Shown: positions 1-64,000 of the stretch, one piece after another
Layout of the letters: each line of letters begins with the position of its first letter
Numbering within the stretch: position 1 is the first letter of the stretch
Notes under the pieces: generated by a model
Told to the model about the DNA's origin: nothing
What the model saw: the letters and a program-made list of their open reading frames with translations, nothing else
Database searches by the model: none
DNA from: Sedimentibacter sp. SX930
Lineage (GTDB): Bacteria; Bacillota; Bacilli; Lactobacillales; Aerococcaceae
Assembly (NCBI GenBank): GCA_002155105.1
Contig: MUZD01000002.1
Span: 124,001-188,000, forward strand
DNA length: 64,000 bases
Direction: 5' to 3'
Made by a program: the position numbers and the translations under genes

Positions 1-114
1 ATCTCTTATGATCATATCCAGATATTCATCGACTTCTGCAACGTTATAGCCTCTCATAGCGCTTTTGAATTCTTTTTGCAGAATATCTTTAGTTGTTAGA
101 TTTTTATCTGCCAT
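1..114 (-). CDS. gpsB: Cell division protein GpsB, N-terminal part (cut by the window edge)
   Basis: The 38 residues visible on the minus strand begin [20 protein letters not shown] and continue with [18 protein letters not shown]. This is the N-terminal membrane-binding, DivIVA-like coiled-coil start of GpsB, with the LTTKDIL and RGY...EVDEYLD signatures. GpsB is a cytosolic adaptor that moves to the septum and couples penicillin-binding proteins to the divisome. The start is the ATG at 114, with a GAGGTG ribosome binding site just upstream. The rest of the gene lies outside the window. DivIVA itself is a paralogue, but the DILQKEF segment favours GpsB. Confidence 0.9.
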
Positions 115-151
115 ATTTGCACACCTCGTTAGTTGTCCTTGTTACCTAAAC

Positions 152-160
152 AGTATAGCA
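152..160 (-). promoter_or_regulatory. Extended -10 element, proximal gpsB promoter
   Basis: Read on the minus strand this is TGC followed by TATACT, an extended -10, about 40 bases upstream of the gpsB start. The -35 region is poor. Predicted by eye only. Confidence 0.45.
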
Positions 161-198
161 TAAAATCGTAATATTAATAAGCAAATATTCTAATCAAC

Positions 199-227
199 AT
201 CATATCAGGCTTTTCGCATAAACTCAA
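199..227 (-). promoter_or_regulatory. Sigma-A promoter, distal gpsB promoter
   Basis: On the minus strand TTGAGT (222-227) and TATGAT (199-204) are separated by 17 bases. It lies between the unknown gene at 284-658 and gpsB, so gpsB can be transcribed on its own. Confidence 0.5.
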
Positions 228-283
228 CCTAAATTTTTATTTTCCCCACCGGTTAGTGAGGCAGCCAGAAATGTTTGGAAAGC

Positions 284-658
284 CTAATAGGGCATGGCTC
301 CTTGGAAATTGATGATGATGTAGTGCTTGTTTCCGGATTTGGTTGTCGTGATGGATAAATTTTCATTAAGAACAGGCTGCTTGCCGAATATCTCCAACAG
401 AAAGCTCTTGAAGACCTTATCCGTTTTGGATTGCAGTACCTCTTTGAAGAGTTCGCTTTTTGTGGCCGGATCGATGCCGTCTTCGAAAATGATTTTTTCA
501 TCCGCTGTGAGATAATCCTCAGCCAACAGTATTTCAGCCCTTCGACCGAATGGGATCTGGACTTTCAAGCTGTCTTTGTATTCTGTTTTCTGGTAATCAC
601 GGGCGATGCGCGTCACTAAGTAATCGATGGATTGTCTGATCTCTGATTGTTCTGTCAT
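284..658 (-). CDS. Conserved hypothetical protein upstream of gpsB
   Basis: A 124-residue protein that I do not recognise. It is soluble and charged, with no signal peptide or membrane segment. It has a central acidic stretch (LLAEDYLTADEKIIFEDGID) and a C-terminal half rich in beta-prone residues ending FQGAMPY. The start is the ATG at 658, which has GGAGGG seven bases upstream; an earlier in-frame ATG at 673 overlaps that ribosome binding site. It lies on the same strand as gpsB, 169 bases upstream of it. It is not the SLOG-fold YpsA protein that often precedes gpsB in relatives. Confidence 0.7.
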   Translation of the reverse strand: MTEQSEIRQSIDYLVTRIARDYQKTEYKDSLKVQIPFGRRAEILLAEDYLTADEKIIFEDGIDPATKSELFKEVLQSKTDKVFKSFLLEIFGKQPVLNENLSITTTKSGNKHYIIINFQGAMPY

Positions 659-799
659 GAAATATCCCTCCAACTTTTTGCCTGACCTAAATATATCACA
701 AACCGCCCCTTTTATAAATCGTTCGCTGCATGTCGCGTGCCGGATTACGTCGAATTATTTGCTGATGCATAGCCCGGAATATATCTTTGTCCCGTTTTT

Positions 800-808
800 T
801 GCTACAAT
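800..808 (+). promoter_or_regulatory. Extended -10 promoter element before the DUF3013 gene
   Basis: TGC plus TACAAT forms an extended -10 about 77 bases upstream of the DUF3013 start. No good -35 is visible. Likely start of the DUF3013-prmA-rsmE-deoC transcript. Confidence 0.4.
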
Positions 809-884
809 GGATGGAGAGCTTCATCCCGAAGCGGTGCACATCCATTTAGGCACTGCCGAAACGATTAAAACGAGGAGGAAGAAA

Positions 885-1367
885 ATGGACAAAAGTATGA
901 TCGACAAAATCCACGAGGAATTGGAAGAACAGCAATTGCCTTGTGAATGGCGATTGGAGTGGCATAAACCCTTCCATACAGTCGAAATTGTGTTATTATT
1001 AGAAGTCAGTTATCCTCCAGACAACAGTATTTCTGATATATTTGGCCATTCGAATCATGAAGATCGGTTCGTTTTTGAAGATTCCGTTTTATTCTATGAT
1101 CGTGCATCTTCAAAAATCAAAACAGAGGAGTATTTGACCGGCATCCCATTCGATCGGAAAAAAGGGATCCAGGGCGGATTGGCCGAGGCTGTGGTCAAGA
1201 ACATACGCTTGACGGTAGGCGAAGCAAACAGCAAACTCAGGGATTTTCTGAGTAATGAAGGAGACTCCAGCTTCGAATTGCATTGGAATGAGCTGAATTT
1301 TATGCAGACAATCGAAACACTGAAGGAACTAGGAAGATTTGATGAAACGTATTATCGTTATCCTTAA
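885..1367 (+). CDS. DUF3013 family protein
   Basis: A 160-residue cytosolic protein of a family known from Lactobacillales, usually found just before prmA as here. The pattern FEDSVLFYDR...SKIKTEEYLTGIP followed by a C-terminal FELHWNELNF segment is what I remember of the family. No biochemical role is established. The start is the ATG at 885, with GAGGAGG at 871-877; the open frame extends further upstream but has no ribosome binding site there. The gene ends 21 bases before prmA, and no terminator separates them, so the two are probably cotranscribed. Confidence 0.75.
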   Translation: MDKSMIDKIHEELEEQQLPCEWRLEWHKPFHTVEIVLLLEVSYPPDNSISDIFGHSNHEDRFVFEDSVLFYDRASSKIKTEEYLTGIPFDRKKGIQGGLAEAVVKNIRLTVGEANSKLRDFLSNEGDSSFELHWNELNFMQTIETLKELGRFDETYYRYP

Positions 1368-1388
1368 TGATAGGAAAGGTGATTGCAA

Positions 1389-2339
1389 ATGGAATGGAAT
1401 GAAGTGAAGGTTGTGACTGCTACCGAAGCGGTTGAGGCAGTATCGAATATATTGATGGAAGCCGGTGCGAAAGGCGTCGCCATAGATGACGAATTGGACT
1501 TCGTCAATCTGCAGGATGACGGTTTCGGCCAGATAAAAGAGGAACGTGCGTTGCCTGAAGAAGGGCATGCCGTTTATATCATGGCTTATTATCCGAACAA
1601 TGCGGGTTTTCAGGACACTGTGCTGTTCATCAAAGAACAGCTGGCGGAGCTGGAAAAAATTGATCTGAAGATCGGGAAGAATGAGCTTCAGATCAACCAA
1701 GTGAAAGAAGAGGATTGGGAAAATTCCTGGAAGGAATATTTCCATCCGATCCGCTTGACGCGTTTTTTGACGATCGTACCTTATTGGGAAGACTACACGC
1801 CTGAAGATGAAAAAGAAATGCTGATTCAGTTGGACCCCGGGATGGCCTTCGGTACCGGCACGCATCCGACAACGCGTCTGTCCATCGAAGCACTCGAAGC
1901 AGTGATGCGGGGCGGCGAAAAAGTGATTGATGTCGGAACCGGGTCAGGCGTGCTGAGCATCGCAGCCAAGGCAATGGGCGCGGACACGGTCTATGCTTAC
2001 GATATCGATGAAATCGCAACACGCGTCTCCAAAGAGAATATTGCTTATAATGCTTATGCTTCGGACGTCATCGTCAAAGAGAACAACCTTTTGGTAGGGA
2101 TCGCTGATCAAGAAGCGGACATCATCGTTGCGAATATCCTAGCGGAAATCCTGCTGCTGTTGCTTCCCGATGCCTACAAGAACCTCAAGGATGATGGCTA
2201 TTTCATCCTTTCGGGCATCATCGAATCGAAGAAAGCGGAACTGATCGATGCTTTGATCAGCAATGGCTTTGAGATCGAGCAAGAAAAGCAAATGAAAGAT
2301 TGGGTCTGCCTGATCTGCACAAAAAATGTGGAGGATTGA
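1389..2339 (+). CDS. prmA: Ribosomal protein L11 methyltransferase
   Basis: A 316-residue SAM-dependent methyltransferase that trimethylates lysines and the N-terminus of ribosomal protein L11. The N-terminal substrate-recognition part is followed by the family signature DPGMAFGTGTHPTT, then the SAM-binding motif VIDVGTGSGVLSIAA, the acidic motif YAYDIDE and the NILAEI motif. Length is normal. The start is the ATG at 1389, with GGAAAGGTGA upstream; a TTG six bases earlier is less well placed. It is packed with rsmE, whose ATG lies three bases after the prmA stop, so the ribosome binding site of rsmE is inside prmA. Confidence 0.95.
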   Translation: MEWNEVKVVTATEAVEAVSNILMEAGAKGVAIDDELDFVNLQDDGFGQIKEERALPEEGHAVYIMAYYPNNAGFQDTVLFIKEQLAELEKIDLKIGKNELQINQVKEEDWENSWKEYFHPIRLTRFLTIVPYWEDYTPEDEKEMLIQLDPGMAFGTGTHPTTRLSIEALEAVMRGGEKVIDVGTGSGVLSIAAKAMGADTVYAYDIDEIATRVSKENIAYNAYASDVIVKENNLLVGIADQEADIIVANILAEILLLLLPDAYKNLKDDGYFILSGIIESKKAELIDALISNGFEIEQEKQMKDWVCLICTKNVED

Positions 2340-2342
2340 AGC

Positions 2343-3119
2343 ATGCAACGATACATCATTCCGCCTCTAACAAGAGATTATCAAACGCAGCCGATCATTT
2401 TGTCGGATGATTTCCATCACCATATGGTGCATGTGATGCGCATGAAGCAGGGGGAGCAAGTATATTTGGCCGACAATTCAGGCATTTCGTTCGTTGCGGA
2501 GCTCATTGACATATCCGCAAATACGGTCAGTTTGAAATGGGTGGCTGATGAAGACCGCTCAACGGAACTTCCGGTCAAGATTACGATTGCCTGCGGCTTG
2601 CCGAAAGGCGACAAGCTGGAATATATCGTACAGAAGGGCACAGAGTTGGGCGCGGCAGCCTTCATCCCGTTCGCAGCAAAAAATGCGGTTGTGAAGTGGA
2701 CAGCCGACAAAAGCGCAAAAAAACAGCAGCGCCTGCAGAAAATTGCGAAAGAGGCAACGGAGCAATCGCACCGCCAAAAAGAGCCTTTTGTGCATCCTGT
2801 CCACAACCTCAAAGAGTTGTTGGCGGAAGCGGAAAAATATAGTAAAGTATTGATTGCCTATGAAGAGGATGCAAAGGCCGGTGAGGGCAGTATCTTGGTG
2901 AACACATTGGAAAATCTTGGACCAGGCGATTCGTTGTTGTTTGTGTTTGGGCCTGAAGGCGGATTAGCGCCGGAAGAACTGGTGGCATTCAGAAAAGCCG
3001 GCCATAAGAGCTGTGCGTTGGGGCCGAGGATTTTGCGGGCTGAAACAGCCCCTTTGTATGCATTGACGGCAGTATCCTATGAAATGGAATTAAGAAAGGG
3101 AGCGGATAAAAATGGTTGA
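2343..3119 (+). CDS. rsmE: 16S rRNA (uracil1498-N3)-methyltransferase
   Basis: A 258-residue SPOUT-class RNA methyltransferase. The N-terminal PUA-like part includes the [13 protein letters not shown] segment, and the C-terminal trefoil-knot signatures are [13 protein letters not shown] and [16 protein letters not shown]. It modifies U1498 of 16S rRNA in the assembled small subunit. The pairing prmA-rsmE is common in Firmicutes. Its last eight bases overlap deoC, which suggests translational coupling with that gene. Confidence 0.95.
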
Positions 3120-3777
3120 AAAATTAAACAAATACATCGATCACACTTTACTAAGACAAGATGCGACAGAGGAGGAAATCAAGGCCCTTTGCGAAGAAGC
3201 GAGGGAATATGACTTCAAATCCGTTTGTGTACAACCCTTCTGGGTCAAGAAAGTAGAAGCCTTCCTGACCGGTTCGGATGTGCTTGTCTGTACTGTCGTG
3301 GGTTTTCCGCATGGCGCCAATACGGCAGAAGTGAAAACTTTCGAAGCAAAACAGGCGGTTCAGAACGGTGCCGATGAAGTGGATATGGTCATCAATATCG
3401 GAGCTTTAAAGGATGGCAATTATCAAACTGTTGAACATGAAATCTCAGCTTTGGTTGAAGCCGTCAAAGGCAAGGCGATCCTGAAGGTCATCATCGAGAC
3501 GTGCCTGTTGACCGATGAAGAGAAGGTCATTGCTTGCCAGTTGGCTCAAAAGGGAGGAGCTGACTTTGTCAAGACATCCACCGGTTTTTCAACAGGTGGC
3601 GCAACATTGGAGGATATCGCACTGATGCGCAAGACAGTCGGTCCTGTGATGGACGTAAAAGCAAGCGGCGGTGTGCGCTCATATGAAGATGCATTGGCCT
3701 TCATCGCAGCCGGCGCAACGCGTTTGGGCACTTCCAGCGGCAAAAAAATCGTCGAAGGTTGGCTTGCGGCTAAATAA
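3112..3777 (+). CDS. deoC: Deoxyribose-phosphate aldolase
   Basis: A 221-residue class I aldolase splitting 2-deoxyribose 5-phosphate into glyceraldehyde 3-phosphate and acetaldehyde in deoxynucleoside breakdown. The Schiff-base lysine lies in [14 protein letters not shown], and the second active-site lysine is in [29 protein letters not shown] carries the usual aspartate. It begins inside rsmE (overlap of eight bases) and ends before a weak hairpin. The usual partners pdp, cdd, deoB and the regulator deoR are absent here, so it is placed in a translation-related operon instead of a deo operon. Confidence 0.95.
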
Positions 3778-3823
3778 ATGCATGGGGTGCTCCGTTTGCA
3801 TCCGAATAATTAAATGATCAAGG

Positions 3824-3870
3824 AAACCTTGAGGGCCTTCTTTTTATGAAGCTGTCCTTCAAGGTTTTTT
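3824..3870 (+). terminator. Possible terminator after deoC
   Basis: AAACCTTGA (3824-3832) pairs with TCAAGGTTT (3859-3867) and is followed by T residues. The loop of 26 bases is long, so this is a weak prediction. Confidence 0.45.
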
Positions 3871-4052
3871 ATGGTGCTTAAAGCTTGTGAACAGGGGATA
3901 AATGTTGATGGCGCATCGTTCCGATTTAAAGTATAATAAAGAGAAATATATTTTCTTTTTGTTTGCAAAATATGATATATTCAGCAGCTTTTCCGTTTGC
4001 GGACGGAATCGCAGTAAGTAAATACATAATCTTAAGAGTCAGGAGTGACAAC

Positions 4053-6263
4053 ATGCCGAAAATCAAAACCTATTCGCCTGAAGAGGTTGTGCAGCTATGC
4101 GCGGAATATATGAATGAAACCCATGTGGCATTTGTCCAAAAAGCGTGTGATTTTGCCAGAGAAGCCCATAGCGGACAGATGCGCAAGTCCGGCGAGGAGT
4201 ACTTCGTTCATCCGACCCAAGTCGCAGCGATATTGGCAGATTTGAAATTAGATCCAGAAACGATTGCAACGGGATTTTTGCATGATGTTGTGGAAGATAC
4301 AGAATATACCTTAGAGGATATCGAGCGGGAATTCTCCAAAACCGTAGCTATCCTGGTCGATGGCGTCACGAAGTTGGGGAAGATCGAATACAAGTCGCAT
4401 GAAGAGCAGCAAGCTGAAAACCATCGCAAGATGTTGATGGCCATGGCGAAGGATCTGCGGATCATCATGGTGAAGTTGGCGGATAGATTGCACAACATGC
4501 GCACGCTGAAATACCATAAACCGGAAAAACAACGGACCATATCCAATGAGACACTGGAAATTTACGCACCTTTAGCCCACCGCTTAGGGATGAACCGGAT
4601 CAAATGGGAATTGGAGGATACGTCGCTCAGGTATCTGAACCCGCAGCAATATTATCGGATTGTTCATTTGATGAACAGCAAACGCGATGAACGGGAACTG
4701 TACATCAAAGATACAATCAATAAAATCAAAGAATCAATCGATGAATTGGAAATTGAAGCTGACATCTACGGCAGACCGAAGCACATCAACTCCATCTACC
4801 GAAAAATGAAGGACCAAAAGAAACAGTTCACGGAAATCTACGATCTGTTGGCTATCCGCGTCATCGTCCATTCAATCAAAGATTGTTATGCCGTTTTGGG
4901 GGCCATCCACACAAAATGGAAACCTATGCCGGGCCGCTTCAAAGACTATATCGCCATGCCCAAAGCGAATATGTATCAGTCACTGCACACGACCGTCATC
5001 GGGACGCAGGGAACACCCGTAGAAATCCAAATCCGGACAATCGAAATGCACCAAGTCGCGGAGTATGGGGTTGCGGCGCACTGGGCATACAAAGAAGGCA
5101 TCACCAAAAAAATCGATCCGGATAAAATGCCCCATCAGATCGATTGGTTCCGCGATCTGATCGATCTGCAGGATGATTCCAAGAACGCCAGCGAATTCGT
5201 AGAAAGCGTGAAGGAGGATATTTTCAAGGACAAGGTCTATGTCTTCACTCCAAAAGGCGATGTCGTGGAATTGCCATCCGGTGCCGGTCCTTTGGATTTC
5301 GCTTATAACATCCATACCGAAATCGGACACAAAACCATCGGGGCGAAAGTCAACGGGAAGATTGTCCCTTTGAATTACAAGCTGCAGAATGGCGACATCA
5401 TCGAAGTGATGACATCCCCGAACTCATTCGGTCCAAGCAGGGACTGGGTCAACTTGGTTTCCACAAGCAAAGCAAAAAATAAAATCAAACGCTACTTCAA
5501 ACTGCAAGACCGCGATGGACATGTGATCAAAGGCCGGGATATGCTGGAAAAACAATTGGCGGAAATGGAGTTTTCGCCAAAAGAGTTCCTTACAAAACTA
5601 GCGATCAAAGATTTGTTGAATCGCTTCAATGTAAATTCGGAAGATGACCTCTATGCCGCCATCGGCTTCGGCGAACTGTCTGCGTTCATCGTTTCGAACC
5701 GTTTGACCGAGAAAGCTCGCCGCGAGCGGGATAAACACAAAGCGGAACAACAGTTGGACACGATTGAGCAAAAAACAAAAAAAGATAATCCTAAAATGAA
5801 GATCCGTCATGAAGGCGGCGTAGTCATTCAAGGTGTGGACAATCTGCTCATCCGCATCAGCCATTGCTGCAATCCGGTCCCGGGGGATGAAATTGTCGGT
5901 TACATCACGAAAGGCCGCGGCATCTCTGTCCATCGGAAAGATTGCCCGAATGTTCAGGTGTCCGGAGAGCACGGCGATCGCTTGATTGATGTCGAATGGG
6001 AAGATTCCGGCACCTCCAATATCGATTACGAAACCGAATTGACGGTTGAGGGTTACAATCGCTCAGGCCTGTTGAACGAAATCCTGCATGTGGTGAATAC
6101 GATGACCAAAAATCTCAGCAGCGTGAACGGAAAAGTCGACAGCAATAAAATTGCGGTCATTACGCTGAAAATCGGAATCCAAAATTTGAGTCAACTGGAT
6201 AAAATCGTCGATAAAATCAAGAACATCCCGGATGTTTACACAGTCAGAAGGGTCACATCCTAA
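4053..6263 (+). CDS. relA: Bifunctional (p)ppGpp synthetase/hydrolase, Rel/RelA-SpoT family
   Basis: A 736-residue stringent-response enzyme. Domains in order: HD hydrolase (roughly 25-200, with GFLHDVVEDTEYT), ppGpp synthetase (about 220-370, with YDLLAIRVIV, YQSLHTTV and EIQIRT), TGS (about 390-450, KDKVYVFTPKGDVVELPSGAGPLDFAY), a helical and zinc-finger region containing ISHCCNPVPGDEIVGYIT, and a C-terminal ACT domain. The intact HD motif indicates it also hydrolyses (p)ppGpp, as for the single long Rel of Firmicutes. The ATG at 4053 has AGGAGTG seven to twelve bases upstream and gives the usual length; the longer open frame from 3963 has no ribosome binding site. dtd follows 22 bases later. 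Confidence 0.96.
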   Translation: MPKIKTYSPEEVVQLCAEYMNETHVAFVQKACDFAREAHSGQMRKSGEEYFVHPTQVAAILADLKLDPETIATGFLHDVVEDTEYTLEDIEREFSKTVAILVDGVTKLGKIEYKSHEEQQAENHRKMLMAMAKDLRIIMVKLADRLHNMRTLKYHKPEKQRTISNETLEIYAPLAHRLGMNRIKWELEDTSLRYLNPQQYYRIVHLMNSKRDERELYIKDTINKIKESIDELEIEADIYGRPKHINSIYRKMKDQKKQFTEIYDLLAIRVIVHSIKDCYAVLGAIHTKWKPMPGRFKDYIAMPKANMYQSLHTTVIGTQGTPVEIQIRTIEMHQVAEYGVAAHWAYKEGITKKIDPDKMPHQIDWFRDLIDLQDDSKNASEFVESVKEDIFKDKVYVFTPKGDVVELPSGAGPLDFAYNIHTEIGHKTIGAKVNGKIVPLNYKLQNGDIIEVMTSPNSFGPSRDWVNLVSTSKAKNKIKRYFKLQDRDGHVIKGRDMLEKQLAEMEFSPKEFLTKLAIKDLLNRFNVNSEDDLYAAIGFGELSAFIVSNRLTEKARRERDKHKAEQQLDTIEQKTKKDNPKMKIRHEGGVVIQGVDNLLIRISHCCNPVPGDEIVGYITKGRGISVHRKDCPNVQVSGEHGDRLIDVEWEDSGTSNIDYETELTVEGYNRSGLLNEILHVVNTMTKNLSSVNGKVDSNKIAVITLKIGIQNLSQLDKIVDKIKNIPDVYTVRRVTS

Positions 6264-6285
6264 TCAAAATGAATAGAGGGCAAAT

Positions 6286-6732
6286 ATGCGTGTCGTGGTA
6301 CAGAAAGTTACGGAAGCGTCCGTAACTGTTGAAGATGAAATCATCGGGGAAATAGGAGAGGGCTTTATGCTTTTGGTCGGCATCGGCAAGGATGACACAC
6401 ATGAAGACGTGCACTACCTCGTCCGCAAAGTTTCAAATCTCCGGGTTTTCGAGGATGAAGAGGGCAAAATGAACCGCTCCTTGAAGGATGTGGAAGGAGC
6501 CATCCTTTCGATATCCCAGTTCACTTTGTTCGCTGATACAAAAAAAGGGAACCGCCCAAGCTTCACCAATGCAGCCGCTCCAGAAATGGGGGAGGCGCTT
6601 TATCAAGCGTTCAACGAGCTGTTAAGAGCGGAAGGGTTCTCTGTGGCATCGGGTAAATTCGGTGCGCACATGTCTGTCCGTTTGAACAACGATGGACCCG
6701 TAACCATTCTCATCGATTCCAAAAACAAATAA
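6286..6732 (+). CDS. dtd: D-aminoacyl-tRNA deacylase
   Basis: A 148-residue homodimeric enzyme that hydrolyses D-amino acids from mischarged tRNA. The family motifs are visible: [15 protein letters not shown] at the N-terminus, [17 protein letters not shown] in the middle (the SQFTL motif) and a C-terminal [11 protein letters not shown] (Gly-cisPro motif as NDGPVT). It follows relA closely, the usual arrangement in Firmicutes, and ends at a strong bidirectional terminator whose stem begins at the last base of its stop codon. Confidence 0.95.
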
Positions 6733-6783
6733 CAGAGCCGGCAGCTTGAACCATTCGAGGTTCAAGCTGCCGACTCTGTTTTC
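6732..6783. terminator. Bidirectional terminator between dtd and the amidase gene
   Basis: A stem of about 20 base pairs with one mismatch (arms 6732-6751 and about 6760-6779) around a short ATTCGA loop. T residues follow on the plus strand and A residues precede it, so it can serve the convergent genes dtd and the minus-strand amidase. Confidence 0.9.
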
Positions 6784-6801
6784 TTATTCCGCTTTTCTTT
6801 G

Positions 6802-8118
6802 TTATTGGAAATATTCGGTCAATGCTTGGTAGATGCTTTCTGCCACCAGCGAGCGATAATAATCGGAATTGAAGGTCTTGACGTCGGAGTCATTGTTCAT
6901 ATAGCCGAGCTCCAACAACAAGGCGGGTTGTTCATTTTCGCGCGTGACCAAGAAATCGCCGAATTTGGAACCATTGTCCTGCAACGGTAAAGTATCGGCA
7001 AGGTGGTCATCGACCAGATTTGCTAACGGAATATCCGCATCGGCATAATAATAGGTAGTAAAGCCGGTCGCGGAAGTACCACTTGCGGTGGAATCATAAT
7101 GCAGACTGATGAACAGATCGGCGTCGTTGACATTACTCATTTCTGCCCGATCTTCCAGGGTTACGTAGACATCAGAGGTGCGCGTCAATATGACGTTTGC
7201 TCCGGCACTGCGTAATTTTTCAGCAACTGCTTCAGCAGTTTTGAGTGTTACTTCCTTCTCGTAAATATAAGTACCTTCCGCACCTGGATCTTCCCCACCG
7301 TGGCCCGGATCGATCACGATGGTCGCTTCGGCAAGCGTGGTTGTCGATGAAGCAGTGACGGGAGTATTGAGCGATTCGGATGTTTCCACCAACCAAGAGG
7401 CGACGTAACCTTCCTTGTTTCCCTCATAAAGGATCTTATAGAAATCACCTGATTCGCTGATCAGTTCGTATTCTTCGCCTTTTTCGGCAATGAACAGGAT
7501 ATCGCTGCCTGTCGAAGGGCCGCTGCGGACATTTACGCCATCCATGGTGATGATCACTTTCGGATTAGCGTCGTCAGCAACAACGGCTGTGGTATCAACT
7601 GTCTCCGGTGCCAATTGGATGCTGCCTGGTGAAATTTCGATCAGCTCCGATAAAATCCAAGCGACCTTATTGTTGTACTTGATTTGACTCCAGCCGTTCT
7701 CTTCATACAACAGGGCGAATTTTTCGCCTTCGCTTGCCGTACCGACAACTTCGGATGCTTCATTGTTCTCTTGTCGAACGTTGGCGGAGGGCACCAGCAC
7801 AGTTGCCAATAATTCGGATGTTGCCGCGATCTCGGTGTTGTTGATCAGCCAACTGGCTACCCATCCGATTCTTCCGTCCGAAAGCCGGACTTTATACCAT
7901 TCGTTCTTATCGGCCAAAACATTGACTGAGGAGCCGCCTTGAATTTGCGTCATGATGTCGTAGGACAATCCTGGGCCGGACCTGACATTTACGATGCTGG
8001 CGGAGATGCCGACTGTAGTATAGTTGGCCAATGCTACCGTACCGAAGGAGCCCAATCCGACAAATAACAAAAAAAGCGTCAAGAAGAACAGATGTCTATT
8101 TTTTGCGATAGTCTTCAC
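6802..8118 (-). CDS. Secreted N-acetylmuramoyl-L-alanine amidase with three SH3b domains
   Basis: A 438-residue cell-wall hydrolase. An N-terminal hydrophobic signal/anchor segment (FFLTLFLLFVGLGSFGTVALA) is followed by three bacterial SH3 domains, each with the VNVRSGPG- or ANVRQE-type signature, and a C-terminal Amidase_3 domain. The zinc ligands and catalytic residue are in IVIDPGHGGEDPGAEG, the YEKEVTLKTAEAV segment, DLFISLHYDS and PALLLELGYMNN. It cleaves the amide between MurNAc and the stem peptide. The start is the GTG at 8118, with AAAGGAG spaced seven bases; the upstream ATG at 8148 has no ribosome binding site. It is monocistronic and divergent from the hisS leader. Confidence 0.92.
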   Translation of the reverse strand: MKTIAKNRHLFFLTLFLLFVGLGSFGTVALANYTTVGISASIVNVRSGPGLSYDIMTQIQGGSSVNVLADKNEWYKVRLSDGRIGWVASWLINNTEIAATSELLATVLVPSANVRQENNEASEVVGTASEGEKFALLYEENGWSQIKYNNKVAWILSELIEISPGSIQLAPETVDTTAVVADDANPKVIITMDGVNVRSGPSTGSDILFIAEKGEEYELISESGDFYKILYEGNKEGYVASWLVETSESLNTPVTASSTTTLAEATIVIDPGHGGEDPGAEGTYIYEKEVTLKTAEAVAEKLRSAGANVILTRTSDVYVTLEDRAEMSNVNDADLFISLHYDSTASGTSATGFTTYYYADADIPLANLVDDHLADTLPLQDNGSKFGDFLVTRENEQPALLLELGYMNNDSDVKTFNSDYYRSLVAESIYQALTEYFQ

Positions 8119-8328
8119 TAGTTGTCTCCTTTCTGGTTTGGGATGCATAAAATTTACAAAAATTGTTCAATTCTTCTATCATTATAGCAAAGATACGGCA
8201 TCCAATGCAAAGCCTTTTCAGAAATTATGGATCTGTTCCTTATATGGACAAAGCTGAACCGCGACGCAACCCTTCATCACCGTATGCTGATCCAGTAACC
8301 CGAAAGTGAAAATATGATGAAAACAGTA

Positions 8329-8357
8329 TTGACAATTCGGTGCTTATCTTGTATCGT
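8329..8357 (+). promoter_or_regulatory. Promoter of the hisS-aspS operon
   Basis: A perfect -35 TTGACA (8329-8334), 17-base spacer and -10 TATCGT (8352-8357), directly before the T-box leader. Confidence 0.75.
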
Positions 8358-8363
8358 TAAGGA

Positions 8364-8597
8364 AATTATAAATGTCCAGTGAAGATCGAAGTAGAATAGA
8401 TTGGTTTGATTCAGAGAGGATTGCCGCGGCTGAGAGCACTCCCAAACGTTTATTTGAAAGACAGGTTGGAGGATTAATAGTGAAAAGCTATTACGCCACG
8501 AACGTTACTCGTTAAAGGAAAGCTATGCTTTCGAATAAAGGTGGCACCACGTCTGACTAATCGTCCTTTTCCATGATGGAAAGAGGGCTATTTTTTT
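8364..8597 (+). promoter_or_regulatory. Histidine T-box riboswitch leader of hisS-aspS
   Basis: The leader holds the T-box sequence AAGGTGGCACCACG (about 8539-8552), a Stem I region with the GCTGAGA-type element, and a terminator hairpin at 8563-8588 followed by seven T residues. A CAC triplet at 8437-8439 is a plausible histidine specifier, but I could not fold the leader. Uncharged tRNA(His) should stabilise the antiterminator and allow transcription of hisS and aspS. The T-box differs from the common AGGGTGGNACCGCG at two positions. Confidence 0.88.
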
Positions 8598-8647
8598 GCT
8601 TTTTTTCAGACAGAAGACAGTATGAAGCGAAAGGAATGGTTATAAAA

Positions 8648-9970
8648 ATGATACAAAAACCAAAAGGGACTGCCGACATATTTTTGCAGGAAGCAGAAAT
8701 TTGGCAATACGTGGAAGAAACAGCCCGCATCTTACTGCATGACTATCAGTTTTCAGAAATCCGCACCCCAATGTTCGAAAGTTATGAACTGTTTTCAAGA
8801 GGGGTCGGCGATACGAGTGATATCGTATCGAAGGAAATGTACGATTTCTTTGATAAAGGCGAACGACACATCGCGTTGAAGCCTGAAGGAACGGCTCCAG
8901 TGGTCCGGGCTTACGTCGAAAACAAGCTGTTCGGCCCTGAACATCCGAAACCTCTGAAAGTCTATTACATCAGCCCGATGTTCCGCTACGAAAGACCACA
9001 AGGCGGAAGAATGCGTCAATTCCACCAACTGGGTGTCGAAGTTTTCGGAAGCATCAATCCAGCGACCGATGTCGAAACCATGGCACTGGCATGGGATATA
9101 CTGAAGGAATTGGAATTGAGCGATCTGAAATTGGTCATCAATTCGTTGGGCAAGACTGAAGATCGGATCAGATACCGCGAAGCGCTGATTGCCTACTTGG
9201 AACCTTTCCATGACGAGTTGAGCAAGGATTCCCAGACCCGTCTGCACAAGAATCCGTTGCGCGTGCTGGACAGCAAAGACAAGCGCGACAAAGAAATTGT
9301 CGCCCAGGCACCGAGCATTTTGGAGTTCCTGTCGGAAGATTCGAAGAAACATTTTGAATCGGTCCAGGAAATGCTTCAGGCGTTGGAAATCCCCTTCACG
9401 ATCAACAGCAACATGGTCCGTGGTCTTGATTATTATCAAGATACGATTTTTGAAATCATGAGTGCATCCGCAGTTTTCGGGGCGGAAACGACCATCTGCG
9501 GCGGTGGCCGCTATGATGGCTTGGTTCAGGAAATCGGTGGACCGGAAGTGCCAGGCTTCGGCTTCGGGATGGGCATGGAAAGACTGATCCTTTTGATGAA
9601 GGATCAGCAAGTCGATATACCGAAACTATCCGAGTTGGATGTCTATGTGGTCGGTCTGGGAGAAGCTACGAACATCGAATCCTTGAAATTGGTCCAAAAC
9701 GCACGCCAAGCAGGGTATTCGGCGGACCGGGACTTCCATGATCGCAAAGCCAAAGCGCAATTCAAAACCGCCACGAAAAATGGGGCCAAAGTAGTGCTGA
9801 CCATCGGCGAAGATGAATTGAACAACAAACAAGTGCAATTCAAAGTGATGTCGACCGGTAAAGAGCAGAAAGTGGCGTTGACTGAGATTTACGCTGATTT
9901 TGACAAAGTGTACAAAACACAGACAGCTGATATGACAGCTTTCAATGAATTTTTCGGAAAAGAAGACTAG
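8648..9970 (+). CDS. hisS: Histidyl-tRNA synthetase
   Basis: A 440-residue class II aminoacyl-tRNA synthetase. Motif 2 is in [21 protein letters not shown], the histidine-specific peptide is [10 protein letters not shown], and motif 3 is [14 protein letters not shown]; the C-terminal anticodon-binding domain follows. I chose the ATG at 8648 ([11 protein letters not shown]), which matches the family N-terminus. The best ribosome binding site, AAGGA at 8631, lies 12 bases away, and an in-frame ATG at 8636 abuts it. The open frame running from 8573 would start inside the terminator. The gene is under the histidine T-box and is followed after 24 bases by aspS. Confidence 0.96.
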
Positions 9971-9994
9971 AACATACAGAAAAGGGTAGTGAAA

Positions 9995-11761
9995 ATGGAT
10001 AGAAGAACAGAATATTGCGGATTATTTACGGAAGCAAACGTTGGACAGACTGTCGTCGCCAATGGTTGGGTTAACAAAAGAAGAGACTTAGGCGGATTGA
10101 TCTTTATCCACCTGCGTGACCGCGAAGGCATCGTCCAAGTCGTTTTCAACACAGAATTCAATGAAGAAGCGTTCCGCATTGCGGAAACGATCCGTGGGGA
10201 ATATGTCCTGCAGGTCAAAGGTAAAGTAGTCCTTCGTGAAGCAAATCAGATCAATCCGAACATCGGCACAGGCACAATCGAAATCGAAGCGGAATCCGTG
10301 GAGATTTTGGCGAAAGCGAAAACACCACCGTTCTATATCGAAGGCGATCTGAACGTATCCGATGAATTGCGCATGAAATACCGTTACATCGATTTAAGAA
10401 GAGACAAAATGATGAAAAACATGAAAATTCGCCACCAAACGACGCGCACTGTCCGCAACTATTTGGATGACTTGAATTTCATGGACATCGAAACACCTTA
10501 TTTGACGAAATCGACTCCGGAAGGTGCGCGTGACTATATCGTTCCGTCCCGTGTCCATCAAGGCGAATTTTATGCACTGCCGCAATCACCGCAACTGTTC
10601 AAACAGATGCTTATGGGCGCAGGCTTTGACCGCTATTACCAGATCGTTCGCTGCTTCCGTGATGAAGATCTGCGCGGTGACAGACAGCCGGAATTCACCC
10701 AAATCGATATCGAAACCAGTTTCCTGTCTGCTGCTGAAATCCAGGAAATCACCGAAACTATGCTTCAGAAAGTCATGAAGGACGTTTTGGGCAAAGACAT
10801 TCCGGCTCCATTCCCGCGCATTTCCTACGATGAAGCGATGAACCGATTCGGCAGCGATAAGCCGGATACCCGTTTCGCATTGGAACTGATCGACATGAAT
10901 GAATTTGCGAAAACTTCTTCGTTCAACGTATTCAAAGCGACCAGCGAAAGCGGCGGCCAAGTCCGTGGCTTGAACGTCAAAGGCAAAGCCGATGCCTATT
11001 CGCGCAAAGACATGGATAACCTGATCGAGTACGCCAAGCAATACGGCGCAAAAGGCATGGCTTGGATGAAAGTCGAAGAGGACGGACTGAAAGGCGCCGT
11101 GGCTAAATTCTTCACCGAAGACAGCGAAGAATTGATCAGACTGATGGATGCGGAGCCTGGCGACTTGCTGGTGTTCGTTGCTGATAAAAAAGAGATCGTC
11201 TATCAAGCATTAGGAGAGCTGCGCCTGAAGTTCGGCCGCGATCTTGATCTGATCGACAAATCCCAATTTGCTTTCGTTTGGGTTGTAAATTGGCCATTGC
11301 TTGAGTACGATGCGGACGCAAAACGCTACACAGCGATGCACCATCCATTCACTCGTCCAAACGACGAAGATCTTGCCAAATTAGCCGACCACCCGGAAGA
11401 AGTCTATGCACAAGCCTACGATATCGTCCTGAACGGTTATGAAATCGGCGGCGGCTCTCTGCGTATCTACACAAGGGAAGTGCAGGAGCAGATGTTTGCG
11501 GCACTTGGCTTCAGCAAAGAAGATGCCGAAGAGGAGTTCGGTTTCTTGTTGGATGCATTCGACTATGGCTTCCCACCACATGGCGGCATCGCTTTAGGAC
11601 TGGATCGTCTGGTCATGTTGTTGGCTGGCGAATCGAACATCCGCGAAGTGATCGCGTTCCCTAAAAACGGGAAAGCTTTCGACCCGATGACGAACGCTCC
11701 AAGCGAAGTAAGCGCAGCTCAGTTGAAAGAACTGAGCCTGAAAATCGCTTCATTGGACTAA
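9995..11761 (+). CDS. aspS: Aspartyl-tRNA synthetase
   Basis: A 588-residue bacterial-type AspRS. It has the N-terminal OB-fold anticodon-binding domain (about 1-105, [20 protein letters not shown]), a class II catalytic core with motif 2 [20 protein letters not shown], the bacterial GAD insertion (about 300-410), and motif 3 [15 protein letters not shown] near the C-terminus. The ATG at 9995 has AAGGG eight bases upstream. It is the second gene of the hisS-aspS operon, thus also controlled by histidine starvation, and is followed by a strong terminator. Confidence 0.96.
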
Positions 11762-11807
11762 CATCGGACTAACAATTGCACTAAAAAGAGCATCTGATGG
11801 TAAGGAA

Positions 11808-11852
11808 AACAAGCCTTATGATACAATAATCGTATCATAAGGCTTGTTTTTC
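11808..11852 (+). terminator. Terminator after aspS
   Basis: A perfect 17-base-pair stem (AACAAGCCTTATGATAC at 11808-11824 with its complement at 11832-11848) with a seven-base loop, followed by T residues. Confidence 0.93.
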
Positions 11853-11915
11853 GTCTGTTGTTTTGGATAAGACGGAATTGCTTTTTAGGATAATACATAA
11901 TAAAAGGGTGAAGAT

Positions 11916-12809
11916 ATGTTAAAGATAGGTTCACATGTTTCTATGGGCGGTAAAAAAATGCTGTTGGGTTCAGCAGAGGAGGCAGCATCCTACGGTTCTT
12001 CGGTGTTTATGATCTACACAGGCGCTCCGCAGAATACCCGGAGAAAAAGCGTAGATGAGATGAATATTCCGGAAGGCATGGACTATATGGCGAAGCACGG
12101 TCTGGTCGAATTGGTCGTGCATGCACCCTACATCATCAACTTGGCAAATACAACGAAACCGGACCATTTTGAATTCGCAATCGGATTTTTGCGCGATGAA
12201 ATCGTGCGGGCGCAAGCTCTTGGAGCAAGACAAATTACGCTGCATCCGGGTTCGCATGTCGGTGCCGGTTCTGATATAGGCATCAAACAGATCATCAAGG
12301 GCTTGAACGAAGTGCTGGAGCCTAGTCAGACTGCACAGATTGCATTGGAAACGATGGCCGGAAAAGGCACCGAAATCGGCCGGACGTTTGAGGAGTTGGC
12401 TGCCATCATGGATGGGGTAGTCTACAACGACAAGTTATCCGTAACATTGGATACTTGCCATATAAATGATGCGGGTTATAACGTCAAAGAGGACTTCGAC
12501 GGTGTTTTGGAAGAGTTCGACCGCGTCATCGGTCTGGAACGTTTGAAAATGGTCCATATCAACGACTCGAAAAACGAAAGAGGGACCCATAAGGACAGGC
12601 ATGCAAACATCGGGTTCGGCACCATCGGTTTTGAAACCTTGAACAAAATTGTTCATCACCCTCAATTGCAGGATTTGCCGAAAATATTGGAAACTCCGTT
12701 CGTCGGAGAGGACAAAAAGAACAAGAAGGCGCCTTACAGGTTCGAATTGGACATGCTGAAGTCGCAGACATTCAATCCGAGCTTGTTGGAAGACATCCTG
12801 AACCAGTAA
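11916..12809 (+). CDS. nfo: Deoxyribonuclease IV (AP endonuclease, Nfo family)
   Basis: A 297-residue TIM-barrel AP endonuclease of family 2, cleaving 5' of abasic sites in base excision repair. The metal-ligand motifs are visible: [11 protein letters not shown] at the N-terminus, [64 protein letters not shown] and LETPF. The start ATG at 11916 has AAAGGGTG nine bases upstream. It stands alone between the aspS terminator and lemA. There is no SOS-box-like sequence before it. Confidence 0.95.
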
Positions 12810-12897
12810 GAAATACGTCTTTGGATGGATGCGGTTTTGCCGAAGTTCAGGGATAATTGTATGTAAGCACAAAATGAAAAATAAAGGAGATGGGAAG

Positions 12898-13476
12898 ATG
12901 AAAGGTTGGTTGAAGGGCTTAATTGGTGTTTTTATTGCGGTGTTGCTGTTGGGAGTACCATTGATCAGCTCCTATAATGGTTTGGTGACTGAGGAAAGCA
13001 ACGTCGATGTGCAATGGGCGAATGTGGAAACCAAACTACAAAGACGTTATGATCTGATCCCCAACTTGGTGGAATCGGTAAAAGGCGCTATGGAACAGGA
13101 ACAGGAAGTATTCGGTGCAATCGCTGATGCCCGTGCCAGAATCGGCAGTGCCCAGACGACCGAAGAACAGGTTACAGCCAGCAACGAAATGGAATCCGCG
13201 CTTTCGCGCCTATTGGTGATTGTTGAGAACTATCCGGAACTGAAATCGAACGAACAAGTGACGGCTCTGATGGATGAGTTGGCAGGTACCGAAAACAGGA
13301 TTTCGGTCGAGAGGGATCGTTACAATGAAGCTGTGCAACAATACAACAACAAAGTCAAACGGTTCCCGGGATCACTCATGGCAGGACTTTTCGGATTTGA
13401 TGAAAAATCTTATTTTGAAGCGGTCAGCGGCGCTGAAACTGCTCCAAGTGTAGACTTGAATACAGACGATGAATAA
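12898..13476 (+). CDS. LemA family membrane protein
   Basis: A 192-residue protein with a single N-terminal membrane segment (LIGVFIAVLLLGVPLI), then the LemA alpha-helical domain with its hallmark SNVDVQWANVETKLQRRYDLIPNLVE (written here as positions 30-55 in part: VDVQWANVETKLQRR, YDLIPNLVESVKG). LemA proteins are membrane-anchored helical bundles of unclear function. The start ATG at 12898 has AAGGAG eight bases upstream; an in-frame ATG at 12874 overlaps that region poorly. It lies 19 bases before a TPM-domain gene, a pairing seen in many bacteria, so the two products probably act together at the membrane. Confidence 0.9.
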   Translation: MKGWLKGLIGVFIAVLLLGVPLISSYNGLVTEESNVDVQWANVETKLQRRYDLIPNLVESVKGAMEQEQEVFGAIADARARIGSAQTTEEQVTASNEMESALSRLLVIVENYPELKSNEQVTALMDELAGTENRISVERDRYNEAVQQYNNKVKRFPGSLMAGLFGFDEKSYFEAVSGAETAPSVDLNTDDE

Positions 13477-13495
13477 TTGAGGGGCTGATGATGCT

Positions 13496-14353
13496 TTGTT
13501 TCAAATGAGAAAAAAGGCGCGGTGGCAATTGCTTGTGGTTTTGGGGTTGTTCCTCTTTTCGATGGCTTTCGCGCCTTCCAAACATGCGCAAGCGTTGCCT
13601 GATCCGACAACTGAATTTTATGTCTATGATCCAAGCGGCACGCTCTCCGAAGAAACGAAATCATTCATCCTGAGCGTGAATGAACAATACGAATTGACTG
13701 AAGAAAAACCCCAAGTTGTCGTGGCGGTGGTCGATTCGCTGCAAGGTGAGACAATCGAGGAGTATTCTGTCGACCTGTTCGAAAAGTGGAAAATTGGCCA
13801 GGCGGATGCCGATAACGGCGTGCTGATTTTGTTGGCTTTGGAAGAAAGGGAAATCCGCTTCGAAATCGGATACGGTCTGGAAGGTGCCTTAACGGACAGC
13901 AGGACAGGCAGAATTTTAGACAATCATCTGGATTATCTTTCGGCCAATGACTTCGATGGCGGGCTGAAAGAAATTTTTACGGAAGCGGCGGTTGTCGTCA
14001 ATCAGGAATACCAATATGATGACGAAGTAATTTTCTCGGGCTATCCTGTCGATACAACGCAATACTCTGAAGACGATTCATCGTTTTTCGCGTCAATCGT
14101 CCAATTCCTGTTCATCCTTTTGCTGCTGTCCTTCTTTTTTGGCGGTAGAGGCAGAGGCGGACGCGGTGGACGCGGCGGCGGAATGAATCCGTTGTGGTGG
14201 TTGCTTCTAAGCGGTGGCGGAGGTGGGTACCGCGGCAACAATCATCGAGGAGGATATGGCGGTGGCGGTTTCGGTGGTGGTGGCTTTGGCGGAGGAGGCG
14301 GCTTCGGAGGAGGAGGTTCTTCCGGAGGAGGCGGATCCAGCAGAGGGTTCTAA
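13496..14353 (+). CDS. TPM-domain membrane protein with glycine-rich tail (YgcG-like)
   Basis: A 285-residue protein. It has a signal peptide (about 8-32, ending HAQA), an extracytoplasmic TPM domain (about 35-180, with VYDPSGTLSEET, VVVAVVDSLQGETIEEYSVDLFEKW, DNGVLILLALEEREIRFEIGYGLEG and LDNHLDYLS), a transmembrane helix (FFASIVQFLFILLLLSFFF) and a cytoplasm-side tail made almost wholly of glycine with Arg/Phe/Ser. The TPM fold is known from photosystem II repair and membrane proteins of uncertain role. The start is uncertain: TTG at 13496, eleven bases after GAGGGG, or ATG at 13505, which is 20 bases after it. It follows lemA in one transcript and ends at a terminator. Confidence 0.85.
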   Translation: MFQMRKKARWQLLVVLGLFLFSMAFAPSKHAQALPDPTTEFYVYDPSGTLSEETKSFILSVNEQYELTEEKPQVVVAVVDSLQGETIEEYSVDLFEKWKIGQADADNGVLILLALEEREIRFEIGYGLEGALTDSRTGRILDNHLDYLSANDFDGGLKEIFTEAAVVVNQEYQYDDEVIFSGYPVDTTQYSEDDSSFFASIVQFLFILLLLSFFFGGRGRGGRGGRGGGMNPLWWLLLSGGGGGYRGNNHRGGYGGGGFGGGGFGGGGGFGGGGSSGGGGSSRGF

Positions 14354-14380
14354 AGCACCTGTTGCAACAATTGAATAGAA

Positions 14381-14415
14381 CAACAAAAAAAGGCCCATTG
14401 GGCCTTTTTTTGTTG
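14381..14415 (+). terminator. Terminator after the TPM-domain gene
   Basis: A stem built of CAACAAAAAAAGGCCCA (14381-14397) and its complement at 14399-14415. The poly-A and poly-T arms allow it to act on both strands. Confidence 0.88.
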
Positions 14416-14468
14416 GAGGATAGTAATGTGTTTCATGCATTCAATAATTATGGCTAGCTTCACGGGCA

Positions 14469-14617
14469 AGCCCTTCGGAAATTAGATAAATCGTACCTAT
14501 TGCGCTCTACGATGCTCAGTTGCATGGGAGTCTTAGGGATTCATCCCTTAGAGACCCAGTACAAGGTGACCGTAGGGAACGTTGCATGGCACGATTTCCT
14601 AAATTTCTTTCAGGGCT
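14469..14617. repeat. 149-bp imperfect palindrome of unknown nature
   Basis: The ends are inverted copies: AGCCCT then GAAATTAGATAAATCGT and ACC on the left (14469-14499), and the complement of AGCCCT, GAAATTTAGGAAATCGT, GCC on the right (14588-14617). Inside are a hairpin around GTCTTAGGGAT / ATCCCTTAGAGAC and two direct copies of GTTGCATGG (about 14519 and 14581). There is no open reading frame. It lies between convergent genes, the TPM gene and ppsR. It could be a MITE-like or REP-like dispersed element or a structured 3' RNA of ppsR. Confidence 0.6.
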
Positions 14618-14643
14618 GAACGAACCCGTTCCGCTTTTCTGAT

Positions 14644-15471
14644 TCAGGGAATGATGGTTGTATCGGAAATTTCGATGCTGCTCATGATGATTGCTGCTGT
14701 TTCTTCTATAGAACGCTTGGATACATTGATGACGATGCAACCCAATTTGTTGTACAATTCATAGGCGTATTCCAGTTCAGCCCGGATGCGGTCCATGTCC
14801 GAATAAATGGTTTCCGGCGATAATCCGTAAGCGATCATCCGCTCCTTGCGGAAATTATTCAATACCTCGGCATCATTTGTCAATCCGACGATTTTTTTCG
14901 GATCCACTTGCCAAATTTCGTCAGGCACTGAGGCTTCCGGCATGATCGGCAGGTTCGCCACTTTGATGGTCTTGTTCGCCAAAAACATGGATAGTGGCGT
15001 CTTTGAAGTGCGCGAAACGCCTAGCAGGACCAAATCGGCATCCAAGAAACCCTTTGGATCTTTCCCGTCATCGTACTTGACTGCGAACTCGATGGCGCTG
15101 ATCCGGTTGAAGTACTCATCATCCAAACGATGCAGGGCGCCTGCTCTCCGGATAGGCTGCTGCCCGGTCTTTTCGGTGATGTCACTGACCAGTGCTTTCA
15201 ATATGTTATAGCAAGGCAAGTCCTCTGCTGCGCAGAAACTGTCCGTGTATTCACTCAAATCCTCGACGACCAAAGTATGGATAACAAATGCTTTCAGTTC
15301 TTTGGCCTCTACCAATACAGGCTCCAAATCTTTCATTTTTCTGATGAATGGATAATGATACATATGAACAGTAATCGATGGGAATTGTGCCAATACGGCC
15401 TGAAGGACTTTCCTGGCGGTGTCTCCTACCGAATCTGATATGATGACAAAATGTAGGTCCTGTTGCTCCAT
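14644..15471 (-). CDS. ppsR: PEP synthase/PPDK regulatory protein (kinase-pyrophosphorylase)
   Basis: A 275-residue DUF299 protein. This family uses ADP to phosphorylate, and phosphate to dephosphorylate, a threonine on pyruvate phosphate dikinase or PEP synthase. The P-loop-like motif GVSRTSKTPLSMFLA and the N-terminal ISDSVGDTA segment are present, as is NRISAIEFAVKYDDGK. Start ATG at 15471 with AAGGATG upstream. It is divergent from zur with about 90 bases between. Its expected substrate enzyme is not encoded in the window. The region after its stop is the 149-bp palindrome. Confidence 0.9.
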   Translation of the reverse strand: MEQQDLHFVIISDSVGDTARKVLQAVLAQFPSITVHMYHYPFIRKMKDLEPVLVEAKELKAFVIHTLVVEDLSEYTDSFCAAEDLPCYNILKALVSDITEKTGQQPIRRAGALHRLDDEYFNRISAIEFAVKYDDGKDPKGFLDADLVLLGVSRTSKTPLSMFLANKTIKVANLPIMPEASVPDEIWQVDPKKIVGLTNDAEVLNNFRKERMIAYGLSPETIYSDMDRIRAELEYAYELYNKLGCIVINVSKRSIEETAAIIMSSIEISDTTIIP

Positions 15472-15563
15472 ATAATTTCATCCTTTCTGAATCTTAATGA
15501 TTGCAATCTCACTAATAATATACTATAGTCAATTTGAAATTGATAGAGTCGGGAGGGAAAATG

Positions 15564-15995
15564 ATGCCGGTAGATACCGTAACCATTGCACTGCAGCAAT
15601 TAAAGAAACAAGGTTATAAATATACCCAGAAAAGAGAAGATATCATTACGGTTTTTGTGGAAGCTAACCGCTATCTGTCTGCAAAAGCAGTTCTGCATGC
15701 GTTACAGGACGAATATCCGACACTCAGCTATGACACGATATACCGCAACCTGTATACTTTTGTGGAAGTTGGGATCTTGGAAGAAACAGAATTGAACAAC
15801 GAAAAACTGTTCCGGATCACTTGTTTGCACGAGGGACACCACCATCATCACTTCATTTGTCAACAATGCGGGATGACGATTGCTTTGCAGATGTGTCCGA
15901 TGGATTTCTTTGAGCAACAGTTGGAGGGATGCCAAATTTCGTCCCATCGCTTCGAAATATTTGGTGTTTGCAAGAATTGTTTGGCGAATGCGTAG
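15564..15995 (+). CDS. zur: Fur-family repressor, most like the zinc regulator Zur
   Basis: A 143-residue winged-helix metalloregulator. The N-terminal DNA-binding domain (GYKYTQKREDIITVF, LSYDTIYRNLYTF) closely resembles Bacillus Zur as I remember it. The metal-sensing part has HHHHHF, and two CxxC pairs (CQQC and CKNC) form the structural zinc site. PerR would also have the two CxxC pairs, but the KYTNKRED-like start and the His-rich HHHHHFIC favour Zur. I chose the ATG at 15564; an ATG three bases earlier is only three bases from the GGGAGGG ribosome binding site. No zinc transporter genes lie beside it. Confidence 0.82.
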   Translation: MPVDTVTIALQQLKKQGYKYTQKREDIITVFVEANRYLSAKAVLHALQDEYPTLSYDTIYRNLYTFVEVGILEETELNNEKLFRITCLHEGHHHHHFICQQCGMTIALQMCPMDFFEQQLEGCQISSHRFEIFGVCKNCLANA

Positions 15996-16068
15996 TCCTT
16001 CGTGAAGACAGCCAGACTGATGCTTTAACCGATTTTGATGATACACTCTTTTGTTTTGCAATAAAACG

Positions 16069-16096
16069 TTGCAATTGCTTTCTCCTATGATATAAT
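16069..16096 (+). promoter_or_regulatory. Promoter of rpsU
   Basis: TTGCAA (16069-16074), a 16-base spacer and a perfect TATAAT (16091-16096), 80 bases before the rpsU start. Confidence 0.75.
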
Positions 16097-16176
16097 ATCA
16101 AAAGAACAATTTCATTTTGATTTCTTATTTTCAAAAGGAAACGTTACTTTTAATGCTCGGAGGGAGGGAATATTTA

Positions 16177-16350
16177 ATGTCAAAAACAGTTGTTCGTAAA
16201 AACGAATCTCTTGATGATGCTCTTCGTCGCTTTAAACGTACTGTTTCAAAAACTGGAACTCTACAAGACGCTCGTAAACATGAATTTTATGAAAAGCCAA
16301 GTGTGAAACGTAAGAAGAAATCTGAAGCTGCCAGAAAACGTAAATTCTAA
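16177..16350 (+). CDS. rpsU: 30S ribosomal protein S21
   Basis: A 57-residue, very basic protein ([20 protein letters not shown] at the start, [12 protein letters not shown] at the end) of the small ribosomal subunit. The open frame continues upstream to 16117, but the GGAGGGAGGG ribosome binding site and the family N-terminus fix the start at 16177. It is transcribed from its own strong promoter and ends at a terminator, separate from phoH downstream. Confidence 0.97.
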
Positions 16351-16397
16351 TAGCCAGATGCTTGCTTTCTAAAATTCTTAGAGACTAATCGATAAAG

Positions 16398-16430
16398 AAT
16401 GGGATGATCTCCGTATCATTCCATTTTTTT
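16398..16430 (+). terminator. Terminator after rpsU
   Basis: AATGGGATGAT (16398-16408) pairs with ATCATTCCATT (16415-16425), with a six-base loop and a run of T residues. Confidence 0.85.
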
Positions 16431-16492
16431 GTCGTCCAGAAAAGCGCCTTGAACATAAGGGGATAAATATTTTCATAAGCCATGCCGCTTTA

Positions 16493-16501
16493 TGTTATAC
16501 T
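16493..16501 (+). promoter_or_regulatory. Extended -10 promoter of the phoH operon
   Basis: TG, one base, then TATACT (16496-16501), located 50 bases before the phoH start and after the rpsU terminator. The -35 region is weak. Confidence 0.5.
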
Positions 16502-16551
16502 ATTAGCAATAAGCAGTGAAAAAAATCCCCAAAAAGAGGAGTGTAGCTTGT

Positions 16552-17538
16552 TTGACCGATAAAGTGAATAAAACAGAGAAAATTGAAGTGATGGACGCAT
16601 CCGTTTTGCCTCAATTATTTGGATCGCAGGATAAGCATCTGAAGATGTTGGAAGATGCTTTGCATGTGACCATTACAAGCCGCGGCATGAAAATAGAAAT
16701 CAGTGGCGAGGAGCCGGCTGTCGACAAGGCCCGCTCGCTGTTGAAGCAACTTTTGGAATTATTAGCGCGCGGCATCCCTATTTCACAAACAGATATCGTC
16801 ACAGCTATAAAAATGTCCGAACGCGGAAGCCTCGATTTCTTCATAAACCTTTATGAGGAGGAAATCGGCAGGTCATACGCAGGCAAGCCTATCCGGGCGA
16901 AAAATTTCGGCCAAAGGCAATATGTGCAGGCCGTCAAGAAAAAAGATGTCGTATTCGGAATAGGGCCTGCCGGAACCGGAAAAACCTTCTTAGCAGTAGT
17001 GATGGCTGTGGAGGCTCTGAAGAACGGTAAGGTAAAAAAAATCATCCTGACACGTCCGGCTGTAGAAGCTGGTGAAAATCTAGGCTTCCTGCCCGGAGAT
17101 CTGAAGGAAAAAGTTGACCCGTATTTGCGCCCGGTCTATGATGCACTTTATGCCATCTATGGCGTCGAGCACACGACCCGCTTGATGGATAGGGGAGTCA
17201 TCGAAATTGCGCCGCTCGCATACATGCGCGGAAGGACGCTGGAAGATGCTTTCATCATCCTGGACGAAGCGCAGAATACGACTGTCGCGCAGATGAAGAT
17301 GTTCCTGACCAGGCTCGGATTCGGGTCAAAAATGATCGTCAACGGGGACAAAACCCAGATCGATTTGCCGAAAGGCGCCCTTTCAGGATTGATTGATGCC
17401 GAGAAGAAACTTAAGGGCATTCCTGACATCACTTTTGTCACCTTTGATATTTATGATGTTGTGCGCCACCCGGTCGTTGCGAGCATCATCAAAGCATATG
17501 ATGTCAAAGAGGAAACAAAACACAATATAGAAAAGTGA
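16552..17538 (+). CDS. phoH: PhoH-family P-loop ATPase (PhoL type)
   Basis: A 328-residue protein with an N-terminal KH-like part (about 20-80), followed by the PhoH ATPase domain: Walker [32 protein letters not shown], Walker [13 protein letters not shown] and [11 protein letters not shown]. PhoH proteins are RNA-associated ATPases/helicases, typically next to ybeY as here. The start is best placed at the TTG at 16552, ten bases after AGAGGAG. The GTG at 16516 lacks a ribosome binding site. The gene runs into ybeY with no gap. Confidence 0.92.
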
Positions 17539-17546
17539 GCGATTAT

Positions 17547-18029
17547 ATGGAAATAGATATTTTTGATGAAACAGAATCTGTACAGAATGCGCATACGGAA
17601 TTGGTCCATTCCTTGATTGCTTTTGCGGGGGAGTATTTGAAGTTGGCGTCCGACACCGAATTGTCGATCACCTTTGTGGACAATGAGCGCATCCGGGAAA
17701 TCAATCGTGAATTCCGCAACAAAGATCAGGCCACAGACGTCATCAGCTTTGCGCTGAACGATGAAATGGATGACGATTTCCCGATCAACATGGAAAGCAT
17801 AACCGGCGCCTTCCCGACAAATATCGGCGATATCATCATCTCGACCGACAAGACCGCTGAACAAGCGGAGTCCTATGGCCACAGTTTCGAGAGGGAACTA
17901 GGTTTCCTTGCGTTGCATGGTTTCCTGCATTTGAATGGTTATGATCACATGACGGAAGAAGACGAAAAGGAAATGTTCGGTCTTCAGAAAGAGATACTGG
18001 ATGCTTATGGACTCAAAAGAGACGAGTAG
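17547..18029 (+). CDS. ybeY: Endoribonuclease YbeY
   Basis: A 160-residue zinc-dependent RNase/rRNA maturation factor. The three-histidine motif [11 protein letters not shown] is near the C-terminus and the [14 protein letters not shown] signature ([16 protein letters not shown]) is in the middle. The ATG at 17547 has AAAAGTGAG about eight bases upstream; a GTG at 17535 overlaps the phoH stop. It is coupled with phoH upstream and overlaps the likely dgkA start downstream. Confidence 0.95.
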
Positions 18030-18426
18030 GGAAAAGATGGGGAAAATCGGAAAGAATCCAAGTTTTTTTGCTTCAGTGAAGCATGCTTTGGACGGCATCG
18101 GCATTATCCTCAAAGAAGAAAAAAACATGCGCAGTCATGCTTTGTTTGGCTTGATACCGCTCCTGTCGGCCTGGTTCTTCGGAGCGAGCCCAATGGAGTG
18201 GATCGTGATCATCTTCTGCATATTTTTGGTGATCATCATGGAGTTTCTGAATACGATATTTGAAAATGTGGTCGATCTGGTGACCGATTACGAGTATCAT
18301 CCTCTGGCAAAGAAAGCAAAAGACATCGCTGCCGGAGCGGTCTTGGTTACAGCATTCTTTGCCATCCTGATCGCGGCCATCATTTTTTTGCCCAAGTTTT
18401 TGGAATTATATTATAAGTTAATTTGA
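18007..18426 (+). CDS. dgkA: Undecaprenol/diacylglycerol kinase
   Basis: A 139-residue integral membrane kinase of the DgkA family with three membrane segments. The active-site motif is [17 protein letters not shown] (Glu, Asn and Asp conserved), preceded by [14 protein letters not shown]. In Gram-positive bacteria this enzyme phosphorylates undecaprenol to recycle the lipid carrier. The start is uncertain: the ATG at 18007 gives the MDSKE N-terminus common in the family but lies within ybeY, while the ATG at 18037 follows a TAGGG at five bases. The gene lies between ybeY and era as usual. Confidence 0.9.
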
Positions 18427-18436
18427 GGAGTTTTGT

Positions 18437-19348
18437 ATGAATAAAAAAGAAGGTTTCAAATCAGGATTCGTCTCCATCATCGGGAGACCTAACGTAGGGA
18501 AATCGACACTTTTGAACCGCATCGTCGGTCAAAAGGTCGCCATCATGAGCGATGTCCCGCAGACTACCCGGAACAAGATCCAAGGCGTAGTGACTTCGGA
18601 TGATTCCCAGATCGTCTTCATCGATACGCCCGGAATCCACAAACCGCAGACGCGCTTGAACGATTTCATGCTGAAGAGCGCATACAGCACTTTTAATGAA
18701 GTTGATTTGGTTCTGTTCATGGTGAATGCGGCAGAAAAAAGAGGGGCGGGCGACAATTTCATTCTTGAGAAACTCAAGAACCTGCGCACTCCAAAATTCT
18801 TGATCATCAACAAAATCGATCAGGTCAAACCGGAGGAATTACTGAAAATCATCATGGACTATACTTCAGACAATGAGTTCAATGAAGTGGTTCCGATTTC
18901 TGCCATTCAAGGGAACAATGTTGATGAAATGATGGCCACCATCAAAAAATACATGCCGGAGGGACCCCAATTCTATCCGGACGATCAAGTGACGGATCAC
19001 CCGGAATACTTCGTCGTGTCCGAATTCATCCGCGAAAAGATCCTTCAGTTGACCAAGGAAGAAGTGCCGCATTCAGTGGCTGTCGTCGTGGAATCGATGC
19101 AGCGCAACGAGGATGATAAAGTCCACGTCCACGCAACCATCATCGTCGATCGGGCCAGCCAAAAAGGCATCATCATCGGCAAAGGCGGGAAAATGTTGAA
19201 AGAAATTGGTGTCCGGGCACGTCGGGATATCGAAGCGATGCTTGGTGATAAAATTTACCTCGAACTTTGGGTGAAGGTCCAAAAAGATTGGCGCGACAAG
19301 CAGAGTTATCTGCAGGACTACGGTTACCGCCAAAAAGATTACGATTGA
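18437..19348 (+). CDS. era: GTPase Era
   Basis: A 303-residue ribosome-assembly GTPase binding 16S rRNA near its 3' end. G1 is [12 protein letters not shown]2 the QTTRNKIQG region, G3 DTPGIHKP, G4 NKID; the C-terminal KH domain has [18 protein letters not shown]. Start ATG at 18437 with TTGAGGAG upstream, ten bases after dgkA. Part of the phoH-ybeY-dgkA-era-recO series. Confidence 0.97.
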
Positions 19349-19438
19349 TCAGTTAGTGCTCAATTGATACATGAATAGCAATCAGTAAGAGTTTGGGAGG
19401 CTGCCTTCCGGACTCTTCTCTTTTCGAAAGGGTGCGAC

Positions 19439-20278
19439 ATGGAGACATATCAGGAATTTGATGGCATCGTCTTATCGATCCGAAAACACAGGGAAAAGGA
19501 TGCTTTGGTAAAAATATTTACGCGTGATCATGGAAAACGGATGTTTTTCGTGAAGAACATCAAAAACCCGAACCATTCCTTGAAAGCGGCGCTGCTGCCC
19601 TTCACAAAAGCGACTTATCTGGGTCGCGTCAAGGATGACGGACTTAGCTTCCTGCAGGACAGCCGCGAAATCACCCACTTTTCCAAAATGCAAACGGATA
19701 TCCACCTGAACGCCTACGCGACGTATTTGAACAATCTGGCCGATGCAGCCATCAACGATGCCATCAAGGCCGCTGACCTCTACGATCTGTTGGAGGAATC
19801 CCTGGTCGCTATGCAGAACGGGATGGATGCGGAAATCGTAGTGAACATTTTCGAAATGCGGGTGCTGAAATATTTTGGGGCAGCTCCGCAATTGCAGGAA
19901 TGCGTCATCTGTCACAGCAAGCAAGAACCTTTCGATTTTTCGGTCAAATATTCCGGTGCCTTGTGCCAAAATCATTACGGGGAAGACCCCAGAAGATCGC
20001 ATGCAAGCCCTGCAGCTGTCCATTTTGCGCGGATTTTCCAATTGGTCACTCCGAAGCAAGTCGGGAATATCCAGATCAAAGCCGAGACGAAACAGGCGCT
20101 CAGAGCCTTCATCGACGAATTATATGAGGAATACGTCGGGATCCGACTGAAAAGCAAGAGTTTCATCGACCAGATGTACGCTTGGGAAACAAAGGTAGAG
20201 ATTCCGTTCCGTTCCGCAGCCGAACCGCAGCCAAACAAGCCGAGCGAAAGCGGAAAGCCCGATTCAACTAGTTCTTGA
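19439..20278 (+). CDS. recO: DNA repair protein RecO
   Basis: A 279-residue RecO: N-terminal OB fold (MHIKNPNH-like region KNIKNPNHSLKAALLPFTKA), then a helical domain with a zinc-finger-like CVICHSKQEPFDFS segment. It loads RecA with RecF and RecR in recombinational repair. The C-terminus carries a short Pro/Ser/Lys-rich tail beyond the usual end. The ATG at 19439 is preceded by GAAAGGGTG. Its stop codon lies inside the -35 element of the glyQ promoter. The 90 bases between era and recO contain an imperfect hairpin with a T-rich end but no clear promoter. Confidence 0.93.
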   Translation: METYQEFDGIVLSIRKHREKDALVKIFTRDHGKRMFFVKNIKNPNHSLKAALLPFTKATYLGRVKDDGLSFLQDSREITHFSKMQTDIHLNAYATYLNNLADAAINDAIKAADLYDLLEESLVAMQNGMDAEIVVNIFEMRVLKYFGAAPQLQECVICHSKQEPFDFSVKYSGALCQNHYGEDPRRSHASPAAVHFARIFQLVTPKQVGNIQIKAETKQALRAFIDELYEEYVGIRLKSKSFIDQMYAWETKVEIPFRSAAEPQPNKPSESGKPDSTSS

Positions 20279-20303
20279 CATTCTGAAGGAACAAGGCTAC
20301 TAT
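20275..20303 (+). promoter_or_regulatory. Promoter of glyQS
   Basis: TTGACA (20275-20280), a 17-base spacer and TACTAT (20298-20303). The -35 overlaps the recO stop codon TGA (20276-20278). Confidence 0.78.
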
Positions 20304-20309
20304 TGAGAA

Positions 20310-20517
20310 GAACTAAATACTGGACGTTGAAGATAAGAGTACCTCTGGTCAGTACCGAAAAGCGAGTTTGGGATAGTGTGAGCCAAATCGGGAGACTATT
20401 GCGGAAAGGCGTATCCGAGTCCTGTAACGAAGTGCCGGCAATTGCCGGAATTAGGGTGGAACCGCGAAAATATTCGTCCCTATGTTTCAAGGAGACTTGA
20501 TGCATAGGGACTTTTTT
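20310..20517 (+). promoter_or_regulatory. Glycine T-box riboswitch leader of glyQS
   Basis: A consensus T-box AGGGTGGAACCGCG at 20453-20466, followed by a terminator with nine-base arms GTCCCTATG (20476-20484) and CATAGGGAC (20503-20511) and a run of T residues. The variable T-box base is A, which would pair with a U discriminator, as expected for tRNA(Gly). I did not assign the specifier codon. Confidence 0.92.
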
Positions 20518-20548
20518 TATGTATTATTTCAAGTGGAGGAGATTTATG

Positions 20549-21460
20549 ATGGAAAACAAATTAACTGTGCAAAAAATGATTCAAGCGCTACAAAATTTTT
20601 GGGCAGATCAAGGCTGCCTTTTGATGCAGTCCTATGATACTGAAAAAGGTGCCGGAACAATGAGCCCGTACACTTTCTTGCGTGCAATCGGCCCAGAACC
20701 TTGGAACGCCGCATACGTGGAGCCTTCGCGTCGTCCTGCTGACGGCCGCTACGGTGAAAATCCCAACCGTCTCTACCAACATCACCAATTCCAGGTGGTC
20801 ATGAAGCCATCGCCGGACAATATCCAGGAACTATATCTGGAAAGCCTGAAAGTATTGGGCATCAATCCGATCGAACATGATATCCGCTTTGTCGAAGACA
20901 ACTGGGAAAACCCTTCATTGGGCTGCGCAGGCTTGGGCTGGGAAGTCTGGTTGGATGGAATGGAAGTCACCCAGTTCACTTATTTCCAGCAAGTGGGCGG
21001 TTTGGAATGCAGTCCTGTCACAAGTGAAATCACCTATGGTTTGGAGCGCTTGGCTTCTTATATCCAGGATGTGAACAGTGTCTACGATCTTGAGTGGACA
21101 GAGGGCGTGAAATACGGCGAAATCTTCGGCCAGCCGGAATATGAACATTCCAAATATTCGTTTGAGGAAAGCAACGTCGATCTGTTGTTCCAACTATTTG
21201 ATTCATTTGAAGCGGAAGCGACAAAACAGATCGAGAACGGTCTCGTGCATCCGGCTTATGACTATGTCCTGAAGAGTTCGCATGCCTTTAACCTTTTGGA
21301 TGCAAGAGGTGTCATTTCTGCGACTGACCGCGCGGGCTATCTCGCACGAATCCGCAATATGGCGCGCCAACTGGCGAAAGCTTTTGTCCAAAAGAGAAAA
21401 GAACTGGGTTTCCCGTTGCTTTCGGATGATCAAAAAGAACTTGCCCTGAAGGAGGACTAA
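20549..21460 (+). CDS. glyQ: Glycyl-tRNA synthetase alpha subunit
   Basis: A 303-residue class II catalytic subunit of the alpha2beta2 enzyme. Highly conserved stretches include [37 protein letters not shown] and [19 protein letters not shown]. Two adjacent ATG codons (20546, 20549) follow GGAGGAG; the second has better spacing. The gene follows the glycine T-box and precedes glyS by four bases. Confidence 0.96.
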
Positions 21461-21464
21461 ATTC

Positions 21465-23528
21465 ATGAGTCAAACTGTATTATTAGAAATCGGACTTGAA
21501 GAAATGCCTGCGAAATATGTGCGCAGCAGCAGTATCCAATTGAAAGAAAAAATGGCCGCTTTTTTGGAAGCAAACCGCATCGGCTTTGACGCGATCGAAA
21601 TGTATGCGACGCCGAGACGTTTGGCGGTCATCGCCAGCGGAGTCAGTGATAAACAGGCGGATTTGGCGGAAGTCATCAAAGGACCCGCAAAAAAAATCGC
21701 TTTGCAGGCTGACGGCACTTGGTCAAAAGCTGCACTGGGCTTTGTCCGCGGACAAGGCTTGACTCCTGAAGACATCTTCTTTGATGAACTGAATGGTGTG
21801 GAGTATGTTTTCGTCAAGAAAGAAACGAACGGAAAAGCTTCATCCGAAGTGCTGAAGGAATTGAATACGGTCGTTGAGTCGTTGACTTTCCCTGTTTCGA
21901 TGCATTGGGGCAACCATCACTTCAAGTACATCCGACCGATCCATTGGATTGTGGCATTGGCTGATGCTGAAATCATCCCATTCCAAGTCTTGGATGTCGT
22001 TTCAGGCCGGACCACACGCGGGCACCGTTTCTTGGGCGAAGACGTGACGCTGTCGCATGCAGGCGAGTATGTGGAGAAATTGGCTGAACAACATGTCATT
22101 GCCGATCAGGACAAAAGGAAAAACATGATCCGGGCCCAATTCCAACAGATTGAAGCTGAAAATGGCTGGATCATCCCTAACGACGAAAGCTTATTGGAAG
22201 AAGTCACTTCTTTGGTAGAATACCCGACAGCCTTCTTCGGTGAATACGACAGCAAATATTTGACTTTGCCGGCAGATGTATTGATCACATCGATGAAGGA
22301 CCACCAACGCTATTTCGAAGTTAAGGACAAATCGGGCAAACTTTTGCCGTACTTCATATCCGTACGCAACGGGAATGGCATATTCATCGATAACGTGAAA
22401 AAAGGCAATGAGAAAGTCCTGACAGCAAGGCTTGAGGACGGCCTGTTCTTCTTCAACGAAGACCAACGCATCACAATTGCGCAGTCGGTCGAAAAATTGA
22501 AGAAAGTCACATTCCATTCGAAAATCGGCTCCATTCATGATAAGATGGACAACACAGCGAAAATCGCTGCCCATCTTGCTGATCTGCTTGATCTGGAAGA
22601 GGACGACAAAACGCAATTGTTGCGTGCGGCTTCCATCTACAAGTTTGACTTGGTGACCAACATGGTTTCCGAGTTTACGGAACTGCAAGGCATCATGGGT
22701 GAAGTCTATGCGTTGCAACAAGGCGAAACCGCTGCTGTAGCAACCGCGATCCGCGAACACTATCTGCCGGTATCCAGTGAAGGCGAATTGCCGGAAACCC
22801 AAATCGGAGCAGTTTTGGCGATGGCGGACAAATTGGACAGCATCATCAGTTTCTTCCTGCAGGGTATGGTTCCGACAGGGTCGAACGACCCGTATGCTTT
22901 GCGTCGTCAAATGATCGGCGTCATTCAAATCATCGAGAAATACCAATGGTCATTCTCGTTGGAAGATTTGTTGTCTGCCTTGTTGACGGAGGTTTTTGCG
23001 ATTGAAGATGCAGAATCGTTCGATAAAACAATGAATGAACTTGCCGTTTTCGCAAACGGCCGTATCCAACAGAAACTTCAAACCTACGGCATCCGTTATG
23101 ATATAGTTGAAGCTGTGCTGCAATCCGGCGAAAAAGACGTCAACACCCTATTCGCTAACGCCAAAGTATTGCAGGCGCACAGTGAAGAGGAATCATTCAA
23201 AACGATCATGGAAGCTCTTGCGCGCGTCGTAAACATTTCCGGAAATCCTGATGAATCGATTCCCGTCCAGAAAGATCTGCTTGAAACAGCCAGCGAGAAG
23301 AATCTGTATGTGCAGATTAATCATCTCGATTTGGCTCTGTCCCACGGCGATCCGGAAGCGGATTACACCGCCTTAGCTGCGATTGCGCCATATATTGAAG
23401 CTTATTTCGATGAAAATATGGTCATGGTCGAGGATGTTGCTATCCGCAGCAACCGTTTGAATACGCTCGGAAACCTGACCTTGAGCATTATGCAGTTTGC
23501 TGATGTCAGAAAATTGATCCTTAAATAG
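21465..23528 (+). CDS. glyS: Glycyl-tRNA synthetase beta subunit
   Basis: The 687-residue beta subunit, which binds the tRNA. Family segments are LLEIGLEEMPAKYV at the N-terminus, TPRRLAV, the MHWGNHHFKYIRPIHWIVAL stretch, and GSNDPYALRRQMIGV in the HD-like region; the C-terminal DALR-like anticodon-binding region ends at RKLILK. The gene has a GAAGGAGG ribosome binding site in the end of glyQ. It ends before an imperfect GC-rich terminator. Confidence 0.96.
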   Translation: MSQTVLLEIGLEEMPAKYVRSSSIQLKEKMAAFLEANRIGFDAIEMYATPRRLAVIASGVSDKQADLAEVIKGPAKKIALQADGTWSKAALGFVRGQGLTPEDIFFDELNGVEYVFVKKETNGKASSEVLKELNTVVESLTFPVSMHWGNHHFKYIRPIHWIVALADAEIIPFQVLDVVSGRTTRGHRFLGEDVTLSHAGEYVEKLAEQHVIADQDKRKNMIRAQFQQIEAENGWIIPNDESLLEEVTSLVEYPTAFFGEYDSKYLTLPADVLITSMKDHQRYFEVKDKSGKLLPYFISVRNGNGIFIDNVKKGNEKVLTARLEDGLFFFNEDQRITIAQSVEKLKKVTFHSKIGSIHDKMDNTAKIAAHLADLLDLEEDDKTQLLRAASIYKFDLVTNMVSEFTELQGIMGEVYALQQGETAAVATAIREHYLPVSSEGELPETQIGAVLAMADKLDSIISFFLQGMVPTGSNDPYALRRQMIGVIQIIEKYQWSFSLEDLLSALLTEVFAIEDAESFDKTMNELAVFANGRIQQKLQTYGIRYDIVEAVLQSGEKDVNTLFANAKVLQAHSEEESFKTIMEALARVVNISGNPDESIPVQKDLLETASEKNLYVQINHLDLALSHGDPEADYTALAAIAPYIEAYFDENMVMVEDVAIRSNRLNTLGNLTLSIMQFADVRKLILK

Positions 23529-23534
23529 TGAAGT

Positions 23535-23579
23535 GATGGAGGCGGGGCTAACATTGTTTACTCCCGGCTCCATCATTTT
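23535..23579 (+). terminator. Terminator after glyS
   Basis: GATGGAG (23535-23541) pairs with CTCCATC (23568-23574), extended by CGGG/CCCG pairing with bulges, and followed by a T-rich stretch. Confidence 0.7.
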
Positions 23580-23774
23580 GTCTTCCGCCAGGTGCGGGCT
23601 GGATCGATACCTTCAAGACTGTATTTTCTTTTCGTTTTTTGGTTAATATGGTAAATTAAGAGGGAAGAATGAGCGCTTCAATAGACGGAGCTCAAATTAT
23701 TTGTTAAAGATACTTGTCCAATTTTTTGAAGTGCGGAAGCGCATCTGAAAAAAGTCGGACCAATCGAATTATTT

Positions 23775-23799
23775 TGTTCGGCATAAAGAGTGCCGAACA
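23775..23799 (+). promoter_or_regulatory. Hairpin in the obgE 5' leader
   Basis: TGTTCGGCA and TGCCGAACA form a perfect nine-pair stem with a seven-base loop, followed by GTTTTCC and then the AAGGGGG ribosome binding site of obgE. It could be a weak attenuator or an mRNA-stabilising leader structure. The U-tract is short. Confidence 0.4.
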
Positions 23800-23820
23800 G
23801 TTTTCCAAGGGGGAAAAAAG

Positions 23821-25128
23821 ATGTCAATGTTTTTGGATCATGCAAAAGTGCATGTAAAAGCCGGTAAAGGCGGCGATGGAATGGTAGCGTTCCGTCGCGA
23901 AAAGTATGTTCCCGATGGGGGGCCTGCAGGTGGCGATGGCGGCCGCGGAGGAAGCATCATATTTGAAGTGGATCCAGGTCTGCGCACGTTATTGGATTTC
24001 CGCTATAACCGTAATTTCAGAGGTAAGCCCGGCGAAAACGGCATGAGCAAAAGTATGTTCGGCCGCGGCGCAAAAGACACAATAGTAAGGGTTCCGCCTG
24101 GTACGATTGTACGCAATGCGGAAACAAAAGAACTCATTGCTGATTTGACCGAACCTGGACAACAGGCTGTAGTCGCAAGAGGCGGACGTGGCGGACGCGG
24201 GAATAACCGTTTTGCCACTGCGAGAAACCCTGCACCCGAAATCGCCGAAAACGGTGAACCTGGGCAAGAGCTTGAGTTGGAGCTTGAGCTGAAAGTCATC
24301 GCGGACGTCGGTTTGGTAGGCTTCCCGTCAGTAGGTAAATCGACATTGCTGTCGATCGTGTCAAAAGCGAAACCAAAAATCGCAGCCTATCACTTCACTA
24401 CGCTTGTACCCAACTTAGGTATGGTACAGACACGCAGCGGAGAAGAGTTTGTCATGGCCGATTTACCGGGATTGATCGAGGGCGCGTCCCAAGGCGTCGG
24501 TCTAGGGATCCAATTTTTGCGCCACATCGAGCGCACGAGAGTCATTCTGCATGTCATCGATATGGGCGGCACAGAAGGCAGAGATCCTTTCGATGACTAT
24601 GAAAAAATCAACAAAGAATTGGAAAGTTACCAATTGCGTTTACTGGAAAGACCGACCGTGATTGTAGCCAATAAAATGGATGTGGCGGAAGCGGAAGATA
24701 ATCTTGAAATCTTCAAACAACAAATCGCCGAAAAATTCGGAGATGACGAAGCACCGAGAATCTTCCCGATTTCAGCCTGGTCGACTACCGGCGTAGCCGA
24801 ATTGTTGGATTACACTGCTGAAGTTCTGAAGGACACGCCTGAGTTCCCATTGTTCGACGAAGAAGAAGTCGAATCATCCGTCCTTTACAAATTCGAAGAA
24901 AATCAAGAACAGTTCACTATCGGACGCGATCCAGATTCCACGTGGGTATTGGGCGGCGAAAGACTGGAAAAACTATTCAACATGACCAATTTTGCTCATG
25001 ACGAAAGCATCATGCGTTTCGCGCGTCAATTGCGTTCCATGGGCGTGGATGAAAAACTGAGGGCTAAGGGAGCGAAAGATGGCGACATGGTCCGCATCAT
25101 GACCTACCATTTTGAGTTCGTCGATTAA
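23821..25128 (+). CDS. obgE: GTPase ObgE/CgtA
   Basis: A 435-residue ribosome-associated GTPase. The glycine-rich Obg fold (about 1-158, with [16 protein letters not shown] and [12 protein letters not shown]) is followed by the G domain ([43 protein letters not shown]) and the C-terminal OCT domain (about 355-430). It functions in large-subunit assembly and stress control. Start ATG at 23821 after CAAGGGGGAA. A leader of some 240 bases after the glyS terminator holds a hairpin but no clear promoter to my eye. Confidence 0.96.
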
Positions 25129-25166
25129 AAAGCAACACCAGTATCAATAAATGGGGGATAATTATC

Positions 25167-27026
25167 GTGACATCACAGACACGCTCCGTTCCATTGGATG
25201 GGATGCGGGCGCTTGCGATTATTGCCATCATTTTCTATCATTTGATGCCTCATGTTTTGCCGGGCGGTTACTTGGCTGTAAACATCTTTTTCGTCCTGAC
25301 TGGTTTTTTCATCACAGCGTCTGTGATCGAAGAATACGGCCAAAAAGGAAAATTGGCTTACAAGCGCTATTTGGCCAGAAGGTTTCAGAGGTTGTTCCTT
25401 CCATTGCTAGGGATGTTGCTGTCGGTGACTGCCTATATCACTTTGTTTCAAAGAGACCTGTTGCTGAATTTGCGGCCATGGCTCCTATCGTCATTGGGAA
25501 TGGTCAATAACTGGTGGCAAATTTCCGTTGGCGGTTCTTATTTTGAACAATTCTATGTGCAATCACCGTTCATGCATCTCTGGTTCCTGTCTGTCATTAG
25601 CCAATTCTATGTCATCTGGCCACTGATTGTGTTGTTGCTGTTGGCATTGTACAAAGATAAACGGATAATCCTCTACACAGCGGTCGGACTTTCTTTGTTT
25701 TCTGCCCTTGCGATGGATATGCTGTATGTACCGGGAGAAGACGCTTCACGCGTCTATTACGGTACGGATACGCGCTTGTTTTCGTTTATGATCGGCAGTG
25801 CGCTGTCGGTTGTTTGGCCGTTAGAGAGGCTGAACGAGCCGGTGTCGAAACGAACGAAGCGAAGATTGACGCTTGCAGGCTTTTTCAGCTACGCAGTTCT
25901 CGGCGTGATGTTCAGCAGGATGCTGGATAGTCAGACGCTCACCTACAGAGGCGGAATGTACCTTAACAGCGTCATTATCGGAGTCGGGGTAGTCTTAACA
26001 GCGCATCCGGCAACGAGCCTTTCAAAAATGATGCGGTTCAAACCGATTCAGTGGCTCGGCAGGCGGAGCTTCCTGCTTTATCTTTGGTACTATCCTGTGA
26101 TTTCCCTTTATCAGGCAAAAGTAGTCGATACGAGCGTTGATCCCGGACAACATATATTGATCCAGCTGGCAATCATGCTCAGCCTCTCCGAAATAGGTTA
26201 CCAAATATTCGAAAAGAAGCGTTGGAAGATGACGTCCGTGCAGTTTTGGCGACCAGCCGATACGATTGCCCGAATAAAGGCTTCAGGGTCCGAAGGTTCA
26301 ACCAGGCATTTTTCAGGAAATCTTGCACCATTCGTCGGGTTCTGCCTGTTGTTGACCGCGCTGACGGGATTTGTCCAAGCACGCTCCGGCGAAAATGCCT
26401 CTGTGCAGGAACTGCGCGAGCAAATCGCTGCCAGCCAAAGCAAGATGGAAGCGATGAATCGCGACGATTCCACCCGCAGCAGGGCCATCAATAATATCGA
26501 AGGGCTCGAACGAGAGACCGTTTTGTTTGCTCACGGCGCAGATATTACCTTCATAGGCGATTCCGTATTGCTCTCCGTCGCGGATCAGCTGGTTACGATT
26601 TTCGGACGGGCAGTTGTCGAAGGTGCAGTCAGCAGACAGCTTTACCAAACCACTGAGGTGATTGCTGACTTGGAAAAACGTGAGCAGTTGCATGACACAG
26701 TCGTGGTCTTTCTGGGTTCCAACGGGACTTTCACTCAGACGCAAATGGAAACTTTCATAACGGAAATCGGGACATCCCGAAATCTGTTTTTCCTCACGAC
26801 GAATGTACCGCGAATCTGGAAGGACAGCGTGAACGAGCAGTTGGCGCTTGCCGAAAGCAACCATTCCAATGTCCATATTTTGGATTGGAATGCCTTCAGC
26901 AGCGGACACGACGAGTGGCTTCTGGAGGATCAGGTCCATCCGAATCCGATCGGTGCGCAACAATTAGCCCTTTTTGTGGCAGAGGAAATCTATCAAGAAT
27001 TAAATGATGAAAATGGGAGCAACTGA
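25167..27026 (+). CDS. Membrane O-acyltransferase with C-terminal SGNH domain (OatA-like)
   Basis: A 619-residue protein. The N-terminal acyltransferase-3 domain (about 1-345) has ten or so membrane segments and begins RSVPLDGMRALAIIAIIFYHL; a linker with a further membrane segment (about 390-410) leads to an extracytoplasmic SGNH hydrolase-like domain (about 450-615). The catalytic blocks are visible: FIGDSVLLS (Ser), VVFLGSNGTF (Asn) and LLEDQVHPNPIGAQ (Asp and His). This architecture fits OatA peptidoglycan O-acetyltransferases, which confer lysozyme resistance, but other polymers are possible acceptors. GTG start at 25167 after GGGGGAT. The gene lies between obgE and rnz with a two-base gap to rnz. 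Confidence 0.88.
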   Translation: MTSQTRSVPLDGMRALAIIAIIFYHLMPHVLPGGYLAVNIFFVLTGFFITASVIEEYGQKGKLAYKRYLARRFQRLFLPLLGMLLSVTAYITLFQRDLLLNLRPWLLSSLGMVNNWWQISVGGSYFEQFYVQSPFMHLWFLSVISQFYVIWPLIVLLLLALYKDKRIILYTAVGLSLFSALAMDMLYVPGEDASRVYYGTDTRLFSFMIGSALSVVWPLERLNEPVSKRTKRRLTLAGFFSYAVLGVMFSRMLDSQTLTYRGGMYLNSVIIGVGVVLTAHPATSLSKMMRFKPIQWLGRRSFLLYLWYYPVISLYQAKVVDTSVDPGQHILIQLAIMLSLSEIGYQIFEKKRWKMTSVQFWRPADTIARIKASGSEGSTRHFSGNLAPFVGFCLLLTALTGFVQARSGENASVQELREQIAASQSKMEAMNRDDSTRSRAINNIEGLERETVLFAHGADITFIGDSVLLSVADQLVTIFGRAVVEGAVSRQLYQTTEVIADLEKREQLHDTVVVFLGSNGTFTQTQMETFITEIGTSRNLFFLTTNVPRIWKDSVNEQLALAESNHSNVHILDWNAFSSGHDEWLLEDQVHPNPIGAQQLALFVAEEIYQELNDENGSN

Positions 27027-27028
27027 TT

Positions 27029-27958
27029 ATGAAAATTCAATTTTTAGGCACCGGAGCGGGTGTTCCTTCCACCAGCAGAAATCTTTCCAGCATTGCATTG
27101 AAATTGCTGGATGAACGCAATGCCATCTGGCTTTTTGACTGCGGGGAGGGGACACAGCAACGTGTGCTAAAAACAACGATCCGGCCCAGAAAAGTCGAAA
27201 AAATCTTCATCACCCATCTGCATGGGGATCATATATTCGGCTTGCCCGGGTTCTTGAGCAGCAGGGCTTTCCAAGGCGGAAATACGCCTTTGAACATCTA
27301 TGGCCCTGTGGGAATCAAGGAATTTGTGCTGACCAGTCTGCGCATATCCCAGTCCCACCTGCGCTATCCGATCTTCTTTCATGAAATAACTGAAGATGGC
27401 GTAGTGTTTGAAGACGAGCAATTCCGCGTGAGTTGCGCAAAACTGAATCACGGCATCGTTTCCTACGGGTACCGTGTCGAAGAGGCCGACTATCCAGGCG
27501 AATTGCAGGCCGATAAGCTAAAAGAAATGAATGTTCCCGCGGGACCTCTCTACGGAAAGCTTAAAAATGGGGAGACCGTTGTTTTGCCTGACGGGAGAAC
27601 CATCAATGGGCTGGATTTTATCGGAAAAACAACTAAAGGACGTGTCGTAACGATTTTGGGCGACACAAGAAGAACCAAAAATACTGTCGTTTTGGCAAAA
27701 AATGCCGATGTGTTGGTCCACGAGAGCACCTTCGGAAAGGAAGACCAAGCGATTGCGTCGGATTATTTCCATTCGACCTGCATCGATGCAGCCAACGTGG
27801 CCAAAGAAGCAAACGTGAACCAACTTTATTTGACCCACATCAGCGCGCGTTACCTCAACGGCAATGCGCATCAGTTGCAGCGGGATGCCCGCAAAGTCTT
27901 TCCTGACACGAAACTCGTCAACGATTATGATGAATTCGAAATAGCGCTGACGAAATGA
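27029..27958 (+). CDS. rnz: Ribonuclease Z
   Basis: A 309-residue metallo-beta-lactamase-fold endonuclease that trims tRNA 3' ends. The zinc motif is THLHGDHIFGLPG, with further ligands in LNHGIVSYGYR, ILGDTRRT and LTHISARYL, and the N-terminal FLGTGAGVPSTSRN signature. It starts at 27029, two bases after the acyltransferase stop, with GGGAGC in that gene as ribosome binding site. Confidence 0.95.
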   Translation: MKIQFLGTGAGVPSTSRNLSSIALKLLDERNAIWLFDCGEGTQQRVLKTTIRPRKVEKIFITHLHGDHIFGLPGFLSSRAFQGGNTPLNIYGPVGIKEFVLTSLRISQSHLRYPIFFHEITEDGVVFEDEQFRVSCAKLNHGIVSYGYRVEEADYPGELQADKLKEMNVPAGPLYGKLKNGETVVLPDGRTINGLDFIGKTTKGRVVTILGDTRRTKNTVVLAKNADVLVHESTFGKEDQAIASDYFHSTCIDAANVAKEANVNQLYLTHISARYLNGNAHQLQRDARKVFPDTKLVNDYDEFEIALTK

Positions 27959-28076
27959 TCGCCGGCAGCTTGCTCACTAGAGAATCCTTTCGGGGATAAG
28001 TGCTTCAAGTTGACTATGCAGCAGCAAAAAGATGATAATAAGAGTGGGAAATATCAAAATGAGTGGGGCGATTATA

Positions 28077-28487
28077 ATGAAAAATCAGTGGAGATTAGTA
28101 GCGGGCATTATTTTGATCATCATCATTGTGTTGTTTGCCGTTTTCAATGTCGATTCTGTGCCAGTCAATTTTGGTTTCGCTGTTGTGGATGGACCTCTTA
28201 TCATCGTCATTCTGGTTTCTCTCCTGATGGGATCGCTCATCACCTTGTTGGTTGCGACAGGCAGTGCAACTAAGAAGAACAAAGAATTTAAACAAATGCG
28301 CGCTGAAATCGACACAAAAGGGAAAGAAATCCAAAAAGCAGTCGATGCGACGAAAGTCGGGTATGAACAACAACTCGCCGAACTGCGGAAGGAATTGACT
28401 CAGAAAGACAGCAAAATCAATTCGCTTGAAGAAGAATTGATCAAGAAGTTTACAGGGGCAAACCCGAATCAGCCAAGCGGTATTTGA
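28077..28487 (+). CDS. LapA-domain (DUF1049) membrane protein
   Basis: A 136-residue protein with two N-terminal membrane helices (LVAGIILIIIIVLFAVFNV and PLIIVILVSLLMGSLITLLVA) joined by the VNFGFAVVDG hairpin typical of the LapA domain, followed by a cytoplasmic coiled coil (about 65-125) rich in Lys, Glu and Gln. LapA (YciS) proteins are linked to envelope lipid homeostasis in other bacteria; the role here is unknown. The ATG at 28077 is preceded by GTGGGG; in-frame ATGs upstream (28059, 28032) are possible. A terminator follows. Confidence 0.82.
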   Translation: MKNQWRLVAGIILIIIIVLFAVFNVDSVPVNFGFAVVDGPLIIVILVSLLMGSLITLLVATGSATKKNKEFKQMRAEIDTKGKEIQKAVDATKVGYEQQLAELRKELTQKDSKINSLEEELIKKFTGANPNQPSGI

Positions 28488-28535
28488 AGAAAAAAAGTGG
28501 CAGATCTACCTGAACGGCCACTTCCAGTTCAAAAG

Positions 28536-28571
28536 AAAAGACTAGAACGAGTTCAGCTTCTAGTCTTTTTT
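28536..28571 (+). terminator. Terminator after the LapA-domain gene
   Basis: AAAAGACTAGAA (28536-28547) pairs with TTCTAGTCTTTT (28558-28569) around a ten-base loop, ending in T residues. A second stem, AAGTGGC with GGCCACTT (28495-28523), lies just upstream. Confidence 0.85.
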
Positions 28572-28627
28572 GGATTAGTGGGAGCCTCGGTGCGCCTGTA
28601 TAGTTTATATAGTTAGGAGTCGATAAG

Positions 28628-30958
28628 TTGTTATCTTCAAAGATGAATTGGAAATTACACAAATCAGAAATTGATGACTCTGTAAGCAAGGAAATCAGTC
28701 AAGCTACTGGGTTATCAGAAAAATTCGTCATGCTTTGCATGCAGCGAGGTTTAGAAACAAAAGAACAGATCAAAGCTTTCATTGATGGGGCCGAAATGGA
28801 ATTCCATGATCCGTATCTGCTGCACGATATGGATAAAGCGGTACATCGCTTGACTGAAGCTATTGAAGCTGGAGAAGAAATCGTCGTCTATGGGGATTAT
28901 GATGCGGATGGCATCACAAGCACCAGCATTCTTGTGGAGACGATCGAAGTCTTGGGCGGCAATGTCGGCTATTATTTGCCGAACCGCTTCACGGACGGTT
29001 ATGGCCCAAATGCGACGGCATTCAAGAAATTGATCGAGAACGGAGCGCAGTTGATCCTGACTTGCGATAACGGGGTTTCCGGCCACGAGCCGATAGCGAT
29101 GGCAAAAAAAATGGGCGTGGATGTCATTATTTCCGACCATCACGAATTGCCCGATGACTTGCCTGATGCATATGCCATCATCCACCCGAAACATCCTGCC
29201 GGATCCTATCCTTTCCCGGATCTTTCTGGAGCTGGCGTAGCCTTGAAAATTGCGGCGGCTCTTCTGGGCGAAATGCCTTACGAATCGCTTGATCTAGCCG
29301 CTATCGGTACCGTTGCGGATCTGGTCAGTTTGACAGGCGAAAACCGTTGGATCGTAAAACAGGGACTGCAAGTCATGAAACAAACGCAGCGGCTCGGGTT
29401 GGCTGCATTGATGGAAGCCGCGGGAATAGACGCGGCTAATTTGGACGAGGAAAGCATCGGTTTCATCATCGGTCCGCGATTGAATGCTGTCGGTCGGTTG
29501 GAAGATGCGGGCCCGGGAGCTGAACTGATGCTGTCTTTCGACGAAGTAAAAATAGCTGAACTGGTTGCTTACATACAGGAAAAGAATGTCGAGAGACAGG
29601 GGATTGTCCAATCCATCCATGAAGAAGCCAGCGCCGAACTGGCAAAGAATGAAAGTATGCCGGATGTTGTCGTGTTGGGGAGCAAGAATTGGCACGAGGG
29701 CGTTCTTGGGATCGTGGCAAGCAAGTTGGTCGAAGAATTCGGACGCCCGGCAATCTTATTCCGCATCAACGAAAAAACCGGCATCGCGAAAGGGTCGGCA
29801 CGCAGCACGGAAGCGTTGGATATCTACAGTGCGTTGACCGATTCAAAGGACCTTCTCGCGAAGTTCGGAGGGCATAAAATGGCAGCAGGCATGAGCCTTC
29901 CCGCTGCCGATTTGTCCGCCTTCACTGAAAAGATAAACAGCTACGCGGCTGATTATCACGATGCGATCGTGTTGGGCGAATCCATTTACATAGATGCCAT
30001 GCTGCCGCTTGCCGATGTCACGCTGCCGTTTTTGAAGGAATTGGAATTGCTTAAACCTTATGGGACCGATAATCCAAAGCCTATATTCGGCTTCCAAAAT
30101 GTACCTTTGACGGACATCAGACAGATTGGTGCCGACAACAAGCATCTGAAGTTCAAACTCAAGGACAAAAACCTCTTTCTGGACGTGATCGGCTTCAACA
30201 AGGGGAGCATCAGCAACCACTTGAACGAGGCGGATGTCGTTTCCCTCATCGGGGAGCTTTCGATCAACGTTTGGCGGGATAGCGCGAAACCGCAACTGCA
30301 GCTGAAGGACATCAAAAACAAACATGTCCAGTTTTTCGACAAAAGGAGTTCCGTCATCCACGATTCGGTATTGGCTGTGGAAGATGCCTTGTATCTGTTT
30401 TCGACTTCCGGCATCATGAAACAATTTTATGAGCGCATCCCGAACAGTTCGAACGCCGCGTTGCTCACTGACAATACAGCGGACGCCTTGCAGGATGTCA
30501 GCGCCAGCAACCTGGTGCTTTTCGAGTGTCCTTTGAAGATGAATTTGCTGGCTGATCTTTTGAAGAGCAATAAGTTCGAAAATGTGTATGTCGTCTCTCA
30601 TGAATCGAACAGCGTTTACGCTGATGGAATCCCTCCGAAAGACCAGTTTGCAAAGTTTTACCAATATATCCGTTCACATAAGGATATCGATGTGAGAAAT
30701 CGGTTAGATGCCTTGGCAGAATACTTAAAAATCAAAAAAAATCTTGCCATTTTTATGATTCAAGTGTTTTTGGAGGCGGGATTTGTTACAATAGACAATG
30801 GTTTCATCAATGAGGTCAAAAACCCTGTCAAAAGGGCTTTGGACGACACTCAAGTATACAAAGATCGCCTGCAGAAAATGGAAGCTGAGAAGGTATTCAT
30901 CTACAGCCCGTTTTCGCAGTTGACGAAATGGTTGAATGAACAGATGATGGTACAATAA
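28628..30958 (+). CDS. recJ: Single-stranded-DNA-specific exonuclease RecJ
   Basis: A 776-residue DHH-family 5'-3' exonuclease. Motifs: VYGDYDADGITSTS, TCDNGVSGHEP, ISDHHELPDDLP, the DHHA1 GGHKMAAGMSL, and IIGPRLNAVGRLEDA; an OB domain follows, and a C-terminal RecJ extension typical of Firmicutes (about 570-776). The start is TTG at 28628, eight bases after TAGGAG; the ATG at 28643 is 23 bases from it. apt follows after 16 bases, a common pair. Confidence 0.95.
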   Translation: MLSSKMNWKLHKSEIDDSVSKEISQATGLSEKFVMLCMQRGLETKEQIKAFIDGAEMEFHDPYLLHDMDKAVHRLTEAIEAGEEIVVYGDYDADGITSTSILVETIEVLGGNVGYYLPNRFTDGYGPNATAFKKLIENGAQLILTCDNGVSGHEPIAMAKKMGVDVIISDHHELPDDLPDAYAIIHPKHPAGSYPFPDLSGAGVALKIAAALLGEMPYESLDLAAIGTVADLVSLTGENRWIVKQGLQVMKQTQRLGLAALMEAAGIDAANLDEESIGFIIGPRLNAVGRLEDAGPGAELMLSFDEVKIAELVAYIQEKNVERQGIVQSIHEEASAELAKNESMPDVVVLGSKNWHEGVLGIVASKLVEEFGRPAILFRINEKTGIAKGSARSTEALDIYSALTDSKDLLAKFGGHKMAAGMSLPAADLSAFTEKINSYAADYHDAIVLGESIYIDAMLPLADVTLPFLKELELLKPYGTDNPKPIFGFQNVPLTDIRQIGADNKHLKFKLKDKNLFLDVIGFNKGSISNHLNEADVVSLIGELSINVWRDSAKPQLQLKDIKNKHVQFFDKRSSVIHDSVLAVEDALYLFSTSGIMKQFYERIPNSSNAALLTDNTADALQDVSASNLVLFECPLKMNLLADLLKSNKFENVYVVSHESNSVYADGIPPKDQFAKFYQYIRSHKDIDVRNRLDALAEYLKIKKNLAIFMIQVFLEAGFVTIDNGFINEVKNPVKRALDDTQVYKDRLQKMEAEKVFIYSPFSQLTKWLNEQMMVQ

Positions 30959-30974
30959 TTAGGAGGAACACAAA

Positions 30975-31487
30975 ATGGATTTGAAACAATATATTGCTGA
31001 TGTCAAAGATTTCCCGGAACAAGGCATCATTTTCCGCGATATTTCACCCTTGATGGCGAACGGAGAAGCTTACCGCTATTCAATCAAAGAGATCGTGAAA
31101 TATGCCCAAGATTTGAATGTCGATAAAGTAGTCGGACCTGAAGCGCGTGGTTTCATGGTCGGTTGCCCAGTCGCTGTGGAATTAGGCTGCGGATTCGCAA
31201 TGGCCCGCAAAAAAGGCAAATTGCCTCGCGAAACGGTGGAAGTTTCCTACGGACTAGAATACGGAAAAGCAACGCTGCAATTGCATCAAGATGCCATCCT
31301 TCCTGGAGATAAAGTGCTGGTTTGCGATGACTTGTTGGCAACTGGCGGCACTACAGCCGCAACCATCGAATTGGTGGAAAAATTAGGCGGAGAAGTCGTC
31401 GGTTTGGCATTCCTGATCGAGTTGTTGGATTTAAAGGGCCGTGACCTGATCCAAGGGTATGACATCTTCACGCTGATGGAATACTAA
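30975..31487 (+). CDS. apt: Adenine phosphoribosyltransferase
   Basis: A 170-residue purine-salvage enzyme making AMP from adenine and PRPP. The PRPP motif [17 protein letters not shown] and the N-terminal [16 protein letters not shown] signature are present, with [21 protein letters not shown] ribosome binding site. Cotranscribed with recJ and ended by a terminator shared with lexA. Confidence 0.97.
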
Positions 31488-31520
31488 GAACAACAAACAA
31501 TCCGAAAATGAATAGACGCG

Positions 31521-31555
31521 CAAAAAGGCTGCCAGTAGTTGGCAGCCTTTTTGCA
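31521..31555. terminator. Bidirectional terminator between apt and lexA
   Basis: CAAAAAGGCTGCCA (31521-31534) pairs with TGGCAGCCTTTTTG (31540-31553) around a five-base loop. The A-rich and T-rich arms allow action on both strands. Confidence 0.9.
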
Positions 31556-31573
31556 ACAATCGGGGACTATCCG

Positions 31574-32197
31574 TTAAATAATGTGGTTCCGGTACAGACC
31601 GACTACTTTCCCCAGAATGATGACGGAATCCAGGATGATCGGATCCATGCTCGCATTTTCTGGTTGCAGACGATAGTAGTTGTTTTCTTTGTAGAATCGT
31701 TTGCAGGTCGCTTCATCATCGTCCGTCATGGCTATGACGATATCGCCGTTTTCAGCCGTGGCTTGTTTTCTGATGATGACTGAGTCGCCATCGAATATGC
31801 CTGCGTCGATCATGCTTTCTCCGCGGATCTTCAGCATAAACAAACTTCCGGAAGCGGATTTCAGATCCGGTGGAACCGGGAAATAATCGGTTGCTTCTTC
31901 GACAGCCAAGATGGGAGCTCCAGCTGTGACGGTACCCAACAAAGGCATTTTATCCGACATGATCCCGAGTTTGTCCAGACCTGCTTGGGTCAGTTCGATC
32001 GCACGTGGTTTTGTAGGGTCGCGTTGGATGAAGCCATTTTTTTCAAGCCGCGACAGGTGGCCATGCACTGTGGATGTTGAGGACAGTTTTACTGCATTCC
32101 CAATTTCCCTAACGGTCGGCGGATAGCCTTTTTCTTGGACTTCTTCATAAATGTATTGAAGCACTTCAATTTGGCGTGAATCTTTATTTTTAACCAT
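31574..32197 (-). CDS. lexA: SOS repressor LexA
   Basis: A 207-residue repressor and self-cleaving serine protease. Winged-helix DNA-binding domain at 1-68 ([29 protein letters not shown]), cleavage site Ala92-Gly93 in TVTAGAP, nucleophile Ser128 in IRGESMID, and general base Lys166 in EATCKRF. RecA filaments trigger cleavage. Start ATG at 32197 with CGGAG upstream. An SOS box overlaps the -35 of its promoter, so it should repress itself. The neighbouring gene is yneF; the divergent SOS cell-division inhibitor yneA of Bacillus is absent. Confidence 0.96.
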
Positions 32198-32234
32198 GAG
32201 ATCATCATCTCCGTAATCCTAATTTTATAAGTTT

Positions 32235-32274
32235 AGGATACCATTAATCATCCAAAAAATCAAACAGATGTTCG
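32235..32274 (-). promoter_or_regulatory. lexA promoter with overlapping LexA (SOS) box
   Basis: On the minus strand the SOS box CGAACATCTGTTTG occupies 32261-32274, matching the Bacillus CGAACNNNNGTTYG form. It overlaps the -35 TTGATT (32258-32263), which is 17 bases from the -10 TATCCT (32235-32240). Confidence 0.88.
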
Positions 32275-32439
32275 CATATTCTTGGGGATGACGCAAGAAT
32301 ATGCTCAAAATTCTCCCGAAACCGGCAACAGCTGAAGCGTTTTCGAAAAATCGCTAAATTTATGCGTGATTGCTATTTCTTTTTCTCATAATCTTTAGTA
32401 CAATTAACGAATGAGTGCTTTGGAAAGGGGGATGAATAC

Positions 32440-32670
32440 GTGTCAACAACAGCATGGGTAATGATGGTCATTTTAGGAATAGTAATAGGCGCGGTTGGCG
32501 GATTTTTCCTTGCAAGACGTTATATGGTAAAATATTTTGAAGAAAATCCACCGATCAATGAAGAAATGTTGCGCTCTATGATGATGCAGATGGGTCAAAA
32601 ACCATCCGAAAGAAAAGTAAAACAGATCATGGCTTCTATGAAAGCACAATCAACAAAGAAAAAGAAATAG
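32440..32670 (+). CDS. yneF: UPF0154 protein YneF
   Basis: A 76-residue protein with one N-terminal membrane helix (WVMMVILGIVIGAVGGFFLA) and a conserved basic cytosolic part (ENPPINEEMLRSMMMQMGQK, PSERKVKQIMASMKA). The family is widespread in Firmicutes near lexA; the function is unknown. GTG start at 32440 after AAAGGGGG. It is divergent from lexA. Confidence 0.93.
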   Translation: MSTTAWVMMVILGIVIGAVGGFFLARRYMVKYFEENPPINEEMLRSMMMQMGQKPSERKVKQIMASMKAQSTKKKK

Positions 32671-32688
32671 ACTAATGAAATAATATAC

Positions 32689-32720
32689 AAAATGTGGATC
32701 TCTACGGTTCCACATTTTTA
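32689..32720 (+). terminator. Terminator after yneF
   Basis: AAAATGTGGA (32689-32698) pairs with TCCACATTTT (32709-32718), ten-base loop, T-rich end. Confidence 0.82.
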
Positions 32721-32756
32721 TTTTGTCCGGATACAGGTAAGAAGGGAGTAATATAC

Positions 32757-34511
32757 GTGAGTATTTTCAAAAAATTGAGTTGGTTTTTCCGTCAAGAATG
32801 GAAATCTTATTTTGTGGGCGTCTTTTTCCTGATCATTGTGGCTATTCTTCAGGTCGTTTCGCCGCGCGTTGTCGGAATCATCATCGATGAAATTGCCTCA
32901 GGGACCTTAACGATGGCTTCTTTGTGGAAGTGGTCGGCAATCATATTGATTGCGGGCATCCTGCAGTACCTTTTCCGTTATATTTGGCGGATGAAGATAT
33001 GGGGCACTTCGGCAGAGTTGGAAAAGATACTTCGTTCACGATTGTTCAAGCATTTCACCGAAATGGACGCTGTCTTTTTCCAGAAATACAGGACCGGCGA
33101 TCTGATGGCGCATGCGACGAATGACTTGAATGCGATCAGGATGGTCGCAGGCGCAGGCATCCTGACATTGGCGGATTCGATTTCTTCAGGCGGGATCACG
33201 CTTTTCACAATGTTCTTCTTGATCGATTGGCGTTTGACGCTCATCGCCATGATTCCGCTGCCGGCTTTGACGCTGGTGTCGAGGATCCTCGGACAGAAGA
33301 TGCACAAGCGTTTCCGCAAGGCCCAAGCTGCTTTCTCTAATCTGAATGACAAAACGCAGGAGAGTGTATCCGGCGTGAAGGTCATCAAGACATTCGGCGA
33401 AGAAGAAGAGGATATCCATGATTTCGAGGCGATGACGAAGGATGTCGTCGCGAAAAATAAAGCTGTCTACTTGGTCGATGCCTTATTTGATCCGGCGATC
33501 CAACTTATTTTGGGGCTTTCTTTTGCATTGACGATCATCTTTGGTGGCCGTTTTGTCGTGGAGGGCAGCATCAGTATCGGTCAGCTGGTTTCGTTCATCA
33601 GTTATATCGGAATGATGGCATGGCCGATGTTGGCAGTGGGCAGATTATTCAATGTGCTGGAACGAGGCAGTGCCAGTTACAGCAGGATCGATGAGCTTCT
33701 GAAGGAAAAATCAACGATCCAGGAGCAGAAGGATGCTATCCGGACGCCGGTTACAGGCGATTTGGATTTCCAGGTAGCCTCGTTCGGTTACCCGAACAGC
33801 GGAGAAATCAGCCTCAAGGATGTCAACTTTCATTTGGAGCGGGGACAAACGTTAGGGATCGTCGGCAGAACCGGATCGGGCAAAAGTACGATTTTCCGTC
33901 TGCTGTTGCGTGAGTATGACCAATATGCCGGCAGCATCAACTACAACGGGATCGATATCCGTGATTATTCATTGGATGCATTGCTGAGCGGAATCGGTTA
34001 CGTTCCCCAAGACAACTTCCTGTTCTCTTCTGACGTCAGGGAAAACATCCGTTTCGCTGATCCATCCATCAGCCAGCAAAAGGTTGAAGAGGCAGCGCGC
34101 TTGACTGCCATCCATCAAGATATCCTCGGTTTTCCAGATGGCTATGATACGTTGGTCGGTGAAAGGGGCGTTTCCTTATCCGGTGGACAAAAACAGCGGA
34201 TAGCGATCGCGCGGGCTTTGGTGACTGAACCGGAACTGCTCATCCTGGATGATTCCTTATCCGCGGTGGACGCGAAGACAGAGGAAGCGATCCTGACGGG
34301 GCTCAAGGAAAAGCGAGCCGAGCAGACAACAATCATTGCCGCCCATCGAATCAGCAGCGTGATGCATGCGAATGAGATCATCGTCCTTGATGAAGGGCGC
34401 ATTGTCGAACGCGGGACGCATTATGAGTTGATGGAACAGGACGGCTGGTACCGCAGGATGTACGAAAAACAACAACTCGAAACCAAATTGGAAGGGGCGG
34501 ATGAAGCATGA
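32757..34511 (+). CDS. Heterodimeric ABC exporter, subunit with degenerate catalytic site (LmrC/EfrA-like)
   Basis: A 584-residue ABC exporter half: six-helix membrane domain (about 15-300) then an ATPase domain (about 335-575). Walker A is GRTGSGKSTIF, the signature is the canonical LSGGQKQR, but Walker B ends LLILDDSLSAVD, with Asp in place of the catalytic Glu. That pattern marks the LmrC/BmrC-type partner of a heterodimer, where one ATP site is inactive. The GTG at 32757 follows GAAGGGAG; the longer frame from 32694 lacks a ribosome binding site and starts within the yneF terminator. It overlaps the partner gene by four bases. Confidence 0.92.
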   Translation: MSIFKKLSWFFRQEWKSYFVGVFFLIIVAILQVVSPRVVGIIIDEIASGTLTMASLWKWSAIILIAGILQYLFRYIWRMKIWGTSAELEKILRSRLFKHFTEMDAVFFQKYRTGDLMAHATNDLNAIRMVAGAGILTLADSISSGGITLFTMFFLIDWRLTLIAMIPLPALTLVSRILGQKMHKRFRKAQAAFSNLNDKTQESVSGVKVIKTFGEEEEDIHDFEAMTKDVVAKNKAVYLVDALFDPAIQLILGLSFALTIIFGGRFVVEGSISIGQLVSFISYIGMMAWPMLAVGRLFNVLERGSASYSRIDELLKEKSTIQEQKDAIRTPVTGDLDFQVASFGYPNSGEISLKDVNFHLERGQTLGIVGRTGSGKSTIFRLLLREYDQYAGSINYNGIDIRDYSLDALLSGIGYVPQDNFLFSSDVRENIRFADPSISQQKVEEAARLTAIHQDILGFPDGYDTLVGERGVSLSGGQKQRIAIARALVTEPELLILDDSLSAVDAKTEEAILTGLKEKRAEQTTIIAAHRISSVMHANEIIVLDEGRIVERGTHYELMEQDGWYRRMYEKQQLETKLEGADEA

Positions 34512-36283
34512 GTGGATCAGTATGGTCTAAGACAATTCCAGTGAAGGAACAACTCCGGGTAATCAAACGCATCTTCCGATTTGCCCATCCTTTCCGCTAT
34601 AAATTTTTGTTCGCTTTACTTTTCAGTATCGCGTTGTCGTTGGTCAATGTTGTTGCACCGCGCATCATCCAAATTTATATGGATGATTATCTGGCTGTCG
34701 GCAATGTCACGACCAACATCAGTGTGCTATTTGCGTTGGTTTATGTAGGAGTCGTCCTGCTGAAGATGTTGGTCACGTATCTGCAGCGTTATATTTTCAG
34801 CATGGCGTCTGAACAAACCGTTGAGAATATCCGCAATGCCGTTTTCCGTAAGATCAATCAATTGGGGATGCGCTACTATGACACGACGCCGGCCGGATCG
34901 ATCGTTTCGCGCGTCACAAATGACACAGAAACCATCAAGGAATTCTGGAATGTATTTTTGGCCTTGGCAGAGGGGATCTTCAGCATCATCACAGTGTTCA
35001 TCGCTATGTGGACATTGAATAAGCAGATTTCCCTTCTGTTCATCGTTTTTGTCCCGATCATGGCCGGTCTGATTTGGTATTATCAAAAGTACAGCACGCG
35101 CGTTTACCGCACGATGCGCGAAAGGCTGAGCCAACTGAACACGAAATTGAATGAATCGATTTCCGGTATGGCAATCATCCAGCAGTTCCGCCAAGAAAAA
35201 CGTCTGCGCGCGGAATTTGATGCGATCAATGACGACTACAGCAAAGGCCGCGTAGCGATGGTCCAGATGAACGCCTTGATGTTGATGCCGATCGTCAATT
35301 TGTTGCAGGCAATTGCGTTGGCGATCGTCCTTTGGCTGTTTGGCTATCAGACGTTAAATGGCGTCGTGGAGCTGGGAGTCATCTATGCGTTCACTACCTA
35401 CATCCAAAATTTCTTCCGTCCGATGGGGATGATGATGGATAACCTCAGCGCCCTGCAGGACGGCATCGTCTCCAGTTCGCGGGTACTGAGCGTATTGGAT
35501 AATACCGAATTGGCGCCAAGCCAACCCGAAGATTCGGAATTGGAAATCATCCAAGGCAGGATCGAATTCAAAAACGTTTCCTTCTCTTATGACGGCAAAC
35601 AGGATGTGCTTAAGGACATCAGCTTTACAGCGAATCCGGGCGAAACGGTCGCGCTGGTAGGACATACAGGCAGCGGTAAAAGTTCGATCATCAATGTCTT
35701 GCTGCGTTTTTACGATTTTGAGAAAGGCGATATTCTGATTGATGGGAAATCAATCAAGACGTATCCAATCGATGAGATCCGCTCAAAAATAGGCTTGGTC
35801 CTGCAGGACTCCTTCCTATTCTACGGCGACATCTCGCACAATATCCGTTTGATGAGCAAGGATTATACCGACCGCGATGTCGAAGGAGCCGCTGCATTTG
35901 TGCATGCCGATTCATTCATCGAGTCGCTGCCGGGAGGCTATCATGCAAAAGTGATCGAACGCGGAGCCAGTTATTCAAGCGGTGAGAGACAATTGATTTC
36001 GTTTGCCCGAACCATTTTGCGGGATCCGAAAGTTCTCATCCTCGACGAGGCGACAGCCAATATCGACACTGAAACGGAACTCCTGATCCAAGAAAGCATG
36101 CGGAAGATGCGTGAAGGCCGAACGACGATTGCGATCGCGCACAGGCTGTCCACTATTCGCGATGCCCATCTGATCCTGGTGCTGGACAAAGGCCGTGTCA
36201 TCGAAAGAGGCACACATGAAGAGCTGATAGCCAAACGGGGAACCTATTATGACATGTACATGCTTCAGTCGATGAACGATTGA
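34508..36283 (+). CDS. Heterodimeric ABC exporter, catalytic subunit (LmrD/EfrB-like)
   Basis: A 591-residue partner of the preceding gene. Six-helix membrane domain (about 25-330) and ATPase domain (about 350-585): Walker A GHTGSGKSSII, Walker B VLILDEATANID with the catalytic Glu, and a divergent signature YSSGERQL in place of LSGGQ. The complementary defects of the two subunits mean one consensus site is formed from this Walker B and the other's signature. Such pairs export drugs or lipids in Lactobacillales; the substrate cannot be told from sequence. ATGA overlap with the upstream gene indicates coupled translation. Confidence 0.92.
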   Translation: MSGSVWSKTIPVKEQLRVIKRIFRFAHPFRYKFLFALLFSIALSLVNVVAPRIIQIYMDDYLAVGNVTTNISVLFALVYVGVVLLKMLVTYLQRYIFSMASEQTVENIRNAVFRKINQLGMRYYDTTPAGSIVSRVTNDTETIKEFWNVFLALAEGIFSIITVFIAMWTLNKQISLLFIVFVPIMAGLIWYYQKYSTRVYRTMRERLSQLNTKLNESISGMAIIQQFRQEKRLRAEFDAINDDYSKGRVAMVQMNALMLMPIVNLLQAIALAIVLWLFGYQTLNGVVELGVIYAFTTYIQNFFRPMGMMMDNLSALQDGIVSSSRVLSVLDNTELAPSQPEDSELEIIQGRIEFKNVSFSYDGKQDVLKDISFTANPGETVALVGHTGSGKSSIINVLLRFYDFEKGDILIDGKSIKTYPIDEIRSKIGLVLQDSFLFYGDISHNIRLMSKDYTDRDVEGAAAFVHADSFIESLPGGYHAKVIERGASYSSGERQLISFARTILRDPKVLILDEATANIDTETELLIQESMRKMREGRTTIAIAHRLSTIRDAHLILVLDKGRVIERGTHEELIAKRGTYYDMYMLQSMND

Positions 36284-36302
36284 GCGCGTGTTAAACAACA
36301 AC

Positions 36303-36343
36303 AAAAAAACAGCGCCGGGGAAATATTCCGGCGCTGTTTTTTT
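36303..36343. terminator. Bidirectional terminator between the ABC exporter and plsC
   Basis: Sixteen-base arms, AAAAAAACAGCGCCGG (36303-36318) and its complement (36328-36343), around a nine-base loop. Confidence 0.93.
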
Positions 36344-36379
36344 GATTGTCTTTTGACCCGAAAACGTATGTCAGGCGTT

Positions 36380-36997
36380 TTATTTTGCTACGTAGACGAA
36401 ATTCGGATCGATCTCTTGATCCAATTGGCGAAAAGTGGTTCCTAGCAGTTCGTCATAGGCAGCCAGTTCATCTCTGGAAATCCGCTTTTCCTTTGGTAGA
36501 TATATGGGCTGGCCGAAGCGGACTGTCGCTTTTTTGCGCTTCAGGAGGTCCTTGAATGTGAGTGGACCCTGATAGACAACCGGGAGGATCGGCACGTTGG
36601 CCAACTTGGCGATTGATGAAGTACCGCCTTTGATTTCTGCGGAATGTCTCGATCCGGTCGGGAAGATCAGCAGACTGGTTTTGCCTTCCTTCAGGATCGA
36701 AACAGGTTGCTTCAGGGCGCTCGGACCCGGATTTTCGCGATTGACAGGGAATGCGTTCAGGTGTGTGAGCAGCCAATTCGTGAATTTCCCCTTGAAGAGC
36801 TCTTTCTTTGCCATTGATGAAAATACGTGCGGATACACGCCGAACGAAATGAAAATAGGATCCAGCAGACTTCTGTGTGGTGCTGCAATGATGAAAACTG
36901 TGTCTTTCGGAATATACTCTTTATTTTGGATTTCAGTCTTCCCGTTCAGGATACGGAACAGAAATCTCACAATGATGACGACTGTTTTAAAAAACAT
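36380..36997 (-). CDS. plsC: 1-acyl-sn-glycerol-3-phosphate acyltransferase
   Basis: A 205-residue membrane-associated acyltransferase making phosphatidic acid from lysophosphatidate. The HX4D motif is APHRSLLDPIF; the second conserved block reads IFPTGSRHS where many family members have FPEGTRS, and the PVVYQGP motif follows. The start is the ATG at 36997 with AAGGAG seven bases upstream; the open frame goes on to 37189 but without a ribosome binding site. It is divergent from the SNF2 helicase gene. Confidence 0.9.
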   Translation of the reverse strand: MFFKTVVIIVRFLFRILNGKTEIQNKEYIPKDTVFIIAAPHRSLLDPIFISFGVYPHVFSSMAKKELFKGKFTNWLLTHLNAFPVNRENPGPSALKQPVSILKEGKTSLLIFPTGSRHSAEIKGGTSSIAKLANVPILPVVYQGPLTFKDLLKRKKATVRFGQPIYLPKEKRISRDELAAYDELLGTTFRQLDQEIDPNFVYVAK

Positions 36998-37166
36998 GAC
37001 AGGGCTCCTTTTCTTTGGCATTATGCTAATCAGTATGAGATAGTTTGTGGAATATTTCAAGTTAAAAATTCCGTTCCTGCCGCCATCAATGGGGAAGAAG
37101 GTATATTTTTCGACGAAATTGCAGTACAATAAAGGATGGAAAGCAAGAAGCAGAGGAAGTGATAGC

Positions 37167-40100
37167 GTGAAATGGAGTATGCCGGACAAGTTGATACAAG
37201 AGGGACGCGAATATGTGAATGAGGATCGCGTGCTATCCGTGCAACCGGATTTCCACAGCCAGGTGTGGCATTGTGAGGTGCTCGGCAGTAAAATGTATCA
37301 TGTCACCTTAGACGGGACAGCCAGAGAACAGGATGTATGTCAGTGCAAGTATTGGAAAAACCATCAGTACTGCAAACATACGATCGCTGTTGAATTGTAT
37401 CTGAAGGAGAAATGCGGTACCCGTATTCTGACGGAAAGCAGCGCAGAACAGTTTCAGGTCGATGCGGAAACTGCGGGTCAAGAATTTGTGAATGACTTGA
37501 CGCAGATTTTCTTCCAAGAAAACAAAGGCGCCCAGAGCCTGAATATCCAAGCAGATTTTCAAGTGCAGTATACACTGCAGGTTCTGCGCATGAAACCAAA
37601 CAACTTAATGCAAAATACAGGAGAGCATGTATTGGCTCTGTCCTTGCGGGCAGGGGTCGATAAACCTTACATGGTCACCAATATCGAACAATTTACGGAA
37701 CAATTCATCAAACAAGAAAAATGGGAATACCGTCTCGGCGATGGAATCGATTTCCGGACAGTGAAGATACAGGAAATGGACCAGCCCATCATCTACCGGC
37801 TGCATAAACTGCTGGAGGAGCAACCCGCTGCATTGAATAAGCAATTGCTGAATGTCACGGCCAGAAAATTGGATTCCTATCTGATCCTTCCGCCGAGTTC
37901 AGCGCACTCCATTTTGGAAGATTTGATCCAAACCGGCCGGGTCGAATGGATCGCCGGCGAGCAAACGTATCCGGATGTGCAGATCAGTCCCGAAAAACCG
38001 GGCTATCAATTCCTGCTGGGAAAGAAAGGCAAGGGAATAGAACTTCGCATCCAGGCTGAGAATATCATCCAGCTCTTGGATTACGACTGGTTGATCGAGG
38101 GGAATAAAGTTCATCCGCTCAGTGTGCAGCAACATAAACTATTGGGGTACCTCTCGTTCTTTGAAAAACGTTTTGACGACTCAAATGTGATCGGAATCGA
38201 AGAGCCCGATGTATCGGATTTACTGACCTATGTCATCCCGTTGCTGAAACAGATCGGGACGGTGCACTTCAGCGAAGAACTGGAACGCAACATCATCGAT
38301 GAGCCGTTGACTGTCTCCATCCAATTCCGTGGCCCGGCGAAGCGCATAAAAGGGGAAATTTTCTTCAAATACGGGGAAACGGTCTTCCGACAGAACCGCG
38401 CCTCGAAAACAGAGTCCCAATTCCTGATCAGGGACACAATAGGGGAAGAGCGGATCCTGCAGGTATTGGAAAATCTGGAATTCAACATAATCGAAAACCA
38501 AGTGTCTTTTTTGGCTTCTAAGGATGTTGACCTATTCAGCTTTCTTTACAGGAAAATACCTGTTTTGCGCCGTTATGCAGAAGTCGAATTAAGTCCGGAT
38601 CTGCAGAATCTGATAGTGGAAAACACGGAAGTGTCAACGTCGGTCCAACGCAGAACAAGGGATTCCTTTTTGGATATCCGGTTTGATGTCGGCGGCATTT
38701 CGGAAAATGAAATAGACAGATTGTTGAACAGCCTCAAAAAAAACGATGCCTACTACAAGACGGAAGACGGTCGCATCTTATCTTTGGAGACGGAAACAAT
38801 GAAAGAGATGAATCGTTTCCTCTCATTAATCAAAGATGAGTCCCAGCTTCATGATGGGACACTCTCCATGCCGATGATCAAGAGCATGACGCTCGAAAAA
38901 GAAATCAATGATCTGAATCCTGAGGTCGGCAGCCAAGATTTCCTGAACGAACTGTATCATTTCATCAAGCACCCGAACGAGTTTCCTGCTGAACTGCCGA
39001 AAACATTGCAGGCGGATTTGCGTCCGTATCAAGTGACCGGCTTCAGATGGCTGAAATTTCTTTCCAACTACGGCTTAGGCGGTATTTTGGCTGATGAAAT
39101 GGGACTCGGAAAAACGCTCCAGCTGATCACCTTTCTGCTCAGCGAAGTAGAGGAAGGGAAAAATGATGCAAAGCCCGCTTTGGTCATCGCACCGGCTTCA
39201 CTGATTTACAACTGGAAGTACGAATTCCAAAAATTTGCACCCTTGCTTCAGATAAGCGTCATCAGCGGCGTAAAAAAGGAACGTGAAGAACAGTTGTCCC
39301 AGTTGCCCGAGAACGGGATTGCGATCACCTCTTATCAAAGTTTCCGGCAGGATGTCGAATCTTATCAAAAATGCGATTTCTATGCGATGATTCTGGACGA
39401 ATCCCAGTACGTCAATAACTACAATACGAAGACCTTCCGTGCCATCGCGAAGATGAACGCCAGGGTCAATATCGCTTTGAGCGGTACGCCGATCGAGAAC
39501 AGCGTGACGGAATTCTGGGCGATCTTCCAATTGATTTTGCCTGGATTGTTCCCGAAACTGCAGGAATTCAAAAAAATGTCGCTTGAGGACATTTCGAAAA
39601 CAGCCAAGCCCTTCATGTTGCGCAGGCTGAAGGCGGATGTTCTGGGCGATCTTCCGGAAAAATCAGAGGCCGATCTATACAGCAGCCTCAACCGTGACCA
39701 GAAAATCATGTATCTGGCCTACCTGCAGCAACTGCAGGAAAAGGTATCTGATTATGACAGTGAAGATTTCCAACGGAACCGCATGGAAATCTTGGCCGGA
39801 CTGACCCGTCTGCGTCAAATCTGCTGCGATCCCCGTTTGGTGGATGCGGCCTACGAAGGCGGCTCGGGGAAATTGGAACAACTTGTCGAAATATTGAAAA
39901 ATGCCCAAGAGAACAACCAGCATGTTTTGGTATTTTCACAATTCACGTCCATGCTGAAGTTGATCGAAGCAGAGTTGGCCAAGGAGAATTTGAGCCATCT
40001 CTATCTCAGCGGAAAAACGCCTCCCGCCGAAAGGATTACATTGGTCAATCAGTTCAACGAAGGCCACACGGATGTCTTTTTGATTTCCCTGAAAGCTGGA

Positions 40101-40391
40101 GGCACCGGGTTGAACCTTACCGGCGCTGACACCGTCATCCTCTTCGATCTATGGTGGAACCCGGCGGTCGAAGAACAAGCTGCCGGGCGAGCACACCGCA
40201 TCGGCCAAAAGAAAAACGTGCAGGTGTACCGTTTCATCGCAGAAGGAACCATCGAAGAGAAAATCAACCAGCTGCAGCAGGACAAAAAGATGCTCTTTGA
40301 TCAGTTGATCGTATCCGAAGGGGAAGAAGCGCTCAGCCGACAACGGTTGACGAACGATGACATCAAGCAGATTTTGGGGATCCAATCCTGA
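37167..40391 (+). CDS. SWIM zinc-finger and SNF2-family helicase
   Basis: A 1074-residue protein. An N-terminal SWIM zinc finger (CQCKYWKNHQYCKH, near residues 55-68) is followed by the long bacterial SNF2-associated region (about 100-600) and a C-terminal SNF2 ATPase: Walker A ADEMGLGKTLQ, motif II ILDESQYVNN, motif III ALSGTPIENS, and in the second lobe SLKAGGTGLNLTGAD and QAAGRAHRIGQ. It is presumably a DNA-dependent translocase; the family in Firmicutes has no firmly known role. I chose the GTG at 37167 with GAGGAAGTG upstream; the frame extends to 37047 without a ribosome binding site. It is monocistronic, with no antiphage neighbours. Confidence 0.9.
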   Translation: MKWSMPDKLIQEGREYVNEDRVLSVQPDFHSQVWHCEVLGSKMYHVTLDGTAREQDVCQCKYWKNHQYCKHTIAVELYLKEKCGTRILTESSAEQFQVDAETAGQEFVNDLTQIFFQENKGAQSLNIQADFQVQYTLQVLRMKPNNLMQNTGEHVLALSLRAGVDKPYMVTNIEQFTEQFIKQEKWEYRLGDGIDFRTVKIQEMDQPIIYRLHKLLEEQPAALNKQLLNVTARKLDSYLILPPSSAHSILEDLIQTGRVEWIAGEQTYPDVQISPEKPGYQFLLGKKGKGIELRIQAENIIQLLDYDWLIEGNKVHPLSVQQHKLLGYLSFFEKRFDDSNVIGIEEPDVSDLLTYVIPLLKQIGTVHFSEELERNIIDEPLTVSIQFRGPAKRIKGEIFFKYGETVFRQNRASKTESQFLIRDTIGEERILQVLENLEFNIIENQVSFLASKDVDLFSFLYRKIPVLRRYAEVELSPDLQNLIVENTEVSTSVQRRTRDSFLDIRFDVGGISENEIDRLLNSLKKNDAYYKTEDGRILSLETETMKEMNRFLSLIKDESQLHDGTLSMPMIKSMTLEKEINDLNPEVGSQDFLNELYHFIKHPNEFPAELPKTLQADLRPYQVTGFRWLKFLSNYGLGGILADEMGLGKTLQLITFLLSEVEEGKNDAKPALVIAPASLIYNWKYEFQKFAPLLQISVISGVKKEREEQLSQLPENGIAITSYQSFRQDVESYQKCDFYAMILDESQYVNNYNTKTFRAIAKMNARVNIALSGTPIENSVTEFWAIFQLILPGLFPKLQEFKKMSLEDISKTAKPFMLRRLKADVLGDLPEKSEADLYSSLNRDQKIMYLAYLQQLQEKVSDYDSEDFQRNRMEILAGLTRLRQICCDPRLVDAAYEGGSGKLEQLVEILKNAQENNQHVLVFSQFTSMLKLIEAELAKENLSHLYLSGKTPPAERITLVNQFNEGHTDVFLISLKAGGTGLNLTGADTVILFDLWWNPAVEEQAAGRAHRIGQKKNVQVYRFIAEGTIEEKINQLQQDKKMLFDQLIVSEGEEALSRQRLTNDDIKQILGIQS

Positions 40392-40437
40392 ATAAACGGT
40401 AATGAGGGTGCCTGATAGCCATTTTCAGAAAAAACAC

Positions 40438-40466
40438 TTGCTTCTTTCAGTATAATTCGATATAAT
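40438..40466 (+). promoter_or_regulatory. Promoter of rpsB-tsf
   Basis: TTGCTT (40438-40443), 17-base spacer, perfect TATAAT (40461-40466). It leaves a leader of about 120 bases before rpsB, compatible with autoregulation by ribosomal protein S2, for which I see no proof. Confidence 0.72.
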
Positions 40467-40592
40467 TATCAACGGTGCAAAACCACATTTCACACCTTGA
40501 TCGATACGGCGGACGTTGCTTATCGTAAGATGAGTTTCTGCTGTAGAAGAAATCGGGGGAGGAAAATAAAAACAAACTTGGAGGAAACAAAC

Positions 40593-41378
40593 ATGGCAGT
40601 AATTTCAATGAAACAATTATTGGAAGCAGGCGTACACTTCGGTCACCAGACTCGTCGTTGGAACCCAAAAATGAAGAGATACATCTTTACAGAAAGAAAC
40701 GGTATCTACATCATCGACTTGCAAAAAACTGTAAAATTAGTCGACGAAGCATACAAATATATGCTTAACGTTGCTGAAGAAGGCGGCGTAGCTTTATTCG
40801 TAGGGACTAAAAAACAAGCGCAAGATTCAATCAAAGACGAAGCTATCCGTTCAGGTCAGTTCTTCGTAAATCACCGTTGGTTAGGTGGTACTTTGACTAA
40901 CTGGGATACTATCCAAAAACGTATCAAACGTTTGAAATCAATCGAAGCTATGTCTGAAGACGGCACTTTCGAACTACTTCCTAAAAAAGAAGTTTCTATC
41001 TTGAAAAAAGAACAAGAACGTTTGGAAAAATTCTTGGGCGGTATCAAAGATATGCCTAGAATCCCTGATGTAATGTTCATCGTTGACCCAAGAAAAGAAA
41101 GAATCGCTGTTCAAGAAGCTCACAAATTGAACATTCCTATCGTCGCTATGGTTGACACAAACTGTGATCCAGATGAAATCGACGTAGTAATCCCTTCAAA
41201 TGATGATGCTATCCGCGCAGTTAAATTGATCACTGCTAAAATGGCTGATGCTTTCATCGAAGGCAACCAAGGAAAAGATCAAGTTGAAATTTCTGTTGAA
41301 GAAACTTTTGCAGCTGAAGCTGACGAAGCAACTTCATTAGAAGAAATCGTTGAAGTTGTAGAAGGCAACAACGAATAA
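40593..41378 (+). CDS. rpsB: 30S ribosomal protein S2
   Basis: A 261-residue protein of the small subunit, starting [20 protein letters not shown] and containing [13 protein letters not shown] and [20 protein letters not shown], both diagnostic. The start at 40593 has TTGGAGG nine bases upstream; the frame open to 40497 is leader. The C-terminus is acidic. Codon choice is visibly more biased than in the neighbouring helicase gene, as expected of high expression. A long hairpin separates it from tsf. Confidence 0.97.
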
Positions 41379-41404
41379 TATTTCCTATTTAGTTTGAAGC
41401 AACG

Positions 41405-41484
41405 AGCTGTCTCAGAAAAGAAGAAAGATATAGCCAATTTGGTAGCCGACATCTTTTCTATTCTCTTTGGGACAGCTTTTTTTT
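41405..41484 (+). terminator. Long hairpin terminator between rpsB and tsf
   Basis: AGCTGTCTCAGAGAA-like left arm (from 41405) pairs with the right arm ending in GGGACAGCT (to about 41477), with inner pairing of AAAGAT with ATCTTT; eight T residues follow. It may partly terminate rpsB transcripts and so set the rpsB:tsf ratio. Confidence 0.78.
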
Positions 41485-41513
41485 GAAAAAGAATATTCAG
41501 GAGGAATCATAGA

Positions 41514-42395
41514 ATGGCACAAGTAACAGCAAAAATGGTTAAAGAATTACGCGACATGACAGGCGTAGGCATGATGGATGCTAAAAGAGCTCTAGTAGAA
41601 GTCGATGGCGACATGGACAAAGCGGTTGACTACCTAAGAGAAAACGGTATGGCTAAAGCAGCTAAAAAAGCTGACCGTATCGCTGCTGAAGGACTTGCAA
41701 ACGTATATGTTGACGGAAATACAGCCGTAATCGCTGAAATCAATGCAGAAACAGACTTTGTTGCGAAAAACGACAAATTCCAAAACTTAGTAGCTGATAT
41801 CACAGCAATCATCGCTAAAAACAAACCAGAAACAGTGGAAGCTGCTTTAGCGATCGAAACTGCTGACGGTACATTAAACGATGTTATCTTGAGCGCTACT
41901 ACAGTAATCGGCGAAAAAATTACTTTGCGTCGCTTTACTATCGTTGAAAAAACGGATGCAGATGCTTTTGGTGCTTACTTACATCAAGGCGGACGTATCG
42001 CTGTGTTGACAGTATTGGAAGGATCTACTGATGCAGATGCTGCTAAAGATATCTCTATGCACATCGCTGCCATCAATCCTAAATATGTTTCACGCGACGA
42101 AGTTTCTGCAGAAGAACTTGAACATGAAAAGAAAGTTCTGACTGAACAAGCATTGAACGAAGGCAAACCAGCCAACATCGTTGAAAAAATGATCGTAGGC
42201 CGTTTGAACAAATTCTTGAGCGAAATTTCATTGAACGATCAACCTTTTGTTAAAGATCCAGATCAAACAGTTTCACAATATGCTGCTTCTAAAGGCGGCG
42301 CTGTTAAATCATTCGTACGCTACGCTGTAGGCGAAGGTATCGAAAAACGCTCTGTTGACTTTGCAGAAGAAGTTATGAGCCAAGTCAAAAAATAA
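41514..42395 (+). CDS. tsf: Elongation factor Ts
   Basis: A 293-residue nucleotide-exchange factor for EF-Tu. N-terminal UBA-like domain with [19 protein letters not shown], then [11 protein letters not shown] and [16 protein letters not shown]. The AGGAGG ribosome binding site precedes the ATG at 41514. It follows rpsB after the hairpin and has its own strong terminator. Confidence 0.97.
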
Positions 42396-42398
42396 TGA

Positions 42399-43205
<807 letters not shown>

Positions 43206-43207
43206 TC

Positions 43208-43765
43208 ATGGTTAAAGAAATCCTGGATAATGCGATCGACAGAATGAAAAAAACGGAAGCTGCATTGATCCGCGAGCTTGGCTCGATTCGGGCAGGCCGC
43301 GCGAATGCAAGTTTATTGGACCGCATCGAAGTGGAATACTACGGAACAAACACGCCAGTGAATCAATTGGCTTCCATCACGATTCCTGAAGGACGCATGT
43401 TGTTGGTGACGCCTTACGACAAATCCAGTATCGGTGATATCGAACGTGCGATTTACCAAAGCGATCTGGGCATCAACCCAGCCAATGACGGTAACGTCAT
43501 CCGTTTGGTTATCCCGGCACTGACTTCAGAGCGACGCAAAGAGTTGGCGAAGACCGTAGGCAAAGAAAACGAAGCGGCTAAGGTCTCTATCCGTAATATT
43601 CGCCGCGATGCCATCGAAGCTTTGAAAAAAGCAGAAAAGAACAAAGAAATCACAGAAGATGAGTTGCGCACTTATGAAAAGAAAGTGCAAGAGTTCACCG
43701 ACAAATCTTCCAAAGAAATCGACAAAATAACAGCGGACAAAGAGAAAGAAATTTTGGACGTTTAA
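43208..43765 (+). CDS. frr: Ribosome recycling factor
   Basis: A 185-residue factor that splits post-termination ribosomes with EF-G. Diagnostic segments: [55 protein letters not shown]. Coupled to pyrH by a two-base gap. A strong terminator follows. Confidence 0.97.
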
Positions 43766-43784
43766 AATTTCATCCGCAGAAAAG

Positions 43785-43832
43785 GAGCCAGGGCACAAAT
43801 CATTCGAAATGATTTGTGCCCTGGCTCTTTTT
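43785..43832 (+). terminator. Terminator after frr
   Basis: A perfect 20-base-pair stem (43785-43804 with 43808-43827) around a three-base loop, then T residues. Confidence 0.95.
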
Positions 43833-43920
43833 AAAAATTATATAATTTCCTGTTAATCATAGGAATTCAGGCGGGTTTTTGTTAAAATATAGAGAGTTAT
43901 GAAAAAGTGAGGGATAAAGC

Positions 43921-44682
43921 ATGGCTCTATTCAAGAGTGAGAATCCAAAAACAGAATTGCTGTTCGATGAAAACAGCATCGTTCCAGCCCATGTCGCCAT
44001 CATTATGGACGGAAATGGCCGTTGGGCAAAGAAAAAATTGATGCCGCGGGTCTACGGACATAAAGAGGGTATGAATACCGTGAAAAAGATTGCCATAGAG
44101 GCAAGCCGCCTTAATGTAAAGGTGTTGACGCTATACGCCTTTTCGACAGAAAACTGGAAACGCCCGTCTGACGAAGTCAATTTTTTGATGGGGTTGCCCA
44201 TCGATTTTTTTGATGTGTTCATGCCGGAATTGATGCAGAACAACATCAAAGTGACGACCATCGGCTGGATCGATCAATTGCCCGAAAAGACGCTGAAGGT
44301 CGTGCAGAATGCGATCGAAAAAACGAAGGACAATACCGGTCTGGTTTTGAATTTCGCTCTGAATTATGGTTCCAGGGCTGAAATCATCCAAGCGACAAAA
44401 ATGATTGCGGGCGATGTCGCATCGGGAAAACTCTCGGCAGACGAAATCACCGATGAAGTATTCGCTGGTTATCTATTCACGAACGGGCTTGGTGAATGGC
44501 AGGATCCCGACTTGTTGATCCGCACCAGCGGAGAAATCCGTTTGAGCAACTTTTTGCTCTGGCAGGCTGCTTACAGCGAAATGTACTTCACGGAAGAATT
44601 TTGGCCTGATTTTTCAACAGCCAGCTTGCGAGCTGCGCTAGCAGAATATCAGCATCGCAATCGCCGCTTCGGCGGCATATAG
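43921..44682 (+). CDS. uppS: Isoprenyl transferase (undecaprenyl diphosphate synthase)
   Basis: A 253-residue cis-prenyltransferase making the C55 lipid carrier for peptidoglycan. The catalytic Asp is in VAIIMDGNGRWAKKK; YAFSTENWKRP and DLLIRTSGEIRLSNFLLWQ are the other family blocks. Start ATG at 43921 with GAGGGAT upstream. It begins a uppS-cdsA-rseP envelope cluster. Confidence 0.96.
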   Translation: MALFKSENPKTELLFDENSIVPAHVAIIMDGNGRWAKKKLMPRVYGHKEGMNTVKKIAIEASRLNVKVLTLYAFSTENWKRPSDEVNFLMGLPIDFFDVFMPELMQNNIKVTTIGWIDQLPEKTLKVVQNAIEKTKDNTGLVLNFALNYGSRAEIIQATKMIAGDVASGKLSADEITDEVFAGYLFTNGLGEWQDPDLLIRTSGEIRLSNFLLWQAAYSEMYFTEEFWPDFSTASLRAALAEYQHRNRRFGGI

Positions 44683-44692
44683 GGAGGATAAC

Positions 44693-45487
44693 ATGAAGGA
44701 AAGAGTAATCACAGGCTTAGTGGCTGGCGCCGTTTTTATCCCATTCTTATGGATTGGGGGATTAGCCTTACAACTACTTATGACAGCAATCGGATTGATC
44801 GCTGTCCAAGAACTATTGAAGATGAAAAAACTGACCATCTTCAGTGTGGAGGGAATCATCACAGCTTTGGCGACCGTCCTTTTGATGCTTCCGGAAGCCT
44901 ACCTGCATTTCATCCCTGACGGCATCGATGCGATGCTTTTGATTTATTTGGAAGCACTGATTCTGTTCGTCTTCACCGTGTTTTCAAGGAATGATTTCAC
45001 ATTCGATGATGCGGCCGCTTCCGTGCTGACTTCCCTTTATGTCGGGAGAGGATTCTATTACTTCATGCAGACAAGGGAAATCGGGTTTTGGATGGTACTT
45101 TTAGTGTTGTTCATCATCTGGGGTACGGACATCGGCGCTTACATGATCGGAAGAAAAATAGGCAAGAACAAACTCGCTCCGGCAATCAGCCCCAACAAAA
45201 CGGTCGAAGGATCCGTCGGCGGATCGATCGCCGCTGTGCTGATCGCCATCGTGTTTTTCCATTACTATAATCCACTGGGGTTATCGATGGGCCTTCAGAT
45301 CATGCTGACTATCCTGCTTTCGGTCTGCGGGCAGATGGGTGATCTGGTTGAATCGGCATTCAAACGCTATTTTGGCGTCAAGGATGCCGGGAAGATATTG
45401 CCCGGACATGGCGGCATGCTCGATCGTTTCGATAGCACACTTTTTGTGATGCCAGTGTTCCATATTTTTCTGCATTTCATATTTTAA
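44693..45487 (+). CDS. cdsA: Phosphatidate cytidylyltransferase
   Basis: A 264-residue integral membrane enzyme that makes CDP-diacylglycerol. About seven membrane helices; the signature region ESAFKRYFGVKDAGKILPGH, then GGMLDRFDS, is close to the C-terminus, with SPNKTVEGSVGGS before it. AGGGAGG ribosome binding site, ten bases after uppS. Confidence 0.95.
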   Translation: MKERVITGLVAGAVFIPFLWIGGLALQLLMTAIGLIAVQELLKMKKLTIFSVEGIITALATVLLMLPEAYLHFIPDGIDAMLLIYLEALILFVFTVFSRNDFTFDDAAASVLTSLYVGRGFYYFMQTREIGFWMVLLVLFIIWGTDIGAYMIGRKIGKNKLAPAISPNKTVEGSVGGSIAAVLIAIVFFHYYNPLGLSMGLQIMLTILLSVCGQMGDLVESAFKRYFGVKDAGKILPGHGGMLDRFDSTLFVMPVFHIFLHFIF

Positions 45488-45523
45488 GAACGGCAAGGCA
45501 AGATACAGAAAGGGAGGAATCAC

Positions 45524-46798
45524 ATGTTTCAGACAATCATAACATTCATCATCGTGTTCAGCATACTAGTGATCATCCATGAATTCGGCCATTTCTATTT
45601 TGCGAAAAAAGCCGGCATTTTGGTTCGTGAATTCGCAATCGGCATGGGACCTAAAATCTTCTCTCATCGCAAAAACGGAACAACCTACACAATTCGGATG
45701 CTGCCTATCGGCGGTTATGTGCGGATGGCCGGAATCGGGGATGAAGACACCGAGTTGAAACCCGGTATGCCGCTCAATATAACACTTGATGAAGTGCAAC
45801 AGGTCAATCAAATAGATTTAAGCAATAAACAACATTTGCATGCTGTTCCTATAGAATTACTGGAAGCTGATCTGGAACAGGCTCTCTTCATAAAGGGCAT
45901 CATTCCGGGAAGTTCGGAACCCGTTACCTATGCAGTCAAACGCGATGCGACAATCATCGAAGCGGACGGAACAGAGGTTCAGATCGCTCCCATCGATGTG
46001 CAATACCAATCAGCACCCTTGCTGAAACGAATGATGACAAACTTTGCCGGACCGATGAATAATTTCATTTTGGGTATTGCGGTGTTCATCACGATTGCGT
46101 TCGTGCAAGGCGGCGTTACGGTCAACGATAATCGCCTGGGAGAAATCCAGCCTGACAGCCCTGCGGAAACTGCCGGATTGAGGGTGGATGATAAAATCTT
46201 GGCTGTGAATGGCGAGGAGATCGCTGAATGGACGGAACTGGTTGCATCCATCCAAGCCAACCCGGGCAACGAAATCACACTCTCTGTCAGCACTGACGGC
46301 CAGGAAGCACGTGATGTGCTCATAACGCCCGATACAAAAACCGATGAACAAGGCAATGACTATGGGCTGATCGGTGTTGCTCCTCCTATGGATCGCAGCT
46401 TGATGGCTAAAATCAGTTACGGGTTCAAAGAATTCTGGGTGATTGCCACTTCAATCTTCGGATTGGTCTTCTCCATGTTCAGGACCGGCTTCCAAGCCGA
46501 TTCATTCGGTGGGCCTGTCGCCATCTATGCGGCAACGGAACAAGTTGTCGATTACGGCTTTCTGAGTGTGCTCAGTTTCTTGGCCTACTTGAGCATCAAC
46601 CTTGGTGTCGTGAATCTTTTGCCGATTCCGGCATTGGATGGCGGGAAACTGCTGCTGAACGTAGTGGAAGGAATCCGAGGCAAGCCTTTGGATCCTGAGA
46701 AGGAAGGCATCATCACAGCTATCGGAATGGGGCTTTTGCTCCTGCTGATGGTCATCGTCACTTGGAACGATATCCAAAGATTTTTCTTTGGACAATGA
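45524..46798 (+). CDS. rseP: Site-2 zinc metalloprotease RseP/RasP (Eep homologue)
   Basis: A 424-residue intramembrane protease. The zinc motif HEFGH is at residues 19-23 in the first helix, a PDZ domain (about 190-275) has LGEIQPDSPAETAGLRVDDKI split over it, and NLLPIPALDGGK is in the last third. Family members cleave anti-sigma factors, signal peptides and pheromone precursors in Enterococcus (Eep). GGGAGG ribosome binding site. proS, often next, is absent; a terminator and polC follow. Confidence 0.95.
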   Translation: MFQTIITFIIVFSILVIIHEFGHFYFAKKAGILVREFAIGMGPKIFSHRKNGTTYTIRMLPIGGYVRMAGIGDEDTELKPGMPLNITLDEVQQVNQIDLSNKQHLHAVPIELLEADLEQALFIKGIIPGSSEPVTYAVKRDATIIEADGTEVQIAPIDVQYQSAPLLKRMMTNFAGPMNNFILGIAVFITIAFVQGGVTVNDNRLGEIQPDSPAETAGLRVDDKILAVNGEEIAEWTELVASIQANPGNEITLSVSTDGQEARDVLITPDTKTDEQGNDYGLIGVAPPMDRSLMAKISYGFKEFWVIATSIFGLVFSMFRTGFQADSFGGPVAIYAATEQVVDYGFLSVLSFLAYLSINLGVVNLLPIPALDGGKLLLNVVEGIRGKPLDPEKEGIITAIGMGLLLLLMVIVTWNDIQRFFFGQ

Positions 46799-46813
46799 TA
46801 GGAAGATAATAAG

Positions 46814-46853
46814 AAGATTCAAAGAAAGGAAAGCTCATTCTTTGGATCTTTTT
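46814..46853 (+). terminator. Terminator after rseP
   Basis: AAGATTCAAAGAA (46814-46826) pairs with TTCTTTGGATCTT (46838-46850) with one mismatch, followed by T residues. Confidence 0.75.
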
Positions 46854-46880
46854 GTTTGTTAGTTGAGAAGGAGCGATCAA

Positions 46881-49800
46881 ATGGCATTATCGAAACATGA
46901 ATTGTTCCAGCAGATGCTGGAACAGATAAATCTGCATCACAAGCCGGAGTACCTGCCGTATTTTGAAAACGGGGAAATCGAACAGGTCATCGTGCATAAA
47001 AAATCCAAATTATGGTCATTCCAGTTCGTTTTTGATAACGTCCTGCCTTTCGAAGTGTTCAATGATTTGATGAACCACATGAAAATAAAATTCCAATCCA
47101 TCGCCACGATCGATCTTCGGATCAAAACAAGGAAACCGATCTTGACGAATGAGAGCATCCTGGATTATTGGGAAACGGTCGTCCAGCGCAGCAACATTTC
47201 CTCGCCGTTGGTCCAGACGCTTTTTGCCAAACATACGCCTGTCGTCCTGAACAACAAAGTCGTGATCAATGTCGAAAATGAGATCACCAAAAATCATTTG
47301 ACGGATAACTATTTATCCGTGATCCAGCAGAACTATCTGGTCTTGGGGTTCCCGAGTTTCCAAATCACGATTGAAGTGGACGAAGAGGCATCCGAAGCCA
47401 GAATGGCTCAATATCTGGCCAGGAAGCAGGAGCAGGACGAAATGTTGGTCAAACAAGCGGAAGAAGCGATCAAACAAAACCAACAGGACAGACAACGCAG
47501 TGACGGCTCACAATCTAAAGCAGGCAACGGCCCCTTGATGATCGGCAGACAAATTTCAGGCAAGGAAGAAATCAAGCAGATGGCTTCGATCACCGAAGAA
47601 GAGCGTTCCGTGGTCATCGAAGGCTACATTTTTGACAGTGAAATCCGTGAACTGCGATCCGGGCGGAAACTGCTCGTATTCAAAATGACGGATTACACCT
47701 CCTCGTTTTCGGTGAAGCTGTTCTCTTCGAATGAAACAGATGAACAGAACTTCGAACTGGTCAAAAAAGGCATCTGGGTGCGCGTACGCGGGAGTGTCCA
47801 AGAAGACACGTTCATGCGTGACTTGGTTGTGAATGGCCGCGACGTCAATGAAGTGGCTCATGCGGAACGGAAAGATCGGGCGCCCGAAGACGAAAAAAGA
47901 GTGGAATTGCATCTGCACTCAAACATGAGCCAGATGGATGCCACCAATGGCATCGGCGATTTCGTCAAACAGGCAGCCAAATGGGGACACAAAGCCATCG
48001 CGCTGACTGATCATGCAGCCGCGCAAGGCTATCCAGATGCCCATGCAGCCGGAAAAGCGAATAACGTGAAAATCTTGTATGGGATTGAAGCGTACGTCGT
48101 CGATGACGGCGTACCGATTGCCTATAATCCGGTTCATGAAGATCTCAGCGAAGCAATCTATGTTGTATTCGACGTGGAAACGACAGGCTTGTCGGCAGTT
48201 TACGACAAAATCATCGAGCTGGCTGCCGTAAAAATGTACAAAGGAAATGTCATCGAGACATTCGAAGAGTTCATCAATCCGGGTCATCCGCTGTCGCAGA
48301 CGACCATCCAATTGACCGGCATAACCGATGACATGGTGCGCGACTCCAAACCGGAAAAAACGGTGTTGGAGCAATTCGCTGCATTCGCTGAGGGTTCCAT
48401 TCTCGTAGCCCACAACGCCAGTTTCGACATGGGCTTCCTGAACAACAGCTACGAGCGCTACGGCATGCCAGAGGCGCCCCAGCCGGTGATCGACACATTG
48501 GAGATGTCCCGTTTCTTGCATCCGCAATTGAAATCCCATCGTTTGAATACGTTGGCGAAACGTTATGGCGTAGGCTTGGAACAGCATCACCGTGCGGTTT
48601 ATGATTCCGAAACAACCGGGGCACTCTGCTGGATATTCCTGAAGGAAGCCCGCGAAGAGCACAACATCTTGTTTCATGATGAACTCAACAAATACATAGG
48701 CGGCGGTGATTCATACAAAAGGGCACGGCCGTTCCATGCAACGATTTTGGCGAAAAATCAAGATGGGCTGAAGGACCTATTCAAAATCATATCTGCTTCG
48801 AATATCGAGTATTATTACCGGACACCGCGCCTTCCGCGCAGCGTTCTGCAAGCGATCCGGGGAAACTTATTGATCGGTTCTGCCTGCAGCGAAGGCGAAA
48901 TATTTGAGGCGATGATGCAAAAAGGGGCAGAGGTAGCAAAGGAGAAAGCCAAGTTCTACGATTACATCGAAGTCATGCCGAAAGAGGTTTATGCCCCGCT
49001 CATCACTAAGGAATTAGTCAAGAATGAAAGCGATCTGGAGGAAATCATCACCCAAATCGTTGCCATCGGGGATGAACTGGGCAAAACAGTGGTCGCAACC
49101 GGGAATGTCCATTACCTGAACAAGGAGGACGCCATCTACAGGGAAATATTGATCGGATCCTTGAAAGTGAACCAAGGGAAAGTTCTGCATATGCCGGAAG
49201 CCCATTTCCGGACGACAGATGAGATGCTGGATTGCTTCTCCTTCCTGGGCAAAGAAAAAGCCAAGGAAATCGTTGTTTATAATACCCAGAAAATTGCTGA
49301 CAGCACGGAAGTGATCGTGCCGATCAAGGACCAATTGTATACACCCAACATGGAAGGTGCGAACGAGGAGGTCACGCGACTTTCCTATGATGAAGCCAAG
49401 CGTCTTTATGGCGAAGAACTCCCTGATCTGGTCGAAAAAAGGCTGGAGAAAGAGCTCAACTCGATCATCGGCAACGGCTTCTCGGTCATCTATCTGATTT
49501 CCCAAAAATTGGTGCTGAAAAGCAACCAAGACGGTTACCTGGTAGGTTCCCGGGGCTCGGTTGGCTCAAGTTTCGTAGCCACCATGACCGGGATCACGGA
49601 AGTCAATCCTTTGCCGCCGCATTACCGCTGTCCGGAATGCAAATATTCCTATTTCTATGAAGACGGATCGATCGGTTCCGGCTACGATTTGGAAAAAAAG
49701 GACTGCCCGAAATGCGGGGCGGACATGGACCGTGACGGACACGACATCCCGTTCGAAACCTTCCTGGGCTTCTACGGAGATAAAGTACCCGATATCGATT

Positions 49801-51215
49801 TGAACTTCTCAGGTGAATATCAAGCCCAGGCCCATGCCTACACGAAGGAGCTCTTCGGTGAGGAATATGTTTACCGTGCCGGAACGATCGGTACGGTAGC
49901 GGATAAGACGGCCTTTGGTTATGTGAAAGCCTATGAGCGGGACCACAACTTCAGATTCTCCTCTGCTGAAATTGATCGGTTGGCAAAAGGCTGCACTGGC
50001 GTCAAACGGACGACCGGACAGCATCCAGGTGGCATTATCGTTATTCCGGACTATATGGATGTCTATGATTTTACACCTATCCAATTTCCTGCAGATGCCC
50101 AGGATTCTGAATGGAAAACGACCCACTTCGACTTCCACTCCATCCATGATAATGTGCTGAAATTGGACATACTTGGACACGATGATCCGACTGTTATCCG
50201 GATGCTCCAGGATCTATCCGGGATTGATCCGCAAACGATCCCGCCCAATGATCCGGATGTCATGAAGATATTCAGCGGTACCGAAGTGCTGGGTATCACG
50301 CCGGAACAGATATTCAGCAAAACCGGAACACTCGGAATTCCAGAATTTGGGACGCGCTTTGTCCGGGGGATGCTGGAGCAGACAAGTCCTAACACTTTTG
50401 CGGAATTACTGCAAATTTCGGGCCTTTCCCACGGGACGGATGTCTATCTGGGCAATGCCGAAACGCTCATCCGCGAGAACAACATCCCGTTGGCTGACGT
50501 TATCGGCTGTCGTGACGACATCATGGTATATCTGATCCATCACGGTATGGATGACGGTCTGGCCTTCAAAATCATGGAGAGTGTCCGTAAAGGGAAAGGG
50601 ATCCCTGATGATTGGCAGGCGGAGATGCGTGCGAAGGAAATTCCTGAATGGTACATCCAATCGTGCCTGAAGATCAAATATATGTTCCCGAAAGCCCATG
50701 CTGCCGCGTACGTATTGATGGCATTGCGCGTTGCTTATTTCAAAGTGCATCAGCCGATCCGTTATTACTGTGCCTTCTTCTCTGTGCGTGCGCAGGATTT
50801 CGATTTGGTCGCGATGACGCAAGGGAAAGAAATGATCAAGACCCGCATGAAAGAAATCATGGATAAGGGTTTGGAAGCGTCCGTCAAGGAAAAAAGTTTG
50901 CTGACCGTACTGGAATTGGCGAACGAAATGGTGGAGCGCGGCTTCAACTTCAAGATGGTAGATCTCGATAAATCGCACGCCAATAATTTCGTGATCGAAG
51001 GGGATACGCTGATTGCGCCATTCCGGGCCATCCCGGGATTGGGCGGCAACGTGGCGAACCAGATCGTTCAAGCGAGGGAAGCCCAACCGTTCCTGTCCAA
51101 AGAGGACTTGGCAACGAGAGGGAAGGTTTCGAAGACGATCATCGATTACATGAATGAAAATGGTGTATTGAAAAACTTACCTGACGAAAATCAACTTTCT
51201 TTATTTGATTTTTAA
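46881..51215 (+). CDS. polC: DNA polymerase III alpha subunit PolC
   Basis: The 1444-residue replicative polymerase of low-GC Gram-positives with built-in proofreading. In order: N-terminal domain (1-230), OB fold (about 235-325, [18 protein letters not shown]), PHP domain interrupted by the exonuclease ([25 protein letters not shown]), DEDD exonuclease (about 430-600, [32 protein letters not shown]), then the polymerase core with [14 protein letters not shown], a zinc knuckle CPEC...CPKC, and PDIDLNFSG with catalytic aspartates. The ATG at 46881 has AGAAGGAG upstream. No break or insertion seen. Confidence 0.97.
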
Positions 51216-51252
51216 GGGAAGGCTATTCCAAAGCCATTAGATTGGTAAGTCC

Positions 51253-51281
51253 TTGCAATTACTGACACAATGGTGTATGAT
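51253..51281 (+). promoter_or_regulatory. Promoter of the rimP-nusA-infB operon
   Basis: TTGCAA (51253-51258), 17-base spacer, TATGAT (51276-51281). A terminator-like hairpin lies just 25 bases after the -10, before rimP. Confidence 0.75.
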
Positions 51282-51305
51282 TATATAAGAATAAGTCGTC
51301 GGATG

Positions 51306-51332
51306 GAGTGAGCGGAAACGCTCACTCTTTTT
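51306..51332 (+). terminator. Leader terminator/attenuator before rimP
   Basis: GAGTGAGCG and CGCTCACTC form a perfect nine-pair stem capped by a GAAA tetraloop and followed by five T residues. It lies between the operon promoter and the rimP start, so it would terminate most transcripts early unless regulated. It might also end polC readthrough. Confidence 0.82.
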
Positions 51333-51385
51333 ACGCAGTCAGCCAATGTATGACAGTGGTGTAGGATTGATAAAGGAGGATTTCT

Positions 51386-51859
51386 GTGAGTCGTGTAGTA
51401 GATGAAGTTCGAGTAGTGGTTCAACCAATAGTTGATGAACAGAATTTAGAATTAGTGGATATGGAGTTTTTGAAGGAAGGGAAAAACTGGTTTCTTAGAA
51501 TCTATATAGATAAGCCAGGCGGCATCGATATCGAAGAGTGTGCACTGATCAGCGAAAAAGTCAGTGAAGCATTGGATGCCATCGACCCGGATCCGATCCC
51601 GCAAGCGTATTTCCTGGAGGTATCCTCACCAGGAGCAGAGCGTCCATTAAAGACTGAAGCAGATATGCAGAATGCCATCGGTAAATTCGTGCATCTGTCC
51701 TTCTATCAGGCGATTGATGGTGAGAAATTCTACGAAGGAACGTTGAAGGAATTAAATGACGAATCCGTCGTATTGACGATCAGAATCAAAACCAGAACCA
51801 AAGATATCGAAATCGAAAGAAAACAGATCGCAAACGCAAGATTGGCTATCCAATTTTAA
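51386..51859 (+). CDS. rimP: Ribosome maturation factor RimP
   Basis: A 157-residue protein needed for 30S subunit maturation. Family blocks: LELVDMEFLKEGKNWFLRIYID, GIDIEECALISEKVSEALD and YFLEVSSPGAERPLK. GTG start at 51386 after AAAGGAGG. First gene of the rimP-nusA-rnpM-ylxQ-infB-rbfA operon. Confidence 0.96.
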   Translation: MSRVVDEVRVVVQPIVDEQNLELVDMEFLKEGKNWFLRIYIDKPGGIDIEECALISEKVSEALDAIDPDPIPQAYFLEVSSPGAERPLKTEADMQNAIGKFVHLSFYQAIDGEKFYEGTLKELNDESVVLTIRIKTRTKDIEIERKQIANARLAIQF

Positions 51860-51890
51860 TCATTTTTTGAGATAGGAGTGAGGAAGTAAT

Positions 51891-53192
51891 ATGAGCAAAG
51901 AAATGTTAAGTGCTCTTGAAGTGTTGGAAAAAGACAAAGGTATTTCAAAAGAGATTGTCATCAGTGCGTTGGAAGCTGCGCTTGTGTCTGCATACAAACG
52001 TAATTATGGTCAGGCCCAAAACGTTGAAGTGGAATTCGATACTAAAAAAGGGGACATCCATGTCTACGCAGTTAAAGAAGTAGTGGATATGGTGTTTGAT
52101 TCGACTTTGGAAGTAAGTCTGGAGGATGCTCTGCAGATCAACAAAGCATACGAATTAGGCGATAAAATCCGTTTTGAGGTCACCCCTAAAGATTTTGGAC
52201 GGATTGCCGCTCAAACAGCCAAGCAAGTCATCATGCAACGTATCCGTGAAGCGGAACGCAGCATCGTGTACAATCAATTCATCGCCTATGAGAATGATAT
52301 TTTGACGGGTGTCGTCGAAAGAATGGACAGCCGTTATATCTACGTGAGCCTTGGAAAAATTGAAGCGGTATTGTCCAAGCAGGAGCAGATTCCGAATGAA
52401 ACGTTCCAGCCGCACGATCGCATCAAAGTGTACGTCACAAAAGTCGAAAACACTTCAAAAGGGCCGCAAGTTTTTGTCAGCCGCAGTCATCCGGACTTGC
52501 TGAAGCGATTGTTTGAACAAGAAGTTCCTGAAATCTTTGATGGCGTTGTCGAGATCGTTTCGATCGCCCGGGAAGCCGGAGACCGCTCAAAAGTAGCCGT
52601 GCGCTCCCGCGATAAGAACGTCGACCCTGTCGGCACCTGCGTAGGACCAAGAGGCCAGCGTGTCCAAGCAATCGTAAACGAATTGCGCGGAGAAAACATG
52701 GATATCGTTGAATGGAACGAAGATCCATCGATCTATATCGGAAATGCATTGAATCCAGCACAAGTCGTGAATGTGGATTTCCATCAAGCAGACGGTAGCT
52801 GCACAGTCATCGTTCCTGATTACCAGCTATCATTGGCCATCGGTAAAAAAGGTCAAAATGCTCGCTTAGCGGCCAAATTGACAGGCTATAAAATCGATAT
52901 CAAGTCCGAAACGGAGTATAATAAGTTATTGATGGAATCCGGTGCTCAAAAAGTTGCATCCGATGAAGAAGATGCTGATACACTTCATTCCTTCGCTGAC
53001 TTGGATAAGATTTTTACGGCTGAAGAAGTCGCTGAAGATATCGCTATTCCAGCGGACGAAACGGATTATACGGAAGAATACGAAAATGATGAAAAAATCC
53101 TTGATCCTGAAGATGTAGAACAACTGATCTCGGAAGTCGAGACAGATCCGGAACAAAGCTATGATGAATTAGCAGAGGACTTTCAAGACTAA
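51891..53192 (+). CDS. nusA: Transcription termination/antitermination factor NusA
   Basis: A 433-residue RNA polymerase-binding factor. N-terminal domain (1-130), S1 domain (about 135-200, TGVVERMDSRYIYVSLGKIEAVL), and two KH domains (about 230-345, VGTCVGPRGQRVQAIVNEL and LAIGKKGQNARLAAKLTG). After residue 350 a long acidic tail of about 80 residues follows, without the extra repeats of proteobacterial NusA. It stands in an operon with a leader terminator that may be its own target. Confidence 0.96.
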   Translation: MSKEMLSALEVLEKDKGISKEIVISALEAALVSAYKRNYGQAQNVEVEFDTKKGDIHVYAVKEVVDMVFDSTLEVSLEDALQINKAYELGDKIRFEVTPKDFGRIAAQTAKQVIMQRIREAERSIVYNQFIAYENDILTGVVERMDSRYIYVSLGKIEAVLSKQEQIPNETFQPHDRIKVYVTKVENTSKGPQVFVSRSHPDLLKRLFEQEVPEIFDGVVEIVSIAREAGDRSKVAVRSRDKNVDPVGTCVGPRGQRVQAIVNELRGENMDIVEWNEDPSIYIGNALNPAQVVNVDFHQADGSCTVIVPDYQLSLAIGKKGQNARLAAKLTGYKIDIKSETEYNKLLMESGAQKVASDEEDADTLHSFADLDKIFTAEEVAEDIAIPADETDYTEEYENDEKILDPEDVEQLISEVETDPEQSYDELAEDFQD

Positions 53193-53210
53193 TCAGTGAG
53201 GTGAAGGTTT

Positions 53211-53495
53211 ATGAAGACAAGAAAAGTTCCGATGAGGAAATGTGTCGTCTCGAATGAGATGAAACCAAAAAAAGAATTAGTCCGCATCGTAAAAAATCAA
53301 GCAGGTGAAATCGCCATTGACCCTACCGGCCGCATGAATGGCCGAGGAGCCTATGTCTCGCTGGAACCTGCGTTGGTGCAGAAGGCTTGGAAGCAACACA
53401 TTTTGGAAAAACACCTTGAGACCGCAATCAGTGATGCGTTCTATCAGGAGTTATTCGATTATGTCGAACACCAAAAAGCAAGGAGCTTATTATGA
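53211..53495 (+). CDS. rnpM: RNase P modulator RnpM (YlxR)
   Basis: A 94-residue RNA-binding protein (DUF448). The family signature PMRKCVVSNEMKPKKELVRIV and DPTGRMNGRGAYVS is clear. In Bacillus YlxR binds the RNase P RNA and modulates its activity. It overlaps ylxQ by four bases (ATGA). Confidence 0.94.
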   Translation: MKTRKVPMRKCVVSNEMKPKKELVRIVKNQAGEIAIDPTGRMNGRGAYVSLEPALVQKAWKQHILEKHLETAISDAFYQELFDYVEHQKARSLL

Positions 53496-53800
53496 CACCT
53501 GAAGATAAGATGTTGAATTTGCTGGGATTGGCATTGCGCGCCGGCAAACTGATCACAGGTGAAGAGATGACCATCAAGTCCATCCAAAAAAATGAAGCGG
53601 TCTTCGTCCTCTGTGCGACGGACTGCAGCGATAACACCAAAGAAAAATTAGAAAACAAATGCCGCTATTATGAAGTCCCGTTCCTGGTGCATTTCACTTC
53701 GGAACAAATCAGTCAAGCAATAGGCAAGTCCCGTTCCATTTGCGCTTTGACCGATAGAGGATTCGCCAAAAGTTTCATGCGGCTGAAAGGAACAAAGTAA
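53492..53800 (+). CDS. ylxQ: L7Ae-family RNA-binding protein YlxQ
   Basis: A 102-residue kink-turn-binding protein of the L7Ae/L30e/S12e type. The family core [16 protein letters not shown] and [20 protein letters not shown] is present. Its exact role is unclear. Translationally coupled to rnpM and followed by infB after 22 bases. Confidence 0.92.
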
Positions 53801-53822
53801 TGAGATAAGGGAAGGTGATGAC

Positions 53823-56276
53823 ATGGAAAAAAAACGTGTCTACGAGTATGCAAACGAACACAAGGTATCAAGCAAAACGGTGTTGGATAAAGCAAAACAA
53901 TTGGGGATCGATTATCATAGCCATATGTCAACCATGGAAGACGGAGACATCAAAAAGTTGAACCAATCCATCTCTTCCCCTGCTGGAAATCAGGTTGCCA
54001 AGCCAAGTGCACCGCAATCCAATGCGCCACAGAAGAAGCAACCAGCAGACATCAAAAAGGCGCCTGCAACCGGAACACATAAAACTACTGATAAGAGTGA
54101 ACTGAGGAAAAACACAGACATGAAAAATAAACCATCGAATCCTTCTCTGAATCAAAAAAACGGTTCCGAAAATAAAGGACAAACAAGAAATACTGCAGAA
54201 AAGAATACAAATCGGCCGGCGCAAGCCACAAGCCAAGCTGGACAAAATCGTCCAAATACTAAAATGAATCGAGTTGACTCTGTTTCGCCAAACAAATCAA
54301 ATGACAAACCAGTGCAGAAAACTGCAAACACGAATACTACCACCAATGCGCCAGCCAAATCAAACCGTCCATCATACGGTCAAAATTCAGGCGGTTCCAA
54401 TCCACGCAGTCAAGGAAATCAAGGGAGAGGCAACAATCCCTACAATAAAAACAAGCGCTCAAAATTCAAAAAAGGCACGACTAAGCAGGGACCGGCAGTT
54501 CCTCCACGCAAATTCCGCGAGTTACCGGAAACATTCGTCTATACAGACGGCATGAATGTAATGGAAGTTGCCAAAAAGCTTCACCGTGAGCCAGCTGAAA
54601 TCATCAAAAAATTATTCCTGATGGGTATCATGGTCACGCAAAACCAAGCATTAGGAAAAGACGCCTTGGAATTGTTGGCTACTGATTATGGCATCGAAGC
54701 CGAAGAAAAAATTGTTCAGGATATTTCCGATTTGGACAGCTATTTCGAAATGGAAGAAAATCCGGAAGACTTAGTTGCAAGACCACCTGTTGTCACTATC
54801 ATGGGTCACGTCGATCACGGTAAAACGACGCTTTTGGATTCACTGCGCAACACGAACGTAATCCAAACCGAAGCAGGCGGAATCACGCAGCATATCGGCG
54901 CTTATCAGGTCAAAATCGATGGCAAACCGATCACGTTCTTGGACACACCAGGACATGCTGCCTTTACGACGATGCGTGCCCGCGGAGCGGACGTCACAGA
55001 TATCACGATCATTGTTGTCGCAGCTGACGACGGTGTGATGCCACAGACAATCGAAGCTATCAGCCACGCAAAAGCGGCTGATGTTCCCATCATCGTTGCC
55101 GTAAACAAAATCGACAAACCGACAGCCAATCCAGATCGCGTCATGCAAGAACTGTCCGATCAAGGTTTGGTTCCGGAAGCATGGGGCGGCGAAACGATTT
55201 TCGTCAACATCTCGGCTAAGTTCGGACAAGGAATCGATGAATTGTTGGAAATGATCCTGTTGGTAGCTGAAGTACAGGAATTGAAAGCTAATCCGAATCG
55301 TTTAGCGATCGGTTCCGTAATCGAAGCCCGTTTGGATAAATCAAAAGGACCGATTGCTACCGTCTTGGTGCAGTCAGGTACTTTGAAAATCGGCGATCCG
55401 ATCGTAGTCGGTAATACGCATGGCCGTGTCCGCGTAATGACCAACGATCAAGGCAGACGCGTTAAAACGGCTGGACCTGCAATGCCAGTCGAAATAACAG
55501 GTTTGAACGCAGCACCGCAAGCCGGGGATCACTTTGTTGTCTTTGAAGATGAGAAGACAGCGCGTCAAGCCGGTGAAGAACGTGCGAAACGTGCCCTTAT
55601 GGAGCAACGTTCAACGCAGAATCGCGTGACTTTGGACAACTTGTTCTCCAGCTTGAAAGACGGAGAACTTAAAGACGTCAATGTCATCATCAAGGCTGAC
55701 GTGCAGGGTTCGGTTGAAGCCTTGGCTGCCAGCTTACAAAAAATCGAGGTCGAAGGTGTCCGCGTTAAGATCGTCCACTCGGCAGCAGGCGCAATCAACG
55801 AGAGTGACGTTACCTTGGCGGCAGCCAGCAACGCGATCATGATCGGATTCAACGTCCGTCCGACTCCTCAAGCGAAGATCCAAGCGGATAACGAAAATGT
55901 GGACATCCGTCTACACCGTATCATCTACAACGCCATCGATGAAATCGAAACAGCGATGAAGGGCATGCTGGATCCTGAATTCGAAGAGCAAGTAACTGGT
56001 CAAGCGCTTATCCGTGAGACCTATAAAGTTTCTAAAGTCGGCACAATCGGTGGAGCGTTCGTAACCGATGGCTACATTGGAAGAAGCAGCAGTATCCGTA
56101 TCATCCGCGACAATATCGTCATTTTCGACGGCAAACTTGCCAGCTTGAAGCGATTCAAGGATGATGCCAAAGAAGTTAAAAAAGGCTTCGAATGTGGTGT
56201 AATGATTGAAGATTACAACGATATCCGCATCGATGATGTCATCGAAGCGTACCATATGGTTGAAATCAAGAAATAA
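53823..56276 (+). CDS. infB: Translation initiation factor IF-2
   Basis: An 817-residue GTPase that places initiator tRNA on the 30S subunit. A short IF2N module ([20 protein letters not shown]) is followed by a disordered low-complexity linker rich in Asn, Gln, Lys and Pro (about 50-225), a second IF2N (about 240-310), and the G domain from about 318: [34 protein letters not shown]; domains II to IV complete it. Start ATG at 53823 with GGAAGGTG upstream. Confidence 0.97.
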
Positions 56277-56314
56277 AACGCCACAGCAATCGAACTAGTG
56301 AGAGGTGAACCGAA

Positions 56315-56671
56315 ATGGCTAATTTCAGAGCAGGAAGAATCAAACAAGAAATACAACGCGAAGTGAATGATATCCTGGCTAAGCGTGTAAAAGATCCGCG
56401 TGTTGCGAATGTGAACATCACTGATGTGGAAATCACCGGTGACTTGCAGCAAGCAACCATCTATTACAGCACATTGTCGGAACTTGCCAGCGATCGTGAA
56501 AAAACGCAACTAGGATTGGATAAGGCTACTGGCCTTGTCCGCAAGGAACTTGGAACACGTTTGACACTTTACAAGACACCGGAATTGATCTTTAAACGAG
56601 ATGAATCGGTGGCTTACGGCAGCAAGATCGATGAATTGATCCGCAAGATGCATGAGGATGAAAAAAAATAA
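56315..56671 (+). CDS. rbfA: Ribosome-binding factor A
   Basis: A 118-residue KH-like 30S maturation factor. Conserved start [20 protein letters not shown], then KDPRV and [19 protein letters not shown]. It ends the operon: a split terminator and an insertion sequence follow, and truB and ribF, commonly next, are not present here. Confidence 0.95.
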
Positions 56672-56695
56672 ATTCCGCTAGTATTGAAACAAACA

Positions 56696-56712
56696 AAAGA
56701 ATAGGGTTCCGG
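56696..56712. terminator. Left arm of a host terminator split by the insertion sequence
   Basis: AAAGAATAGGGTTCCGG at 56696-56712 is complementary, with one G-T pair, to CCGGAATCCTATTCTTT at 58260-58276. Joined without the insertion element they form a 17-pair bidirectional terminator with a GATAAAA loop between rbfA and the C39-like gene. Confidence 0.85.
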
Positions 56713-56713
56713 G

Positions 56714-56721
56714 ATAAAACC
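56714..56721. repeat. Target-site duplication, left copy (ATAAAACC)
   Basis: ATAAAACC flanks the insertion sequence here and again at 58254-58261, a perfect eight-base duplication of the type ISL3 elements make. Confidence 0.93.
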
Positions 56722-56783
56722 GGCTCTCTGTCAAATGGTGTTGATGAGACATTTTAGCTGTTGAAATAAGGGAGCCACATTCA

Positions 56784-56827
56784 CAAACTCCAGAAGAGAA
56801 TTTTTCTCTTTTGGGGTTTGTTTTTTT
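56784..56827 (+). terminator. Inward terminator at the left end of the insertion sequence
   Basis: On the plus strand CAAACTCCAGAAGAGA (56784-56799) pairs with TCTCTTTTGGGGTTTG (56805-56820), 16 pairs with two G-T, followed by seven T residues. It would stop transcripts coming from rbfA. The transposase stop codon falls in its T run. Confidence 0.85.
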
Positions 56828-58118
56828 ATATTGCCTGAAGCAGATTGAATTGGATAAAAATCCGATTGCGGAAATGAATGAAGTTCCTGTAGCCATAAGA
56901 GACTCTCTTGATGACCTTTATTTTGTTGTTTATCCCTTCCATTACTCCGTTGGAGTAGTTATAGGAGAGACTGTTGAGAATGTATTCTTCGGCGACCTTG
57001 AATGACTTCATAGCTTTTTTCATGTTGGGTGAAAGGGATTTATGGGGTTCATTCAGAAAATTTTTAAACAGTTCTTTTTCTTTATGGTTCACCGCATATT
57101 TGATAGTCTGATAGGCATCATAATTTGCTTTCAGAGTGAGGTCTATTCCCAATAGATAATCGACTACATCTTTATCGCACATGCCCTTTTTGAAGAGTCT
57201 ATGGTAGCGGAAATTGGTAAAGTCCAGCTTGTCCTGGTCCATAAGCAGTAATTTCCAGTAGTTCTTCAATTTTGTATAATCGCGACGAGCTTTTGGTTCG
57301 GATGCCTTCCTAAGGCCATTCATCACTTGAATACGGGTTTGATTTAACGCGCGATTCACCTGCAGAATAATGTGGAACCGATCGATGATAATCTTGGCGT
57401 TAGGAAAGACTTCCTTAACTAAAATCATGTACGGAGAATAAAGGTCGGTCACAACCGTCTCTACACGAGCCCGTACTTCATAAGGGAAACGCAGGAAGTA
57501 TTCTCGTAATCTGAATAACCGCCTATCCGGAAGGACATCAAACAACTGATGTGTTTGCGAATCACAACAGACAAAACTCATCGCTCCAACACAATCCTTT
57601 ACCGACTTGAATTCGTCGAAACAAAGGTGCTTGGGCAAGTAATGATAGGTTTGTTTGAAACTGTTGTAAGAATTTTTGAAAACACGGCTGGTTGTATTCG
57701 CGGAGACGTGATGAATCGCAGCGATGTCCTTTTCTGAAATGGTTTTCCTTGCATATAGGGCAATTGAAACCTTTGTGGCCCTGGAAATAAAACAATTTTT
57801 CTCCACTATATTTGTTTGCGCACTAAAGGTAGAAGAGCATTCTCTACAAAGGAATCGCTGTTTATTCAAGTCGAGGAAGGCTGGATAGCCGGAAACCTCT
57901 GGTAAAACGATCCTGGATTTCTTAGTTCCATTTTTTACGATTGACTGCTGGTTTTCCATCCCGCAGTTAGGGCACCGTAGTGCCTCGAAGGTCAAGACAG
58001 CAGAGAAGACTTTCGCAATTTGACCCTTGATTACGACATCCTGGCAACAATTTTCTCCGAAATGGATATTAAGGTCTTTTATATTCAACACATTTCGCAT
58101 ATACTTTGATATAGACAA
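56826..58118 (-). CDS. ISL3-family transposase
   Basis: A 430-residue DDE transposase. N-terminal zinc-binding cysteines (RCPNCG and FLCRECS) and a helix-turn-helix (about 120-155, TISEKDIAAIHHVSANTTSRV) precede the catalytic domain: Asp in LCFDEFKSVK, Asp in VVTDLYSPY with IIIDRFHIILQVNRA, and Glu in NGVMEGINNKIKVIKR. The start is TTG at 58118, about ten bases after AAGGAG; the first in-frame ATG is six codons later. The frame is unbroken. Codon use is more A/T rich than in the neighbours, fitting foreign origin. Confidence 0.93.
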   Translation of the reverse strand: MSISKYMRNVLNIKDLNIHFGENCCQDVVIKGQIAKVFSAVLTFEALRCPNCGMENQQSIVKNGTKKSRIVLPEVSGYPAFLDLNKQRFLCRECSSTFSAQTNIVEKNCFISRATKVSIALYARKTISEKDIAAIHHVSANTTSRVFKNSYNSFKQTYHYLPKHLCFDEFKSVKDCVGAMSFVCCDSQTHQLFDVLPDRRLFRLREYFLRFPYEVRARVETVVTDLYSPYMILVKEVFPNAKIIIDRFHIILQVNRALNQTRIQVMNGLRKASEPKARRDYTKLKNYWKLLLMDQDKLDFTNFRYHRLFKKGMCDKDVVDYLLGIDLTLKANYDAYQTIKYAVNHKEKELFKNFLNEPHKSLSPNMKKAMKSFKVAEEYILNSLSYNYSNGVMEGINNKIKVIKRVSYGYRNFIHFRNRIFIQFNLLQAI

Positions 58119-58202
58119 ATGAAATCACTCCTTAAAATATCTGGCTTAGTCACCTTTATTTTAACAGAGTATTTCATTTGTCCTTTTTTTTGCACTTTTC
58201 AC

Positions 58203-58238
58203 AAAAAAGGCGTTGATGAAATTTACTTCATCAACACC
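58203..58238 (-). terminator. Inward terminator at the right end of the insertion sequence
   Basis: On the minus strand GGTGTTGATGAA (58238-58227) pairs with TTCATCAACGCC (58220-58209) around a six-base loop, followed by six T residues (58208-58203). Its first arm is part of the right terminal inverted repeat. It would stop transcripts entering from the C39-like gene before they reach the transposase. Confidence 0.85.
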
Positions 58239-58253
58239 ATTTATTATAGAGCC

Positions 58254-58261
58254 ATAAAACC
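58254..58261. repeat. Target-site duplication, right copy (ATAAAACC)
   Basis: Second copy of the eight-base duplication, identical to 56714-56721. Confidence 0.93.
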
Positions 58262-58276
58262 GGAATCCTATTCTTT
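58260..58276. terminator. Right arm of the split host terminator
   Basis: Complement of 56696-56712. It also contains the TAG stop codon (58268-58270) of the C39-like gene. Confidence 0.85.
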
Positions 58277-59035
58277 TGTCTGCATTTCCGCCTGATCGGG
58301 CGTCCCAGCCGCGATGTAGATGGCTTGTTTGCCCATTTGTTCCCAAGCCAGGATAAAGTTCTGCCTGTCGACTTTCTGGTCCTTTTGGCCGTAGGGATTG
58401 TTTATGTAAAGACTATCGGCGTCGTACCCGACAACCACAACGCTGTGCATGATGTAGCTGATGTTGACCGAGCCTGTCGGAGTTTGCCACACTTCCAACG
58501 CATCATCGGGCAGGAAAGTGGTCGTAGTGACGACCCAAACAGGAAAGCCTCGATCAAGGGCAGAAATGACAGAAGTGAAGTCCTGTCCGCTGACATCCTC
58601 CACGCGAGCGGATGGTATGTATTCGGATGCCAATGCCGCGATGGGGCCATGGTAGACGCAAAAACCGTAATCCGAACCGGTGACATCGCCTACAAAACCC
58701 TCGTTCGGGTTCCCTTGCAGTCCGTTTTCATAGTAGATGGGAACCACTGGGAGCCTGTCGGCGAGTTCGTTTTTCGTTACCGTTATCCCGTTGTACTGCA
58801 GGATCATTGCTAGCGAGGTGACTTCGCAGCCGAGCAGCAAGGCCGGCGGATCTAGCTGATTCAGGAGCGGAACATCCAGCCGGACAGCAACCGAAGGAAC
58901 GGATCGCAGAATCATGCCGGATTCTGCAGTCGCTACTTCGGTTTCATCGGAATCCCTGCGAATGAGACTCAGCGGCATCAGACTGATTAAAATGCAAGAA
59001 AAAAGCGATATGTGGTTAATCCTGCCCTTTATCAT
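58268..59035 (-). CDS. C39-like peptidase family membrane/secreted protein
   Basis: A 255-residue protein of the Peptidase_C39_2 type. A hydrophobic N-terminal anchor (residues about 9-25) leads to a papain-like domain outside the cell: Cys70 in LLLGCEVTSLAMIL, His in YIMHSVVVVGYD and the third residue in YINNPYG. Such proteins are often wall-associated and of unknown substrate; no bacteriocin or ABC exporter lies beside it, so a role in leader-peptide cleavage is unlikely. The start is the ATG at 59035 with AAGGAG seven bases upstream; the frame from 59077 lacks one. Its stop codon is inside the host terminator arm, now cut from its partner by the insertion sequence. Confidence 0.82.
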   Translation of the reverse strand: MIKGRINHISLFSCILISLMPLSLIRRDSDETEVATAESGMILRSVPSVAVRLDVPLLNQLDPPALLLGCEVTSLAMILQYNGITVTKNELADRLPVVPIYYENGLQGNPNEGFVGDVTGSDYGFCVYHGPIAALASEYIPSARVEDVSGQDFTSVISALDRGFPVWVVTTTTFLPDDALEVWQTPTGSVNISYIMHSVVVVGYDADSLYINNPYGQKDQKVDRQNFILAWEQMGKQAIYIAAGTPDQAEMQTKE

Positions 59036-59093
59036 TTGGATTCTCCTTATCCGGCTTGCTTGGCTGTGCTTTTCCAATCCTCTATGCGCTTAC

Positions 59094-59102
59094 ATTTTAG
59101 CA
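59094..59102 (-). promoter_or_regulatory. Extended -10 element before the C39-like gene
   Basis: On the minus strand TGC followed by TAAAAT, about 60 bases upstream of the start. No good -35. Confidence 0.4.
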
Positions 59103-59221
59103 TATTCCGCGGGACAGGCCGATTAAAATGCCCTGATGCGACAGCGTAACGGTAAAACATCTGGGCAATGAAATCACCGGATGGCAAAAGCAAAAAAAGA
59201 TGATTTACATGCCTGAAAGGC

Positions 59222-59251
59222 TTGACCTACCCTATCTTTGTTGTCCATAAT
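59222..59251 (+). promoter_or_regulatory. Promoter of the SF0329-family gene
   Basis: TTGACC (59222-59227), 18-base spacer, CATAAT (59246-59251). The spacer holds the first of three repeated half-sites described separately. Confidence 0.55.
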
Positions 59252-59296
59252 GATAGAAGTCGGATTGAAGAATAAATGGACAACAATAAAGTTGTC
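59238..59296 (+). promoter_or_regulatory. Three alternating GTTGTC half-sites at the SF0329 gene promoter
   Basis: TTGTTGTCCAT (59238-59248) is the exact complement of ATGGACAACAA (59276-59286), and GTTGTC recurs at 59291-59296, next to the ribosome binding site. The second copy can pair with either the first or the third. This suggests an operator for a repressor or, if transcription starts upstream, a switchable hairpin. Confidence 0.5.
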
Positions 59297-59310
59297 TGAT
59301 GGAGGGTATT

Positions 59311-59880
59311 ATGATCTGGAGTAAGATGAAGCCGCTGTTGGAGAATTTCCTTGCGCCTGCGTTGGCTGGCAGAGTGGGGTACCTATCCACCAGTTACCGG
59401 TATTCACCCGATAAAAACGGCCAGTGCTGCATAGCCGTGGACAATAAAAAAATCTTCAACATGAAGGACGGGACGACTGGGATGAAGTGGTACCAGTCGG
59501 AACAGGATATCAAAAATGATGCTGCCGTCGTGATTCCGCTCAGCGATGCTGAAATAGAGCATATCCGGAAAGAAACCGGCGGAAAAGTAGCGGAAGAACG
59601 CTTGGCAGTGATCGCTGGGGACCGCAAACTGTTGGCTTACGCGAAGGAAACGATGGCCGCCCAGGTAGCCTTAAGCAAATCCGATTTCTACAAAACTGCA
59701 GACGTGTTTCTGAGCCAACCCATCGAAAACAGCCTTGCGAGCAAGGATATTTTGTTGAATTGCTTGGCTTTGCTGGACAGGCGTGTCGGCAAAAAAAGGA
59801 TCATGGACATGGAACAATCAGTGAAAATGAAGCATCCGATTGTGCAATACTTCTATGCACTGAGACGTGGCGCTATGTAG
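59311..59880 (+). CDS. SF0329-family protein of unknown function
   Basis: A 189-residue cytosolic protein that resembles the SF0329 family as I remember it, mainly through the start (MIWSKMKPLLENFLAPALAGR), the middle (FYKTADVFLSQPIENSLASK) and the C-terminal LALLDRRVGKKRI...HPIVQYFYALR. No catalytic motif is known. The ATG at 59311 has GGAGGG four to ten bases upstream; an earlier ATG at 59299 overlaps that site. Monocistronic, with its own promoter and terminator, in an accessory stretch. Confidence 0.7.
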   Translation: MIWSKMKPLLENFLAPALAGRVGYLSTSYRYSPDKNGQCCIAVDNKKIFNMKDGTTGMKWYQSEQDIKNDAAVVIPLSDAEIEHIRKETGGKVAEERLAVIAGDRKLLAYAKETMAAQVALSKSDFYKTADVFLSQPIENSLASKDILLNCLALLDRRVGKKRIMDMEQSVKMKHPIVQYFYALRRGAM

Positions 59881-59934
59881 GGTCAGCTGTATTCGACAGG
59901 ATCCGTGAACGCCACCGGGAAAACGGCTTTCGGA

Positions 59935-59985
59935 CGCAAAAGGAACCGCTTAGGCCAATTGCCCTAGCGGTTCCTTTTGCGTTTT
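59935..59985. terminator. Bidirectional terminator between the SF0329 gene and the permease
   Basis: CGCAAAAGGAACCGCT (59935-59950) pairs with AGCGGTTCCTTTTGCG (59966-59981) with inner TAGG/CCTA pairing, followed by T residues. Confidence 0.92.
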
Positions 59986-59995
59986 CAAGTATAAT

Positions 59996-61504
59996 CTACA
60001 GATTATCTTCAAGTAAAAATTGTGTTCGTTTCTTTTCGAATCTTTGATAGATGCTGCTGCCGAGAAGTCCGAAGAGAATCGGTCCGATGATCAGCAACAG
60101 CGCTTGGACATATTCTCCGGTATGGAACGGCTGATAGACTTGGAAGGTGATGGCGATCAAGGTAGCCGTGCAGACGCTCAGCGAGCAAAGGTACCCTTGC
60201 CAGTGCGAAGCAATCAATGAATGCTTCAACAGCACAGGGTTCTTGATGCGATAGAACGGATAACTTGCGGCTACAACGAAATACGGAATGGCGCGGGCTA
60301 CATTTGTCATATAGGTCAATTGGTTGAATAATGCGCCTAGAATGGTACTATTTAAAGATAAGCCTATGATGCACACAGAAACAACCGCGGCTTGGATCCA
60401 AAGTGCTGTCTGCGGCATTTCTTTTTGATTGATTTTTGTCAGGAATTGCGGCCAGATTTCCTTTGGCGTGCCCTGGATCAAACTTTTTAAAGGTGTATAG
60501 GTGATGGACGACAACAACCCGATATAGGCTACGAACAAGGTAAAGGCAGTATAGCGAATGAACGCTTGATAAAGGAACGTTTGAGCAGCTGCGGACAGAC
60601 CGAAGGAAACGCTGATGTTATTGGCTAGGCTACCCATCAAGCCGTACATCAGATTTCCAAGGTGGAACTGATCAGTTTCCCGCAGCACATTAAGGTTATT
60701 TGCGCCGCTCCAGAGCATGATGCCACCAAAATAGAGGACGACGATGATCACAGCGCTGATGATCAGCGCTTTCGGAAATTTCTTTCTTTGTTCGCCGGAT
60801 TTATCCACCAGGCTGGCGATGGTATCGAGCCCGCCGAATGCAGTGATGGCGAAAATAAAGAAAGGCAACTGGGAAAGGAAAGAATCACTGGTTCCTTTGA
60901 AAAAACTCGGGGCAGTCAAGCTTTGCTGCATGTTCTGCAGGATCAGCTGCGGATTGTTCACCATCAGCAACAGATTGCCGATCCCAGATATGAGGAGCAG
61001 ACCAACCATTGCGTAGCTACTCGTCTTCAGAAATGAAAAGACGGCCTGGTGTCCGCGGTTGATCACCCATGTCATGCAAAATACTGCGAAAAGTGAGAGC
61101 ACCATGATCCAGTAGGACGTGTCGATTCCGAACCATTGCTCGGCGGAAGTCAAGTCCTGTCCGAAAAGCATGATGGTGAAAGGAATCAATAATTTCATGA
61201 ACAGGCTGATGATCCAGGTAAAGTAACTGCAGTACCACAGGAAAGCGGTAATGAAGGCAATCCGCGGCGAGAAAGCGTCCTTCAGCCAATCATAGATGCC
61301 TCCGGTGCGATTCGAATAGCTGCGCGTATATTCTGATACAATAAGGGCATAGGGGATAAAATAGAAAAAGGCGCTGATCAAAAACCAAGGGAAGGCTTTC
61401 AGGCCCATCATGAAAAAAGAAGACGACATGCTTGAAAAAGAGTAGACTGTCATGACGATTATCAGGATCAGATTGAAAAATGATAGACTTTTGATTTGTT
61501 TCAT
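59996..61504 (-). CDS. Amino acid permease, YjeM-type (APC superfamily)
   Basis: A 502-residue membrane transporter with about 12 helices. It starts MKQIKSLSFFNLILIIVMTV, and carries the GGIYDWLKDAFSPRIAFITAFLW region (shown split by position 90-115) and FFIFAITAFGGLDTIASLVDKS typical of the glutamate/GABA antiporter-like YjeM group. Substrate unknown. The start at 61504 has AAGGAG six bases upstream; the frame from 61576 lies over the promoter. It is divergent from nreA. Confidence 0.82.
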   Translation of the reverse strand: MKQIKSLSFFNLILIIVMTVYSFSSMSSSFFMMGLKAFPWFLISAFFYFIPYALIVSEYTRSYSNRTGGIYDWLKDAFSPRIAFITAFLWYCSYFTWIISLFMKLLIPFTIMLFGQDLTSAEQWFGIDTSYWIMVLSLFAVFCMTWVINRGHQAVFSFLKTSSYAMVGLLLISGIGNLLLMVNNPQLILQNMQQSLTAPSFFKGTSDSFLSQLPFFIFAITAFGGLDTIASLVDKSGEQRKKFPKALIISAVIIVVLYFGGIMLWSGANNLNVLRETDQFHLGNLMYGLMGSLANNISVSFGLSAAAQTFLYQAFIRYTAFTLFVAYIGLLSSITYTPLKSLIQGTPKEIWPQFLTKINQKEMPQTALWIQAAVVSVCIIGLSLNSTILGALFNQLTYMTNVARAIPYFVVAASYPFYRIKNPVLLKHSLIASHWQGYLCSLSVCTATLIAITFQVYQPFHTGEYVQALLLIIGPILFGLLGSSIYQRFEKKRTQFLLEDNL

Positions 61505-61547
61505 AATAAACTCCTTATTAAATAATTTGCTGCCATCAATAGGTATC

Positions 61548-61576
61548 ATCATAGTTACTTTTAAGATAAAGGGCAA
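61548..61576 (-). promoter_or_regulatory. Promoter of the YjeM-type permease gene
   Basis: On the minus strand TTGCCC (61571-61576), 17-base spacer, TATGAT (61548-61553). Confidence 0.55.
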
Positions 61577-61578
61577 CA

Positions 61579-61594
61579 GAAATCCATAGATTTC
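61579..61594. promoter_or_regulatory. Palindrome between permease and nreA (candidate operator)
   Basis: GAAATC-CATA-GATTTC is a perfect palindrome with a four-base centre, just upstream of the permease -35 and 30 bases before the nreA start. It does not look like the TAGGG-N4-CCCTA site reported for staphylococcal NreC. Confidence 0.4.
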
Positions 61595-61624
61595 GAAAAA
61601 TATAGGGAATTGGAGTAGTGAACT

Positions 61625-62071
61625 ATGTCACAAATAGATTTGTGGTTGGAAGAGAGAAGAAAGGAATGGCAGGCAGATTTTTTAGGCTTGGCCCAGGATG
61701 TTGCTCCACCATTCCAACAGACCGAATTGCGGTGGACGAATGTAGCCGGAAACACGAGCGATCACTATAGATCCATCCGCTTGCGGGTAGGCAAAGGCAT
61801 CGCCGGCGAAGTGTGGCGCACGGGCCGGGAACAACGCGCAACTGAAATTCAATCAGACAGTCAAAATCTTTTGAAGTATCCAATCGCAAGGCTTGAGCAG
61901 CTCGATATGACAATCGGTATTCCGCTGATGAAGAACGGCATCATCCGTGCAGTTTTGTTGCTGGGATACCGCAAACCGATCGTTACTGATGTTGCAGACC
62001 TGACTACTGTCTACGCAGCTTTGCCAGCCCTATCAGCCCTATTAGAAGAAGGGGGGCATAAAGATGACTGA
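61625..62071 (+). CDS. nreA: GAF-domain nitrate sensor NreA
   Basis: A 148-residue single GAF-domain protein. VGKGIAGEVWRTGREQRATEI and TIGIPLMKNGIIRAVLLLGY are the GAF core. Position directly before an NreB-like kinase and an NreC-like regulator, and length close to the staphylococcal NreA, identify it as the nitrate-binding partner that restrains NreB. GGAGTAG ribosome binding site. The stop overlaps nreB by eight bases. Confidence 0.82.
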   Translation: MSQIDLWLEERRKEWQADFLGLAQDVAPPFQQTELRWTNVAGNTSDHYRSIRLRVGKGIAGEVWRTGREQRATEIQSDSQNLLKYPIARLEQLDMTIGIPLMKNGIIRAVLLLGYRKPIVTDVADLTTVYAALPALSALLEEGGHKDD

Positions 62072-63053
62072 TTCAGCATCCATTCCCCAAATTTTGCCCC
62101 AACCGACTTGGCTTATGGATACTGACTATACAGTAATCGACAAGAACGCGCAGGCAGAAAAATTCGAGAAAGATTATGTCATTTCAATCGAATATGCGGT
62201 ACAGGTAGCCAAGGGCACTTGCTGCGCTTTCCGTGCGGATAAACAGACCTGCAAGAACTGTCCGCTCGAGAATAAATGGGCAGCTTCGGATGGTTTTCCG
62301 ATCACTTTTATGGGCCGTGACGGAGTCTCCTATGAATTTTTCGGAAAACTAGTGAAAAAAGAACAAAACTGGATGCTGGAGATCCGCTATATCGATAAAC
62401 CCTTTGAATCTGAAGGAAAAAGCATGCTGACCTACTTGAACGAAGCCCGCGAGAGCGAGCAGAAAAGGATTGCGCGTGAACTCCATGATGGGATTGCGCA
62501 GAGCATCTACAGCTTGATGCTTGAAACGAGAGGGCTGAAGTGGACACCGGTTGAGGAGCATCAACAGAAGCTTCAGGCGATCGATCGACATTTTGCGGAC
62601 GTACTTTTGGAAATCAAGAGTTTGGCTACCGAATTGCGGCCGAGCATTCTGGATGATGTCGGGCTTATCCCGGCGATAAATCAGTTTGTCGAACAGACAA
62701 TGGAAATGACAGGATTTATCATCCATGTTATCGTAGACGGGGACAGTATTGATCTAAGTAGCCGTGGGAATGTCGTTATCTACCGCAGCATCCAGGAGGC
62801 AATCTCGAATTCTCTGAAATATTCCGGAGAGAATGAAGCGTCCATCACCCTTGATTTTGGACAAAAGGAACTGCGCGTCACGATTGCGGACGAAGGCAAA
62901 GGGTTCATCTATGATCCTTACCATCTCGGATTCGGCCTGCTGAATTTGCGGGAACGTACCCACTCTGTAGGCGGTAAAATGGAAGTCGAGACAGGTATAG
63001 AAAAAGGGACACGCATCATATTGATCGTGCCATATAAGGAGGGCTTGACATGA
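62064..63053 (+). CDS. nreB: Oxygen-sensing histidine kinase NreB
   Basis: A 329-residue cytosolic kinase: a PAS-like sensor (about 8-112), a HisKA_3 dimerisation domain with phospho-acceptor His141 in RELHDGIAQSIYS, and an HATPase domain with DEGKGF and LGFGLLNLRERTHS. No membrane segment. Four cysteines in the sensor, Cys53, Cys54, Cys63 and Cys66, likely hold an oxygen-labile Fe-S cluster as in staphylococcal NreB, although there the spacing is reported as C-X2-C-X11-C-X2-C and here it is CC-X8-C-X2-C. Overlaps nreA by eight bases and nreC by four. Confidence 0.86.
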   Translation: MTDSASIPQILPQPTWLMDTDYTVIDKNAQAEKFEKDYVISIEYAVQVAKGTCCAFRADKQTCKNCPLENKWAASDGFPITFMGRDGVSYEFFGKLVKKEQNWMLEIRYIDKPFESEGKSMLTYLNEARESEQKRIARELHDGIAQSIYSLMLETRGLKWTPVEEHQQKLQAIDRHFADVLLEIKSLATELRPSILDDVGLIPAINQFVEQTMEMTGFIIHVIVDGDSIDLSSRGNVVIYRSIQEAISNSLKYSGENEASITLDFGQKELRVTIADEGKGFIYDPYHLGFGLLNLRERTHSVGGKMEVETGIEKGTRIILIVPYKEGLT

Positions 63054-63682
63054 AAATCATAATTGCAGACGACCATGCGCTGGTTCGCAACGCGCTGACC
63101 TTCATGTTGAATGCGCAACCAGATATGGAGGTCGTCGGTGACGCCGCTGACGGCAACGAAGTTTTCATGAAGCTGGAAAATACGCAGGCGGATCTGGTGT
63201 TGATGGACATCAGCATGCCTCCAGGGGAAAACGGTTTGCATACGACGCGCCGGATCAAAGAAACGCATCCGGAGATCAAAGTGATCGTGTTGACGATGCA
63301 TGATGAAGAAAGCTACGTGAGGGAAGCGTTGAATGCAGGAGCAGATGGTTTCATCCTCAAAAGCACAACCGACGACATCTTGCTGGAAGGCATCCGGAAA
63401 GTCCATGCCAACCAACGTTATTACAGTGGTTATCCAACCGACAAGCTGGATGAGCTGGACACCTTTCAGGGCGACAGCCTCTATGCCAGTCTTTCGAAAC
63501 GGGAAAAAGAGGTCCTGCCGCTCGTCGCTTTGGGATACAACAACAGGGACATAGCCGAAAAACTGTTCATTTCCGTCAAAACGGTAGAAGTTCATAAAGC
63601 AAACATCAGAAAAAAACTGAAGGTCGACAGCTATGCTGATCTTTTGCGTTATAGTGTGAAAAATCATTTGGTCGATTTCTAG
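63050..63682 (+). CDS. nreC: Response regulator NreC
   Basis: A 210-residue NarL/LuxR-type regulator. Receiver domain with phospho-acceptor Asp53 in LVLMDISMPP and acidic pair Asp7-Asp8; C-terminal helix-turn-helix LSKREKEVLPLVALGYNNRDI and ISVKTVEVHKANIRKKL. In staphylococci NreC activates nitrate and nitrite reductase genes under oxygen limitation. Start ATG overlaps the nreB end by four bases. Confidence 0.88.
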   Translation: MKIIIADDHALVRNALTFMLNAQPDMEVVGDAADGNEVFMKLENTQADLVLMDISMPPGENGLHTTRRIKETHPEIKVIVLTMHDEESYVREALNAGADGFILKSTTDDILLEGIRKVHANQRYYSGYPTDKLDELDTFQGDSLYASLSKREKEVLPLVALGYNNRDIAEKLFISVKTVEVHKANIRKKLKVDSYADLLRYSVKNHLVDF

Positions 63683-63692
63683 GAGGAATATG

Positions 63693-64000
63693 ATGAAAAT
63701 CGGAATTATGTACGTGCTGCACGGCAGAAAGACAAGTATCCCGCAAAAACTTTATGATATCGTCAAAGATTTCAGTGACACCTTGGATTTGCCCCAAGCG
63801 ATCGGTATGCTGGAAGGGCAACAGCATACGTTGGAGGATGCTGTCAGGGAGCTGGAAAAACAAAAGGTGGACAAAATAATTGTCGTTCCAGTGCTGCTTT
63901 TCCCGGCCACGCACGCTCGGGAGGACATCCCGCAACGCATGCAGGCGTGCGCTGGGGTTCCGTTTGAAATCTGCGAGACACTGGGGACAACGAAAGCTGT
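63693..64000 (+). CDS. CbiX/SirB-type sirohydrochlorin chelatase, N-terminal part (cut by the window edge)
   Basis: 102 residues are visible. The metal-ligand histidines of the family fit His10 in YVLHGRKTS and the His of VVPVLLFPATHAREDIPQ. CbiX-type proteins insert iron or cobalt into sirohydrochlorin; with nreABC the likely job is siroheme for an assimilatory-type or NADH-dependent nitrite reductase further downstream, as in the staphylococcal nir region. AGGAGG lies six bases before the ATG at 63693; another ATG is at 63690. No stop before the window end. The HGR in place of HGS is a small departure from the family. Confidence 0.82.
   Translation, partial: MKIGIMYVLHGRKTSIPQKLYDIVKDFSDTLDLPQAIGMLEGQQHTLEDAVRELEKQKVDKIIVVPVLLFPATHAREDIPQRMQACAGVPFEICETLGTTKA

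What the first reader, a model, noticed from the sequence alone, without database searches (positions are those of the whole stretch)
56784..58238. The insertion sequence carries inward-acting terminators at both ends
A plus-strand terminator at 56784-56827 and a minus-strand terminator at 58203-58238 each face the outside. They would stop transcripts from rbfA and from the C39-like gene entering the element. The right one shares its arm with the terminal inverted repeat. This both shields the transposase gene from readthrough and repairs the termination lost when the host hairpin was split. Protection from impinging transcription is known for other insertion sequences by other means, but I do not know this two-sided terminator design as described for ISL3.
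Basis: partly seen in the sequence, partly recalled or inferred. Interest (0 to 1): 0.7.

Follow-up and report, generated by a model that had tools for sequence, protein, structure and literature searches.

The report
Jumping gene walled by inward terminators
This bacterial insertion sequence sits in a host gene terminator and carries its own stop-transcription hairpin at each end, both facing mainly inward; the same layout recurs across its branch of the ISL3 family, so it appears to seal its transposase gene off from neighbouring transcription while replacing the stop signal it breaks.

Summary
The 1532-bp ISL3 element (56722-58253; duplication ATAAAACC) has a plus-strand terminator at its left end and a minus-strand one at its right end, both reading inward. 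It lies in the loop of the rbfA terminator; a same-species genome keeps that site empty. The layout is not local: at a fixed cut-off 26 (upstream) and 31 (downstream) of 36 representative ISL3 elements have inward terminators; 28 have both, including all 26 of one supported transposase clade. Outward hairpins are rarer and weaker (10 and 6 of 36). The upstream hairpin uses the inner TIR as one arm and covaries. G.U pairs outnumber A.C mismatches 35:5 and 28:1, pointing to selection on the inward RNA. Copies also favour host terminators: 8 of 11 Trichococcus sites, 7 of 13 elsewhere. The upstream terminator of ISL3 is already in print (PMC2965389); my searches showed no report of the inward downstream terminator, the TIR arm or the targeting. 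The tips carry promoter halves that would join on a circle and start inside the terminator arm: a possible on-switch, untested. Termination itself was not measured.

The parts
56722..58253 (-). ISL3-family insertion sequence, 1532 bp, transposase on the minus strand
   Evidence: TIR and exact TSD; DDE_Tnp_ISL3 3.7e-51; one match in its own genome
56714..56721 (.). target site duplication ATAAAACC, left copy
   Evidence: one copy only in the empty site of G068
58254..58261 (.). target site duplication ATAAAACC, right copy
56722..56747 (+). downstream (left) terminal inverted repeat
   Evidence: 22 of 26 matching
58228..58253 (-). upstream (right) terminal inverted repeat; its inner part is the 5' arm of the right terminator
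56783..56827 (+). left inward terminator: hairpin 56783-56821 plus six T; antisense to the transposase
58203..58238 (-). right inward terminator: hairpin 58238-58209 plus six T; upstream of the transposase
56826..58118 (-). transposase gene (430 aa)
58158..58163 (-). TAAAAT with TG before it, between terminator and transposase; possible internal promoter, no better than shuffles for this element alone
   Evidence: 46% of shuffles as good here; 15 of 28 elements at 10% or less
58243..58248 (-). TATAAT, -10 half-promoter in the upstream TIR
56729..56734 (-). TTGACA, outward -35 half-promoter in the downstream TIR
56690..56712 (.). left arm of the split host terminator between rbfA and the C39-like gene
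58260..58282 (.). right arm of the split host terminator

Best explanation
Both hairpins are intrinsic terminators kept by selection to stop RNA polymerase entering the element from either side. The upstream one stops sense readthrough into the transposase gene; the downstream one stops antisense transcription of it, so that transposase output depends little on where the copy lands. The element tends to insert into host terminators, and its inward terminators then end the two neighbouring transcripts just inside the element, replacing the stop signal it disrupted. Shown here by computation: sequence, preferred direction, conservation, covariation, strand-specific G.U bias and target preference. 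Inferred: actual termination, its effect on transposition, and the benefit to host or element.
For: Inward hairpin plus T tract at hp<=-7 in 26/36 (upstream) and 31/36 (downstream) representatives; outward 10/36 and 6/36, at hp<=-9 4/36 and 3/36 against 22/36 and 29/36 inward. Shuffles 0.3% and 2.2% of 360. Both ends positive in 28/36, including all 26 rows of a 100/100 clade, lowest BLAST identity to this transposase 31.9%. Upstream hairpin in 26 elements: 12 of 14 pairs changed on both sides, 91.3% of cells paired, at most 52.7% when slid. Cognate TIR/3'-arm duplexes -20.4 against -10.5 kcal/mol non-cognate, 27 elements. G.U 35 against A.C 5 upstream, 28 against 1 in 28 downstream hairpins. 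Insertion sites inside terminator footprints: 8/11 in Trichococcus, against 3.6% of all 8-mers and 16.7% of AT-rich intergenic 8-mers of this window; 7/13 in other lineages, without a matched background. Uninterrupted terminator in G068, G067 and G069. IS256 controls 0/8 upstream, 2/8 downstream.
Against: No RNA data. The window's own hairpins also score outward (-9.4, -8.9), though less than inward. Eight of 36 representatives, all from unnamed phylum-level genomes, lack one or both terminators, five of them with TIR plus exact TSD, so the design is not needed for transposition across the family. Five further elements whose ends I could not place (labelled ISKpn25, ISPpu12, ISStma11, IS1165, and one staphylococcal) show no inward terminator at the cut-off in a crude look. 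RNA polymerase would still cross each TIR before stopping. Related rows inflate the upstream counts. The -6.5 cut-off was chosen. IS6 controls have a strong downstream inward hairpin in 4/4 and an upstream one in 1/4, the downstream one scoring in both directions. The background for the Trichococcus sites comes from this window, not from the two genomes that hold ten of them.
Confidence: 0.76

Rival explanations
1. The upstream inverted repeat is a DNA palindrome, a second transposase-binding half-site next to the TIR, and only looks like a terminator.
For: One arm is the TIR core itself, and a binding site would co-evolve with it.
Against: Mismatches on the inward strand are G.U rather than A.C, 35 to 5, which a DNA palindrome does not predict; a T tract follows (26/36); most printed downstream hairpins do not use the TIR core yet have the same direction (by eye).
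Confidence: 0.07
2. The downstream hairpin is the ordinary 3' terminator of the transposase mRNA, as PMC2965389 proposes for IS 3' terminators, perhaps acting both ways.
For: It lies right after the transposase stop codon; the window's hairpin also scores on the transposase strand, -8.9; the four IS6 controls score both ways.
Against: Downstream outward 6/36 against inward 31/36; G.U 28 against A.C 1 on the inward strand; in the window the outward tail is only TTTGTG.
Confidence: 0.08
3. The terminators persist mainly because the element lands in host terminators and copies that restore termination for the neighbours survive; shielding the transposase is secondary.
For: 8/11 and 7/13 insertions in terminators; the window copy splits a terminator between convergent genes.
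Against: 3/11 and 6/13 joined sites are not in scored terminators (one of the 3 looks like a terminator by eye).
Confidence: 0.25
4. Chance hairpins in AT-rich ends.
For: AT-rich ends make hairpins with T runs easily.
Against: Shuffles reach the cut-off in 0.3% and 2.2%; strand bias and covariation.
Confidence: 0.01

Closest known systems
Class 1 'mobile attenuators': 5' terminators upstream of transposases, ISL3 in Firmicutes among them (Naville and Gautheret 2010, PMC2965389; section 13 read, other passages seen)
   Same: Upstream inward terminator said to prevent expression of the IS from outside.
   Different: That section describes IS 3' terminators as ending transcription of the IS genes; here the downstream one faces mainly inward. 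The TIR arm and terminator targeting are not mentioned in what I read.
IS10 and IS200 protection by RNA structure (titles seen in the reference list of PMC2965389; mechanism recalled)
   Same: Guards the transposase against outside promoters by an RNA structure.
   Different: As recalled, IS10 hides the ribosome-binding site; here intrinsic terminators sit at both ends.
IS911-type junction promoter (passage in PMC9330008)
   Same: Outward -35 in one repeat and -10 in the other, joined on a circle.
   Different: Here the -10 is followed at once by a terminator that shares the TIR; promoter activity not shown.
IS1272/TnSha1 targeting of hairpins, terminators among them (passages in PMC4923244)
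   Same: Insertion into transcription terminators.
   Different: IS1272 deletes the stem-loop and makes no duplication; here an 8-bp duplication and an undeleted site.

Membership tests
ISL3 insertion sequence family | DDE_Tnp_ISL3 transposase with ISL3 zinc ribbon and HTH | tested here: met
   PF01610 3.7e-51, PF14690 5.5e-8, PF13542 1.5e-6
ISL3 insertion sequence family | terminal inverted repeats beginning GG and an 8-bp target duplication (feature recalled) | tested here: met
   22 of 26 bases, ATAAAACC on both sides; single copy in the empty site
Intrinsic transcription terminator | stable RNA hairpin directly followed by a U tract | tested here: met
   both ends
Intrinsic transcription terminator | transcripts actually end there | not testable with these tools
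   no RNA data
Class 1 mobile attenuator (PMC2965389) | terminator upstream of the transposase in sense direction | tested here: met
   window right terminator; upstream inward 26/36
IS 3' terminator of PMC2965389 Figure 7b | ends transcription of the 3'-most IS gene | tested here: inconclusive
   downstream outward 6/36 against inward 31/36; the window itself is one of the 6 (-8.9) with a tail of TTTGTG
IS911-type junction promoter | -35 and -10 halves in opposite repeats at promoter spacing on the circle | tested here: met
   both at least 4/6 in 31/36, swapped slots 0 and 1; a 5-bp circle spacer reported for an enterococcal ISL3-like transposon (PMC5559704 passage) would give 17 bp
IS911-type junction promoter | circle formation and promoter activity at the junction | not testable with these tools
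   no circle or expression data for this element
IS1272-type hairpin targeting | stem-loop deleted and no target duplication | tested here: not met
   8-bp duplication and undeleted empty site

The most novel reading that the evidence does not exclude
The upstream terminator is a start-site-sensing switch. RNA that enters from outside contains the whole hairpin and terminates. When the element excises as a circle, the downstream TIR's TTGACA and the upstream TIR's TATAAT join (7 + 5 + 5 = 17 bp with a 5-bp spacer) into a consensus promoter whose start lies inside the hairpin's 5' arm. That RNA lacks the stem base, leaving a gap (median 4 nt predicted) between hairpin and U tract, so it should escape and make transposase. 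Integrated copies would be quiet and insulated on both sides, while circles would be switched on.
Probability: 0.3. Interest if true: 0.82.

Novelty: new variant of a known kind. Interest (0 to 1): 0.63.

Why it matters
Upstream terminators that mute transposases were known in outline. A conserved inward terminator at both ends, with strand-specific selection, would make these insertion sequences natural transcription insulators. Together with insertion into host terminators it gives a simple reason why such elements could spread with little damage to neighbours. It also makes an open question testable: how an element stays quiet in transcribed DNA yet expresses transposase when it moves.

Tried and rejected
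Tested and set aside: a DNA palindrome only, an ordinary transposase 3' terminator (not fully excluded, see rivals) and chance. A first finder for control elements failed (no IS256, one doubtful IS6) because loci came in contig orientation and the repeats are imperfect; copy comparison and a repeat motif then gave 8 IS256 pairs and 4 IS6 elements, several of them alike. The search for a third control family gave few hits and was dropped. Solo left ends in Trichococcus were followed far enough to show that they are not complete ISL3 copies.

Rows dropped before counts: 26 of 83 loci with a transposase reading frame had no usable pair of ends; 21 of the 57 others were copies or near-copies (85% transposase identity or more); L010 was given motif ends by hand after a false TIR. 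24 of 36 representatives were placed by TIR plus TSD, 12 by TIR motif, which includes the 5' arm but not the 3' arm or T tract. The covariation alignment holds 26 of the 28 two-sided representatives (L053 and L163 left out, stem elsewhere); the duplex test holds 27 (L053 out). One Trichococcus site (L100/L079) looks like a terminator by eye but was scored and counted negative.

Full report
WHAT IS THERE. The window holds one ISL3-family insertion sequence, 56722-58253 (1532 bp), with 26-bp imperfect terminal repeats and an exact 8-bp duplication, ATAAAACC. The transposase gene is on the minus strand (58118..56826, PF01610 3.7e-51). It is the only match in its genome. At the left end a plus-strand hairpin (56783-56821, 18 bp) is followed by six T; at the right end a minus-strand hairpin (58238-58209) is followed by six T. 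They fold at -24.2 and -17.6 kcal/mol, z -7.6 and -6.6; the opposite strands fold at -17.0 and -14.4 with T-poor tails. My terminator score gives -19.2 and -12.3 inward, and still -8.9 and -9.4 outward, so inward is a strong preference rather than an absolute.

THE HOST SITE. The element lies in the loop of the terminator between rbfA and a C39-peptidase-like gene, which face each other. I call the genus Trichococcus because a contig of one genus member (G060) matches, by length and content, the named Trichococcus alkaliphilus record. The rbfA region was found in all 12 other genus genomes searched. In three of the 12 (G068, same species; G067; G069) the same hairpin stands uninterrupted with one copy of ATAAAACC; by eye the other nine carry different hairpins there. 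The insertion separated the two arms by 1.5 kb, so transcripts of both neighbours would meet their next terminators inside the element.

HOW GENERAL IT IS. Representatives came from searches by transposase or by the whole element's DNA, not by hairpin, though L071 was brought in by a match to the repeat. 83 loci held a transposase reading frame; 57 gave both ends, 36 of them representatives below 85% identity. A TransTerm-like score was applied to 150 nt from each tip. At hp<=-7: upstream inward 26/36, downstream inward 31/36, upstream outward 10/36, downstream outward 6/36; at hp<=-9: 22, 29, 4 and 3. Flanking DNA gave 4/36, 8/36, 7/35 and 5/35 at -7. Dinucleotide shuffles gave 0.3% and 2.2% of 360 per end. 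With a -6.5 cut-off, chosen after seeing the values, and a position limit upstream, 28 have both, 3 the downstream one only and 5 none. All 26 rows of one 100/100 clade have both, and the eight others lacking one or both are unnamed phylum-level genomes. The set includes IS1251 (L181) and ISEfa11 (L183), as their records name them, and a 1438-bp element from Streptococcus entericus (L020). Five further elements whose ends I could not place (labelled ISKpn25, ISPpu12, ISStma11, IS1165, and one staphylococcal) showed no inward terminator at the cut-off in a crude look.

SELECTION ON INWARD RNA. The upstream hairpin's 5' arm is the inner TIR. In 26 elements aligned by MAFFT, 12 of 14 pairs have changes on both sides and 91.3% of cells pair; sliding the partner by 1-3 columns gives 28.3-52.7%. 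RNAalifold, left to itself, found 8 central pairs, 7 with changes on both sides. Cognate arm duplexes average -20.4 against -10.5 kcal/mol for swapped ones (27 elements; none of 20,000 permutations as good). A DNA palindrome would also covary, so I compared mismatch types: G.U holds in the inward RNA but reads A.C on the other strand. Counts were 35 G.U against 5 A.C upstream (24 other mismatches), and 28 against 1 in 28 downstream hairpins chosen with a score that treats the two alike; 21 of those had more G.U and none more A.C. Relatedness inflates the upstream figure. The downstream hairpins differ widely in sequence and position by eye, as if often rebuilt while keeping direction.

TARGETS. 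Eleven Trichococcus copies were paired by exact duplications, ten from G060 and G067 and the window's own. In 8 of 11 the duplicated 8-mer lies inside a terminator footprint. The background in this window is 3.6% of all 8-mers, 4.0% of AT-rich ones and 16.7% of AT-rich intergenic ones (binomial P 5e-10, 1e-9, 6e-5); it was not measured in the other two genomes. In other lineages 7 of 13 joined sites did, 8 having been skipped for open frames, without a matched background. AT-rich target preference explains part of this; survivorship bias is possible.

CONTROLS. Eight IS256-family pairs from the same bacterial family gave 0/8 upstream and 2/8 downstream inward terminators (outward 1/8 and 0/8). 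Four IS6 elements gave 1/4 upstream and 4/4 downstream, the latter also 4/4 outward. The controls are few and partly related.

HALF-PROMOTERS. In 31 of 36 representatives the upstream TIR carries a TATAAT-like hexamer and the downstream TIR an outward TTGACA-like one (each at least 4/6; 27 at 5/6, 17 perfect); the same slots swapped give 0 and 1 at 4/6. Circles of an enterococcal ISL3-like transposon have 5 bp between the repeats (PMC5559704, passages), which would give 17-bp spacing. A start about 7 nt after the -10 falls inside the terminator's 5' arm: in 25 of 27 elements the stem starts at offset 11-16 from the tip, and predicted hairpin energy drops from a median -19.2 to -11.8 with a median 4 nt unpaired before the U tract. 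So a circle-borne transcript might escape the terminator. Against this, the shortened hairpins are still fairly stable and L163 is unaffected. It is inference from geometry. A second -10-like site lies between terminator and gene; it reaches the best 10% of shuffles in 15 of 28 elements but not in this one (46%).

PRIOR WORK. Section 13 of PMC2965389 (read) reports 5' terminators upstream of ISL3 transposases in Firmicutes as guards against expression from outside, and describes IS 3' terminators as ending the IS genes' own transcription. PMC4923244 (passages) reports IS1272 targeting hairpins, terminators among them, with deletion of the stem-loop and no duplication. PMC9330008 (passages) describes IS911's junction promoter and lists ISL3 among families with confirmed outward promoters. 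PMC3812183 (passages) reports a circle for an ISL3-like element and cites others. PMC12428005 (passages) reports that upstream transcription raises IS1 transposition and an added terminator lowers it. PMC9208149 (passages) found ISL3 over-represented between co-directional genes and does not list it among families over-represented between convergent ones, which neither supports nor excludes insertion at gene ends. PMC11702846 (passages) describes an ISL3-associated insertion halfway through an rRNA-operon terminator with an 8-bp duplication. That paper and PMC5559704 also mention ISL3-like insertions beside van genes that did not silence them, so such an element need not switch off a neighbour that keeps its own promoter. 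Ten searches of open-access papers listed nothing whose title or abstract start reports the inward downstream terminator, the TIR arm or terminator targeting for ISL3; subscription papers are mostly not covered.

VERDICT. The upstream half is known; the two-sided, mainly inward design with strand-specific selection, and its pairing with terminator targeting, looks new as a variant. Whether transcripts end there, and whether circles relieve it, needs experiments.

Noticed in passing
L085 2047-2152, L086 2046-2152, L087 2012-2114, L089 2043-2145, L090 2052-2150: Orphan downstream ends (about 100-107 bp with the terminator) without a transposase in Trichococcus; four of them (L085, L087, L089, L090) continue into a shared non-ISL3 sequence of up to about 415 bp.
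   Followed up: partly
L094 about 2057-2116: About 60-bp mini-element made only of the downstream and upstream terminal repeats back to back.
   Followed up: no
L093 about 1988-2038: A hairpin very like the upstream end of the element, with T runs on both strands, just after a possible stop codon; perhaps an insertion-sequence terminator taken over by a host gene.
   Followed up: no
L091 1668-1710 and L092 2005-2047: A 43-bp stretch 91% identical to the left terminator without terminal repeats, apparently just after a host reading frame.
   Followed up: no
L074-L082 and L096-L135 (G060, G067): At least ten copies of this element or a near relative lie at contig ends in two other Trichococcus genomes, while the window's genome has one.
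   Followed up: partly
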